DNA of 48,376 nucleotides from Pseudomonadota bacterium (GTDB taxonomy: Bacteria > Desulfobacterota > S145-22), in the NCBI GenBank assembly GCA_015493505.1, contig WGDA01000129.1:1-48376 (forward strand), read 5' to 3'. This document shows, piece by piece, positions 1-48,376 of this stretch (position 1 is its first letter; every line of letters starts with the position of its first letter). The position numbers and the translations under genes are program-made. The notes under the pieces are model-generated. The model did no database searches, was not told where the DNA came from, and saw nothing but the letters and a program-made list of their open reading frames with translations.

Positions 1-555
1 CGTTTCTTTCAGGGATTCCCCCAGTGCCACGAGACGGTCCCGGCTGCCGGATTTCAGCTCAATCTCCAGCTCCAGGACCGGCTCCTCCAGGCCATAGCTT
101 CGAATCTTTCCCTCATCGACCACGGCTTCGATCTCCGTACCATCCTCAAAACGCAGCAGCGCGCCAGTCCGGTCCACCAGGACCTCGAACAGCACGATGA
201 GTCTCTTGCCCCCGACAAGCGATTTCAGGGTTTCAACCAGCGTCGCGTCCTCAAAAATCTCCAGGTCCATGGTGGGGTAAGGAATGTCAACCTCCCATTC
301 GTCCCGGACATACAGGCCGGCGTCATAACTCTTTCCACGCTTGATGGCCGCTTTCCAGCGATCTCCTTCCAATCGGTTTCGGAAGGCAAATCCATGCGCC
401 GCAAGGTCGAGGGAAGCGGTGTCGATGTAGCTGGTTTTCAACACGGCTGTCGAAGGGCTTGCCTCCAGGTAAGGCTGGATCAGGGGCAGGTCAAAGACAT
501 TTCTCAGCAGGTTCGTATCCTCGCACAGCAGCTTTATTTCGATTTCCCTCCCCAT
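1..555 (-). CDS. CYTH domain protein (triphosphate-binding), partial
   Basis: The frame is open from an ATG at 555 to the left edge (185 codons, no stop), so the C-terminus is missing. The N-terminus reads MGREIEIKLL and contains the EIEIK signature of CYTH proteins. Other visible tunnel residues are FRNRLEG near residue 60, a WKAAIKRG segment, WEVDIP, EAVVDEGKI and ELEIELKSG, the alternating charged strands of a triphosphate tunnel. CYTH proteins act on inorganic triphosphate or, as class IV cyclases, on ATP; bacterial examples of this kind are usually triphosphatases and often carry a C-terminal CHAD domain, which would lie outside the window. The start is one base after the stop of the nucleoside phosphorylase, so the two are probably translationally coupled. 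Family is secure; substrate is inferred. Confidence 0.85.
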   Translation of the reverse strand, partial: MGREIEIKLLCEDTNLLRNVFDLPLIQPYLEASPSTAVLKTSYIDTASLDLAAHGFAFRNRLEGDRWKAAIKRGKSYDAGLYVRDEWEVDIPYPTMDLEIFEDATLVETLKSLVGGKRLIVLFEVLVDRTGALLRFEDGTEIEAVVDEGKIRSYGLEEPVLELEIELKSGSRDRLVALGESLKET

Positions 556-556
556 C

Positions 557-1330
557 TCATACCTCTCCCCTGGCCTCGAGCAGCCAGTCCCTGAATCGCC
601 TGAAATGCGCGTTTAACGACCATTTGAGCCTCTTGTCAAAAAAATGCGGATCCCAGCCCTCCTCCCTCAGGAGATCCGTGACCCACAAAAGGGCCGCCCC
701 GCGGATGGAAACCGATTGGCTCACACTGAAAAAAGCGGAAGTCTCCATGTCGATGGCGCCAATGCCACGGGCCGTCACCTCGTGAACCAGCCGGCGCGTT
801 TCCCGATAAAGCCCATCGGTCGAAAACACGGGGGTTTGGTAAACCCGGCGTTTCTTTCCAAACTCCACGAGCAACTCAGCATACAGCCTCTTATCCGGGA
901 AGGAAAGCGGGCGATTTCCATAATAGCGGCTGACCCCTTCCCCCACGCGCGCATAGGGAGGAAGCAGCAAGTCGCCTGGCGCGTGGCGGGTTCCGACTCC
1001 CCCTGCCAGTCCCAGGAAAAAAGCCTCCCGGACGCCAAAGGCAGCGAACTCTTCCAGAATGACTGCCACGTTTGAAGCCCCCATGGGGCAATGTGCCAGA
1101 ACCCCCCTTCGTCCGCCCGAAACGTAATGGTAAACGGGCGGAGATTTCCACGACCACGCCTCCAGCGGTTCCGCCCTGAAAAGTTTTACCAGCCGCCTGA
1201 ACAGCGGAAACACCGGTGTGACGACAGCCGTCCCCGGCAGGGCCATCTCACTCGGGGATATCCCGTGCCTTCCGGCCAGGCTCTCGGCGAGTTTTCGGGG
1301 GGTAACAAGTGGAGGGTCAGGGTCCGACAA
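557..1330 (-). CDS. Nucleoside phosphorylase (uridine/purine phosphorylase superfamily)
   Basis: 257 residues, close to the usual 250 for this superfamily. The phosphorylase hallmark AIDMETSAFF is near residue 195, with the Met-Glu pair that binds the ribose. A glycine-rich phosphate-binding stretch (FLGLAGGVGTRHAPGD) lies near residue 105. These enzymes reversibly cleave nucleosides with phosphate to base and ribose-1-phosphate in purine/pyrimidine salvage. The C-terminal part (EEGWDPHFFDK) is not one I can assign to a specific uridine, purine or MTA phosphorylase, so the substrate is left open. The start is a TTG five bases after the LapA-like gene and has only a weak ribosome site; the next in-frame ATG is about 28 codons later. 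It sits in a tight minus-strand run. Confidence 0.8.
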   Translation of the reverse strand: MSDPDPPLVTPRKLAESLAGRHGISPSEMALPGTAVVTPVFPLFRRLVKLFRAEPLEAWSWKSPPVYHYVSGGRRGVLAHCPMGASNVAVILEEFAAFGVREAFFLGLAGGVGTRHAPGDLLLPPYARVGEGVSRYYGNRPLSFPDKRLYAELLVEFGKKRRVYQTPVFSTDGLYRETRRLVHEVTARGIGAIDMETSAFFSVSQSVSIRGAALLWVTDLLREEGWDPHFFDKRLKWSLNAHFRRFRDWLLEARGEV

Positions 1331-1334
1331 TCTT

Positions 1335-1703
1335 TCAGTTACCTTCAGGAGGTGAGGAATCGGAAGGGGTTTCCGGCGTTTTCGCGGCCTCAGCCTTTTC
1401 AGGCCCCTCGATTTCTTTCACGTCCTCGCGCCGTTTCAGGGAGGCAAGCTCCTCCTTCACGCGTTTCAGTTCCTTCTCACACCTTCGGGCGCGCATCCTC
1501 ATGGAGTAGCGCATAAAAAGGTCACCAAACCCTCCGATCAGGATACCCAAAAGGATGGCAAAGAACACGAGAAGGAAAACCGGGATGGAAAAATCCGGGA
1601 TCAGGCCGTAGTAATGAAGGGTCATGGGCTGCTGATTCTGCAGCGCGAACGTAATCGCGAGGATAAAAAATATGGCAACAATCAGGGTCTTAATCAGTTT
1701 CAT
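1335..1703 (-). CDS. LapA-like small membrane protein (DUF1049)
   Basis: 122 residues. Two hydrophobic segments at about 4-22 and 40-62 are separated by a short polar loop containing LQNQQPMTLHYYG, the pattern of the LapA/DUF1049 family, whose E. coli members are inner-membrane proteins tied to lipopolysaccharide assembly. A basic coiled-coil-like stretch follows (RMRARRCEKELKRVKEELA, residues 70-88), then an acidic, proline-rich tail. The start ATG overlaps the stop of the upstream HIT gene by four bases. The family is clear from topology and motif; a role in envelope assembly is by analogy only. Confidence 0.75.
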   Translation of the reverse strand: MKLIKTLIVAIFFILAITFALQNQQPMTLHYYGLIPDFSIPVFLLVFFAILLGILIGGFGDLFMRYSMRMRARRCEKELKRVKEELASLKRREDVKEIEGPEKAEAAKTPETPSDSSPPEGN

Positions 1704-2206
1704 GGCTCCTCCCTCTTTGAAAAGGCCTCTTTAAGCTGGTCGTAGGTCGTCCGCAGGTGTTGGGGCACCACCCGGACATCCGCCAGTACCGAGATGAAAT
1801 TCGTGTCCCCGTTCCATCGGGGGACAAGATGATAATGCAGGTGCTCCTCAATCCCCGCCCCCGCCGATTTCCCCAGGTTCAACCCGATATTGAACCCGTC
1901 GGGATGATACAGACCTTCAAGGACCTCAATAGACAGTTGCAGCATCCTTTGAAGCTCCAGAAGTTCCTCGTCGTTCAGGTCTCTCAGGTCCGACAGGTGC
2001 CGATTGGGGATAATCAGGAGATGCCCGCTGTTATACGGAAATTTATTCATCATCACGAAGCCCAGCGGTCTCCGGGCGAGAATCAGGTTCTCCCTGTCAT
2101 CCTCCGAGGAACGCCGCAGCCGGTTACAAAAAACGCACCCTTCTTCGCGCTCGCCATTGATGTAGACCATCCGCCAGGGTGCCCAGAGAAACTTTCGCGT
2201 TTCCAT
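1700..2206 (-). CDS. HIT family hydrolase/phosphorylase
   Basis: 168 residues. The histidine triad is visible as HLHYHLVPRW near residue 122, preceded by NIGLNLGKSAGAG, and a CVFC pair at residues 24-27 is the usual zinc site of bacterial HIT proteins. The opening KFLWAPWRMVYI is typical of the FHIT-like/diadenosine tetraphosphate phosphorylase branch. These enzymes act on dinucleoside polyphosphates or nucleotide conjugates through the central His. It begins a tightly packed minus-strand run with LapA-like, phosphorylase and CYTH genes; the phosphorylase and CYTH neighbours also handle nucleotides or phosphates. Exact substrate not readable. Confidence 0.85.
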   Translation of the reverse strand: METRKFLWAPWRMVYINGEREEGCVFCNRLRRSSEDDRENLILARRPLGFVMMNKFPYNSGHLLIIPNRHLSDLRDLNDEELLELQRMLQLSIEVLEGLYHPDGFNIGLNLGKSAGAGIEEHLHYHLVPRWNGDTNFISVLADVRVVPQHLRTTYDQLKEAFSKREEP

Positions 2207-2256
2207 GGGGTTTGTGTATCAAAGGCATCCCGGCGTGTCAAGAAAACCGCGCGGGG

Positions 2257-3474
2257 TTAGCCTGTTGCAGCGAGACTCAAGAGAAACGGCAGGATGGATT
2301 TCCTGCAGATGGTGTCCCATACATAGTGCCGCATCACTTTGCGAAACATCTCATGCGTGTTGGTACGCGAGAGATATTCCATGATGCGGCCCGCGATGAA
2401 AAGCGGCGGGTCCTCAATCCTGAAGAAGCACACGTTTTCGCCGATCTCCAGAAACGGCTCGATCCTGGAGCAGGCGATGGGAAGCTTGATCATCCCCGCC
2501 TCCAGAAGGGGCAGGCCAAACCCCTCATCCCGGCTCGTCATCAGGAGAAGGTCCGCGATGAGATACAAATCCCGGATGAACGTGCGGTGCGGCACCAGGC
2601 GCGTCCCGTCCGAGAAAACGTATTCCGCCAGGATGGCCACGTGCTCAGACAGGCCAAGCTCTTCAATCCTCTCACGCAACATCCTGTAATATTGAACCGC
2701 CTGCCCCTCATGATGATCATACGCCCCCGTCAGGATGAACAGGACATTACATCCCAGCGACCGGATACCGTCCACGATCTCCAGTGAAAGCTCCAAGTTC
2801 TTCCTGGGAGTGATGCGGGATGGCTGCACAACCACCAGGTCACGCTCCAAAAGGTTCAGCTCCTCGAACAGCCGCACCGATTCGGGACTGAGATAGAAAA
2901 AGCTGGCGGGGTCGATGCCGTTGTGAATCACGTGCCACATGATACCGGGAAGGTATTTTTTGAAGACATTCTTCCGGGAACGCGAGATCGTCACATACGA
3001 AACACGGGGATGGGGCAGCTTCAGGCTTACCCAGGGCGGAGACGCCAGGTATTCCGGGCAGTCAGGCCGGACGAAAGGGGAATCATGCGCCCAGCTCACC
3101 ACCCGAATCTTCTCCCGAAAGGCCAGTTGCCGCAAGGCCAGCGTCAGGGGCAAATTGAACGGCATGTGCATCACATTATGGGCGATCAGAACATCGAGGG
3201 GTTCGGCCCAAGTCTTGAGAACTTCGTAAATCTCCCGCGTCACCTCTTTCAGGGGGCCGAACCGCCCCTTCAGGCATGCCTCATGAGCGGATTTGACGCG
3301 GTCGTTTTGTGACCCCAGCAGCGGGTGAATGGTGACAGGGAACAGCTCCGTAAAGGTCTCCCCCATGCCCGCCAGCACGGAAACCTGTTGCCCCGCCCGT
3401 GTCAGTACCAGGGCGTGGTGACGAAGGATCTCCTCCACCCCGCCTACCAAGGGCGGGCAGGAATAATGGAGCAA
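2257..3474 (-). CDS. Glycosyltransferase family 4 protein (non-ATG start)
   Basis: About 405 residues from TTG 3474. The N-terminal Rossmann glycine loop (SCPPLVGGVEE) and the C-terminal donor site (PSRITPRKN near residue 216; SRDEGFGLPLLEAG with the E-x7-E pair near residue 316) mark a GT-B retaining glycosyltransferase of family 4. The family normally begins with a strand such as NIGLLHYS, and NIG is encoded in frame just upstream of TTG 3474, so translation probably starts earlier: CTG at 3486 or 3498 are the only candidates before the in-frame TGA at 3514-3516. An AAGGAGG ribosome site at about 3508-3514 favours 3498. Sugar donor and acceptor cannot be told. The 3' neighbour is the HIT gene and the 5' neighbour another GT4. 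Confidence 0.85.
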   Translation of the reverse strand: MLHYSCPPLVGGVEEILRHHALVLTRAGQQVSVLAGMGETFTELFPVTIHPLLGSQNDRVKSAHEACLKGRFGPLKEVTREIYEVLKTWAEPLDVLIAHNVMHMPFNLPLTLALRQLAFREKIRVVSWAHDSPFVRPDCPEYLASPPWVSLKLPHPRVSYVTISRSRKNVFKKYLPGIMWHVIHNGIDPASFFYLSPESVRLFEELNLLERDLVVVQPSRITPRKNLELSLEIVDGIRSLGCNVLFILTGAYDHHEGQAVQYYRMLRERIEELGLSEHVAILAEYVFSDGTRLVPHRTFIRDLYLIADLLLMTSRDEGFGLPLLEAGMIKLPIACSRIEPFLEIGENVCFFRIEDPPLFIAGRIMEYLSRTNTHEMFRKVMRHYVWDTICRKSILPFLLSLAATG

Positions 3475-3559
3475 GCCAATGTTCAGGGAACGGTTCAGAG
3501 CCTCATGCCTCCTTCACTTGACGGTGTTGACGTAGCCCCCCGATTTTGTGACCGCGACC

Positions 3560-4801
3560 TCATTTGAATGTCTGAATAATAGAAAGCAGCTTCTGCTCGA
3601 GAACCTCATAAGACAGATAAGTTTGCCCCAGGTGATAATTCTTCTCGAGAGAGGCGTGGCGCGCATCGGATTCCAGAAAGCGTTTCACCTCCTCTACGAT
3701 CTCCCGCGTCACGAATCCGTCAAAAGAGATGACGTCGAACCCAATCGGCTCGATATCCTCGATAAAAATGGAATACCGGTTCACCACGATGGGTTTTTTG
3801 AAATAGACGGCCTCCACAAAGGCGTTCCCAAACCCCTCATACCCCGATGGATACGTAACCAGATCAGCCGCCTGATACACATCGTCAATCGTGAACTCAT
3901 GGGTGCTGTTGCTCTTGAAGCTGCGCGCCGCACCGACCAGGTCCCCGATAAAAATGAGATCCACCCCCAGACGGTCCGCGTACTCCTTGACACGCGTTTC
4001 ATACAGGGTCCCCTCGTCGCCGGACTTGTGCGAGATGACCAGGCGGGGCCTGGGAAGATCCATCAGGTACACCAGCTCGATGGCCCGTTCGATCCATTTC
4101 CTGGGCACCACCCTCGTGGGCTGAAGGATAAAGAGCTCGTCGTCCTCAAACCCCAGCATCTTTCTGAGCTGATTCTTCTTCCCCGACTCTTTGGGGGGGT
4201 GGGCGAAATCGAAGACATTGGGGACGACCACGTTACTCAATCCCCGGCGGAAGCTCAACTGCCGCGAGGCGTTCGAGTTGATAGTTACGTGCCGGATGCT
4301 CGGGTGTGCCGGGGGAAAGGCATAGTGAACATAATCCTGAATGGCGCAGATGAGGAAACGATCCCGTTCCCAGGCGAAATCATGATGATGGGCGATGGTT
4401 GGAACGCCCGTCTCGGCGATGAACTCCGTAATGGCCATCCCCAGGGGCACATTCATGGGGATCGCCAGGGCATTCTCCACAATCAGGAAATCCGGGTTGA
4501 AAGTCTTATAAAAGAGATACAGTTTCGTCTTGAGAAACTGCCTCAATTCGTGCACCTTGGAAGAGAGTGACGGGCGGCGGACCCGGCGGCCAAAACATTC
4601 GCTCTGGATTTCCTGTATCTCCGGATGTTCGAAATGGGCTTTTGGCTCCACATACGAGCGCTCCGGGGGTGTCTCTAACTGCCCCGCGAAGAAGTAACAC
4701 TCATACCCGTTTCTTTCCAGAACGTGATACCACTTGAAGGTTTCGAGCGAAACACCGTCGGTTCCAGCGATTCGGGTAGAAATAATACCAACTCGCTTCA
4801 T
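3560..4801 (-). CDS. Glycosyltransferase family 4 protein
   Basis: 413 residues from the ATG at 4801, chosen because GGAGG lies six bases upstream and the protein then starts MKRVGIISTRIAGTDG, the expected first strand and nucleotide-binding loop; an ATG six bases earlier is too close to the ribosome site. The donor domain shows PTRVVPRKWIERA and YEGFGNAFVEAV, the GT4 E-x7-E motif. Like its downstream neighbour it belongs to GT-B fold enzymes that transfer sugars from nucleotide donors, in solute, glycolipid or polysaccharide synthesis. The pair being adjacent and on one strand suggests consecutive steps of one glycan or glycoside; nothing here names the product. Confidence 0.87.
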   Translation of the reverse strand: MKRVGIISTRIAGTDGVSLETFKWYHVLERNGYECYFFAGQLETPPERSYVEPKAHFEHPEIQEIQSECFGRRVRRPSLSSKVHELRQFLKTKLYLFYKTFNPDFLIVENALAIPMNVPLGMAITEFIAETGVPTIAHHHDFAWERDRFLICAIQDYVHYAFPPAHPSIRHVTINSNASRQLSFRRGLSNVVVPNVFDFAHPPKESGKKNQLRKMLGFEDDELFILQPTRVVPRKWIERAIELVYLMDLPRPRLVISHKSGDEGTLYETRVKEYADRLGVDLIFIGDLVGAARSFKSNSTHEFTIDDVYQAADLVTYPSGYEGFGNAFVEAVYFKKPIVVNRYSIFIEDIEPIGFDVISFDGFVTREIVEEVKRFLESDARHASLEKNYHLGQTYLSYEVLEQKLLSIIQTFK

Positions 4802-4901
4802 TGCCATCCTCCAGACCACAACGGAAACAATTTCGCCCTTCTTAGCAATTTATGATGCCCTTTTCAACAAATGAGGGCCGACTGATGTGGTCGTGTCCAC
4901 G

Positions 4902-5408
4902 TCAGAGAATCGCCTGAATCTTTTCAAGCAGAAATTCTTTCGACACACCCCCCTGTAAGACACCCACGCGCTTTCCTTCCCGGTCATAGAGATAGGTGGT
5001 CGGAACTGCTTGAATCTTCAGGCTATTCTTGAGCGTCGAATCCGCGAGATACACCGGATACGGTATCTTAACCTTCGCCAGAAACGCCTTCAGCACCTTC
5101 TTGTTTGTCGCGTCCAGGCTGACGCCAACGAAATCCACCCCCTTGGACTTCAGGGACTCTGACAGCTCGATGAAATGGGGCAGCTCTTTCCGACAGGGCT
5201 CACACCAGGTCGTAAAGAAATTGACCACGAGGACATGCCCCCGATGGGCACGGAGGGCCTCCTCAAACCCCACCTTGGAAAGCATTTTTACGGCCTCCTG
5301 CGGTTTCCTGGCCGTTTCTTTCTGCTTTTTCTGGCATCCGAATGTCATAAGAAAAGACAGGCAGAGAAAAGAGATAAACAGAAGGGTTTTATTTTGTCGC
5401 GACAGCAT
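4902..5408 (-). CDS. TlpA-like thiol-disulfide lipoprotein
   Basis: 168 residues from ATG 5408, which has AAGGAG five bases upstream (a GTG two codons earlier overlaps the ribosome site). A signal peptide ending in LMTFGC at residues 20-25 is a lipobox, so the protein is probably lipid-anchored outside the inner membrane. The thioredoxin fold follows, with the redox pair in FFTTWCEPCRKE near residue 69 and the cis-proline region AVPTTYLYD near residue 136. TlpA/ResA-type proteins reduce disulfides, for example in cytochrome c maturation. It overlaps the 3' end of the polyferredoxin gene by 20 bases, so the two are co-expressed; electrons may pass from the iron-sulfur protein to this thioredoxin (inference). 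Confidence 0.88.
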   Translation of the reverse strand: MLSRQNKTLLFISFLCLSFLMTFGCQKKQKETARKPQEAVKMLSKVGFEEALRAHRGHVLVVNFFTTWCEPCRKELPHFIELSESLKSKGVDFVGVSLDATNKKVLKAFLAKVKIPYPVYLADSTLKNSLKIQAVPTTYLYDREGKRVGVLQGGVSKEFLLEKIQAIL

Positions 5409-6285
5409 GCTCACTCCTTTTTTGTGTTGGCAGATTCACCCCCACCACCTCCAGCCGGATGGCGCCAAACCGGCAGGAATCCGTGTAGCACTTGAAACAC
5501 CGGATGCAGTTGAGTTGATTCGCCCCCTCGTAAAACTTCAGCTCCATGGGGCAATCTCGGTAACACTGGTTACAGCGGACACAGTTTTCCTCCACAAACC
5601 TCATGCGCACCAGGCTGACCTTGTTGAAAAAAGAATAAATGGCCCCCAGGGGGCAGACCGTCCGGCAAAAGGGCCGACGGGTCAGGACCATGAGAACGAG
5701 AAAGAGAATCAGGATGGCCAGCTTGTTATAAAAGATAAACCCGATCAGGTGCCGCAGGTTTGGATCCAGCCACATGAGCGGCAACCCCGCCTCCAGCGTC
5801 CCAGCCGGGCAGATATACTTGCAAAACCAGGTTGAGCCAAACCCGAAGGCATCCAGCACAGTCAGGGGCAGGATCACCACAAACAGGGCCAGAATAACGT
5901 ATTTCAGGTAGTTCAGGATTCTCGGGATGTGGATTTTTGGCGTCCTGATTTTATAGGCCAACTCCTGCAGAAACCCGAACGGGCACAGCCAGCCACAGGG
6001 AAAACGGCCGGCGATCATGCCGATACTCCCCAAAAACCCAATGACAAAACTCCCAATGTGAACGCGCGCGGACGCCAGGGAGGGGCGAACCCCCGCGAAG
6101 AGAAACTGAAGCGCGCCGATGGGGCATGCGAACGTGGCAGCGGGGCATGAATAGCAATTCAGCCCTGGAACACAAAAGGACTTCAGGGTTCCCTGGTATA
6201 TTTTGTGGGTAAAAATGAAACCAAAAGAGGAATTGGTCACAAAGGTGGCCACCACCTGAATCACCCGCCGCAAGACGTTCCGCAT
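5389..6285 (-). CDS. Membrane 4Fe-4S polyferredoxin (NapH/MauN-like)
   Basis: 298 residues. Hydrophobic segments near 50-70, 75-95, 125-150 and 185-205 alternate with Cys-Pro motifs CGWLCP, CKYICPAG and CRTVCPLG, typical of NapH/RdxA-type membrane iron-sulfur proteins. An extra N-terminal Cys cluster (FCVPGLNCYSCPAATFACP, about 38-56) precedes them. The C-terminus carries a classical CVRCNQCYRDCP site and a second CIRCFKCYTDSC site in which the last spacing is four residues rather than three and the proline is lost. The start ATG overlaps the stop of the 48-residue CXXC gene (TGATG), and the end overlaps tlpA. The gene order resembles the Clostridioides CD1871A/CD1871/CD1870 set as I remember it. 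Role: electron transfer through the membrane, probably to the TlpA partner (inference). Confidence 0.88.
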   Translation of the reverse strand: MRNVLRRVIQVVATFVTNSSFGFIFTHKIYQGTLKSFCVPGLNCYSCPAATFACPIGALQFLFAGVRPSLASARVHIGSFVIGFLGSIGMIAGRFPCGWLCPFGFLQELAYKIRTPKIHIPRILNYLKYVILALFVVILPLTVLDAFGFGSTWFCKYICPAGTLEAGLPLMWLDPNLRHLIGFIFYNKLAILILFLVLMVLTRRPFCRTVCPLGAIYSFFNKVSLVRMRFVEENCVRCNQCYRDCPMELKFYEGANQLNCIRCFKCYTDSCRFGAIRLEVVGVNLPTQKRSEHAVATK

Positions 6286-6431
6286 CACCCCAGCCCTATG
6301 CAGCTCAGGCAGATTTTTGTGGCCTTCTCGAGAATCGTTTTATATTCTCCCGTATTGATACCAAAAAGCAACAGGGCAATAAAAAAGAAAATCCCCACAT
6401 AAACGCCCCAAACCCGGGCTCTCTTTCGCAT
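6285..6431 (-). CDS. Small CXXC membrane peptide (CD1871A-like)
   Basis: A 48-residue ORF. Order of parts: basic start MRKRARVWG, one transmembrane helix (about residues 9-24, VYVGIFFFIALLLFGI), a short loop INTGEYKTILEKA, then a CLSC pair at residues 41-44 and the end IGLG. Its TGA overlaps the ATG of the membrane polyferredoxin. Size, single helix and terminal CXXC match the small family known as CD1871A-like CXXC proteins that accompany iron-sulfur and thioredoxin genes. The cysteine pair could carry electrons or bind a metal between its two neighbours; this is inference. It starts the minus-strand run and no clear promoter box was found just upstream. Confidence 0.75.
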   Translation of the reverse strand: MRKRARVWGVYVGIFFFIALLLFGINTGEYKTILEKATKICLSCIGLG

Positions 6432-6475
6432 TGGGCCACCATCCTGTTTCTGGATTTTGCTGGTATCTTACAAAA

Positions 6476-6574
6476 CTGGCGGAATAAATGCAACGTCCGG
6501 TTGAGGCAATTTGGCCACGGATTTCCACGGATACACGCGGATAAAAAGAAGCAAAATGTGAGAAGTAAAAGGTT
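6476..6574 (+). repeat. Dispersed repeat A, copy 1
   Basis: A 99-base stretch that matches 8220-8318 (also 99 bases) with about ten mismatches and small indels, same orientation. It contains the run GCAACGTCCGGTTGAGGC and the phrase GATTTCCACGGATAC, of the hitchhiking intergenic repeat type found in many environmental genomes. The two copies bracket the DUF4143 ATPase gene. Confidence 0.85.
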
Positions 6575-6594
6575 TAAAGAGAAAAAGCCAAGTA

Positions 6595-6643
6595 CAAATG
6601 ATTATTTGACAGGATTTCTTAGAAACTTATGGTTTTATGAGCG
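6595..6643 (+). repeat. Dispersed repeat B, copy 1 (reaches into the ATPase stop region)
   Basis: Contains TTTGACAGGATTTCTTAGAA and then CTTATGGTTTTATGA. It matches 8139-8203 in the same orientation and, inverted, about 20003-20060. It overlaps the end of the ATPase coding sequence (stop at 6635-6637). The other two copies also preserve a few bases resembling the last codons of the ATPase gene. Confidence 0.75.
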
Positions 6644-7906
6644 TTCCCAATTTTCCCTTATGGTAAAAAAGCCGTAGAAAGGCATGAATGTAACGGGAAT
6701 ATCCTCTGTTTTCAGCGTGAAAAGGGTGCCGGTATGTAATATATAGGCCAGGGGTGGATGATACTTCTTTAAAAAACTGCGAAGGGATTTTCCCACAACC
6801 CTCACCCGTCCCGATTTCACCTCCAGGGGGATAACTTCCCCTCCGTTCTGGATTACAAAATCGACCTCTCCTCCGGATTTGGTCCTCCAGAAATTCAGGC
6901 GGACATCCTTTTTAAGCAGTTCAGATGCCACAAAATTTTCCGCGAGCATCCCCGCGTCAGTCCTGAATTCCCAATCCCTGAAATCCTGGCACAGATAGTT
7001 TCGTAATCCAGTATCCTGGAAATAGATCTTGGGGTTCTTCACGATTTCAAGTCGTTTGTTGGTAAAAAAGGGGTGGGATAGGGACAAAATATAAGTTTCC
7101 TCAAGGATAGAAAGATGCTTTTTCAGCGCCGGTAGGCTTAGCCCGGAAACCTGTGAAAGCCTCTCATAACGGATAAGCCCCCCTATCTGGAGAGCCAGGG
7201 CCTTGAGGAGCTTCTGAAAGTGGGATTCAGTTGCCAGGCGAAAAAACCCTTTTATGTCCTTTAAAAGATAGGTGATGAAGATATTTTTCAGGACCTGCGT
7301 TTTTTCCTCACTGTCCCTGGCGGTAACAACCCTTGGATACCCTCCCCACACCGTGAACTCCTGCACTAACTTTATAAATTGGTTGTGTAGATTGGTGGGG
7401 AAGGGTTCATTAGCGGGGATTCTTTCCTGAATCAGAGAACGTATCCGTGGCATTTTATAAGAGAGAAACTCGCTGAAACTCAGGGGGTAAAGTTCGAAAA
7501 GAAAGATTCTCCCGACAAGGGAAGACGCCGTTCTGACGGCAAGGTCGAGACTGGAGGACCCCGTGATCAAAATCTTGGCCTGATACTGGTCGTAAATAAA
7601 TTTGAGATTTTTACCTCCTGACTGGCTGTATTGAAACTCATCAATGAACACATATTTTTGGCCTTCCACATAAAGCCTGGCAAATGCCTTAATATCCTCG
7701 TCAAAGAAGTTCACCAGCTCCGGGTCTTCAAAATCCAGGAAGACCTTGGGTTCCGGAAGGGCATCAAAGACATGACGCATAAGCGTTGTTTTCCCCACCT
7801 GCCGGGCGCCAAAGATGGCGATAATCTCCCGCGTATCCAGGAACTTCCGGATTTTCCCCTCTAAATCTCTATTAATATAATTTTTATCCCTGCTATTCTG
7901 ATTCAT
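6635..7906 (-). CDS. ATP-binding protein with DUF4143 (AAA ATPase/nuclease-like)
   Basis: 423 residues. N-terminal AAA_14-type ATPase: Walker A GARQVGKTTLMR near residue 34 and Walker B KYVFIDEFQY near residue 85, followed by the arginine/serine sensor region ILITGSSSLDL. A winged-helix-like middle (YERLSQVSGLSLPALKKHLSILE) precedes a C-terminal DUF4143 domain with a restriction-endonuclease-like strand set LNFWRTKSGGEVDFVI followed by PLEVKSG (D and E-x-K). The family is widespread, often multicopy, and of unknown function. Promoter-like boxes (TTGTTT, 17 bp, TAAAAT) end seven bases before the ATG, so the mRNA could be leaderless. The gene is bracketed by direct repeats, suggesting it was acquired. 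Confidence 0.88.
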   Translation of the reverse strand: MNQNSRDKNYINRDLEGKIRKFLDTREIIAIFGARQVGKTTLMRHVFDALPEPKVFLDFEDPELVNFFDEDIKAFARLYVEGQKYVFIDEFQYSQSGGKNLKFIYDQYQAKILITGSSSLDLAVRTASSLVGRIFLFELYPLSFSEFLSYKMPRIRSLIQERIPANEPFPTNLHNQFIKLVQEFTVWGGYPRVVTARDSEEKTQVLKNIFITYLLKDIKGFFRLATESHFQKLLKALALQIGGLIRYERLSQVSGLSLPALKKHLSILEETYILSLSHPFFTNKRLEIVKNPKIYFQDTGLRNYLCQDFRDWEFRTDAGMLAENFVASELLKKDVRLNFWRTKSGGEVDFVIQNGGEVIPLEVKSGRVRVVGKSLRSFLKKYHPPLAYILHTGTLFTLKTEDIPVTFMPFYGFFTIRENWERS

Positions 7907-7912
7907 AATATT

Positions 7913-7941
7913 ATTTTAGCAGAGATAATATAAAAAAACAA
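7913..7941 (-). promoter_or_regulatory. Putative promoter of the DUF4143 ATPase gene
   Basis: On the minus strand, TTGTTT (7936-7941) and TAAAAT (7913-7918) are spaced by 17 bp in a very AT-rich stretch. The predicted start of transcription falls at or next to the ATG at 7906, and no Shine-Dalgarno is visible, which would make the message leaderless. Confidence 0.45.
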
Positions 7942-7977
7942 CTCATATTTTCTTTCGACGTATCACTAAAATCTTAT

Positions 7978-8230
7978 TTAGCCGCAGATGAACGCAGATT
8001 GAGAACAGTGAATAGTGGAGAGTTTACCCCGCCAGTCCTGTTGAATTCGGCGAAGCCGAGTTATTCAACCGGGATGAAATACCACGAAGTGGTTAGCCGC
8101 AGGCGGATTTCACAGAGGTGGAAAGACAAAGTCAAAAACCAATGATTTCTTGACAGGATTGACAGGATTGACAGGATTTCTTAGAAGCTTATGATTTTAT
8201 GAATGGCTCACTGTTTCCCCTGGCGGAAAA
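7978..8230 (+). repeat. Composite border repeat, left copy (inverted relative to 19981-20193)
   Basis: In order: a GCAGATGAACGCAGATT phrase, GAACAGTGAATAGTG, GTTTACCCC, a variable filler, GGCGGATTTCACAG, GTGGAAAGACAAAG, CCAATGATTTCTTGACAGG with two further GACAGGATT units, TTCTTAGAAGCTTATGATT. The same blocks in the same order are found on the opposite strand at 19981-20193. The copies differ mainly in the filler (about 70 versus 22 bases). Confidence 0.8.
8139..8230 (+). repeat. Dispersed repeat B, copy 2, with remnant of an ATPase gene end
   Basis: Nested in the left composite repeat. It matches 6595-6670: after the GACAGGATT units and TTATGATTTTATGA the similarity continues into bases that, on the minus strand, align with the last codons of the ATPase gene (TTTTTT, GGGGAA, then TCATAA in register). 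The rest of a second ATPase gene is absent; repeat A copy 2 follows directly. Confidence 0.6.
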
Positions 8231-8318
8231 AATGCAACGTCCGGTTGAGGCAATTTGGCCACAGATTTCCACGGATACGCGCGGACAGGAAAAAGTAAAA
8301 TGTGAAAAGTAAAAGGTT
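8220..8318 (+). repeat. Dispersed repeat A, copy 2
   Basis: 99 bases matching 6476-6574 in the same orientation, including the GCAACGTCCGGTTGAGGC core. Lies to the right of repeat B copy 2, whereas copy 1 lies to the left of repeat B copy 1, so the pair is not a simple tandem duplication. Confidence 0.85.
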
Positions 8319-8844
8319 ATTCGGCCTCAGAATCAGAACGGGACACCATCTCCAGCCATCAAATCGCTCGTAGGATCCAAACTCCCGGCAAGAATTCTCA
8401 GAAAACATCGCGGGGAGAATTTTTTGAGGTTTTTTTCGGCATATAATGTTTTGGTGATTAGGAAATTGTAAAGTAAGCTTGTTTATGATCATTAACAAAG
8501 GACCTGCGTGACATAAAAAGGGCGTCTGCCAATCGTTACAGCATCTTCATCAGCAGCATTCAGGAATGAGTCATTTTTTATGGTTAATTGGTCCATGAAT
8601 CTGGAAATAACAGAAAGATTCACCGCCGAGCTATCTCCCGACAGGTAGGTGCAGGTGCGTGAGGGTGAGCATGCTCCGGAGGCAACTATCCGGAAATTCC
8701 GGACAGCTCAAATCGAAGGCGCCCCGACAGGTTTCACGATAGATCGATTTCTACAACTTGGATGTAATCATTTCAGTATGCTAAGGGATAAAATTCCATC
8801 TTTACACACAATTTCGCATCTGTGGACTGTGGAATATAACGGGA

Positions 8845-8909
8845 CTGGCATCGTAATGAGATCGTTTCAATTCCTCATAGGTAGGCTAAGAATTCAGGTA
8901 CGATGCCAG
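8845..8909. repeat. 11-bp inverted repeat around the leader-distal CRISPR repeat
   Basis: CTGGCATCGTA at 8845-8855 is the exact reverse complement of TACGATGCCAG at 8899-8909. The second arm lies inside the last spacer, so the arms enclose the terminal repeat. On the transcribed minus strand a stem of 11 pairs could form with a 43-base loop; no T run follows. It may be coincidence or a trailer structure. Confidence 0.6.
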
Positions 8910-9362
8910 CGGGGTTCATCAATTACGGGCGTTTCAATTCCTCATAGGTAGGCTAAGAATCGGACCGGGTCAGCAACCCCAACGCCAATCCAGACACGTT
9001 TCAATTCCTCATAGGTAGGCTAAGAATCTGTCCTCCGTCGCGGCCGCCTTCCTGCGCGGTAACCAAGTTTCAATTCCTCATAGGTAGGCTAAGAATAAGG
9101 TTAAGGCATTCTGATACGCCTTCCGCATCTTGTGTTTCAATTCCTCATAGGTAGGCTAAGAATGACTCCCGTACAAGTCAAATCCGTCCAATCCTTCATG
9201 TTTCAATTCCTCATAGGTAGGCTAAGAATTACATGAGAAAATTAAATGCTGAAGCACACACTTCAGTTTCAATTCCTCATAGGTAGGCTAAGAATCTGCG
9301 CTGGCGACACACGTAAAATATCTTCTGGACAAGTTTCAATTCCTCATAGGTAGGCTAAGAAT
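8864..9362 (-). CRISPR. CRISPR array, 8 repeats and 7 spacers (type I-B)
   Basis: Eight identical 30-base repeats start at 8864, 8931, 8998, 9067, 9134, 9200, 9266 and 9333 on the plus strand; each begins GTTTCAATTCCTC and ends GGCTAAGAAT. Spacers are 37, 37, 39, 37, 36, 36 and 37 bases. Read on the minus strand the repeat ends in ATTGAAAC, the usual 5' handle of type I-B crRNA made by Cas6, so the array is transcribed on the minus strand, the same strand as the cas genes. The leader is therefore the right flank (9363-9529), and new spacers enter near 9333. No repeat is degenerate, including the leader-distal one at 8864, which fits a short or recently shortened array. Confidence 0.97.
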
Positions 9363-9529
9363 CCATTTTCCTCCTTGTAAAATACAGTTTTCACGTATTC
9401 ACTCTTTCCCCATTTTGTTTCCATTCTACAAATTTAAATTACAAGATTCTATCTAAAGTTTCAAGCACCTTTGATCATTTTACCCGATCGTCGATCCCCC
9501 GGTGTTTTTGCGTTATCCTTGATCGACGT
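9363..9529 (-). promoter_or_regulatory. CRISPR leader with putative promoter
   Basis: 167 bp between cas2 and the first-transcribed repeat, markedly AT-rich compared with flanking genes. On the minus strand TTGAAA (9459-9464) and TAATTT (9436-9441) are spaced by 17 bp and point into the array. An ACAAGGAGG-like purine run lies directly before the first repeat. Leader identity rests on repeat orientation and position; the promoter boxes are only partly consensus. Confidence 0.6.
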
Positions 9530-9793
9530 TTATAGAAAAAGCTCTTCCACTCCCTTTTCTTTCCCGATTTTTTCCGTCTTCAGGTATTTCCTCGTTGGCA
9601 GGATATAGAAAATGATTGAATCCTCTTCTTCCCGGATTACCCGCTTTAGTTCCATTTTGAATTTCTCAAAGGTAGCTTTCGTTAGCTCTCCCTCAAGCAC
9701 GGAGTTTTGCATCCAGTTGAGATATTTTCTTGCCAGTTTCAGGACCTTGTTGACCCGTTTTTCTCCGATATCATAGACCAACACAACATACAT
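9530..9793 (-). CDS. cas2: CRISPR-associated endoribonuclease-fold protein Cas2
   Basis: 87 residues, normal for Cas2. The ferredoxin-like fold starts MYVVLVYDIGEKR with the conserved Asp at residue 8, followed by the helix RVNKVLKLARKYLNWMQNSV and GEL. Cas2 dimers form the core of the Cas1-Cas2 integrase that inserts new spacers next to the leader. The gene is the last of the operon; its ATG lies one base after the cas1 stop, and the leader and array follow. Confidence 0.95.
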   Translation of the reverse strand: MYVVLVYDIGEKRVNKVLKLARKYLNWMQNSVLEGELTKATFEKFKMELKRVIREEEDSIIFYILPTRKYLKTEKIGKEKGVEELFL

Positions 9794-9794
9794 T

Positions 9795-10790
9795 TTACCA
9801 CCTCGCTACAAAAGGTTGATACGCCTTTTCATCCATAAGGTGTTTTTCCAGCTTGTAGAGTTCCAGACGAATTAAACGCCGATAAGAGACCTTTCTCCCC
9901 AGCGCCTTGTGCTCAATTGTCGTGCCAAGACGCTTGTCCAGCTCGCCAATAAAGACCTTGTTGGCATTTTCCTTCATATAGATGCCGTTGAGATCGTCCC
10001 AGAAGTCACTTCCCTTGATCATTCCCTTGTTCAATAGATAAAAAATCACTCTGTCCACGATGATGGGTTTGAAAATTTCCGCCACGTCAAGGTTTAAGGT
10101 AAATCGCCTGAAATTTGTGGCATGGAGGAACCCTATCCTCGGATCGAGATGGGTTTTGTAAATTTCCGACAATACCACCGTGTAGATGACACTGTTGCCA
10201 AAACTGATCATGGCATTCAACCTGTTTTCGGGCGGCCGTTTCGTTCTCTTCTGAAACTCAAAATCCCCATTTTTCAAAATGATTCCGAAGGCTTTATAAT
10301 ACGCTTCGCGAATGTTTCCTTCTATCGCCATAAGTTCTGATATCTTGTTCTGTGTGTCGATCTCTTCTCGTAAATCTTTTATCATTCCAAGGGGGAGATC
10401 CAATGGTATGTCCCGATTGTGATAATAGGCCAGCACCCTTTCCATGTTCGCCACACCCCCATGGACAAACCTTTTCGCGAGGTCAAGGCGCTTTTCGTCC
10501 TCAAGATAAAATTCCGCCTGTTTCAGAATCATGTAACCTGAGTTGTAATATTCCCTCGGATAGTAGGAGCCCACATAGTAGCCATGATAATTGAAAAAAT
10601 GGAGCACGATCTGGGCCTTTGTCAGCAGCTCGAGGAGCTTTTTGTTGAGTGTAACCTGTCCGAAAATATAGATCTCCCCCGTGTTCTCGATGGGAACGTA
10701 TTTCTTTTTCCCCTCCGCTCCCTCAAAATAGAGGGTGTTTTGTTTCCTTTTGAGCTCTCCTTCCGAAAAGATGTAAATCGTTCTTTTCAA
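9795..10790 (-). CDS. cas1: CRISPR-associated integrase Cas1 (type I-B)
   Basis: 331 residues from TTG 10790. This start is chosen because its TTGA overlaps the TGA of cas4 and the protein then begins MKRTIYIFSEGELKRKQ, as Cas1 of I-B loci do; upstream in-frame starts would lie inside cas4. AGGAG lies ten bases before. Metal-binding residues are visible: Glu in IEGNIREAYY, His in IGFLHATNFRRF and Glu in LNLDVAEIFKP. Cas1 catalyses spacer integration with Cas2, and in I-B systems Cas4 helps select PAM-bearing prespacers. The catalytic set is intact, so adaptation is probably functional. Confidence 0.95.
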   Translation of the reverse strand: MKRTIYIFSEGELKRKQNTLYFEGAEGKKKYVPIENTGEIYIFGQVTLNKKLLELLTKAQIVLHFFNYHGYYVGSYYPREYYNSGYMILKQAEFYLEDEKRLDLAKRFVHGGVANMERVLAYYHNRDIPLDLPLGMIKDLREEIDTQNKISELMAIEGNIREAYYKAFGIILKNGDFEFQKRTKRPPENRLNAMISFGNSVIYTVVLSEIYKTHLDPRIGFLHATNFRRFTLNLDVAEIFKPIIVDRVIFYLLNKGMIKGSDFWDDLNGIYMKENANKVFIGELDKRLGTTIEHKALGRKVSYRRLIRLELYKLEKHLMDEKAYQPFVARW

Positions 10791-11299
10791 GACCAGCAAA
10801 ACTCCTGGTAAGCACATTTCCTGCAAAAACGGCTACGGACAGGAGGGGGTGGATTTTTAGATGCCACTATTTTTTTGATATGTTCAATTGTTTTTTCCAA
10901 TTCGATTCTTAAGCTTTCTGTTAATTCAATAGAGATTCGCTTGCGCTCTCGAGGGATGAGTAATTCGCCTTTGGTCTGCAACCCCATTTTCTCCAATCTC
11001 CAGAGATAATATGCGAGTTGCATCTTGGCCGATTTCGTTGTTTTGGAGGATTTTTTGACTTCACCTATTATAAGCCTTCCTTCTCTCCTTTGAAGGATAT
11101 CAATTTTCATCCCGGGAAAAGTAAATTCCTTTTTATCTCGGGAATACGTTCCTTCATGGATAAGCCTTCCCAACTCAAGAAAAAGATTTTCATGCTCCGG
11201 GTTTAATTCGTGAGCCATGAGCCAGACTTCACGTTGGCATATGTAGTAATACCAAATCAGGGTGCCGGTGACCTTTGGAGGTTCATCTACCAGACACAT
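10787..11299 (-). CDS. cas4: CRISPR-associated exonuclease Cas4
   Basis: 170 residues from ATG 11299 (GGAGG is four bases upstream; the gene overlaps the end of cas3 by 13 bases). Visible RecB-like nuclease motifs: His in LGRLIHEGTYS, Asp in MKIDILQR and the GEVKKSSK E-x-K. The iron-sulfur cysteines are one in YYYICQREVW near the N-terminus and three in CRKCAYQEFC at the C-terminus. Cas4 trims and orients prespacers for Cas1-Cas2. It overlaps cas1 by four bases, so the adaptation genes are translationally coupled. Confidence 0.93.
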   Translation of the reverse strand: MCLVDEPPKVTGTLIWYYYICQREVWLMAHELNPEHENLFLELGRLIHEGTYSRDKKEFTFPGMKIDILQRREGRLIIGEVKKSSKTTKSAKMQLAYYLWRLEKMGLQTKGELLIPRERKRISIELTESLRIELEKTIEHIKKIVASKNPPPPVRSRFCRKCAYQEFCWS

Positions 11300-13818
11300 G
11301 CATCCTCCCCGGGTTGCCATTTAAAGCCAGTTTCTAAGTCATAAAAGTCTTCAACCTGATCTTTGGGAATAAAATGAAGGTCTTTGCTTCCCTCTAACAC
11401 AGGTGGAAGATTTTGGATCGCTCTTTCGATCCTCGGGGTAATGAGCCGTTCATGGAAAACCCTGCGCCAGGTGAGAAAAGCCTCCCTTCTTTTTTTAAAA
11501 TCCTTTTCATAAAGAACCTGCTCTTTAAACTGCTTCAAGACGATCTCATCTTCGCCTGTTAGCACTGTAAATATTGGCACTTGAGGGCCCTCCGTAATGA
11601 GACGGTAATCGCTTACACTCGAGAGGTCTTCCCGATAGAAGTCTAGCTTTAAGAAGGCTTTCCAGATCTCTTGGGACTGCTCCGTATCGATCCGCTCATG
11701 TATCCTTTTGAAGAATCGTTCCACTCCCTGGATATAAGTGTTCTCCGGATACACCCCGTCCCCCAGAATCTTTGAGGTTCCCCAGACATGAAGCTTTTTG
11801 TAAACATGCTCAGCGCCACCTCCATCAAGGTGATAAACTTGTACCATTCCAGGAGTTTCTTTCGTAGCGGAGCGATTGCATCGACCAGCTACCTGAACAA
11901 TCGAATCCAAAGGACCGATATCTCGAATAACACTCTGAAAATCAAGATCTACTCCAGCCTCGATGACCTGAGTGGAGATGACGATCACTGGTAAGCCCTG
12001 GCCAACCCACGCTTTGAGGAAATCGATGCGAGCTACTCGTTGTAGAGGATTGATATTGGTCGAAAGATACACAATAGGAACCATTTTTTTAGTTCGAGCA
12101 AGGAGACGCATTATCTCTCCCTCTTGAGTAGTCTTGGGATAGCCGATGCAGGGAAGAAGTTTATCTGTTAGCTTAGCTTTCAATGCCTCATAAACTTTTA
12201 TGGACATAGAGATAGTATTTAATACCACGAGTAAAGAGTTATTTTCGTCCCAAGTCTCTATTATCTTTTCTTCAAAAAAATCCAGGGATATCTTTTCTTG
12301 GGTCTTTGCCTTGAGCAAAGTCCGATGGAGCTTCTGGAAGTGCATCTCAGGTGAGGGGATTAACTCTTGAGCCTCCCCTTCCTGAAAGATTAAAGGTCTG
12401 GTTGCCGTCATCTGGATCACGGTAACCCCAAATTTTTTGGAAAGCAGCTTGAGGAAATTCCTTACTAAGGGCCACTGCTCCACCGGGATGCTCTGCACCT
12501 CATCCAAGATAAGGATGCTTCCAATAATGTTGTGGAACTTTTTTAGGAAACTATTTTTAAAGCCGATGATACTATGGAGGAGCTGCACAAATGTGGTAAC
12601 AATAACCTCACTCTCCCAAGATTCGGTGAGCAAAAGGCCCTCATCTACCCCGCGTTCTTCACTCCCTTCTCGGTAGCGAATTTCTGCAAGATGATGATGC
12701 TTGAGGAGATAAGCATGTTCGTTTCTGGGAAATTCGGGAAGCTCACTTAGAACATCGTAGAAAACGGAGTAGTTCTGCTCGATGATACTTATAAAAGGAA
12801 GGGCGTAGATAATCCGTGGCAAATACTCCATTTCTTGGTCAATCCTCCGCCTGAGCTTAAAGGCAAAAGAGAGAGCTGTTAGGGTCTTACCTGAACCGGT
12901 GGGAGCGGTTAGAGTAAGGATTTTCCCGGGCAAATCATTTAGTGACCTTGCTAAACTCCCCATAACCTCGTGGTAGAGTTGACGTCGTAGCGAGTCCAGG
13001 GGTGTTCTCTCTTCATTGAAGTGTTTTTTGATGTAGCGATCTACCAAGTCTGGAGGTATTTGTCGTCTTTTTACTGTGGCCACTTTAGCAGCTCTACGCT
13101 TATCAGCATCGATAAGGACACTGAAGAGAAGCATTGTCCAAAGAGCCACAGTCATTCGGAGTTTCTCAGAGGCAAGTTCTTCGGATATTTGCCTATTGAG
13201 CCTAAATAATAATTTAAAGATGGTTATAAATGTTTCTTCTGTAAGAAATAACCCGATATCCTTAATTCCCAGGCTCTGAAGCTCTTCGGCCATATCACTA
13301 AATCGCGACTCTTGCAAAAGGTCTTCTTTCTGGCTCCAGAGGGCTTTGAGATGTTCACGCATCGATCCTTCTGCACACATAAAGTGAGGAGGGTCATTAA
13401 GCGCTTTTGGAGGAGGAATTACTAATTCAGGGGCAGTGAGGTCTCCATGATGTCGATGGATAACCAAGTAGCCAAGGAGGGAGAGGAAATTTTCAGGTTT
13501 GGTCATATCCCCTGGAGGGAACTCCTTTTGCAGGAGCCATGCCCCCAGGAGAGCAGAAATGAAAGCATGATGTTGCCTTGCTCCAAAATTTTTGCCCTGG
13601 CGCAGATGGCTTTGAAAGAAAGAGGTGTATTTGCCAAAGTCATGACAAAGGCCGATCAATCTGGCAGCCGCCGCTAACGAAGACTTGTTCGGTAAGGGTA
13701 AGCCTTTTATGAAATCATAAGAGGCTTCTCCCACTTCTTTTAAGTGTTCTTTCAGCAATTTATCTGGCTGAGTATGAGAGAAAAAAAGCGTATTTAGTTC
13801 TATGTTATTATCTTCCAT
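11287..13818 (-). CDS. cas3: CRISPR-associated helicase/nuclease Cas3 (HD + helicase)
   Basis: 843 residues, full length. The N-terminal HD nuclease shows FFSHTQPDKLLKEHL, the HD pair in LCHDFGKYTSFF near residue 55 and RQHHAFISA. The SF2 helicase follows: Walker A TAPTGSGKTLTALS near residue 300, the DEVQ box in ILILDEVQSIP, MTATRP, and a C-terminal VAGRCNRS (motif VI). Cas3 is recruited by Cascade to the R-loop and degrades target DNA. A 79-bp gap separates it from cas5, the largest break in the operon; it contains no recognisable promoter. All key motifs are intact. Confidence 0.95.
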   Translation of the reverse strand: MEDNNIELNTLFFSHTQPDKLLKEHLKEVGEASYDFIKGLPLPNKSSLAAAARLIGLCHDFGKYTSFFQSHLRQGKNFGARQHHAFISALLGAWLLQKEFPPGDMTKPENFLSLLGYLVIHRHHGDLTAPELVIPPPKALNDPPHFMCAEGSMREHLKALWSQKEDLLQESRFSDMAEELQSLGIKDIGLFLTEETFITIFKLLFRLNRQISEELASEKLRMTVALWTMLLFSVLIDADKRRAAKVATVKRRQIPPDLVDRYIKKHFNEERTPLDSLRRQLYHEVMGSLARSLNDLPGKILTLTAPTGSGKTLTALSFAFKLRRRIDQEMEYLPRIIYALPFISIIEQNYSVFYDVLSELPEFPRNEHAYLLKHHHLAEIRYREGSEERGVDEGLLLTESWESEVIVTTFVQLLHSIIGFKNSFLKKFHNIIGSILILDEVQSIPVEQWPLVRNFLKLLSKKFGVTVIQMTATRPLIFQEGEAQELIPSPEMHFQKLHRTLLKAKTQEKISLDFFEEKIIETWDENNSLLVVLNTISMSIKVYEALKAKLTDKLLPCIGYPKTTQEGEIMRLLARTKKMVPIVYLSTNINPLQRVARIDFLKAWVGQGLPVIVISTQVIEAGVDLDFQSVIRDIGPLDSIVQVAGRCNRSATKETPGMVQVYHLDGGGAEHVYKKLHVWGTSKILGDGVYPENTYIQGVERFFKRIHERIDTEQSQEIWKAFLKLDFYREDLSSVSDYRLITEGPQVPIFTVLTGEDEIVLKQFKEQVLYEKDFKKRREAFLTWRRVFHERLITPRIERAIQNLPPVLEGSKDLHFIPKDQVEDFYDLETGFKWQPGEDACVW

Positions 13819-13897
13819 GCGGGCTAAGATCCTGACCGTAAAGGTTGGGGTGGGGTACCTGGTCTAATGCTTCTCCAATGACAGGGATCAACATCTC

Positions 13898-14677
13898 TTA
13901 GGGTTCCATGAATACCCCATATTCTTTCCTCGAACCGTTCAGGTCTTCATAGAAGAGTTGATAGACATTCCCATTGGGAATTAGCTCTAAGGGCCTGGCA
14001 TTGCGTTCATAAAGAATATCCGCAACAGCAGCGAGAGAGCGTCCTGGGGCAAAGTCCAGCGGTTGACGTTCTTTGAGAAGCTGTAGTCCGCCTTGTAACT
14101 CCAAGCTCTCTGATCTAATGCGTTTCACGGGCACCACTGTAGCAATTTTTAGAGGTTTCTTTGTCTCCGAAAGCCAGCTCATCTTGCTCTTCCCCACCAA
14201 CGTCGCCCAAGGGATCTCCGCAGGGCATTCGGTAATGCCGAGATAGGGCGGGTAGATGAATCTTCTTTCCCGTAGCTGTCTCCAAAGCTTTTCCATAAGT
14301 CTGTCATCCTCATGCCAAAAGTAGATGCGGTATGTGAGCTTTTTATTTCCTACTACAGGCTGCACTAATTCCAAAGGGACTTGTGTGTGGCCAGAGCTTG
14401 CATCTACCTCGGGAAGACCTTTTGTTCTGACATAATTAACCGTCTGGACTATTTTCCGTACAGGTGTTCTCAACGATACCCCAATTCCACATCTCTTGGT
14501 TGAAAAACCCTCGTAGTAACTATCCCGTGGCATGCCTAAAATTCCAGCAATGAGGCCACAGATAGTGGTTCTTGGTGGGAAGGAATAGGATAGCGAGGAG
14601 GAATTGGAGTAAAACCTGCGGAAATGGGCCATAAGGCCAGCAAGGTCAAAAAGGATGATTTTATCTGGATAACCCAT
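13898..14677 (-). CDS. cas5b: Cascade subunit Cas5 (type I-B)
   Basis: 259 residues. The N-terminal RAMP strand and loop FDLAGLMAHFRRFYSNSSS followed by SFPPRTTICGLIAGILG are typical of the I-B (Hmari/Cas5h) branch. Cas5 binds the 5' handle of crRNA and caps the Cas7 backbone next to Cas8. The ATG directly follows the TAA of cas7. Confidence 0.93.
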   Translation of the reverse strand: MGYPDKIILFDLAGLMAHFRRFYSNSSSLSYSFPPRTTICGLIAGILGMPRDSYYEGFSTKRCGIGVSLRTPVRKIVQTVNYVRTKGLPEVDASSGHTQVPLELVQPVVGNKKLTYRIYFWHEDDRLMEKLWRQLRERRFIYPPYLGITECPAEIPWATLVGKSKMSWLSETKKPLKIATVVPVKRIRSESLELQGGLQLLKERQPLDFAPGRSLAAVADILYERNARPLELIPNGNVYQLFYEDLNGSRKEYGVFMEP

Positions 14678-15667
14678 TTAGATCTCCCTATGGGGCAACT
14701 CCCTCACTTTTTCTTTGCCCAGTGATTCTTCCAGAAGTTTCTCCAAAGTTTTTCCATCCTTCCAGGCCAGATTGGGATGGCTCCAACTGTAGATGGCCTT
14801 TATCTTTTCTCGGTTGCTTTTGAACAGATTAGCCAAGTTGGTGGCATCCAACTCAAAGTCACTCAACTGAGAAATGCTACCCTCACTCTTCGGTTGGAGT
14901 TCTATATAGTCGCGAAAATCACCCAATAGCGTCTCGCCATCAGCATATTCCGCTCTAAGGAGCAGCCGCGGAGTTTGCCCGATCTTGCTTCGTGTCGTAG
15001 CTTGTAAGGGAAGAGCCGCCAAAAGAGCGTTATCTAAGTCCCTTACATCAGTTTCAGTCAGGTTGGTCTTAGTCGCTCGCCAAACGCTGATCAGGCCATA
15101 AAAGGCGATTAAAGAGTATTTTACTCGCCAGTCTTTCCCCATAGTTCCATATTCACCCTTTTCACCTTCTTCCCTTCCCGCAAACGTTGAAGTAATGGTG
15201 GAAGAAGGTAAAATCTCAACCGGGTGTAAGGAATAGCCCCAGGAGAACTGAACCGGTCCAGTAAGAGTGAGTGAGGTCCCCCTTGATCCTTCCTCCCCTA
15301 TCGGCATGGTCGCACCAAACAAACGAACATCCTTGAGCCTTTTGAGAAGCCATTCACGAAAATTAGGGTTTTTACTGGCTTCCTTGGCATTCTTTGCTCC
15401 AAATTCCTTAGCTAACTTGTCAATTCGCTGTTTAGCTGAGGTTGTCTTCTCTTCTCCGCCCTCCTCTATCCTGCGAATCCAAATATCCTCGCCTTTTTCC
15501 AACCAATAATCCCGAAGATACCGTTTGAGGCGTACATCACTCACAAGATTGCGTTCCGTTTCGTAATCCATCCGGGGCTTATTCTCTTCATCTGGGTCGC
15601 CATTGGGATTGCACAGTCGCGCATCAAAGAGATAAAGGATTTCCGAGTTTTGGGTTACGTTACTCAT
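14678..15667 (-). CDS. cas7: Cascade backbone subunit Cas7 (Csh2, type I-B)
   Basis: 329 residues. The hallmark LFDARLCNPNGDPDEENKPR near residue 13 and the RLKRYLRDYW helix identify the Cas7/Csh2 family. Copies of Cas7 coat the spacer part of crRNA. The gene overlaps the end of cas8b by four bases (ATGA) and abuts cas5. About residues 75-115 are rich in Lys/Glu, as in related I-B Cas7. Confidence 0.94.
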   Translation of the reverse strand: MSNVTQNSEILYLFDARLCNPNGDPDEENKPRMDYETERNLVSDVRLKRYLRDYWLEKGEDIWIRRIEEGGEEKTTSAKQRIDKLAKEFGAKNAKEASKNPNFREWLLKRLKDVRLFGATMPIGEEGSRGTSLTLTGPVQFSWGYSLHPVEILPSSTITSTFAGREEGEKGEYGTMGKDWRVKYSLIAFYGLISVWRATKTNLTETDVRDLDNALLAALPLQATTRSKIGQTPRLLLRAEYADGETLLGDFRDYIELQPKSEGSISQLSDFELDATNLANLFKSNREKIKAIYSWSHPNLAWKDGKTLEKLLEESLGKEKVRELPHREI

Positions 15668-16101
15668 TCTAAACCTCCTTTGTTAGAGTCTTTTGTTTCC
15701 TTCTGAGCCTTTCCCGTTATAGCTCTCCAGGTTGCATAAGCATAACCACTAAGGATGTAATAAACGTTCTCTTGAGGGGTGAGTTCCCAATTACGGCGGT
15801 TCCTATCCAAAAGGGCCTTCGTCGTAGCGAAGACTCCTTCGTTATATGATAAGACCTTGTATTGCTCCAGCTTCTCAAAGATCTCGTTAGAAAGACGGTA
15901 TAACCTAGAGAGGGACATTCCCATGAAGTTGATCTTATTCAAAATTGGCTTTTTCTTACCACCCGATGTATGCTGCTCTATCCCGATCTGACCGACAAGA
16001 TATCCCAAGAGAAAAAGTCCCGCTTGTGGCCCATCGTAGCTCATTTCACTGATGTAGTCTTTAATGTCCTTGGGTAGTTCTGCTACAAAGTCATTCATCA
16101 T
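15664..16101 (-). CDS. Putative Cas11b small subunit from an internal start in cas8b
   Basis: Within cas8b and in the same frame, AAAGGAGG (16106-16113) lies four bases before an ATG at 16101 and seven before a second ATG at 16098. This is one of the strongest ribosome sites in the operon. Translation from 16101 gives 145 residues beginning MMNDFVAELPKD and ending at the cas8b stop. It is known for several type I-B, I-C and I-D systems that the small subunit Cas11 is made this way from the cas8/cas10d 3' end, at a similar size. No separate cas11 gene is present in the operon. The codons KGGKMM could be there for coding reasons, so expression is inferred. Confidence 0.65.
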   Translation of the reverse strand: MMNDFVAELPKDIKDYISEMSYDGPQAGLFLLGYLVGQIGIEQHTSGGKKKPILNKINFMGMSLSRLYRLSNEIFEKLEQYKVLSYNEGVFATTKALLDRNRRNWELTPQENVYYILSGYAYATWRAITGKAQKETKDSNKGGLE

Positions 16102-17718
16102 CTTGCCTCCTTTATAAACTTTTTTTATCATCTTCAACGCTTGTAGATATCTAATCAAGAGTGCACTCTGGAGGAGAAATCGCGCTATAGCAGTATCCAA
16201 ACCTTCCTGTAACGGGTTATGCACATATTGCCCATAATTTTCATAGTAGTACATTTTAGCTACTTCCAAGAATTTTGCCACCAGAAAACTGTATTTCACG
16301 GTTCTACCAGTAAAGAGGTTCTCATAGAAATCCAGAACGTCATTGTTTAGGACTTGCCTTTGTCTCTTCCTCACCGGGAAAAGCCAAAAGATCGTTCCTA
16401 AGCTAAGATCCCATGAACCAGATTCTCCTAAGAGACGGTCACCCAAGTTCCTCATCTTGTTTCTTTCCTCAATCAGGAGATCCAAGCGAGAAGGGGGAAC
16501 GTCCTGAACTAACTTCTGAATCCTAACTTCAGCTTGACGTTTTTGAACGAAGAGGAAATTTAGTAGGAAAGAAGCCTTGTGTTCATCATAATCTTTAAAA
16601 TCCTCAAGTTTTTCTTGGAATTTGCGCCACCCATCTAAACTAGAGAGCTTCCCTAAATAGCTATTGAGGTATTTAGCCCAACCTTTGAGCCTTTCCGGCG
16701 AAAGTTCCAGATCGAGGTGGAAAGAGGGTATTACATAAACATCATTATACGCAAGGTTAGACCGCAGGTTTTTTCGAGCAAAAGTTTCACCTGCCAAAAG
16801 GGCCATGTAGCATTCCTGACAAAGGGAGTAGTTCCGGTAAAAACCTTCTTTCGCGTCCAAACCACTGGCAAATCCAATTTTATCTGTGTTGTAGAATTTA
16901 AGGAGCTTAAAGAACTTCGTATTCGCGGTGACTGGGTGAGTTCGCCCGCAGAGATGACAAACACCTGTGGGAGCATTTATAAATAGTTCTTCCACGGTCC
17001 TTTGGAAGATATATCGTTTATAGTCTGGATGAGCTGCGAGAAGCATTCCATTTATCTCCAAGGTATAAAGGGCAATATCTCCAGACTTAAGTCCAAGCTC
17101 TTTGGAAATCCAGGCAGCGAGGAACTTCTTTAACTCTGCAACTGCATCTTTGGCCTTACCTTGCTTTTGTGCTATAGAAATTAAATCATCTTTTATCGGT
17201 GCATCCTCTAACCCCATCTTTCGCAGATTCCAGAGATAACGATTTCGCCCATAGCTGCCATCTACACCAGAATTTCCGAAGATATCCTTTTTATCTCCAA
17301 GATCGATATAAAATTCATTCCTGAACTCTTGAAGCTGCATTCTAAGTTCCCCTGCTGGCAGTCTATCTTCTTTAAGTAGGTTGGGAATCGTTTGTGAAAC
17401 TAAGTATTCAAGGTGGTCTGTGGTAACGCGATCTTGATCATCATTGGCAGCTCCTGCGTTGCCTACCCAAAGGTATTTTCTAAGCTTTTCCCCATTGACT
17501 ACCCACTGGCCCTTTTTTTGATCATAATGCCCAATTTCACACGAATCGGGTTCAAGAGAAAAACAATTTATATCAATTTTTAATGTCACGAGATGGGGTG
17601 GGTTCTTTTTATTGTTTCCCCAACGCAAATCCTCCACAAGATATTCTACGAAATTTTTCTCAATTTCATCGGCAACGTTAAGCAGGTCCTTACCAATCTT
17701 TTTTATTCCTTGAATCAT
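15664..17718 (-). CDS. cas8b: Cascade large subunit Cas8b (TM1802/Csh1 family)
   Basis: 684 residues. A zinc-finger-like pair CHLCGRTH near residue 258 and LCQECYMALLAGE near residue 303 is characteristic of the TM1802/Csh1 type Cas8b. The large subunit recognises the PAM and opens the DNA. The C-terminal 145 residues are helical and correspond to the small-subunit (Cas11) part, with their own ribosome site (see next entry). Overlaps of four bases on both sides (65-residue ORF upstream, cas7 downstream) imply coupled translation. Divergence of Cas8 is typical, so subtype placement rests on the neighbouring I-B cas5/cas7 as well. Confidence 0.92.
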   Translation of the reverse strand: MIQGIKKIGKDLLNVADEIEKNFVEYLVEDLRWGNNKKNPPHLVTLKIDINCFSLEPDSCEIGHYDQKKGQWVVNGEKLRKYLWVGNAGAANDDQDRVTTDHLEYLVSQTIPNLLKEDRLPAGELRMQLQEFRNEFYIDLGDKKDIFGNSGVDGSYGRNRYLWNLRKMGLEDAPIKDDLISIAQKQGKAKDAVAELKKFLAAWISKELGLKSGDIALYTLEINGMLLAAHPDYKRYIFQRTVEELFINAPTGVCHLCGRTHPVTANTKFFKLLKFYNTDKIGFASGLDAKEGFYRNYSLCQECYMALLAGETFARKNLRSNLAYNDVYVIPSFHLDLELSPERLKGWAKYLNSYLGKLSSLDGWRKFQEKLEDFKDYDEHKASFLLNFLFVQKRQAEVRIQKLVQDVPPSRLDLLIEERNKMRNLGDRLLGESGSWDLSLGTIFWLFPVRKRQRQVLNNDVLDFYENLFTGRTVKYSFLVAKFLEVAKMYYYENYGQYVHNPLQEGLDTAIARFLLQSALLIRYLQALKMIKKVYKGGKMMNDFVAELPKDIKDYISEMSYDGPQAGLFLLGYLVGQIGIEQHTSGGKKKPILNKINFMGMSLSRLYRLSNEIFEKLEQYKVLSYNEGVFATTKALLDRNRRNWELTPQENVYYILSGYAYATWRAITGKAQKETKDSNKGGLE
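16102..16113 (-). promoter_or_regulatory. Internal ribosome binding site within cas8b
   Basis: AAAGGAGG followed by CAAG and ATGATG on the minus strand, in frame with cas8b. Complementarity to the 16S 3' end covers eight bases, stronger than the sites before most genes of this operon. Confidence 0.7.
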
Positions 17719-17912
17719 AGTTGTCTGCTCTTCTTTACAAAGTTCATTTTTATTTCGACACCCTCGAAGGGATCCTTCGGGGGGAATACGCCAAGAGTCC
17801 TGGCCTTCTGAAGCAGGGCATTCAGGATTTTATACTTCTGCTCGATCGTAAGTTCCTCCTTCCGGGCAAACTCCCGCTCGAACCGGCGACATTTCAGTTT
17901 ATCCCTGATCAT
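17715..17912 (-). CDS. Uncharacterised 65-residue protein inside the cas operon
   Basis: The ATG overlaps the 3' end of cas6 by 14 bases and the stop overlaps the cas8b start by four (ATGA), so the ORF sits as a regular cistron of the operon. The protein is highly charged: a basic N-terminus (MIRDKLKCRRFEREFARKEE), a helix TIEQKYKILNALLQKARTLG, then FPPKDPFEGVEIKMNF and a basic end. No domain is recognised and there is no signal or membrane segment. It is too short for a usual Cas11. It may be a small Cascade- or crRNA-associated protein, or an unrelated passenger; the double overlap argues that it is translated. Confidence 0.65.
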   Translation of the reverse strand: MIRDKLKCRRFEREFARKEELTIEQKYKILNALLQKARTLGVFPPKDPFEGVEIKMNFVKKSRQL

Positions 17913-18678
17913 TTCCGCCGTTCTCTCTTCTTTTCATTACCTCTACCATCCCGAATCCCTGGCTGTTTTTGGCACCGAGGCCGGCATCCATCGCCATGGA
18001 GAGGTATGGTTCCGGCATGTTGAGCTCATAAATCCCCCGCCACCCCTTGATGATTGTGTTCTTGTATTTGAGAATCGCGAGATGACGTGTGTTGACGTGA
18101 ACAGGGCGAATGGAGGCACCGTCGGGTTCTGGAATCTCCACGGCGCTATTGTGAAAGGCCTGCAATTTCTTAGAGAGGTTTTTGAGAATCAGGGTATTAA
18201 ACTCCGGTTCCTGGGGGGAGTAATAGTAGGTTTTCCTCCTCTTTTCCGGTGTGTAAAGGGTGGAATACACAGTAATGGGGGAGAGGACACGGACCCGGAC
18301 GGGTGATTTTAACGGCCGGTTCATCATGACTTCCACGGAGACCAATTCGCAGGTATTACGCCCCAGCCGGATAACGGACTCCTTGACCAGGTGCGTGGCG
18401 AAGGATTCCAGGATATCCTTGTTAGGCGAGCTTACCCATAGCTTGACGAGGCCGGAAAAGCTTATCTCTCCGTTTTTAATTCTGTATTTTCCCTGGAGGC
18501 GGGAGAAGGTAAAGAGCCTGAACCTCCTTTTTCCCTGTTCATAGCCGGCTCCATGCAGCCAGTCCGCCAGAGTTTTCGACAGGTGGCGATAGATCATTCC
18601 CTGGATTTTTTCATTATAGTGGATGGGGAGAGATATTGATTGCTCTCTCTTACCAATAAATGTAATGGCTATCCTCAT
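17899..18678 (-). CDS. cas6: CRISPR RNA endonuclease Cas6
   Basis: 259 residues. Two RAMP-type halves end in the glycine-rich C-terminal motif GLGAKNSQGFGMVE near residue 235, diagnostic of Cas6. A His in LPIHYNEKIQGMIYRHLS near residue 20-30 is in the region of the usual catalytic His. Cas6 cuts the repeat RNA to leave the ATTGAAAC handle seen in this array. It is the first gene of the operon, about 130 nt downstream of the predicted transcription start; the ribosome site is weak. Confidence 0.93.
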   Translation of the reverse strand: MRIAITFIGKREQSISLPIHYNEKIQGMIYRHLSKTLADWLHGAGYEQGKRRFRLFTFSRLQGKYRIKNGEISFSGLVKLWVSSPNKDILESFATHLVKESVIRLGRNTCELVSVEVMMNRPLKSPVRVRVLSPITVYSTLYTPEKRRKTYYYSPQEPEFNTLILKNLSKKLQAFHNSAVEIPEPDGASIRPVHVNTRHLAILKYKNTIIKGWRGIYELNMPEPYLSMAMDAGLGAKNSQGFGMVEVMKRRENGGNDQG

Positions 18679-19209
18679 GCGCGTTTGCCTGGATTAACAG
18701 GAGAACAGTGGACATTCGAGTTATTGTGTTTTGTAATAGCCTTTGATTTTAAGCGATTATACATCAGCGTTTGTCCTGAAATCGCAAAAGTTGATTATAT
18801 ATTGTTAATTGAATATTATATCATAAACTTATAAATTTGTCAAGATGCCTCGCTGGCAAGCTAACTATTTAAAAGGGTAAAGGGGAAAAGCCTGTCTTTG
18901 TGCCCCGCCACAAACAGGATAACTGTTTATTTTCATTATTATATTTATCCTTTCTTTGCGGCTTTGAGGCCTTGCGCGAAGCCTATGTTTTTTGTTTTTT
19001 CAATCCGATTTCATCTGCGCAATCTGCGGATAACTGATCACCTATCACACATCACCCCAGCGGAATCCGCCTCTGGCTGACTGCTGCGCAGTATTTTACG
19101 GGGTAAATTTTGAACATAGAACGTCGAACGTTGAACTTTTCGCTCAGTCCTCAGCCTGCCTCGTTGAATTGAATCCTCCTCAGGGAGGCCACCTGGAGTC
19201 CTTTTCCCT
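18679..19209. other. Non-coding stretch between cas6 and the toxin gene
   Basis: Contains the cas promoter and its leader, then fragments of the dispersed repeat language: CATCTGCGCAATCTGCGG near 19012, CGGAATCCGCC near 19062, GGGGTAAA near 19099, and GAACGTCGAACGTTGAAC near 19116-19137. A small hairpin CCTCC-TCAG-GGAGG lies at 19175-19188, downstream of the toxin gene, without a T run. No gene is supported. Confidence 0.6.
18815..18843 (-). promoter_or_regulatory. Consensus sigma-70 promoter of the cas operon
   Basis: On the minus strand TTGACA (18838-18843), 17 bp, TATAAT (18815-18820): a perfect match to the housekeeping consensus in an AT-rich region. Transcription would begin near 18808 and leave a 5' leader of roughly 130 nt before cas6. 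No operator-like palindrome was noticed over the boxes. Confidence 0.8.
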
Positions 19210-19596
19210 TTACCCTTTCTTATAGGCCGGTTCGATGCCCTTCAGCATAGGGTAATGCTTCGTGTTCAGGGTCTTAAGCTCCGCGTTCTCCATTTCAGCG
19301 GTCGCTGCCAAAATGGCATCGGCAAGCCCCACCCCATGGGATTTGCCATAATCGCGTTTATAGAGTCCTCCCGCTTTGGCTATCTCCGCGCTCACCGGCA
19401 CAACACGAAAGAGTGAAACAAAGTTCTCCAGGACGCGGAGTTCCGCGTCTCCTTTCACGCCGGCATACAGCTCCGCAACAACGATGGATGACAGGATGAT
19501 CCTGTGAGCGTGGGCATTGACGAAGTCCACCGCCTTGTCGAACCCTCGGAGAAAATCAACGAGAACATCCGTGTCCGGCAGGATTTCCCTGAACAT
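19210..19596 (-). CDS. PIN-domain toxin (VapC-like)
   Basis: 128 residues from ATG 19596, two bases after the antitoxin stop and with AGGA upstream; the ATG six codons earlier lies inside the antitoxin gene. Acidic PIN residues are visible: Asp in LPDTDVLVDFLRG, Glu in VVAELYAG, and Asp in GLADAILAATAE. VapC toxins are ribonucleases that cut tRNA or rRNA loops and are neutralised by the partner. The domain is complete, so the toxin is probably active. Location beside the cas promoter may be chance or may stabilise the island. Confidence 0.88.
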   Translation of the reverse strand: MFREILPDTDVLVDFLRGFDKAVDFVNAHAHRIILSSIVVAELYAGVKGDAELRVLENFVSLFRVVPVSAEIAKAGGLYKRDYGKSHGVGLADAILAATAEMENAELKTLNTKHYPMLKGIEPAYKKG

Positions 19597-19598
19597 GG

Positions 19599-19832
19599 TC
19601 AATTCCTGTCCCATTCGGCCCGCATTGCCTGAAAGTCAGGAAGATCCTTCCGGTCCTTCCATATTCCGGCGGCTTCGCGCAGCACGGCCTCCCGTCGACT
19701 GCTGCTCACTTGTTCGATCAGGCGATCCACAGCCTCCCGTATGAGTTCACTCTGTTTTTTCCCAAGGATTTTAGAAAGTTCTGCCAGTTCGGCACGTTGA
19801 CGAGCCGTAAGATATATTTGCGTTCTTATCAT
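19599..19832 (-). CDS. Ribbon-helix-helix antitoxin (VapB-like)
   Basis: 77 residues from ATG 19832, which has GGGAGG five bases upstream; a longer reading from 19856 would start inside the operator and promoter. The N-terminal strand IRTQIYLTARQRAELAELS and helices KKQSELIREAVDRLIEQ form a CopG/Arc-type DNA-binding domain. The C-terminal part (AAGIWKDRKDLPDFQAMRAEW) is the probable toxin-binding tail. It precedes the PIN toxin with a two-base gap, and likely represses its own promoter through the inverted repeat just upstream. Confidence 0.88.
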   Translation of the reverse strand: MIRTQIYLTARQRAELAELSKILGKKQSELIREAVDRLIEQVSSSRREAVLREAAGIWKDRKDLPDFQAMRAEWDRN

Positions 19833-19845
19833 CACAACCTCCCAT

Positions 19846-19888
19846 GATGTATACACCTGTATTATACATCACATAGGCTCTACGTCAA
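19846..19888 (-). promoter_or_regulatory. Toxin-antitoxin promoter with overlapping operator
   Basis: Minus strand: TTGACG (19883-19888), 16 bp, TATAAT (19861-19866). A perfect inverted repeat GATGTATA / TATACATC (19846-19853 and 19863-19870, nine bases apart) covers the -10 box and the start site. This is the classic layout for autorepression by an RHH antitoxin. Confidence 0.8.
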
Positions 19889-20325
19889 GCTCAAGATATT
19901 TTCCATTCAAGTTGCCTTTCTTGTACGGATGACCTCAAGATCAAGTGTGCTGTCAAGGATAGAGTTTGGCATTCTATTAAACTTGGGAAAAAGAGGGGAC
20001 GCTCAGAAAAATCATAAGTTTCTAACCCCGTCAATCCTGTTTATCCTGTCAAAAAATCATTGGCTTTTGATCTTTGTCTTTCCACCCCTGTGAAATCCGC
20101 CCCAGTACGATCTTCCGGACCTACGGGGTAAACTTTTCACTTCTCACTATTCACTGTTCTTAATCTGCGTCTATCCGCGTTAATCTGTGGCTAAAGTTTC
20201 TCGATCCGTGTCTATCTGTGTAACTCCGTGCCCCATGCCAATTGGATGTAGCAGCATTTCCCATCATAATTTCCCCCCAGGGAATTGACACTTTTCCGCC
20301 TGTTATGTTAGAAAGGGTCGCGCGT
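19871..20325. other. Non-coding stretch with the right border repeat
   Basis: Between the toxin-antitoxin operator and tRNA-Ser(CGA). It holds the right composite repeat (19981-20193) and, near 20194-20240, more ATCCGTGTCTATCTGTG-type phrases. A TTGACA box at 20285-20290 may belong to the tRNA promoter; the -10 is not obvious. No gene is supported. Confidence 0.6.
19981..20193 (-). repeat. Composite border repeat, right copy (inverted relative to 7978-8230)
   Basis: Read on the minus strand it gives, in order, AGCCACAGATTAACGCGG, GAACAGTGAATAGTG, GTTTACCCC, a short filler, GGCGGATTTCACAG, GTGGAAAGACAAAG, CCAATGATTTTTTGACAGG and TTAGAAACTTATGATT. On the plus strand GGGGACGCTCA at 19996-20006 resembles the end of the ATPase gene (GGGAACGCTCA). 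Confidence 0.8.
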
Positions 20326-20417
<92 letters not shown>

Positions 20418-20433
20418 TGACAACGCAAGGTTC

Positions 20434-20457
20434 ACATCTGTCAGGGATGTGATATAA
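20434..20457 (+). promoter_or_regulatory. Putative promoter of tRNA-Ser (GGA)
   Basis: TTCACA, 16 bp, then a perfect TATAAT (about 20452-20457) lies 14 bases before the second serine tRNA. The -35 box is 5/6 consensus. Confidence 0.5.
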
Positions 20458-20471
20458 TGAACGAGAAGTGA

Positions 20472-20565
20472 GGAGAGATGTCCGAGCTGGCCGAAGGAGC
20501 ACGATTGGAAATCGTGTGTACCCCCACAAGGGGTACCGAGGGTTCGAATCCCTCTCTCTCCGCCA
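20472..20565 (+). tRNA. tRNA-Ser (GGA)
   Basis: 94 bases with encoded CCA. The acceptor stem is identical to the preceding tRNA-Ser; the anticodon loop TTGGAAA in a stem ACGAT/ATCGT gives anticodon GGA, and the long variable arm (TACCCCCACAAGGGGTA) is that of a serine tRNA. It lies 54 bases after the first one. Confidence 0.96.
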
Positions 20566-20587
20566 TAGGTTTTTCAGGGTGAACGGC

Positions 20588-20695
20588 CTGGATAGTCGGG
20601 TCCCGCGCAACACAAACCCGCAAACCCCGTCAGGTCCGGAAGGAAGCAGCGGTAGTGGGACCTTGTGTGTGCCGCGGGGGTGCCTGACTATCCAG
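20588..20695 (+). ncRNA. ffs: Signal recognition particle RNA, small bacterial type (4.5S)
   Basis: The universally conserved domain IV core GTCAGGTCCGGAAGGAAGC followed by AGCGG is at 20629-20653. The ends CTGGATAGTC (20588-20597) and GACTATCCAG (20686-20695) pair to close a long hairpin. The transcript joins Ffh to target membrane proteins to FtsY. The gene lies between tRNA-Ser and dnaX, an order shared by many proteobacteria. Exact ends are estimated from the outer stem. Confidence 0.93.
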
Positions 20696-20723
20696 TCGGT
20701 TTTCCCTTTCCACGGATAATCCC

Positions 20724-22391
20724 ATGTCCTACCTCATCCTCGCGAGAAAATGGCGCCCACAAACCTTTGAAGAGGTGGTCGGCCAACAGGCCATCACGAA
20801 AACGCTGCGGAACGCCCTGCGGCAGAATCGTGTGGCGCACGCCCTTCTCTTCTGCGGCCCCAGGGGCGTCGGGAAAACCTCCGTGGCCCGTATCCTCGCC
20901 AAGGCGCTGAACTGCGTGAACGGTCCCACGTCGGAACCGTGTGGCGAGTGTCCCGCGTGCCGCGAGATCGCCCACGGCACGAACCTGGACATTCACGAGA
21001 TCGACGGCGCGTCGAACAACGGGGTGGACGAGATTCGGAAACTGAAAGAGACCGTCGCTTACCTTCCCGTCAGCGTCCGCACCAAGGTTTATATCATCGA
21101 TGAGGTCCACATGCTGTCAAAAGGGGCGTTCAACGCCCTGCTGAAAACATTGGAGGAACCCCCGGAACACGTGGTCTTTATCCTCGCCACCACGGAGCCC
21201 CACAAAATCCCCATGACGATCATCTCTCGCTGCCAGCGGTACGATTTTCGGCGCGTTCCCTTTCAGGAGATGGTCGCGCACCTTCAAAAAATCGTCCAGC
21301 AGGAAGGCTATGAAGCGGATGAAAAGGCGCTGATGCTGGTCGCGCGGGAGGCAACAGGAAGCCTCCGGGACGCCGAGGTGGTACTGGATCAGCTTCTCCT
21401 CATCGCTGAAAGCAAGAAAATCACCATGGAAGACGCCCGCTCTGTCCTTTCGGTGGTGGACAGCTCCGTCATGATGCAGATGCTGGACACGATTATAGGG
21501 CGCGATCCTGAAACGCTCCTGACCCTGATTCACCAACTGGTGGACGCCGGCACGGACCTTTCCTATTTTTACCGATCTTTTCTCCAGTTTCTCCATGACC
21601 TGCTCCTCTTGAAGGCGTCGGGAGACCGGGAGGTGACCATGGAGCGGGGAGAAGAGGAGATCACCCAGATGCGGGAAAGGGCGGGACAGGTCACCCTCGA
21701 GCAGATTGAGCAGTGGATTCACATCCTGCATGAGAGAGAACGGTTTATCCTGCAGAGTGAATTCGCGCGCATCGGCCTGGAGGCTGCCCTCCTCAGGATG
21801 GTGCACCTGAATCAGGCCATCTCCATCAACGCCCTGATCCAGAGGCTGGAAAGCCAGATCGGGAACCAGGCGGCGTCCCTCATGGCTCGGCCACCGCGCC
21901 CGGTGGACCGAAAAGAGCCCCCCCGGCAGAAACCGGCCACGGCCTCCACTGCCGCACCGGAACCACCCGCTGAAACACACAATCCCACCCCAGAAGGTTC
22001 GGGAGACACCCTACTGGAAGATTTTATCCAGTTTGTCAAAAAGAAGGCCATGGCCCTTTCCGTCCAGCTCGCTGAAGCCACGGGCTTCAGGTGGAAGGGA
22101 ACCGTGGCCGAAATCCTCTTCCCACCCCAGTCTTTTTCCCTAAAGCTTCTTCAAAACCCGGAAAAGGAAGAGCAGATCAAGGGCTACCTGGAGCAGTTCT
22201 CCGGCAGAGAGATTACACGGGTAATCTGCCGGGAGGGAGATGCCCCAAAAGCGGCACCGGCACAATCGGCTCCGCGTGAAAAGAAAAAAGGGCTGCGGGA
22301 TCACCCGGCTGTCAGGGACACTCTCGGCATCCTGGGTGGCCAACTTGTTGAAATCAGACCTATTAAAAAGGAACCAAAGGAGGAAACATGA
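20724..22391 (+). CDS. dnaX: DNA polymerase III subunits gamma/tau
   Basis: 555 residues. Starts MSYLILARKWRPQTFEEVVG. Walker A GPRGVGKTSVARILAKAL near residue 45, the zinc module C-x8-CGECPAC near residues 64-79, Walker B VYIIDEVHML near residue 120, and sensor ILATTEPHKIP are all present. A Pro/Ala-rich linker at about 395-430 precedes the tau-type C-terminal domain. It is the clamp-loader motor of the replisome. The stop overlaps the start of ybaB (ATGA). Confidence 0.97.
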   Translation: MSYLILARKWRPQTFEEVVGQQAITKTLRNALRQNRVAHALLFCGPRGVGKTSVARILAKALNCVNGPTSEPCGECPACREIAHGTNLDIHEIDGASNNGVDEIRKLKETVAYLPVSVRTKVYIIDEVHMLSKGAFNALLKTLEEPPEHVVFILATTEPHKIPMTIISRCQRYDFRRVPFQEMVAHLQKIVQQEGYEADEKALMLVAREATGSLRDAEVVLDQLLLIAESKKITMEDARSVLSVVDSSVMMQMLDTIIGRDPETLLTLIHQLVDAGTDLSYFYRSFLQFLHDLLLLKASGDREVTMERGEEEITQMRERAGQVTLEQIEQWIHILHERERFILQSEFARIGLEAALLRMVHLNQAISINALIQRLESQIGNQAASLMARPPRPVDRKEPPRQKPATASTAAPEPPAETHNPTPEGSGDTLLEDFIQFVKKKAMALSVQLAEATGFRWKGTVAEILFPPQSFSLKLLQNPEKEEQIKGYLEQFSGREITRVICREGDAPKAAPAQSAPREKKKGLRDHPAVRDTLGILGGQLVEIRPIKKEPKEET

Positions 22392-22702
22392 GCCCCAAGC
22401 TGACGGATATCATGAAACAGGCCCAGAAAATGCAGGCCAAGATGGCCCAGCTCCAAGAGGAGCTGGCTGAAAGAACCGTTGAATCCACCTCGGGAGGAGG
22501 GATGGTCCGGGTGCAGGTCAACGGCCGGCAGGAGGTCCTCTCCATCGTCATCGAGCCGGATGTGGTGGACCCCGAGGATGTGGAGATGCTCCAGGACCTG
22601 ATTGTGGCCGCCGTCAACGACGCCCTGCGCAAGTCCCAGGAGATGATGGCGGAGGAGATGAAGAAACTGACCGGCGGTATGTCCATCCCCGGGCTTTTTT
22701 AA
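22388..22702 (+). CDS. ybaB: YbaB/EbfC nucleoid-associated protein
   Basis: 104 residues, usual size. The N-terminal helix TDIMKQAQKMQAKMAQLQEE and the VESTSGGGMVRVQVNG strand region match YbaB/EbfC. The dimer binds DNA. It lies between dnaX and recR, its near-universal position, and overlaps dnaX by four bases. Confidence 0.95.
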   Translation: MSPKLTDIMKQAQKMQAKMAQLQEELAERTVESTSGGGMVRVQVNGRQEVLSIVIEPDVVDPEDVEMLQDLIVAAVNDALRKSQEMMAEEMKKLTGGMSIPGLF

Positions 22703-22711
22703 GGTGTTCGG

Positions 22712-23311
22712 TTGGAACCATATCCCAAATCGATTGTCAGGCTGATCAACCTGTTGAGCGAGCTTCCCGGCATTGGCCGCAAAAGCGCCACGCGGATGGC
22801 GTTCCACATCCTGCACGCGCCGAAGACCTATGGAGAGAATCTCTCTGACGCCATCCGGGCCGTCAAGGAGACGCTGCGGCTGTGTGAAAGATGTTTCAAT
22901 CTTTCTGACGACCCCCTGTGCGCCATCTGCCGCAGCCCAAAGCGGGACAGCCAGGTGCTCTGCGTGGTGGAAACGCCCAGTGACCTGATCGCCATCGAGC
23001 AGACGGGAGCCTTTCACGGGCTGTATCATGTCTTGCATGGCAGCATCGACCCGATTCAGGGGATGGGGCCGGAAAAGCTGAAAATCGCCGCGCTGACAGA
23101 GCGGGTCAAGCGGGAGCCCATCCGGGAAATCATCCTCGCTACCAACCCCAACGCCAGCGGGACGGCTACGGCCCTCTATTTGAGAAAGCTCCTTCAGCCC
23201 CTGGGCGTCCGGCTGACCCGACTTGCCCAAGGTATTCCTGTAGGGGGTGACATCGAGTTCGTCGATTCACAAACGCTGGTCGCCTCTCTCAAACAGCGCC
23301 TGGAATTCTGA
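22712..23311 (+). CDS. recR: Recombination mediator RecR
   Basis: 199 residues. Starts at a TTG with AAGGTG five bases upstream (LEPYPKSIVRLINLLSELPG). Helix-hairpin-helix LPGIGRKSATRMAFHI near residue 18, zinc-finger CERCFNLSDDPLCAIC near residue 56, and the Toprim segment VVETPSDLIAIEQTG near residue 80 are visible. RecR acts with RecO/RecF to load RecA on SSB-coated gaps. Confidence 0.96.
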   Translation: MEPYPKSIVRLINLLSELPGIGRKSATRMAFHILHAPKTYGENLSDAIRAVKETLRLCERCFNLSDDPLCAICRSPKRDSQVLCVVETPSDLIAIEQTGAFHGLYHVLHGSIDPIQGMGPEKLKIAALTERVKREPIREIILATNPNASGTATALYLRKLLQPLGVRLTRLAQGIPVGGDIEFVDSQTLVASLKQRLEF

Positions 23312-23335
23312 ATCTTTTTCCTTTTTACGAAGCTG

Positions 23336-23737
23336 TTATTTTTCCTTCAGCAAATCCCTGATCTCTGTCAGCAGGACCTCTTCTTTCGGTGGGGCAGGAG
23401 GCGCCGCGGGTGCTTCCTCTTCCTTCCGCTTGAGGGAATTCATCGCCTTGATCATCAGGAAGATGGCAAAGGCCACAATCACGAAATCGATGACTGTCTG
23501 GATGAATACCCCATACCGCAATGTCACGGCCGGTGTCTTGCCCACCGCCTCCTTGATGGTCCAGGACAGGCTGGAAAAATCCACCCCGCCGAGGATCGCC
23601 CCGATCGGCGGCATCAGGACATCTTTGACAAACGATGAAACAATCTTGCCAAACGCCGCGCCAATGACGATACCAACCGCCATGTCGACGACATTCCCCC
23701 TCATCGCGAATTCCTTGAATTCCTTCATCACCCCCAT
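23336..23737 (-). CDS. mscL: Large-conductance mechanosensitive channel
   Basis: 133 residues. Starts [20 protein letters not shown], then TM1 [17 protein letters not shown], a periplasmic loop, TM2 [16 protein letters not shown] and a cytoplasmic tail rich in Ala/Pro before the end helix [10 protein letters not shown]. Opens under membrane tension to release solutes on osmotic downshock. AGGAGGAGG lies seven bases before the ATG. The gene converges with recR and diverges from the SAM hydrolase gene. Confidence 0.96.
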
Positions 23738-23897
23738 AAGGCACCTCCTCCTGTTTTGCCCTTACCTTTTCACAAAAAATACAGTTTGTCAAAGAAACAA
23801 TAACCGTTACGTGTTTATTTTTATTTAACATCTTTCCCGTGTTTTCTCTACCTCGGCGTTTGGATAGGCTTACGCCGGAGCGGCGGAAAGGCGAGTA

Positions 23898-23926
23898 TTG
23901 ACACACCCGCGCGAGTCTGTTATTGC
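23898..23926 (+). promoter_or_regulatory. Putative promoter of the SAM hydrolase gene
   Basis: TTGACA (23898-23903), 17 bp, TATTGC (23921-23926), about 50 bases before the likely start codon. The TTG that opens the longer reading frame is the -35 box itself, which supports the shorter start. Confidence 0.4.
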
Positions 23927-23975
23927 GCAGGGGCGTGGCAGATTCAGGCGCGAAAAAGGACATGATGCCTCTACG

Positions 23976-24788
23976 ATGAAGACAAAAAAAGCTCCATTCA
24001 TCGTCATGATGACTGACTTCGGCCTGGCAGACCCCTATGTGGGGGTGATGAAAGGCGTCATCGCGGATATTGCCCCGGAATGCGCCATCATTGACCTGAC
24101 GCACGAAATCCAGCCTCAGAATATCCTTCAGGGAAGCTTTCTCCTTTCTGCCACGTTTCGGCAGTTTCCCGAGGGAACGATTTTCCTGTGCGTCATCGAC
24201 CCTGGGGTCGGCACCTCCCGGCGCCCCGTGCTGGTCAGCGCCTGGAACGCCTTCTTTATCGGACCTGACAACGGCCTTTTTGGGTTTCTTATTGAGGCCC
24301 CAGACAAACAGGTCACGCACCTTACCAATCCGGCCTTTTTCAGGCACCCCGTCAGCCATACCTTCCACGGGCGGGACATCTTCGCCCCCGTGGCGGCGCA
24401 CCTCGCCCATCTGGGCCCCCGGATTCTTCCGGAACTGGGAGAAACACGCGACACCCTCGTTGACATTGAGGGGCGGCTTCCCGTGAAAACTACGGACGGG
24501 ATAGAAGGCACGGTGGTCCATATCGACCGGTTTGGGAACCTGATTACCAATATTCCCGCTTCCCGGCTCACGCCGCTGATGAACGCCGGACCGGGAAAAA
24601 TCAGAATCACCTTCAGGAACCGGGTGCTCACGCTGCTTAAGACCTTTGCCGAGGCCCCACCCCATGAGCCCTGCACCCTGATAGGCTCCACCTCACACCT
24701 TGAAATATTTGTCCGAAATGCAAACGCCAAGGAAATCCTTAAAGCGGACATAGGAGAAAAGGTTTATGTCAGAAAATATCACCCATAA
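23976..24788 (+). CDS. SAM hydrolase / adenosyl-chloride lyase family protein (DUF62)
   Basis: 270 residues from ATG 23976, which gives the family start MKTKKAPFIVMMTDFGLADP; no ATG or GTG lies earlier in frame. Conserved segments: TDFGLADPYVGVMKGV, IDLTHEI, VIDPGVGT, GPDNGLFGF, FHGRDIFAPVAAHL and HIDRFGNLITNI. Members related to fluorinase/chlorinase mostly hydrolyse S-adenosylmethionine to adenosine and methionine using hydroxide bound by Asp/His. It overlaps the aminotransferase gene by 23 bases, so the two share a message. Confidence 0.9.
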   Translation: MKTKKAPFIVMMTDFGLADPYVGVMKGVIADIAPECAIIDLTHEIQPQNILQGSFLLSATFRQFPEGTIFLCVIDPGVGTSRRPVLVSAWNAFFIGPDNGLFGFLIEAPDKQVTHLTNPAFFRHPVSHTFHGRDIFAPVAAHLAHLGPRILPELGETRDTLVDIEGRLPVKTTDGIEGTVVHIDRFGNLITNIPASRLTPLMNAGPGKIRITFRNRVLTLLKTFAEAPPHEPCTLIGSTSHLEIFVRNANAKEILKADIGEKVYVRKYHP

Positions 24789-25923
24789 AGCCCTGAACAT
24801 TCCCCCCTTCATCGTCATGGATGTCCTCGAACGCGCCCGCGTCCTGGAAAATAAGGGAATTTCCATCATTCACATGGAGGTGGGAGAACCGGATTTCAAC
24901 ACGCCGGAACGCGTCATCCAGGCGGGGTGCCAGGCCCTGAAAGAGGGCAAAACTCACTACACCCACAGCCAGGGGATCCTCCCCCTCCGGGAGGCCATCT
25001 GCGCGGACTACGCCCGACGCTATGGCGTTCAGGTCGACCCCGACCAGATTATCGTCACGTCCGGTACCTCGCCCTCGCTGCTCATGATTTTTTCCGCCAT
25101 GCTCGACCCGGGTGATGAGATCATCATGACCAACCCCTATTATCCCTGTTACGCGAACATGGTCACCTTCGTGGGCGGCGTCCCAAGGCTCATCCCGGTC
25201 TCGGAAGCGGAAAACTTTCAGCTTCCGCCCGACAGGGCCCGGCAGGCCCTCACACGGAAAACGAAGGCGATTCTCATCAACTCGCCGGCCAATCCGACAG
25301 GGATGTCTCTGACACCCGAGGCCATGAAGTCTCTCGCGGAAACGGAGGTGCCCATCATCTCCGATGAAATCTACCACGGCATCCGTTACGAGGGGGAAGA
25401 CCACTCTATCCTCGAATTCACCGACAACGCCTTCGTCATCAACGGGTTTTCGAAACGCTACGCCATGACCGGCTGGCGTCTGGGTTATCTGATCGCCCCT
25501 AAGAGCTGGATCCCCAGCCTCAGAAAAATTCAACAGAATTTCTTCATATCGGCCGCCGATTTCGTCCAGTGGGCCGGGGTCACCGCCCTGAAAGAGGCGG
25601 ACGAAGATGTCGAAAAGATGGTTCAGACCTATCGTGAAAGGCGAGACTATCTCTATCCCGCTCTGAAGGCGCTGGGGTTTGAAATCCGTAACCAGCCGGA
25701 AGGCGCTTTCTACCTGTTCGCCCGGTGTGAGCGGTTTTCAACCAACGCCTACGAGTTTGCCTTCGAAATCCTCGAAAACGCGCACGTGGGAATCACGCCC
25801 GGAATAGATTTTGGGTCCATGGGCGAGGGGCATGTCCGTTTTTCCTACGCCAATTCCCTCGAAAACATCCGGGAAGGCGTCCGGCGGATTCGGACGTACC
25901 TGGAACGAAGAAAGACCGCCTGA
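24766..25923 (+). CDS. PLP-dependent aminotransferase, class I/II
   Basis: 385 residues. Fold type I pattern: EVGEPDFNTPERV near residue 38, TSGTSPSLLM near residue 103, NSPANPTGMSL near 172, the PLP Lys in INGFSKRYAMTGWRLGY near 227 and Arg in GEGHVRFSYAN near 363. Similar to aspartate/aromatic aminotransferases; amino acid specificity cannot be read. The start overlaps the preceding gene, with AGGAG seven bases upstream (GGAGAAAAGGTTT). Confidence 0.92.
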   Translation: MSENITHKALNIPPFIVMDVLERARVLENKGISIIHMEVGEPDFNTPERVIQAGCQALKEGKTHYTHSQGILPLREAICADYARRYGVQVDPDQIIVTSGTSPSLLMIFSAMLDPGDEIIMTNPYYPCYANMVTFVGGVPRLIPVSEAENFQLPPDRARQALTRKTKAILINSPANPTGMSLTPEAMKSLAETEVPIISDEIYHGIRYEGEDHSILEFTDNAFVINGFSKRYAMTGWRLGYLIAPKSWIPSLRKIQQNFFISAADFVQWAGVTALKEADEDVEKMVQTYRERRDYLYPALKALGFEIRNQPEGAFYLFARCERFSTNAYEFAFEILENAHVGITPGIDFGSMGEGHVRFSYANSLENIREGVRRIRTYLERRKTA

Positions 25924-25947
25924 CCCCCAACTCCGGCGGCCATGGCG

Positions 25948-25961
25948 GTCCATTCGTGGAC
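25948..25961. terminator. Possible weak bidirectional terminator
   Basis: GTCCA-TTCG-TGGAC, a tight five-pair hairpin with a TTCG loop, lies in the 46-bp gap between two convergent genes and is followed by GTTTGT on the plus strand. The stem is short and the T run poor, so it is tentative. Confidence 0.3.
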
Positions 25962-25969
25962 GTTTGTAA

Positions 25970-26551
25970 TTAATCCAGCGACTTGGCTTTCAACGCCACC
26001 ATAATATAGGCCCATCCCTGGATAATCAGCTCGATGGCGATAAACAGGCCAATGACCCACAGCCCGGAAATGGGCCAGTGATCCAGGATGGTAATACCCA
26101 GAAGCAGGGAAATAACACCCATGATCACGGGCCAGAACCAGCTTCCGACCACGTCACGGAGACGGATCCCCCAGTAGATCTTCAGAATCCCCTCAAAAAT
26201 CAGGATAAAGGCGATCACGGCGGTAAAAAACGTGGAGGCCAGCATGGGATGCCTGAGAATCACGACACCTGCGAGGCCATAGAGTACCGCGATGACAAGG
26301 GCCAGTGCCAGGTTCCCCGCCCCATGGGCTCGAAAGGCCCGGACAAGCTGGATGACACCGCCTAACATCAGGAGAATGCCGAAATAAATCATCGAGATCT
26401 GCGTCAGAAACGGGGTCATGCCCAATCCAATCACACCAAGAATCAGGAAAACCACGCCAAGGGCGAAAAACCAGCCCCAGTTTTTCCGCAAGTCTTCCAG
26501 CACGATTGTGGTAGGTTGTAAGGGATTTTTCAGATATTCTTCTTCCTGCAT
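25970..26551 (-). CDS. HdeD-family membrane protein (DUF308)
   Basis: 193 residues from ATG 26551, chosen because AAAAGGAG is six bases upstream; longer frames start in the untranslated leader. After a polar N-terminus, six hydrophobic segments (about 28-48, 52-72, 80-97, 103-125, 135-155, 160-182) match the DUF308/HdeD pattern. E. coli HdeD is linked to acid resistance at high density; function here is unknown. It has its own promoter and converges with the aminotransferase gene. Confidence 0.85.
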   Translation of the reverse strand: MQEEEYLKNPLQPTTIVLEDLRKNWGWFFALGVVFLILGVIGLGMTPFLTQISMIYFGILLMLGGVIQLVRAFRAHGAGNLALALVIAVLYGLAGVVILRHPMLASTFFTAVIAFILIFEGILKIYWGIRLRDVVGSWFWPVIMGVISLLLGITILDHWPISGLWVIGLFIAIELIIQGWAYIMVALKAKSLD

Positions 26552-26589
26552 CTTCATCTCCTTTTCTAATTGATTATTACGTAGAATTA

Positions 26590-26618
26590 AATATAACACC
26601 TCAGCCACTTTCCGTCAA
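26590..26618 (-). promoter_or_regulatory. Putative promoter of the HdeD-like gene
   Basis: Minus strand TTGACG (26613-26618), 17 bp, TATATT (26590-26595), about 40 bases before the start codon. Both boxes are 5/6 consensus with ideal spacing. Confidence 0.6.
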
Positions 26619-26716
26619 CTGATCGCGCAGCAAATCTGGGTCCTTTAGGCTTTTCCATGTTCGGTATCCCTGTCGTGGCCATAGATTTCCAAGGTTTCTT
26701 TGCCAAAGGGCATTGA

Positions 26717-26745
26717 TTGTAAATCCACGGTCTTCGTGCTATAAA
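26717..26745 (+). promoter_or_regulatory. Putative promoter of coaBC
   Basis: TTGTAA (26717-26722), 17 bp, TATAAA (26740-26745), 34 bases before the GTG start. Boxes are 4/6 and 5/6 consensus. Confidence 0.45.
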
Positions 26746-26778
26746 AATACATATGATCCTGGGTTTAAAGGAGAGAAA

Positions 26779-28008
26779 GTGGATCGCCTGAAAGGGAAAA
26801 AGATTCTTATCGCGATTACGGGGGGGATTGCCGCCTACAAGGCACCGGAGCTCATCCGGCTTTTCATCAAGTCGGGGTGTGATGTGTGGGCCGCGGTTTC
26901 TGAAAACGCCTGCCGTTTTGTCCAGCCCCTGACACTGGAAACGCTGACGGGGCGCCCTGTGCTGCTGGATGATTTCACCCTGCTGGATGGTGGAAAAATC
27001 CCCCATATCGAGGCAAGCGCGTGGTGTGACCTGATGGTGGTCGCCCCCGCGACAGGAAACATCATTGGGAAAACAGCGGCTGGGATCGCGGATGATTTGA
27101 TCAGCACGCTCCTCATGGCCGCCTCGCGTAAACCGGTGCTCTTCGCGCCCGCCATGAATTCCCGCATGTACCTGAACCCCATCGTGAAACGCAACCTGAA
27201 CACCTTGCGAGAATCTGGATACTATTTCATCGGCCCGGACGAAGGAGAGATGGCGTGTGGCGAGGAAGGGATCGGACGGCTCGCCGACCTTTCGTGCATC
27301 GTGGAAAAGGTTAAGGATATCTTCACGGAAAAGGATTTGCGTGATATCACCATCCTCATCTCGGCCGGCCCCACGCAGGAGCCCATCGACCCCGTCCGGT
27401 TCATCACCAACCGCTCCAGCGGAAAGATGGGATACGCCCTCGCGAAAGCCGCCAAGCGCCGCGGGGGAAGGGTCATCCTGGTCAGCGGCCCCACCAGCCT
27501 TTCCGTCCCGAAGGAAGGCATCACCCTCATACGGGTCAAAACGGCGCTGGAGATGGAGCGGGAAATCGAGGAGCATTTCCCCTACTCTGATATCGTCATC
27601 ATGGCGGCAGCCGTGGCGGATTACCGCACGGATACCCCCTTTCCTCAGAAGCTGAAAAAATCTGACAAGGCCTTTCAGCTTGAGCTGGTTCGAAACCCGG
27701 ATATCCTGTACACCCTTGGGAAGGAGAAGACGCGACAGACCCTGGTGGGATTTGCCGCCGAAACGGAAAACTTCGAGGAGAACGCCCTTCAGAAGATCCG
27801 TGACAAAAACCTCGACCTGATCGTGGTGAACAACGTCAGCCTGCCCGACGCGGGCTTCGAGGTGGATACCAACCGCATCATGCTGATCGACCGCTTCGGT
27901 AAAACCCGAAAATATCCCCTCCAGAGCAAGGACGACGCGGCGGACGCCATCCTGGATAAGATCATCAAGATTCGAAAAAAAACGAAAGGTGAAAAGGGAC
28001 CATCATGA
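26779..28008 (+). CDS. coaBC: Bifunctional phosphopantothenoylcysteine decarboxylase / phosphopantothenate-cysteine ligase
   Basis: 409 residues from GTG 26779 (AAAGGAG six bases upstream). CoaC half: AITGGIAAYKAPELI near residue 10, His in PHIEASAWCDLMVVAPATGN near 75, PAMNSRMY, and Cys in GEMACGEEGIGR near 158. CoaB half: SAGPTQEPIDPVRFITNRSS near 200, AAAVADYR near 279, Lys-rich KLKKSDK near 292. The FMN-dependent enzyme makes 4'-phosphopantetheine for CoA. The stop overlaps the aminopeptidase start (ATGA). Confidence 0.96.
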   Translation: MDRLKGKKILIAITGGIAAYKAPELIRLFIKSGCDVWAAVSENACRFVQPLTLETLTGRPVLLDDFTLLDGGKIPHIEASAWCDLMVVAPATGNIIGKTAAGIADDLISTLLMAASRKPVLFAPAMNSRMYLNPIVKRNLNTLRESGYYFIGPDEGEMACGEEGIGRLADLSCIVEKVKDIFTEKDLRDITILISAGPTQEPIDPVRFITNRSSGKMGYALAKAAKRRGGRVILVSGPTSLSVPKEGITLIRVKTALEMEREIEEHFPYSDIVIMAAAVADYRTDTPFPQKLKKSDKAFQLELVRNPDILYTLGKEKTRQTLVGFAAETENFEENALQKIRDKNLDLIVVNNVSLPDAGFEVDTNRIMLIDRFGKTRKYPLQSKDDAADAILDKIIKIRKKTKGEKGPS

Positions 28009-29405
28009 AAAAAACGAAAGAGCTCGAAAAAACCCTGAAACTGACCCCGAAACCCGTGTGGGACCGCCTCAGCGCGGGCGAAAGAAAGAAGGCGCTAACC
28101 TTCAGCAAGGGATACAAATCCTTCCTCGACGCCTCCAAGACGGAGCGGGAAGCGGTAGCGAGCATTGTGGCGGCCGCGAAGAAAAAAGGCTTCACAGAGG
28201 CCATGACTGACGCTTCCCCGCGATATCTCCTCACGAACCGTGAAAAGAATGTCGCCCTGGCGGTTTTGGGAGAGCGCCCCCTGACGGAAGGCGTCCGGAT
28301 CGTTGTTTCCCATATCGACGCGCCACGGCTCGACCTGAAACAGAACCCCATCTATGAAGACGTGGAGTTAACCCTGCTGCGAACCCATTACTATGGCGGC
28401 ATCAAAAAATACCACTGGGTCGCCATCCCCCTCGCGATCCATGGCACCCTCATCAAAAAAGATGGCACCAAACTGAGTCTCACCATCGGCGAAGACGACA
28501 AAGACCCGGTGTTCACCATTTGCGACCTGCTTCCCCATCTGTCGCACAAAGTCCAGGACAGCAAGCGGTTGCGGGAAGCCATCGCCGGGGAGAAGCTCAC
28601 CATCCTCGCGGGCAGCATTCCGTTCCCCGATGAAGAAGCCAAGGAACGCTTCAAGCTGAACATCCTGGAACTGCTGAACAAACGCTGGGGGCTGATCGAA
28701 GAGGACTTCTTAAGTGCCGAGATCGAGGTGGTCCCCGCGTTCAAGGCCCGGGATATCGGGTTCGATGAAAGCCTGATCGGCGGCTACGGGCAGGACGACC
28801 GGGTCTGCGCCTACTGCAGCCTGCAGGCCCTCCTTTCCCTTGAAGAGCGTCCCACCCAGACCTCCATCGCCCTCTTCCTCGATAAGGAAGAAATCGGCAG
28901 CGATGGCAACACGGGCGCCAAATCGACCTTTCTCGAGATTGTCCTCAGCGACCTGTTCCGGCTCGCCGGGCAATCCCCCACCAGCGACGCCATCCGGCAG
29001 GCCCTTTTCCACTCCAAGGCCCTTTCGGCGGACGTGAATGGTGCCATCAATCCAAATTACCAGGATGTCCATGAGAAACAGAACGCCGCCCGGATCGGGT
29101 ATGGTGTCTGCCTGACTAAATTCACGGGGTCCGGCGGAAAATACAATGCCAACGACGCGACGGCAGAATACGTGGGTGAAATCAGGCGCCTTTTCAACGA
29201 AAAGGGGGTCATCTGGCAGATGGCGGAACTGGGCAAGGTGGATGAAGGCGGCGGCGGGACCATCGCGAAGTACCTCGCGAAATACGGTATGGACATGATT
29301 GACTGCGGCACCGCGCTTTTGGGTATGCATTCCCCCTTCGAGGTATCGAGCAAACTGGACGTCTATGAGACATTCAAGGCTTTCAAGGCCTTTTATGAGG
29401 GGTAG
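28005..29405 (+). CDS. M18 family aminopeptidase
   Basis: 466 residues, usual for the M18 family. Metal-binding residues are seen in VSHIDAPRLDLK (His), GYGQDDRVCAY (Asp), LDKEEIGSDGNTGAKS (Glu-Glu), SADVNGAINPNYQ (Asp) and GMHSPFEVSSKLDVYE (His). It removes N-terminal amino acids from peptides in the cytoplasm. The start overlaps coaBC by four bases. Confidence 0.93.
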   Translation: MKKTKELEKTLKLTPKPVWDRLSAGERKKALTFSKGYKSFLDASKTEREAVASIVAAAKKKGFTEAMTDASPRYLLTNREKNVALAVLGERPLTEGVRIVVSHIDAPRLDLKQNPIYEDVELTLLRTHYYGGIKKYHWVAIPLAIHGTLIKKDGTKLSLTIGEDDKDPVFTICDLLPHLSHKVQDSKRLREAIAGEKLTILAGSIPFPDEEAKERFKLNILELLNKRWGLIEEDFLSAEIEVVPAFKARDIGFDESLIGGYGQDDRVCAYCSLQALLSLEERPTQTSIALFLDKEEIGSDGNTGAKSTFLEIVLSDLFRLAGQSPTSDAIRQALFHSKALSADVNGAINPNYQDVHEKQNAARIGYGVCLTKFTGSGGKYNANDATAEYVGEIRRLFNEKGVIWQMAELGKVDEGGGGTIAKYLAKYGMDMIDCGTALLGMHSPFEVSSKLDVYETFKAFKAFYEG

Positions 29406-29426
29406 GCCGAATATTTTTATTCTGTA

Positions 29427-29454
29427 TTGATTTGGCGCGAAAAACGATTATATT
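29427..29454 (+). promoter_or_regulatory. Putative promoter of the hsp20-lon operon
   Basis: TTGATT (29427-29432), 16 bp, TATATT (29449-29454), 19 bases before the hsp20 start. No sigma-32-type CCCCAT box or CIRCE inverted repeat is visible, so a heat-shock-specific control is not shown. Confidence 0.5.
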
Positions 29455-29473
29455 TTAATCCGGGAGACGCGAT

Positions 29474-29929
29474 ATGTCCGCGAAATACCAGCGAGACAAC
29501 CGGACATTGGACTGGTTGAATCGCGAGATAGACACATTGATGCAGCGTATGTATGACCTGTTGAACAAAGGGGGAGAAGAAGAACAGTTTGTCGAATTGC
29601 CCATGGATATCTATGAAACGGGCGATTCCCTCGTCGTGGTCATGGATATCCCGGGCGTGAGTGAAAATTACATCAATCTGACCGTGGAAGGCCAGTGGGT
29701 TCTGATAGAAGGAAAGAAGGTAGAAACGCAAGAAGATATCGAGGGGAAGCTCCTCTACCACCGAATCGAGCGGAGGTTTGGAAAATTCCTCAGAAAAATC
29801 AGCATTCCTGAGCCGTTCGATCCGGAGAATGCGAGGGCGGAAATACGCAAGGGAACCCTGACGCTAACCATCCCGAAGAAGAAAAATGTCCCCCACCGAA
29901 TCGCGATTATCAAAGAGAAGGAGGATTGA
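29474..29929 (+). CDS. Small heat shock protein, Hsp20/alpha-crystallin family
   Basis: 151 residues. The alpha-crystallin domain runs from about 40 to 140: [52 protein letters not shown], and [11 protein letters not shown] at the end. It holds unfolding proteins in soluble form. It is immediately followed by lon with a four-base overlap, joining holding and degradation of damaged proteins in one message. Confidence 0.94.
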
Positions 29930-32523
29930 AACCGTTGAGCCTGAAAGAGCCTGAACAGACACCCAAGATAGAAGAGCGCCTCGAAGAAGAAGAAAAGCCG
30001 GAGCAGGAAACACCTGTCACGAATGAGGATACGCCTTCCGAAGAAGGGGGCGAGAAGACACCTGAAACATCCGGGACCCCTGAGACTGAAAACCCCACCG
30101 GTGGGGAGGCGGCTGAATCCGAATCAAAAGAAGAATCCCAGGAATCCAAGACGGAAATTCCCGACGTGCTTCCTTTGCTCCCGGTCAGGGATATTGTGAT
30201 TTATCCCTACATGATTATCCCACTGTTCGTGGGACGGGAAGCCTCCATCCAGTCGGTGGATGACGCCCTCTCAAAGAACCGCCTGATTTTTCTCGCCGCG
30301 CAGAAAAACATGACGGAGGAAGACCCCAAACCGGATCAAATCTATTCCATGGGCACTGTTGCCACCATCATGCGGATGCTGAAGCTTCCTGATGGCCGCA
30401 TCAAGATCCTGGTTCAGGGCCTGACCAAGGGGAAGATCGTCGAATTCATCCAGACCCGCCCCTACTACATGGTCCGGATCGAGAAGATAAAGGAAACACC
30501 GGTCACGGAGATTACCCTCGAGATCGAGGCCCTGATGCGCGCCGTCAAGGAGCAACTGGAAAAGATTGTCTCTTATGGGAAAATCCTTTCTCCCGACTTG
30601 GTCGTCATCCTGGACAATATCGAAGACCCGGGACGTCTGGCGGACCTCATAGCTTCGAATCTGGGCCTCAGCGTCGACAAGTCCCAGGAAATCCTCGAGA
30701 TACAGGATCCCGTTCAGCGGCTGCGGCGCCTGAACGAGGTTCTGGGGAAAGAGCTGGAAGTCCTGGAGATGCAGGCCAAGATTCAGTCCCAGGCGAAGGA
30801 AGAGATGTCCAAGATGCAGCGGGAGTTCTTCCTGAGGGAACAGCTCCGAGCCATCAAGAACGAACTGGGCGAGGGAGACGAAAAAACTAAGGAAATCAAC
30901 GAGTTCAAGAAGGCCATCGACAAGGCGGGCATGCCGAAGAATGTCAAGGAAGAGGCGTTGAAGCAGTTGTCCCGCCTGGAGCAGATGCACCCGGACTCCG
31001 CCGAGGCCTCCATTATCCGCACCTACCTGGAATGGATGGTGGAGCTCCCATGGAAAAAAACCACCAAGGACAACCTGGACATCAAAAAGGCCAAACAGGT
31101 CCTGGACGAAGACCACTATGACCTGGAGAAGATCAAGGAACGCATCCTCGAGTACCTGAGCGTCAACAAACTGCGGAAAAAGCTGAAGGGCCCTATTCTC
31201 TGTTTTGTGGGCCCCCCGGGCGTGGGAAAAACCTCTCTCGGCAAATCCATCGCGCGGGCGCTGGGACGGAAGTTTGTCCGGATCTCACTCGGAGGCATGC
31301 GGGATGAGGCGGAAATACGCGGGCACCGACGCACCTATGTGGGCGCCCTGCCCGGCCGGATCATCCAGGGCATCAAGCAGGCGGGAACCAAAAACCCCGT
31401 GTTCATGATGGACGAAATCGACAAAATCGGCATGGATTTTCGGGGCGATCCCGCATCCGCCCTTCTGGAGGTCCTGGACCCGGAGCAGAACAACGCCTTC
31501 AGCGACCATTACCTCAACGTTCCGTTCGACCTCTCCCAGGTCATGTTCATTACGACCGCAAACCTGATCGACCCCATCCCCTCCGCCCTGAAAGACCGGA
31601 TGGAGGTGCTGCAACTGTCCGGTTACACGGATGAGGAAAAGCTGAAGATCGCCAGGAAATATCTCCTGCCCCGGCAGATCGAGGAAAACGGCATCAGTGA
31701 AGACGACATCGAAATCTCCGACAAGGCCATCATGGCGATTATTCACCGGTACACCCGCGAGGCGGGGCTCCGCAACCTGGAGAGGGAAATCGCCAATATC
31801 TGCCGGAAGGTGGCCAAGAAGATTGCGGAAGGGGACCACAAATCCAGGACAAGGGTCACCGCCGCGAACCTCCATAAGTTCCTCGGTGTCCCCAAGTTCC
31901 TCGACGAAGAGGGCATCCGCCAGAACCAGGTGGGGGTAACCACCGGCCTGGCATGGACCCAGTATGGGGGGGAGATCCTGCACGTGGAAGCCTCCATCAT
32001 GAAGGGCAAGGGACAGTTGACCCTGACGGGCCAACTGGGAGACGTCATGAAGGAATCCGCCCAGGCCGCGTTGACCTACGCGCGCGCCAATGCCAAGCGT
32101 CTGGGTATCAAGGAAACCCTTTTCAAGGATCACGACATCCACATCCACGTCCCGGCCGGTGCCATTCCCAAGGATGGCCCATCCGCCGGGGTCACCATGG
32201 CCACGTCACTCATCTCGGCGCTGACGGGGATCCCCGTGAAATGGGATGTCGCCATGACTGGGGAGATCACCCTGCACGGGCGCATCCTGCCCATCGGCGG
32301 CCTGAAGGAAAAACTCCTGGCGGCCATTCACGGAGACATCCAGACCGTCATCATCCCCTTCGAGAACAAAAAGGATCTCACGGAGCTTCCCACTCACATC
32401 AGGAGAAAGCTCAAGATAATACCGGTCAAAAAGATGGATGAAATCCTTCCCATCGCTCTGACGGAAGACGTTTTCAAAAAGGCGGGCTCCCGGTCTCGGC
32501 GAAAATCCGACGGGGAGCCATGA
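29926..32523 (+). CDS. lon: ATP-dependent Lon protease with acidic N-terminal extension
   Basis: 865 residues from TTG 29926; TTG 29935 is equally possible because GGAGG lies one base before the first but ten before the second. Residues 1-75 are an acidic, Glu/Pro/Thr-rich low-complexity extension. The LON substrate domain starts at [18 protein letters not shown]: Walker [17 protein letters not shown] near 426 and MMDEIDKIG near 494; S16 protease: Ser in [11 protein letters not shown] near 751 and Lys in [10 protein letters not shown] near 794. Lon degrades misfolded and regulatory proteins. It overlaps hsp20, and thiL follows three bases later. Confidence 0.96.
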
Positions 32524-32526
32524 GAC

Positions 32527-33555
32527 GTGGGAGACCGGAGCTGGGACGAGTTTGAAATCATCCGCCGTTTTTTCAGCCGGATGGGTTCCCCTTTCGCGGA
32601 AGAGATTCAAACGGGTATCGGGGACGACGCGGCGGTCGTAAAGCGCGGAAAGGACGCCTGGACCCTTGTAACCCATGACATGATGGTGGAGGATGTCCAC
32701 TACAGGGCATCCTGGATGTCCCCCTTCAATCTGGCGAGGAAACTCTCAAAGGTCAATATCAGCGATATCGCCGCCATGGCCGGCACGCCGGAATACGCGC
32801 TGCTTTCCATCGCGCTGCCTGACACGCTGCCCGCCGGCTGGCTGGAGGACTTTTCCGAGGGGCTCCAGATGACCTTCCTGGAATACGGTGTGTCCCTCAT
32901 CGGGGGAGACACTTCCCGCTCTCCCGGTCCTGTGATGGTGGCTATCACCCTCATGGGGTCGTGTGGGCCATGGGGACCCCTTTTACGCCACGCCCCAAAC
33001 GCCCACGAGACCCTGTATGTAAGCGGCACACTGGGAGACGCCGCCCTGGGGCTGGCGATTCTGAATCACGACCCCCTGGCCGCAGCCCATTCGGACGAAG
33101 AAGACGTGGCGTATCTCACCCGCCGCCATCTGGACCCAACGCCGCGCCTGGAACTGGGGCAGATGCTTGCCGCGAAGGGCCTGGCCACCACCCTGATCGA
33201 TATCAGTGACGGGCTGATCGGAGACCTGGAACACCTGCTGGAAGGCGTAACCCTGGGCGCTGAGATCACGTACGATGCCATTCCCCGCTCCCCCGCCTTT
33301 ACCCGGCTGGCCCCCCGGTTTCACCCCACACCGGAGGCGCTGATTCTTTCCGGGGGAGAGGATTACGAGCTGTTGTTTACCTCCCCTCACGCCCCATCCG
33401 AACTGAAGAAACGGGCCCCTCTCGTGGCCGAACGGGTGACTGCAATCGGAAAAATCACTGAAACCGGTGAGATCACGGTTGTAAAGGACGGGAAGCCCAT
33501 CCGGATGGAAAGCGGTGGGTTTCGTCACCAATTTCACCAGAAAGGAACGTCATGA
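32527..33555 (+). CDS. thiL: Thiamine-monophosphate kinase
   Basis: 342 residues from a GTG at 32527. PurM-like kinase pattern: WDEFEIIRRFF, TGIGDDAAVV near residue 38, THDMMVEDVHY near 56, GGDTSRSP near 127, TLIDISDGLIGDLEHL near 222 and LSGGEDYELLFT near 278. It makes thiamine diphosphate from the monophosphate. The end overlaps the YhaM-like gene by four bases (ATGA). Confidence 0.95.
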   Translation: MGDRSWDEFEIIRRFFSRMGSPFAEEIQTGIGDDAAVVKRGKDAWTLVTHDMMVEDVHYRASWMSPFNLARKLSKVNISDIAAMAGTPEYALLSIALPDTLPAGWLEDFSEGLQMTFLEYGVSLIGGDTSRSPGPVMVAITLMGSCGPWGPLLRHAPNAHETLYVSGTLGDAALGLAILNHDPLAAAHSDEEDVAYLTRRHLDPTPRLELGQMLAAKGLATTLIDISDGLIGDLEHLLEGVTLGAEITYDAIPRSPAFTRLAPRFHPTPEALILSGGEDYELLFTSPHAPSELKKRAPLVAERVTAIGKITETGEITVVKDGKPIRMESGGFRHQFHQKGTS

Positions 33556-34538
33556 ACAAGGTCTTCATTCAAAACCTTCAGGAAAACCAGAATATCGACA
33601 CCCTGTTTCTCGTGCAGGAAAAACGGCTACTCGAAACGCGAAACGGCAAGCCCTACCTGCGGATTCGCCTTCAGGACAAAACGGGAGAGATCGAAGGGAG
33701 GGTCTGGGAACAGGCGAACGAATACGCCCGGCATTTCAAGGCCAACGATTATGTCCGCGTGAAGGGCCTCATCACCCAGTTTCAGGGAGAGCTTCAGGTC
33801 AACATCTCGTCTATCCACAAGGTCCCCATTGAAAAGGTGAACCCTGCCGATTTTCTTCCCGTGGGGCGGAAAAACACCGAAGAAATGCTCCAAACCCTGA
33901 AAAAGATTATCAGCAGCGTGCAAGACCCGGATTACAAGGCGCTTTTGAACGCCTTTTTTGAGGACGAGGCATTCGTTAAACAGTTTGTCCGCTCACCCGC
34001 CGCCAAATCAATGCACCACGCCTGGATCGGGGGCCTTCTGGAGCACTCCGTTTCCCTGGCCCGCGTCGCCGACTGGGTCGCGAGATACTACAACAAGGAA
34101 GGGCTTCCCATAAACCGGGACCTTCTTGTGACGGGCGCCATCCTCCACGACGTAGGGAAGACCCTGGAACTCGCCAGCATGCCGTCTTTTGAATACACCA
34201 CCAGCGGGAAACTGATCGGCCACCTGGTCATGGGATCGGAAATGATAGGGAAAAAGGCAGCGGCCATTCAGGGGTTCCCGGAGAAGAAACTTCTGCAGAT
34301 GCAACACCTCATCCTCAGCCACCATGGAGATTACGCCTTTGGCTCTCCCAAACTCCCCATGACCCTGGAGGCCATCGCCCTGCATTTTATCGACAATCTG
34401 GACGCCAAGCTCATTGGCGTGTATAACCATCTTCGGAAACACGCCAGCGACGAAACGGACTGGTCACCCTTCCACCGCATTTACGGGCAGATGTTCTATG
34501 GGCCGGAAATCATTTCAGGCCTGGACGACGAAAATTAA
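33552..34538 (+). CDS. YhaM-like 3'-5' exoribonuclease (OB-fold + HD)
   Basis: 328 residues. N-terminal OB fold (YLRIRLQDKTGEIEGRVWE near 36; VRVKGLITQFQGELQV), then an HD domain with HHAWIGGLLEHSVSLA near 155, LHDVGKTLE near 200, ILSHHGD near 255 and LHFIDNLDAKL near 278. Architecture and length match YhaM (B. subtilis), which degrades RNA and DNA from the 3' end. AAAGGA precedes the ATG. Confidence 0.9.
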   Translation: MNKVFIQNLQENQNIDTLFLVQEKRLLETRNGKPYLRIRLQDKTGEIEGRVWEQANEYARHFKANDYVRVKGLITQFQGELQVNISSIHKVPIEKVNPADFLPVGRKNTEEMLQTLKKIISSVQDPDYKALLNAFFEDEAFVKQFVRSPAAKSMHHAWIGGLLEHSVSLARVADWVARYYNKEGLPINRDLLVTGAILHDVGKTLELASMPSFEYTTSGKLIGHLVMGSEMIGKKAAAIQGFPEKKLLQMQHLILSHHGDYAFGSPKLPMTLEAIALHFIDNLDAKLIGVYNHLRKHASDETDWSPFHRIYGQMFYGPEIISGLDDEN

Positions 34539-34559
34539 GCTTCCACCCCTGACACCGCC

Positions 34560-35588
34560 ATGATGTTTAAAAAGCTCCCCGCCTACATCCGATCCAGAAT
34601 CATCACCCACTTGGGCCTGGCGCTTCTTCTCCTCTTCATCCTGCTGGCGGCCGGGACCATCGGCTACAGAATCATCGAGAAATGGGACTGGCTGGATTGC
34701 CTTTACATGACCATCATTACCACGTCCACTGTGGGATACAGGGAGATTGGCCCCCTAAGCCATGCGGGAAAGCTCTTTACCATGGGACTCATCCTCTACA
34801 GCGTCGTCATGGTGGCCTTTATCGTGGGATATTTCACCAAACATCTCGTAGAATCGGAGATCTTTCTCTTTTTCGGGAGGAAAAAATTGGAAAAACATAT
34901 TCAAAACCTGAAAGACCATGTCATCATCTGCGGGTATGGTCGCATTGGCAGCTTTATCTGCCACGAGCTTCACCAGGCGGGCATGCCTTTTGTCATCGTG
35001 GAGAATAACGAGGAGGTTCTCCCCGAAATCGAGTCCCACGCCTACCTCTTTCTACGAGGTGACGCCACGAACGACGACACGCTGATTCGCGCGGGCATCC
35101 GCCGGGCGAAGGCCCTGGTCGCCTCGGTGGAGACAGACGCGGACAACCTGTTCATTACCCTGACGGCGCGGGGGCTCAATCCCGACCTTTTTATCCTTTC
35201 CCGCGCGGGGGATGAATCCACGGAGAAAAAGCTCCTTCTCGCCGGAGCTACCAAGGTCGTTTCCCCCTACAAAATGGGGGCGCTGCGCATGGCCAATATC
35301 ATCCTCCGGCCCGCGGTAGTCGATTTCGCCGAGACAGTTTTTCAGAAACGGGGATTAAATCTCCGGATCGAGGAATTTCTGCTGACTTCACGCTCGTCCC
35401 TCACGGGAAAAACCCTGAAAGAATCGAAGCTGCGCGAGCGGTTCGGGGTGATTGTCGTCGCCATGAAACGCCCGACGGAAGCCATGCTTTTCAACCCCTC
35501 GCCGGAGGAAACCCTTCACGCGGGAGACACCCTCGTTGTCCTCGGAGAGCCCAAACACCTTGAAACCCTTGAGCAAATCATCAAGTAA
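34560..35588 (+). CDS. Potassium channel with TrkA-N (RCK) domains
   Basis: 342 residues. Two transmembrane helices (about 17-35 and 76-98) flank a pore loop TIITTSTVGYREIG near residue 58; the selectivity filter is TVGYRE rather than TVGYGD/E. The TrkA-N domain follows (HVIICGYGRIGSFICHEL near 121, and GDATNDDTLIRAGIRRA near 165), then a TrkA-C domain from about 260. Cytosolic RCK domains gate the pore by ligands. A kup transporter lies later in the window. Confidence 0.92.
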   Translation: MMFKKLPAYIRSRIITHLGLALLLLFILLAAGTIGYRIIEKWDWLDCLYMTIITTSTVGYREIGPLSHAGKLFTMGLILYSVVMVAFIVGYFTKHLVESEIFLFFGRKKLEKHIQNLKDHVIICGYGRIGSFICHELHQAGMPFVIVENNEEVLPEIESHAYLFLRGDATNDDTLIRAGIRRAKALVASVETDADNLFITLTARGLNPDLFILSRAGDESTEKKLLLAGATKVVSPYKMGALRMANIILRPAVVDFAETVFQKRGLNLRIEEFLLTSRSSLTGKTLKESKLRERFGVIVVAMKRPTEAMLFNPSPEETLHAGDTLVVLGEPKHLETLEQIIK

Positions 35589-35605
35589 CCCAAAGGAGAA
35601 CGCCC

Positions 35606-36388
35606 ATGAACCAAGGACCCTTTATCAACGCCCCCTTCAACCTGCTTTACGAACGCCTCGAGGAGCTTCGAGAAAAAACCCTCATGCCGGAAATCTATTT
35701 CGACGGCAACACGCTGGACACGCGGGCGCTGAAGGAGTACAAAGCCGTCGCCGCGTGGCTGGAAAAGCATCATGTCCCCTGCACCTTTCACGCGCCGTTC
35801 GAGGACATTCGTCCCGCCTCTTTCGACGACAAAATCAGGGAAATCAGCATGAAGCGCCTCCTCGACACGTGCCGCCTGGCGGCGCTTTTCCACCCGGAAT
35901 CCATTGTCTGCCACACGGGCTACTGGAAATGGATCCATTATGAGAAGATAGAAGCGTGGCTCGCCCGTTCCGTCGAAAGCTGGACTGCCGTCTGCGATGC
36001 GGCACTGAAAAACGGCACCCGGATTCTGCTGGAAAACATCTTTGACGATTCCCCGGAGGTCCTGGCGCGGCTGGTTGAGACAATCGGCCCCGAAAAGGTC
36101 GGCATCTGTCTGGATATCGGCCATCTTACCATCTTCACCCAGTGCCCCCTGACGGAATGGCTCGATACCCTCGGCCCCTACATCGAGGAGCTGCACCTCC
36201 ACGACAATCACGGCATTTTCGATGACCATCTGGTCATGGGACGGGGGTCCATTGATTTTGAGCCGCTGTTTCAGTATATCAGAGACCATGAACTGCGCCC
36301 CATCTACACCCTGGAGCAGCACAGGGAAGAAGATATCCTGCCGAACCTCCAGGCGCTGCGGGCTTTCAGGGAGAAATATGGCATATGA
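35606..36388 (+). CDS. Sugar phosphate isomerase/epimerase-like TIM-barrel protein
   Basis: 260 residues. AP endonuclease 2/xylose isomerase-like barrel: Glu and His ligands in TFHAPFED near 55, VCHTGYWKW near 105, LLENIFDD near 140, GICLDIGHL near 170, ELHLHDNHG near 200 and YTLEQHRE near 235. The metal-binding set is complete. Members isomerise sugars or related compounds; substrate unknown. AAAGGAG lies nine bases upstream and the stop overlaps the next gene. Confidence 0.85.
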   Translation: MNQGPFINAPFNLLYERLEELREKTLMPEIYFDGNTLDTRALKEYKAVAAWLEKHHVPCTFHAPFEDIRPASFDDKIREISMKRLLDTCRLAALFHPESIVCHTGYWKWIHYEKIEAWLARSVESWTAVCDAALKNGTRILLENIFDDSPEVLARLVETIGPEKVGICLDIGHLTIFTQCPLTEWLDTLGPYIEELHLHDNHGIFDDHLVMGRGSIDFEPLFQYIRDHELRPIYTLEQHREEDILPNLQALRAFREKYGI

Positions 36389-37089
36389 CCCTCTACCCCC
36401 TGATGGCAAACCTTGAAAACCGGCCGGTTCTGATCGTGGGCGGCGGCGGGGTCGCGACGCGCAAGGTTCGCGCCCTGCTCGAAACAGGCGCCCGCGTCAG
36501 GGTCGTCAGCGAGCGGTTCTCGCCCGAACTGGGCGCGCTGAGCGCTAAAGGTGTGATCACCACCGTCACACGCCCTTACGAACCTGAGGATCTGAGTGAC
36601 TGCGCCCTCGTGTTCGCCGCCACCGACGACCCGCAACTGAACGACGAGATTTCCGACCGCGCCATGGCACGGGGGATCCCCGTGAACAACATCACGAACC
36701 CGGAAAAATGCACCTTTTTCGTGCCCTCGCGGGTCACCCGGGGCGACCTGATTCTCGCCATTTCAACCTCCGGAAAAAGCCCCGCCACCGCCAAATGGCT
36801 TCGGCAACGGCTGGAACGGGAGTTTGGGCCGGAGTACGAAACCCTCATCAAATGGATGGGGGTACTGAGGGACGCGCTGGAACGTGACGGCATCGCGCCC
36901 GCCCGAATCAGCCGGGTGAGCGAACACCTCCTGAATGATGGCATTCTGGAGAAACTGAAACGAAAAGACACGTCAGGCATCCGTGACGCCCTCGAAAGAG
37001 CCTTTCGCGCTGGGCTGAACTCGCCCGCCCCCCAACCCGTCATCTCGCGCCTCGGAGCGTTTGAGGAGGAGACATGTATCGATATCTGA
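36385..37089 (+). CDS. Precorrin-2 dehydrogenase / sirohydrochlorin ferrochelatase (Met8/CysG-N type)
   Basis: 234 residues. NAD-binding IVGGGGVATRKVRALLETGA near 17, FAATDDPQLNDEI near 75, VNNITNPEKCTFFVPS near 95, and STSGKSPATAKWLRQRLE near 130 match the CysG N-terminal domain. It oxidises precorrin-2 and may insert iron to make siroheme, the cofactor of sulfite and nitrite reductases. It overlaps CcsA by 16 bases and hemA follows, a tetrapyrrole cluster. Confidence 0.92.
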   Translation: MTLYPLMANLENRPVLIVGGGGVATRKVRALLETGARVRVVSERFSPELGALSAKGVITTVTRPYEPEDLSDCALVFAATDDPQLNDEISDRAMARGIPVNNITNPEKCTFFVPSRVTRGDLILAISTSGKSPATAKWLRQRLEREFGPEYETLIKWMGVLRDALERDGIAPARISRVSEHLLNDGILEKLKRKDTSGIRDALERAFRAGLNSPAPQPVISRLGAFEEETCIDI

Positions 37090-37898
37090 TTCTCCTAACA
37101 TTCACCCTATATTTCGGGAGCATGCTTCTCGCGTTTTTCTACCTCTCCCGGCCTGGGGAACGAGCGATTCAGTGGGCCACCTATCTTCTCGGCGCGGGTT
37201 TTCTGGCGCATACGGTGATGCTGGGGCTCCGGTTCTATCAGTCCGGGCACTTTCCCATCACCAACCTCCATGAATCCCTCTCCTTTTTCGCGTGGTGCGT
37301 GGCGCTGATTATTCTCGTCGTGCACAAACGCTTTGGGATCTCGGTCATGTTCTCGTTCGCCACGCCCCTCGTTGTCCTGTTTCTCGCTCTCAGCCTGACG
37401 ACCGGTTCGCGGCTGTTGCCCCTGCCTCCAATTCTCAAGAGTTACTGGCTCCCGATTCACGTGATTCTGGCGTTCCTCGGAGACGCCATCTTCGCCCTGA
37501 CATTTTGCGTCAGCATCATGTACCTCATTCAGGAGCGGCACATTAAAAAGAAGAAGATGGGAAAGTTGATGCGGCTGCTGCCTTCCCTTTCCCTGCTCGA
37601 CCAGCTCAATTACCGCCTGCTGTCCATCGGCTTCCCTCTCCTAACCCTGGGAATCATCACCGGCTCCATCTGGGCGGAATACGCCTGGGGTTCCTACTGG
37701 AGCTGGGACCCGAAAGAGACCTGGTCGCTCATTACCTGGCTCGTCTTCGCGGCGCTCCTCCACCAACGGCTGACGGTGGGCTGGCGCGGGAAAAAGGCGG
37801 CATGGGTGGCCATCGTGGGGTTCGGGCTGGTCCTCTTTACCTTTCTGGGGGTTAACCTGCTTCTTTCCGGACTTCACAGCTACGGACGCTGGTCATGA
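37074..37898 (+). CDS. CcsA/HemX-type cytochrome c assembly protein
   Basis: 274 residues with about eight transmembrane segments. The tryptophan-rich heme motif WGSYWSWDPKETWSLITW lies near residue 205, and conserved His are in LHESLSFFAW (about 67), LPIHVILAF (about 127) and LHSYGRWS at the end. The family delivers heme for cytochrome c maturation or, as HemX, affects HemA. Position directly before hemA is the hemX position. GAGGAGGAG precedes the ATG. Confidence 0.9.
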   Translation: MYRYLILLTFTLYFGSMLLAFFYLSRPGERAIQWATYLLGAGFLAHTVMLGLRFYQSGHFPITNLHESLSFFAWCVALIILVVHKRFGISVMFSFATPLVVLFLALSLTTGSRLLPLPPILKSYWLPIHVILAFLGDAIFALTFCVSIMYLIQERHIKKKKMGKLMRLLPSLSLLDQLNYRLLSIGFPLLTLGIITGSIWAEYAWGSYWSWDPKETWSLITWLVFAALLHQRLTVGWRGKKAAWVAIVGFGLVLFTFLGVNLLLSGLHSYGRWS

Positions 37899-39199
37899 GG
37901 GATCTCATTACAGTCGTCGGCATGAACCATAAGACAGCCCCCGTGGAGCTGCGGGAAAAGCTCTCATTCCAGGAAAGCCAGCTCCCTCTCTCCTTCGAAA
38001 AGATCCGTGAAATCAACGGAATCAAGGAAAGCGCCATTCTCTCCACCTGCAACCGGGTGGAGGTTTACAGCGTCTTCAAGGCGCAAACTTCGAACATGGA
38101 AGACATCTGCGCCTTCCTGTCCAATTTTCACAACGTTCCTCTTGAAGCCTTCAAACCGTGCATCTACGAGTTCTCTGACGATCGGGCGGTACGCCATATC
38201 TTCCGGGTTGCCTCCAGCCTGGACTCCATGGTCGTTGGGGAGCCACAGATCCTTGGCCAGTTCAAGGACGCCTACGGTTTCGCCGCCCAGCACAAGGCCA
38301 CGGGGATCATTCTCAACCGCCTGTTTCACAAGGCCTTCTCCGTGGCGAAACGGGTCCGGACCGAAACGAGAATCGCCAATTCCGCTGTTTCTATCAGCTT
38401 TGCCGCCGTGGAGCTGGCAAAAAAGATTTTCGACGACCTGTCAGCCTGCCGGGTGTTGCTGATCGGAGCGGGAGAAATGTGTGAATTGGCGGCGAAACAC
38501 TTCATAAACGCGGGTATCTACGAAATCTATGTGACGAACCGGACCTTCAGCCGCGCCATCACCCTCGCGGAGGATTTTGGGGGAGAAGCGGTCCCTTTTG
38601 AAGATTACGGGCACCTGTTTGAAAAGGTCGACATCATTCTCTCTTCCACCGGCGCGCCGGAACCCATCGTGACGGCGGACATCGTCGCACGCGCCATGAA
38701 AAGGCGGAAAAACCGCCCCATGTTCTTTATCGATATCGCCGTTCCCCGAGATATCGACGAGAAGGTCCACGACCTTTCCAACGTGTACCTGTACGACATC
38801 GACGACCTCAAAGAGGTGGTCACATCCAACCAGCAGGAGCGCGAGAAAGAGGCGAAAAAGGCGGAAAAAATTATCGAAGAGGAGGTGGCGCACTTCATCC
38901 AGTGGATGGACAACCTGGAGGTGGTGCCCACCATTCGCCAATTGAGGGAGCATGCCGATCATATCAGAAAAGCGGAGCTGCAAAAAACCCTGACGAAGAT
39001 GAAAAACCTTTCGGACAAGGATCGGCAGGCCATTGAACGGCTGACCCAATCCATTGTCAACAAGCTCTTGCATGGGCCCTCCGTCCTGCTGAAACAGACG
39101 GAAAAGAACGGGACTGGCAGCCCCGCCGTGGACCTCGTCCGCAAGATGTTTCAACTGGACGGCCCCGAGGGCAGAAGGGATTCATCCTCGCGCGAGTAA
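37895..39199 (+). CDS. hemA: Glutamyl-tRNA reductase
   Basis: 434 residues. GMNHKTAPVELREKLSF near residue 7, catalytic Cys in LSTCNRVEVY near 50, GEPQILGQFKDAY near 114, NADPH-binding VLLIGAGEMCELA near 188, and a C-terminal dimerisation domain. It is the first committed step of the C5 pathway to tetrapyrroles. The start overlaps ccsA by four bases. No hemC follows; an MFS gene does. Confidence 0.96.
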   Translation: MRDLITVVGMNHKTAPVELREKLSFQESQLPLSFEKIREINGIKESAILSTCNRVEVYSVFKAQTSNMEDICAFLSNFHNVPLEAFKPCIYEFSDDRAVRHIFRVASSLDSMVVGEPQILGQFKDAYGFAAQHKATGIILNRLFHKAFSVAKRVRTETRIANSAVSISFAAVELAKKIFDDLSACRVLLIGAGEMCELAAKHFINAGIYEIYVTNRTFSRAITLAEDFGGEAVPFEDYGHLFEKVDIILSSTGAPEPIVTADIVARAMKRRKNRPMFFIDIAVPRDIDEKVHDLSNVYLYDIDDLKEVVTSNQQEREKEAKKAEKIIEEEVAHFIQWMDNLEVVPTIRQLREHADHIRKAELQKTLTKMKNLSDKDRQAIERLTQSIVNKLLHGPSVLLKQTEKNGTGSPAVDLVRKMFQLDGPEGRRDSSSRE

Positions 39200-39224
39200 C
39201 CTTTAGCCTCTCCCGGGAGTCCGC

Positions 39225-40433
39225 GTGAAAAAATCCCGGAAAATCATCGAATTTCTCGGTCTCAGGCGCTCTATTTCGGCGCTTCTTGTCATGGTTATCC
39301 TGGTGGGCCTGGGAGAGAAAATGGCCGAAAGGTTCCTCCCCATCTATCTGATAGCCCTGGGAGGTGGCGCCTACACCATTGGGCTCCTGAATGGGATGGA
39401 CAACCTGCTGGGCGCCCTGTACGCCTTTCCCGGCGGATACCTGAGCGACCGGTTTGGGTATAAACGCGCGCTCATTATCTTCAATATCATCGCGCTGATC
39501 GGCTATCTCATCGTCATTTTCTCACCGCACTGGATCTCGGTCATCATTGGCGCCGCCTTCTTTCTTTCCTGGACCGCCATTTCACTCCCCGCCAGTATGA
39601 GCCTCGTCTCCAGTGTCCTGCCCATTAACAAACGGACGATGGGTGTCTCCCTCCACTCCCTGGTCAGGCGGGTTCCCATGGCGCTGGGGCCCATTCTCGG
39701 GGGAGGGCTGATCACCCTTTATGGCGTCAAAACAGGCATCCGCCTCGCCTTTGGAATCGCTTTCGCCCTGGGCATTATCTCTCTTATTGTTCAGCAGCTT
39801 TTGATCGAAGACGATCACCCATCGGAGAGGGCCGAGATCAGCCCCATCAAGATGTTCCCCCTGATGAACGCCCCGCTGAAAACCCTGCTTCTGTCGGACA
39901 TTCTCGTCCGGTTCTGTGAACAGATTCCCTACGCCTTCGTCGTAGTTTGGTGCCTGAAAAACGTGGGAATCAGTGCCGTGAATTTCGGGTTTCTCACAGC
40001 CATCGAGATGGTCACGGCCATGCTCATCTATGTCCCCGTCGCCACCTTCGCGGACAGGCACTCGAAAAAGCCCTTCGTGGTTATAACGTTCCTCTTTTTC
40101 AGCGCCTTTCCCCTTATTCTGACCTTTTCCCATACCTTTCCCGCGCTGGTCCTGGCGTTTATCGTCCGAGGGATGAAGGAATTCGGAGAGCCAACCCGCA
40201 AGGCCCTGATCATGGACCTGGCGCCGGAAGGGAAAAAGGCCGGAATCTTCGGCCTCTACTACCTGATACGTGACGCCATCGTCTCGGTCGCCGCCTTTGG
40301 CGGGGCGTTTTTATGGCAGGTCTCCCCACGCGCCAACTTCCTCACGGCCTTCGCGTTTGGTCTGCTGGGGAGTTTTATCTTTTACAGATTCGGCAAAGCA
40401 CCGGAGATGGAACCGGCCAGGGTGTCGCCCTGA
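39225..40433 (+). CDS. Major facilitator superfamily transporter
   Basis: 402 residues from a GTG with GGGAG five bases upstream. Twelve hydrophobic segments in two halves; the loop 2-3 motif GGYLSDRFGYKRAL near residue 67 is the MFS motif A. Substrate unknown. It may be the last gene of the tetrapyrrole operon (25-bp gap) and ends four bases from the convergent persulfide dioxygenase gene. Confidence 0.9.
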   Translation: MKKSRKIIEFLGLRRSISALLVMVILVGLGEKMAERFLPIYLIALGGGAYTIGLLNGMDNLLGALYAFPGGYLSDRFGYKRALIIFNIIALIGYLIVIFSPHWISVIIGAAFFLSWTAISLPASMSLVSSVLPINKRTMGVSLHSLVRRVPMALGPILGGGLITLYGVKTGIRLAFGIAFALGIISLIVQQLLIEDDHPSERAEISPIKMFPLMNAPLKTLLLSDILVRFCEQIPYAFVVVWCLKNVGISAVNFGFLTAIEMVTAMLIYVPVATFADRHSKKPFVVITFLFFSAFPLILTFSHTFPALVLAFIVRGMKEFGEPTRKALIMDLAPEGKKAGIFGLYYLIRDAIVSVAAFGGAFLWQVSPRANFLTAFAFGLLGSFIFYRFGKAPEMEPARVSP

Positions 40434-40436
40434 TGG

Positions 40437-41819
40437 TCAGGCCGTATCGGACCGCTTCATCCAGGCACTCATCCCCCCGATGACACTGTAAACGTTGGTA
40501 TACCCCTTCGATTTCAGGTAAGAAGCGGCAATGTTCGAACGGTAGCCCGATTTACAGATGACGCTGATGTGCGCGTCTCTGTCTTCCGGCAGGTGTTGAA
40601 TCCCTTCTTCTTCCAGCAGGTCATGAATGGGCAGGTGAAGGGCCTGCTCGGTATGCCCTTCCTCCCACTCCTCGCGCGTTCTCACATCAAGAAGGGTATG
40701 GTTGGGGTATTTTCCAAGTATTCGGTGCAAGCCATGGATCGAAATCTGGGGCAAGAACCCAGTCTCTTCTCCCGCCAGGACCCAGTTCATGATCCCGACG
40801 CAATATCCATAGATATTGTCATAGCCCACCCGCCGAAACATGGTGACCGCCTCCCGGGCCTCCGCTTCATCGGTCGCGATCAGGACGAGATGCCTCTCCG
40901 GCTCCACCACGTCCGCCAGCCACGAGGGCGAGGAAGGGGCCATGCCGATATTGATACTTCCCGGGATATGGGCGCCCCCAAAACACGCGGCCTCCCGCAG
41001 GTCGATCAGGGCAAAGTCTTTCTCCATGGCCTTGCGGATATCGGAAACTTCAAGGTGATAAACAGGGTTGAGCCTTTTCAACGATTTCGCTCCTTTCAAA
41101 TTTGTCTCGATGACATGGGTAAAATTCTTCGGGCGTCTTGGAATCGCCTCTTTAATCTCCTTTCTGAAAGAGGTCAGATCAAGCCCGAGGTACGGATTGG
41201 TTTTCCGCTCGTAGCCGAGGGTTGAAGAGAGCTTCGCGCTGATCCCTTTTCCGCATGCGGAACCCGCGCCGTGCGCGGGATAGACCTCCACCTGTTCTTC
41301 AAACCTGCCAAGCTTCTCGTGGAGGCTCCTGTAAAGCGAATCTATCTGTTCCTCAAGCAGTTCCCTGCCCGCCAGGTCGGGACGACCCACGCTTCCCACG
41401 AACAGAAGATCACCAGTCAGCAAAAGCTCGACCATTTCTCCCCGAGACAGGTCGGACACGGCAAGAGAAATGGCATGAGGCGTGTGCCCCGGCGTGGTGA
41501 GCACTTCCACCTTCACGGACCCAAATGAAATTACCTCTCCCTCCCTCAGGAACCGGGCCTGATAGGTTACGGGCGTCCCCTCTCCGATATAAACGGGAGC
41601 GCCCGTTTCGTTCTGAAGCTCCAGGGCCCCCGAAACATGATCGGCGTGAACATGGGTCTCGATGATGCCCACGATCTTCATCTTCTCCGCGCTCGCGGTT
41701 TCCAGGTATTCCTGAATATCCCTTTTGGGATCAATAACCAGGGCCTGGGAAACCCTTGGGCACCCGACCATGTAAGACAGGCATCCCAACCCCTCCACCT
41801 TGAACTGTTTGAAAAACAT
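40437..41819 (-). CDS. Persulfide dioxygenase-like MBL protein fused to two rhodanese domains
   Basis: 460 residues. MBL domain: THVHADHVSG near residue 55, GHTPHAISL near 110, LTGDLLFVGSVGRPDL near 132 and VYPAHGAGSACGKGIS near 178, the ETHE1/BlhR type. Two rhodanese domains follow: the first (about 255-355) lacks the catalytic Cys loop (IATDEAEAREAV), the second has CKSGYRSNIAASYL near 427. It oxidises glutathione or protein persulfide to sulfite and moves sulfane sulfur. AAGGAGGG precedes the ATG. Promoter-like TTGAGG and TACAAT boxes lie upstream. Confidence 0.93.
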   Translation of the reverse strand: MFFKQFKVEGLGCLSYMVGCPRVSQALVIDPKRDIQEYLETASAEKMKIVGIIETHVHADHVSGALELQNETGAPVYIGEGTPVTYQARFLREGEVISFGSVKVEVLTTPGHTPHAISLAVSDLSRGEMVELLLTGDLLFVGSVGRPDLAGRELLEEQIDSLYRSLHEKLGRFEEQVEVYPAHGAGSACGKGISAKLSSTLGYERKTNPYLGLDLTSFRKEIKEAIPRRPKNFTHVIETNLKGAKSLKRLNPVYHLEVSDIRKAMEKDFALIDLREAACFGGAHIPGSINIGMAPSSPSWLADVVEPERHLVLIATDEAEAREAVTMFRRVGYDNIYGYCVGIMNWVLAGEETGFLPQISIHGLHRILGKYPNHTLLDVRTREEWEEGHTEQALHLPIHDLLEEEGIQHLPEDRDAHISVICKSGYRSNIAASYLKSKGYTNVYSVIGGMSAWMKRSDTA

Positions 41820-41857
41820 CCTACCCTCCTTAATTTACAAATCCGACCTGTTGTTTT

Positions 41858-41885
41858 ATTGTAACACGTTCCCTCGCCCCCTCAA
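41858..41885 (-). promoter_or_regulatory. Putative promoter of the persulfide dioxygenase gene
   Basis: Minus strand TTGAGG (41880-41885), 16 bp, TACAAT (41858-41863), about 38 bases before the ATG. Confidence 0.45.
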
Positions 41886-41932
41886 ACATACACTCTCACG
41901 TCCAAACCATATGTGCCCGTTTCCTTTTTTCC

Positions 41933-41961
41933 TTGATTCCTCCGGTGACATGCCTTACAAC
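41933..41961 (+). promoter_or_regulatory. Putative promoter of the DsrE-like gene
   Basis: TTGATT (41933-41938), 17 bp, TACAAC (41956-41961), about 40 bases before the ATG. A longer reading frame would begin with the TTG of this -35 box, which argues for the shorter protein. Confidence 0.4.
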
Positions 41962-42001
41962 CACTGGCGAAGGGCAGCCTTTCACGAAAGGAGGGTTGAA
42001 A

Positions 42002-42448
42002 ATGGCGGAGCTCAAACATCTATTGTTCATGGTGAACAGTGGACCCGACAAGCCTTTTAACCATTATGCCGCCTATGTCGTGGCGTTCGCGGCGAAATAT
42101 ATCGGAAAGATTGAAGATGTGACCATCTATTACGGGGCCTATGGAATTGAGATGACCAGAAAAGGGAAACTCAAAGAATTGGGCATCAACGACGACATCA
42201 AGTCCCTCGTCGCCGGGCAGATCGACGGGTTGAAGCCCGAGGATCTTCCGGACAACCTTGAGGACCTGGGGAGGTTTCTAAGCGAAAAGATGGGAGTCAG
42301 GATTGTTTCCTGCGCCACATTCCATGTGATCGAAGGTGCCGGAAGTGACCTGAACGACAGATCGAATATCGTGGACTTCATCGAGCCGGTGACGATCCCC
42401 GAAGCGGCCAAGATTTTCCTGACGGCGGAAAAGATTTTTGATTATTAA
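42002..42448 (+). CDS. DsrE/DsrF-like family protein
   Basis: 148 residues from ATG 42002, which has AAAGGAGG seven bases upstream. Starts MAELKHLLFMVNSGPDKP with the first strand and the loop of the DsrE fold; a Cys in VRIVSCATFHVIEG near residue 100 sits where sulfur-carrier Cys lie in some DsrE proteins. The family handles persulfide sulfur. Divergent from the persulfide dioxygenase-rhodanese gene across a shared 180-bp region, suggesting a joint sulfur role. Confidence 0.75.
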   Translation: MAELKHLLFMVNSGPDKPFNHYAAYVVAFAAKYIGKIEDVTIYYGAYGIEMTRKGKLKELGINDDIKSLVAGQIDGLKPEDLPDNLEDLGRFLSEKMGVRIVSCATFHVIEGAGSDLNDRSNIVDFIEPVTIPEAAKIFLTAEKIFDY

Positions 42449-42482
42449 CCAGCGCGGGCTGCCCTTCCCTGTCTATCCCTTT

Positions 42483-43622
42483 TCACGACAGCAACCGAGC
42501 GAGATAATCCTTCATCTGAAGCGGCAAATACTTATGATTGAGGTCGTGAGAATAGCGCAACTCACCGGATTCCCATGTAAAGACGACCATCCACGTCAGC
42601 CGGCCCAGGCTGACGATGGTGTCGATGATATCCTCCCCCTCGCTCCTATAGACATCCCGAAAAACCACCGTCAGTTCCCCCTCTTTCAGGGTAACGCCCC
42701 CCTGAAGCCGATGGGGCGCGGGAAGTGTGAACGACTCCCCCAACCGATCGGCAACGGCCTCAGCGACCGGCAAGCTCTCCCTCTGAAACGCCAGGGCGTG
42801 AATGTCCTTCCCCTCCGACAGCCACTTTCGCTCGTATTTCGTATAAAACCTTGGTGATACCGAGGTCTCCCAGCCATTCAAGCGAAAATAGGGAACCGTC
42901 TGAAAGTGATCCACACACCAGGTAACATAATCGGGGTCATCCGAGGTGAAAAAGAGCGTCCCCCCCTTTTTCAAGGCCCTTGCGAAAAGCCTCACCGATT
43001 CGGGATTAATCAGTTTTCGCTTGTGATGGCGTTTCTTGAACCAGGGGTCGGGAAAATTGATATAGATGGCATCCAGGGCACCCTCGGGGATAAAATATTT
43101 CAAAAGGAGTTCAGCGTTCTTTTTCATGTACCGGATGTTTCGCAGGGAGCGTTCGCTGGCGGCGCGCAGGGCCTTCTTGAGAACGAAACCATTGATCTCC
43201 GCCCCCAGGAAAAAGGCATCCGGGTTCTCTTCCGCCATCCGGTTGAGGAATCCACCATTCCCGGATCCAACCTCCAGCACCCTAACTGCGGGACGCTGCC
43301 AGTCAAAGCGATAGATGTCTTCTTCCCGCCAAAGGCATTCCAGACCCTTTTCATCCCTCAGGTAGCTTCCCAGGTTGGCCTGGATGATATCCGCGCCCAG
43401 GCGCCTCGCGAATTTGACAAGGGCGCGTTTATGGCGGTTGAGAATCACATCCAGGTTGGACTTCAGGAGGGAAATCCTGACCGTCCCAGGAGAAGCCTGA
43501 TACTTGATAAAAAGGTTCTCTCCCTCCTCTTCCACCCGGAACAGCCTGATGGTTCGTTCATCATTGACAAATCCCACCCCCGTCGGATTGTTCACGGGCG
43601 GTGTCAGATACAGATGCGGCAT
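42483..43622 (-). CDS. trmB: tRNA (guanine-N7)-methyltransferase, long form
   Basis: 379 residues from ATG 43622 (AAGGAAGGAG upstream; a longer frame to 43715 has no ribosome site). Methyltransferase core: RVLEVGSGNGGFLNRMAEEN near residue 125, LGAEING, and the TrmB motif YINFPDPWFKKRHHKRKLI near 190. An N-terminal part of about 110 residues and a C-terminal extension of about 130 residues make it longer than the E. coli protein (about 240), as in some thermophile and deltaproteobacterial TrmB. It makes m7G46 in tRNA. Confidence 0.9.
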   Translation of the reverse strand: MPHLYLTPPVNNPTGVGFVNDERTIRLFRVEEEGENLFIKYQASPGTVRISLLKSNLDVILNRHKRALVKFARRLGADIIQANLGSYLRDEKGLECLWREEDIYRFDWQRPAVRVLEVGSGNGGFLNRMAEENPDAFFLGAEINGFVLKKALRAASERSLRNIRYMKKNAELLLKYFIPEGALDAIYINFPDPWFKKRHHKRKLINPESVRLFARALKKGGTLFFTSDDPDYVTWCVDHFQTVPYFRLNGWETSVSPRFYTKYERKWLSEGKDIHALAFQRESLPVAEAVADRLGESFTLPAPHRLQGGVTLKEGELTVVFRDVYRSEGEDIIDTIVSLGRLTWMVVFTWESGELRYSHDLNHKYLPLQMKDYLARLLS

Positions 43623-43799
43623 GACTCTCCTTCCTTTACGGGCGCTATTTTCCATGAAACGCGGAATTATGCAAGACAGGGAGGCGTGTTTAATCAACAC
43701 GATTGGCGGCCGCATAAGCGTATTGACTTTTCAGGATGTAGTGTGATTTAAACGACAAGAACCCGAAACCGCCTCGCGGCACACCCGACAAAGAGGACA

Positions 43800-45725
43800 A
43801 TGGCGTCACCCATCAAACATCCGGCCCGAAAAAAACCTGCTCCCCCACGTCCCTCCGGAGCGAAAAACAAGCACCTGATCACCCTTTCCATCGCGGCGCT
43901 CGGTGTTGTTTTCGGTGATATAGGCACCAGCCCTCTGTACGCCCTTCGGGAATGCTTCTACGGCGATTACGGAATTGCCGCCACACCCGGAAACATCCTT
44001 GGGGTGCTGTCTCTCATTTTCTGGGCACTGATTCTCGTGGTTACAGTCAAATATCTCTCCTATATCCTCAGGGCAGACAACCACGGTGAAGGCGGCATCA
44101 TCGCCCTGACTTCCCTGATTCGTCCCCGCGGCCTGATGAAAATCGAGGGAAAATGGATCCTGGTCGCGATAGGCATTTTCGGCGCCTGCCTGCTGTATGG
44201 CGACGGGATGATTACCCCCGCCATCTCCGTCATGAGCGCCATAGAGGGAATGAAAGTCATCACCAGGGGGCTGGATCCCTATGTCATCCCTGTCACGGTT
44301 ATCATCCTGTTCGGGCTTTTCATGCTGCAGCCCCGGGGGACGGGGCGCGTCGGCGCCCTCTTCGGCCCCGTCATCTTCGTGTGGTTTTGCACGCTTGGGA
44401 TTCTGGGGTTTCACCAGGTCATTCGAACGCCCCGGATTTTCCACGCCCTGGCCCCGTGGCACGGTATCCGGTTTCTCGCTCACAACCATGTCCGCGGCTT
44501 TCTGGTGCTTGGGGCGGTGTTTCTCGTGGTCACAGGAGCGGAAGCCTTGTACGCGGACATGGGGCACTTCGGAAAAGCCCCCATCCGATTAGTCTGGGGC
44601 ATCCTGGTTCTGCCCGCCTTACTGCTCAATTACTTCGGGCAGGGAGCCATGCTGCTGGCGGACCATGGCGCCGCACGCGACCCGTTTTTCGCCATCGTTC
44701 CCACATGGGGCGTCATCCCCATGGTCTTTCTGGCCACCGCCGCAACGATTATCGCTTCGCAGGCGGTTATCTCAGGGGCCTTCTCCCTGACCCGCCAGGC
44801 GGTGCAACTGGGTTATTTCCCACGAATCCGCATCGTCCATACCTCCGCGAAACAGATTGGCCAGATTTATGTCCCCCTGGTCAACTGGGTCCTGATGATC
44901 AGCACCATCGGACTTGCGGTGGGGTTTCGCTCTTCGAGCCGCCTCGCCGCGGCGTACGGTGTGGCAGTCACCTCCACCATGCTGATTTCCACCATCCTTT
45001 TCTTCGTCGTGGCGAAGGAAAAGTGGAAATGGTCCACTCTATTCACCTATCCCTTCCTCGTTTTCTTCCTGATCATCGACACCTCCTTTTTCCTGGCGAA
45101 TATCAGCAAGATTCTGCACGGGGCCTGGTTCCCGCTCGTTATTGGCGGAATGGTTTTCGTGATTATGATAACCTGGAAACAGGGGCGGGAAATCCTCTGG
45201 AGAAGGCTGAGAAAACGAACCCTGAGCCTGGACAAATTCCTTGAATCCATCAACCTGGACCCTCCCCAGCGGGTGGAAGGCCAGGCGGTCTTTCTAACTG
45301 GAAACCCCGATGTGACCCCCGTTGCCCTGATGCACAACCTGAAACATAACAAGGTGCTGCACACGCAGATCGCGTTCCTCAATTTCAGAACCCGTGAAAT
45401 TCCCCGTGTCCCCAACCAGGACAAGGTGAAGGTCGAAAAACTGGGCGGCGGATTTTACAAAATCATCGCAACCTATGGGTATATGGAAGAGCCCAACATC
45501 ACCAACATCTTTTCTCTCGCCAGGGAAAAGGGGCTCGACTTCGACCCCGAACAGGTCAGCTATTTTCTCGGCCGGGAAAAGCTTTCCGTGGGAAAAGGAC
45601 CGGGCATGTGGCGCTGGCGCATCAAACTTTTTTCCTTCATGTCCCGCAACGCCATGGAAGCCTCAGATTTTTTTCACCTTCCGGGTTCAAAAATTGTCGA
45701 ATTGGGTGTAACATTGGAAATGTAG
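43800..45725 (+). CDS. kup: Kup-type potassium uptake protein
   Basis: 641 residues. Twelve transmembrane segments in the first 440 residues; GVVFGDIGTSPLYALRECF near residue 35 and GDGMITPAISVMSA near 140 are Kup/HAK hallmarks. The C-terminal cytoplasmic part (about 460-641) is soluble. K+ uptake with protons. AAAGAGGACA precedes the ATG; divergent from trmB across 178 bp. Confidence 0.96.
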   Translation: MASPIKHPARKKPAPPRPSGAKNKHLITLSIAALGVVFGDIGTSPLYALRECFYGDYGIAATPGNILGVLSLIFWALILVVTVKYLSYILRADNHGEGGIIALTSLIRPRGLMKIEGKWILVAIGIFGACLLYGDGMITPAISVMSAIEGMKVITRGLDPYVIPVTVIILFGLFMLQPRGTGRVGALFGPVIFVWFCTLGILGFHQVIRTPRIFHALAPWHGIRFLAHNHVRGFLVLGAVFLVVTGAEALYADMGHFGKAPIRLVWGILVLPALLLNYFGQGAMLLADHGAARDPFFAIVPTWGVIPMVFLATAATIIASQAVISGAFSLTRQAVQLGYFPRIRIVHTSAKQIGQIYVPLVNWVLMISTIGLAVGFRSSSRLAAAYGVAVTSTMLISTILFFVVAKEKWKWSTLFTYPFLVFFLIIDTSFFLANISKILHGAWFPLVIGGMVFVIMITWKQGREILWRRLRKRTLSLDKFLESINLDPPQRVEGQAVFLTGNPDVTPVALMHNLKHNKVLHTQIAFLNFRTREIPRVPNQDKVKVEKLGGGFYKIIATYGYMEEPNITNIFSLAREKGLDFDPEQVSYFLGREKLSVGKGPGMWRWRIKLFSFMSRNAMEASDFFHLPGSKIVELGVTLEM

Positions 45726-45768
45726 AAGACACCTTAAAAAAACGGCAACCGTACTTTCGGCCGCACAG

Positions 45769-47253
45769 ATGGATAGAATTTCACTCCTCACGAATGGCGA
45801 TCAATCTTTTTCCTTTCGGATAGGCGAAAGCCTGTCCATCGGTCGGGAGGAGGATAACGACCTTCAGGTCCCAGACCCAAAGGTCTCCCGGTATCACTGC
45901 GTCCTGGAACGAGAGGGAAACCGGATGTTCATTCGGGATCTGGGCAGCAGCAATGGCACCTTTGTCAACGGCGAGCGGGTTTCCCAGAAGGCCCTTTCTG
46001 GCGGAGATACGATTCAGATAGGTGAATCCACGTTAACCTATGAGAGAACGTTGGACATAAATACCCGCCAGTTCGATGAAGGCACCGACGGCTCAAGACC
46101 TCACGGGATGACCGTCATCGGGAAGAACGATTTTCGCATGGAACACCTGACCGACCTCTACCGCGCGGATTTTACGCGCCGCGATTTTCGGCGGATGCTC
46201 GAACGGCTCTCCACACTGTTCGAGATTGGCAACATCATCAACGTGTACCGGAATTCCGAGTCGCTGCTGGAAGCGATCCTCCAGCGGATTATCAGGGTCA
46301 TCCAGGCGGATCGCTATTTCCTCCTGATCCGCGACGAAAAGGACGGCACCCTCCACATCGCGACCCGCTACCCGGAACAGGTGGGAGATACAGAAATCTC
46401 CTCCACGGTACTGAAAACTGTCCTCGAAGAAGGGAAGTCCGTACTTTCCACGGACACCCTCCACGACAACCGCTTTCTGGAAGCTAAAAGCATCATCACG
46501 CAGTCTATCAAATCCGTCATGTCTGTCCCCCTTCGCAGCCATGAAAAAATCCTTGGCGTGATTCACGTGGACTCCCGGGACCCCACGTCCCTTTTCTCCC
46601 GGGATGACTTAAAACTTTTGACAGCCATCGGCATCAACTCCGGGGTGGCCATCGAAAACCTGCGCCTCTACGAAGACCTGAAACGCCTTTTCCGCTCCAC
46701 GGTAAAATCCCTCGTGGCCGCGCTGGAAGCCAATGACCCTTACACGGGCGGGCATTCGGAAAGGGTGGCGGAATACGCACTGCGCCTGTCAGAGTGCCTG
46801 GAGCTTTCAAAAGATATCACCGAGCGGATCGAGCTGGCGGCTTACCTGCATGATATCGGAAAAATCGGCATCCCCAAAGAAGTTCTGAACAAACCAGGGC
46901 GTTTCAACGATCAAGAAGCAAGTATCATGCGGCGCCACCCCGCCATTGGGCACGACATTCTTTCAAACGTGTCCGGGATGGAAACCATCGCGAAAATTGT
47001 TCGGCACCATCACGAAAAGTTTGACGGGACGGGATACCCGGACGGGATGAAAGGAGAAGATATCCCCTTCGAAAGCCGACTTTTGTGCGTGATCGATGTG
47101 TTTGACGCCCTGACAACCGACCGTCCTTATCGGAAAAGGTTGAGCCACGAAGAGGCCATCAAAATCATCACCTCTCTCACCGGATCGCATTTCGACCCGG
47201 GAATCACGGAAGGCTTCAAGCGCTGTATGGCCCATGGACCCATGGAATCATGA
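45769..47253 (+). CDS. FHA-GAF-HD-GYP signalling protein
   Basis: 494 residues. FHA domain at about 20-90 (SIGREEDNDLQVPDPKVSRY; DLGSSNGTFVNGERV) for phosphothreonine binding; GAF domain at about 145-300; HD-GYP domain from about 315 with GGHSERVAEYALRL, LHDIGKIGIPKEVLN, RHPAIGHDIL and HHEKFDGTGYPDGM. The HD and GYP residues are complete, so it probably hydrolyses cyclic di-GMP. FHA input implies control by a Ser/Thr kinase elsewhere. The stop overlaps the start of the next gene (ATGA). Confidence 0.95.
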   Translation: MDRISLLTNGDQSFSFRIGESLSIGREEDNDLQVPDPKVSRYHCVLEREGNRMFIRDLGSSNGTFVNGERVSQKALSGGDTIQIGESTLTYERTLDINTRQFDEGTDGSRPHGMTVIGKNDFRMEHLTDLYRADFTRRDFRRMLERLSTLFEIGNIINVYRNSESLLEAILQRIIRVIQADRYFLLIRDEKDGTLHIATRYPEQVGDTEISSTVLKTVLEEGKSVLSTDTLHDNRFLEAKSIITQSIKSVMSVPLRSHEKILGVIHVDSRDPTSLFSRDDLKLLTAIGINSGVAIENLRLYEDLKRLFRSTVKSLVAALEANDPYTGGHSERVAEYALRLSECLELSKDITERIELAAYLHDIGKIGIPKEVLNKPGRFNDQEASIMRRHPAIGHDILSNVSGMETIAKIVRHHHEKFDGTGYPDGMKGEDIPFESRLLCVIDVFDALTTDRPYRKRLSHEEAIKIITSLTGSHFDPGITEGFKRCMAHGPMES

Positions 47254-48376
47254 CGATTGAAATTCCCAGAATGGCCCTGGTGAGGCAAGAGCTTTACCAG
47301 GAAGAGATCGCCGACGTGGCCGCGGCCGTCCGTGAGGCAATAGCGGGGTTAAACCTTGCGGGGGAAATATCCCCGGGAATGCGCGTGGCCGTTCCCGCGG
47401 GGAGCCGTGGGATTGACCGGATCGACGTGGTTCTCAGAACGATTGTAGAAATCCTGAAGGAGTTGGATACCGCCCCCTTCCTCTATCCCGCCATGGGAAG
47501 CCACGGGGGGGCAACTCCGGAAGGCCAGCTTTCTGTTCTCAGGTATTATGGTATCACGGAGGAAGCCATGGGGGCGCCCATTCTCGCGTCCATGGACGTG
47601 GTCGAGATTGGCAAAACATCCCGCGGAGTCCCGGTTTACCTGGACAGATACGCCCATGAGGCGGACGCTCTTGTGATTGTAAACCGCATTAAGACGCACA
47701 CCAAATTCAATGGGGAAATCGAAAGCGGCCTGTTCAAGATGATGGCCATTGGGATGGGAAAACACAAAGGGGCCAGTGTTTATCACCGTGCCGCGGTGGA
47801 TCATGGCATGGAAACCATCATCGTGGAAGCCGGAAAGATGATTCTCGAAAAATGCCCCGTCCTTTTCGGGCTGGGGCTGGTGGAAAACGGCGTGGACCGC
47901 CTCACTAAAATCGAGGCGTTTCCCCCGGATGCCATGCTGGAGGGAGAGAAACAGCTCCTGAAATTTTCAAAAAAGGTGATGGCAAGGATTCCTTTCGACA
48001 ACCTGGACCTGCTGATTATCGACGAAATCGGGAAAAACATCAGCGGCACGGGGATGGACTCCAAAGTCACCGGCCGCCACCGCGATCTTATCGGCGATTT
48101 CCGGATTCACCCGCATGTGAAACGGATTTTCGTGCGGGACCTGACGGAGGCCACGGAGGGCAACGCGACGGGCATCGGGCTGGCAGATTTTACCACCCAG
48201 CGGTGCGTGGACAAAATTGACAGGCAAAAAACGTCCGTAAACTGCATCACGGCCCTGTCACCGGAAAAGGCGGCCCTGCCCATTTCATTCCCGTCGGACC
48301 GTGAGGCCATCGAGGCGGCGCTTCAAACGGTGGGGCTGAAAACGCCAGATTCCTTTCGAATCGCGCACATCAAAAA
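47250..48376 (+). CDS. LarA-like N-terminal domain (DUF2088/lactate-racemase-like) protein, partial
   Basis: Open from ATG 47250 to the right edge with no stop (375 codons), so the C-terminus is missing. Starts MTIEIPRMALVRQELYQEE. Conserved-looking segments: MRVAVPAGSRGIDR, PAMGSHGGATPEGQ near residue 90, VNRIKTHTKFNGEIESG near 148, MGKHKGASVYHR near 170, EIGKNISGTGMDSKVTG near 258. The GSHGG and KTH/GMGKHKG elements fit proteins annotated with the lactate racemase N-terminal domain, but I see no certain LarA nickel-pincer Lys; function is open. Overlaps the HD-GYP gene by four bases. Confidence 0.65.
   Translation, partial: MTIEIPRMALVRQELYQEEIADVAAAVREAIAGLNLAGEISPGMRVAVPAGSRGIDRIDVVLRTIVEILKELDTAPFLYPAMGSHGGATPEGQLSVLRYYGITEEAMGAPILASMDVVEIGKTSRGVPVYLDRYAHEADALVIVNRIKTHTKFNGEIESGLFKMMAIGMGKHKGASVYHRAAVDHGMETIIVEAGKMILEKCPVLFGLGLVENGVDRLTKIEAFPPDAMLEGEKQLLKFSKKVMARIPFDNLDLLIIDEIGKNISGTGMDSKVTGRHRDLIGDFRIHPHVKRIFVRDLTEATEGNATGIGLADFTTQRCVDKIDRQKTSVNCITALSPEKAALPISFPSDREAIEAALQTVGLKTPDSFRIAHIK

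Follow-up and report, generated by a model that had tools for sequence, protein, structure and literature searches.

The cas8b gene of a type I-B CRISPR-Cas operon in the window (the whole 48,376-nucleotide stretch of DNA that was analysed) very probably contains, besides its own start, a hidden second one, from which a small Cas11 protein would be made out of the tail of the gene. Comparison with homologous sequences makes this a well-supported further case of a known form of internal translation, rather than a novel phenomenon. We consider it highly likely that the site is a working Cas11b start; translation in the host, together with the assembly into Cascade, the copy number and the function of the product, is what we infer for it.

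The operon is of type I-B and runs in the order cas6, a 65-aa ORF, cas8b, cas7, cas5, cas3, cas4, cas1 and cas2 (Table 1). Profiles identify cas6, cas7, cas5 and cas3, whereas cas4, cas1 and cas2 are assigned solely from where they lie and from their ORF sequences. After the operon comes a CRISPR array with at least eight repeats of ~30 nt at 8863–9368. Cas8b matches PF09484 with an E-value of 4e-123 (412.7 bits against a cut-off of 25.1), and also exceeds the cut-offs of TIGR02556 (229.6 against 157) and TIGR02591 (215.7 against 104). The probable operon promoter, recognized by its sequence, lies ~140 nt upstream of cas6 and agrees with the sigma-70 consensus at 12 of 12 positions, with TG before the −10 element. 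The ATG of cas7b overlaps the stop codon common to cas8b and cas11b (ATGA) and has its own Shine–Dalgarno (SD) element, AAAGGAGGT. Two other features of the neighbourhood were noted: a PIN-domain and a ribbon-helix-helix protein encoded side by side as a VapBC-type pair (19210–19856, minus strand), upstream of the operon, and, near the CRISPR array, two diverged copies of a short segment (6476–6640 and 8124–8318), 81–94% alike over pieces and ~1.5–1.7 kb apart.

Table 1. Coordinates of the cas genes, the internal start site and associated features in the window
Feature	Position	Strand	Basis
Internal SD AAAGGAGG for putative Cas11b	16106..16113	−	sequence; complement of 16S 3' end; same place in homologues
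Putative cas11b reading frame, including stop codon	15664..16101	−	first ATG; alternative second ATG at 16098
Second ATG	16096..16098	−	spacing from GGAGG compared with homologues
cas8b, Cas_TM1802/Csh1 family large subunit, 684 aa	15664..17718	−	PF09484, TIGR02556, TIGR02591, PADLOC Cas8b
cas7b	14678..15667	−	TIGR02590; sequence
cas5b	13898..14677	−	PADLOC Cas5b; TIGR02593 over cut-off
cas3 (HD and helicase)	11287..13818	−	TIGR01587 and TIGR01596 over cut-off
cas6	17899..18678	−	TIGR01877
65-aa ORF between cas6 and cas8b	17715..17912	−	stop overlaps cas8b ATG (ATGA)
sigma-70 promoter match upstream of cas6	18815..18843	−	consensus scan alone

The initial annotation had stated that the operon contains no separate small-subunit gene, and this holds: none was found among the operon ORFs, and a Cas11-domain profile run against the whole 2.8-Mb assembly matched only within cas8b, with no second gene for the domain. 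The assembly-wide result refers to a profile of the C-terminal Cas8b domain rather than of the other Cas11 families (Cse2, Csm2, Cmr5).

Around the internal site the minus strand reads GTTTATAAAGGAGGCAAGATGATGAATGAC. The spacer CAAG (16105–16102) separates the SD from ATGATG (16101–16096), of which the first ATG occupies 16101–16099; the two ATGs are in frame with cas8b as its codons 540 and 541 of 684 (M540/M541). As had been described initially, AAAGGAGG, CAAG and ATGATG thus open a frame of 145 residues within cas8b, which closes on the TGA at 15666–15664. The product would be 145 aa long (16.58 kDa) from the first ATG, or, if the second ATG is used, 144 aa (16.44 kDa). In the host genome the 16S rRNA ends in GGATCACCTCCTTT and has a canonical anti-SD; its 3' end, CCTCCTTT, is a perfect 8-bp complement of AAAGGAGG, giving a duplex energy of −11.7 kcal/mol.

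A genomic background for internal SD–ATG pairs was drawn from ~300 kb of the host genome, comprising 174 ORFs of at least 200 aa (74,154 codons). Only four internal in-frame ATGs in this set follow an exact SD of at least 8 nt at a spacing of 3–12 nt; both ATGs of the cas8b site have such an SD and should be two of the four. An SD energy of −11.7 kcal/mol or lower was found at 13 internal ATGs, both from the cas8b site included. The site is therefore uncommon, not unique, and is no proof by itself. Local folding there is not special by z-score, although across the family the start regions show less structure than the remainder of their genes. The earlier description of the site as unusually strong did not stand: among the 89 family members it takes rank 34, and its strength is typical for PF09484.

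Conservation was assessed in 89 non-redundant PF09484 homologues that span the junction, bacterial and archaeal, taken from genomes, contigs and plasmid records and aligned. The window Cas8b alone, as query against genome contigs, found no relative; a first homologue alignment was too diverse to serve as query, a narrower one led to 80 named loci, and searches at the family and class levels covered six genomes and gave one match. The comparison of orthologues proposed by the initial annotation was made at long range, the closest homologues found being 23% (L007) and ~29% (Thermus) identical to the window Cas8b, and in most of the 89 an internal SD and start are kept at the aligned position. 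In nearly all of them a usable start codon stands behind an SD at or near the M540/M541 column, as illustrated by loci L003 (AGGAGGTaaaagatATG), L007 (GGAGGTGAaaacATG), L075 (AAAGGAGGTtaaaATG), L067 from Methanosarcina (AGGAGGTaaatgtATG) and L011 from a Thermus brockianus plasmid (GGAGGctatATG).

Each site was scored by the energy of its SD duplex, with a penalty applied for the start codon, −9 kcal/mol or better being called strong, and the null was obtained by shuffling synonymous codons within each gene, so that the protein and its codon usage were kept. A strong SD and start occur at the junction in 84% of the 89 homologues, as compared with 22% in the shuffles. These homologues are related to each other and their counts are not independent; when cluster representatives were taken, the corresponding values were 83% and 25% at 60% identity (42 genes), 83% and 36% at 45% identity (18 genes), and 80% and 36% at 35% identity (10 genes). 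Strong in-frame starts number 135 over all homologues, and 79 of these fall in three 20-column bins between −40 and +19 of the junction; the next largest group (32 of the 135) sits in the bin that holds the start of the gene itself. About 16% of homologues, for example those of Runella and Altiarchaeota, are without a strong SD.

The SD and ATG could simply follow from the need to encode KGGKMM, in which case the site would not initiate and Cas8b would work with its C-terminal domain only. In the window gene KGGKM all but forces a good SD, so that a synonymous-shuffle test of this gene alone is not significant (P 0.4), and 11 other internal ATGs in the 174 genome ORFs have an SD energy equal or better. 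However, the linker residues vary among homologues (KGGK, NIGGEN, FEEVKD, MEEEK, SKKEVK), yet the SD is kept, and it is kept in two reading phases: one in 61 genes, where the core encodes mostly x-Glu-(Glu/Val), the other in 17 genes, window cas8b included, where it encodes mostly Gly-Gly. A tree computed with the junction columns removed requires six changes of phase, a figure to be taken as an estimate because the tree is a quick one in which some branches, that of the window included, are long. Survival of the SD through some six such changes argues for selection on nucleotides and not only on residues. Codon choice was examined in the 50 genes in which an initiator Met is aligned, the expectation being taken from each gene's own usage: just upstream of the internal start 70 of 88 Glu codons are GAG and 18 GAA, where 25 GAG were expected, whereas just downstream 23 of 92 are GAG and 69 GAA, where 27 GAG were expected. 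The strong GAG bias is thus confined to the upstream side, and at the family level the signal is kept beyond what the protein forces. That residues change while the SD stays is the strongest argument from sequence for use of the site, and we regard a mere by-product as improbable.

Two further origins of a small protein would bypass internal initiation on the operon mRNA. Proteolysis of Cas8b has in the past been suggested for C. thermocellum and M. maripaludis, and a short Cas8b fragment reported earlier was attributed to fragmentation (Richter et al., 2017, as cited in PMC11899642); but selection on SD nucleotides would then be purposeless, and in Haloferax the M545A substitution abolishes the product (PMC11899642), so that this origin seems very improbable here. 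We give equally little credence to an internal promoter that would produce Cas11b from a separate short mRNA. One weak promoter-like match, agreeing at 9 of 12 positions, does lie upstream (16281–16253), but the number of promoter-like sites is no greater than in shuffled sequence (5 as compared with 5.6), and the sole 12-of-12 site is that upstream of cas6; an internal promoter for Cas11b is therefore unsupported.

If internal initiation is taken as the preferred reading, which of the two ATGs would be used can be addressed by spacing. The first G of GGAGG is 9 nt from the first ATG and 12 nt from the second. In a count that kept the nearest start, the 12-nt spacing was found in 15 of the 17 homologues of the same SD phase, and 9 nt only here and in Thermus brockianus. 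Distances from AGGAGG to ATG in the host genome range from 7 to 16 and are most often 10–13 (23 cases). Spacing thus slightly favours the second ATG, and both may be used. The N-terminus had been given as MMNDF or MNDF; the frame stands for either, and MNDF fits the relatives somewhat better.

An AlphaFold2 model computed from 58 aligned Cas11b domains is all-helical, with seven helices and no strands (pLDDT 82, pTM 0.79); as predicted, the 145-aa domain has the form expected for Cas11, a small helical bundle of ~130–150 aa. Foldseek searches with the model against the PDB and viral models returned no match at E ≤ 0.001; the weak hits include type I-C Cascade chains, and the best CRISPR match by probability is an I-C chain (E 2.3, probability 0.47). 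By sequence, no homologue of the window Cas8b was found in the PDB.

The start of cas8b itself has almost no SD (−2.8 kcal/mol, as compared with −11.7 kcal/mol at the internal site). Across 86 homologues the median energies are −11.0 for the internal and −9.9 kcal/mol for the gene's own start, and the internal SD is stronger in 44 and weaker in 25 by at least 1 kcal; in this comparison the rows are related, the position of each gene's own start is itself an estimate and no account is taken of coupling, so that the tendency across the family towards a stronger internal SD is only suggestive. In the window, the overlap of the 65-aa ORF stop with the cas8b ATG may allow translational coupling to supply ribosomes to cas8b. 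It is conceivable, though we hold it only tentatively, that the internal start also sets the ratio of Cas11b to Cas8b, with cas8b reached by coupling to the 65-aa ORF. A search of 148 genomes of the phylum, Thermodesulfobacteriota, found homologues of this ORF in 15, the window's own genome included, and in the three loci read (L120–L122) they adjoin a nucleotidyltransferase-like ORF (MVIGGQAVLLYGEPRLT.DIDITLG), a partner that is absent beside the window ORF. The 65-aa ORF may be an orphan captured from a nucleotidyltransferase gene pair, coupling translation to cas8b.

Several loci among the homologues have unusual arrangements. In Ca. Altarchaeum sp. GA_1_1 (L091; JAGTWP010000011.1, 821–2740) cas8b is split exactly at the Cas11 junction: the upstream part is a 485-codon open frame ending AAGATATGA, and the C-terminal domain has its own 157-codon open frame, whose ATG overlaps that stop codon (ATGA). 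We count this split in favour of the Cas11b reading, since nature seems here to have set cas11b apart as a gene, although the strain or its assembly may instead contain a frameshift. The cas8b gene of Thermodesulfobacterium thermophilum DSM 1276 (L002/L023) has an in-frame TAA in mid-gene, with the Cas11b part and its SD intact. In Leptospiraceae bacterium KatS3mg129 (L096, 2464–4206) the frame is broken upstream of the Cas11b part into frames of 347 and 204 codons; the Cas11b start with CGAGGAGCAAAAAATG is intact despite the break. No SD precedes the possible internal ATG of cas8b on a Runella sp. SP2 plasmid (L012, 3386–5320), in line with the weak use of SD elements by Bacteroidota. On a Thermus thermophilus HB5018 plasmid (L014, 3857–5026) the annotated TM1802 protein of ~390 aa is without the Cas11 region, cas2 follows directly after its gene, and cas7 and cas5 are not annotated nearby; this is probably a decayed locus.

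As we picture it, cas8b would encode two proteins. Ribosomes starting at 17718 would make the Cas8b large subunit, and those initiating independently at AAAGGAGG and the ATG at 16101 or 16098 would yield just the helical C-terminal domain, as Cas11b. Judging from type I-B complexes characterised elsewhere, the belly of Cascade may be formed by several Cas11b copies adjacent to the C-terminal domain of Cas8b, where they would hold on to the non-target strand of the DNA. Cas11b escapes standard annotation, and in the systems studied type I-B Cascade is impaired without it, so that reconstituting such systems needs an extra gene. A criterion based on nucleotides, namely an SD kept across phases together with the GAG bias, locates the start in the majority of Cas_TM1802 members examined.

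Internal translation of Cas11 is already established as a principle, as the initial annotation noted; in type I-B it has been shown in Haloferax (PMC11899642) and predicted in T. maritima (PMC13199841); the PF09484 profile matches the Cas8b proteins of both. In the type I-B system of Haloferax volcanii, mass spectrometry together with mutation established M545 as the internal start, in whose absence interference is weakened (PMC11899642). As predicted for the window, the start is in frame and the product is the C-terminal third of Cas8b. The Haloferax system is archaeal, however, with a larger product (28.9 kDa calculated, for a tagged construct) and a weak SD, GGATG, and its Cas11b has been shown experimentally, whereas that of the window is predicted from sequence.

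In the type I-B1 system of Thermotoga maritima, whose TM1802 gave the family its name, Cas11 (15.1 kDa) likewise lies within Cas8b1 and has no separate gene. Co-purification of Cas8b1 with Cascade depended on Cas11 being supplied, and in E. coli the internal start from which Cas11 is predicted was silent (PMC13199841), so that sequence is no guarantee of initiation. The authors put the silence down to a suboptimal ribosome-binding site and/or start codon (PMC13199841), whereas the SD and ATG of the window are canonical. In the I-B Cascade of Synechocystis sp. PCC 6714, three Cas11b copies and the Cas8b C-terminal domain form a belly that supports the non-target strand, and Cas11b there is, as we read it for the window, the C-terminal portion of Cas8b, a helical bundle with an internal ribosome-binding site (PMC11096372). 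That Cas8b belongs to the Cas8b3 (Cmx8) lineage, whereas the window Cas8b is without a PDB homologue by sequence. The same principle of one gene and two proteins applies, in different families of large subunit, to Cas11d from cas10d in type I-D and Cas11c from cas8c in type I-C (McBride et al., 2020, as cited in PMC10212523).
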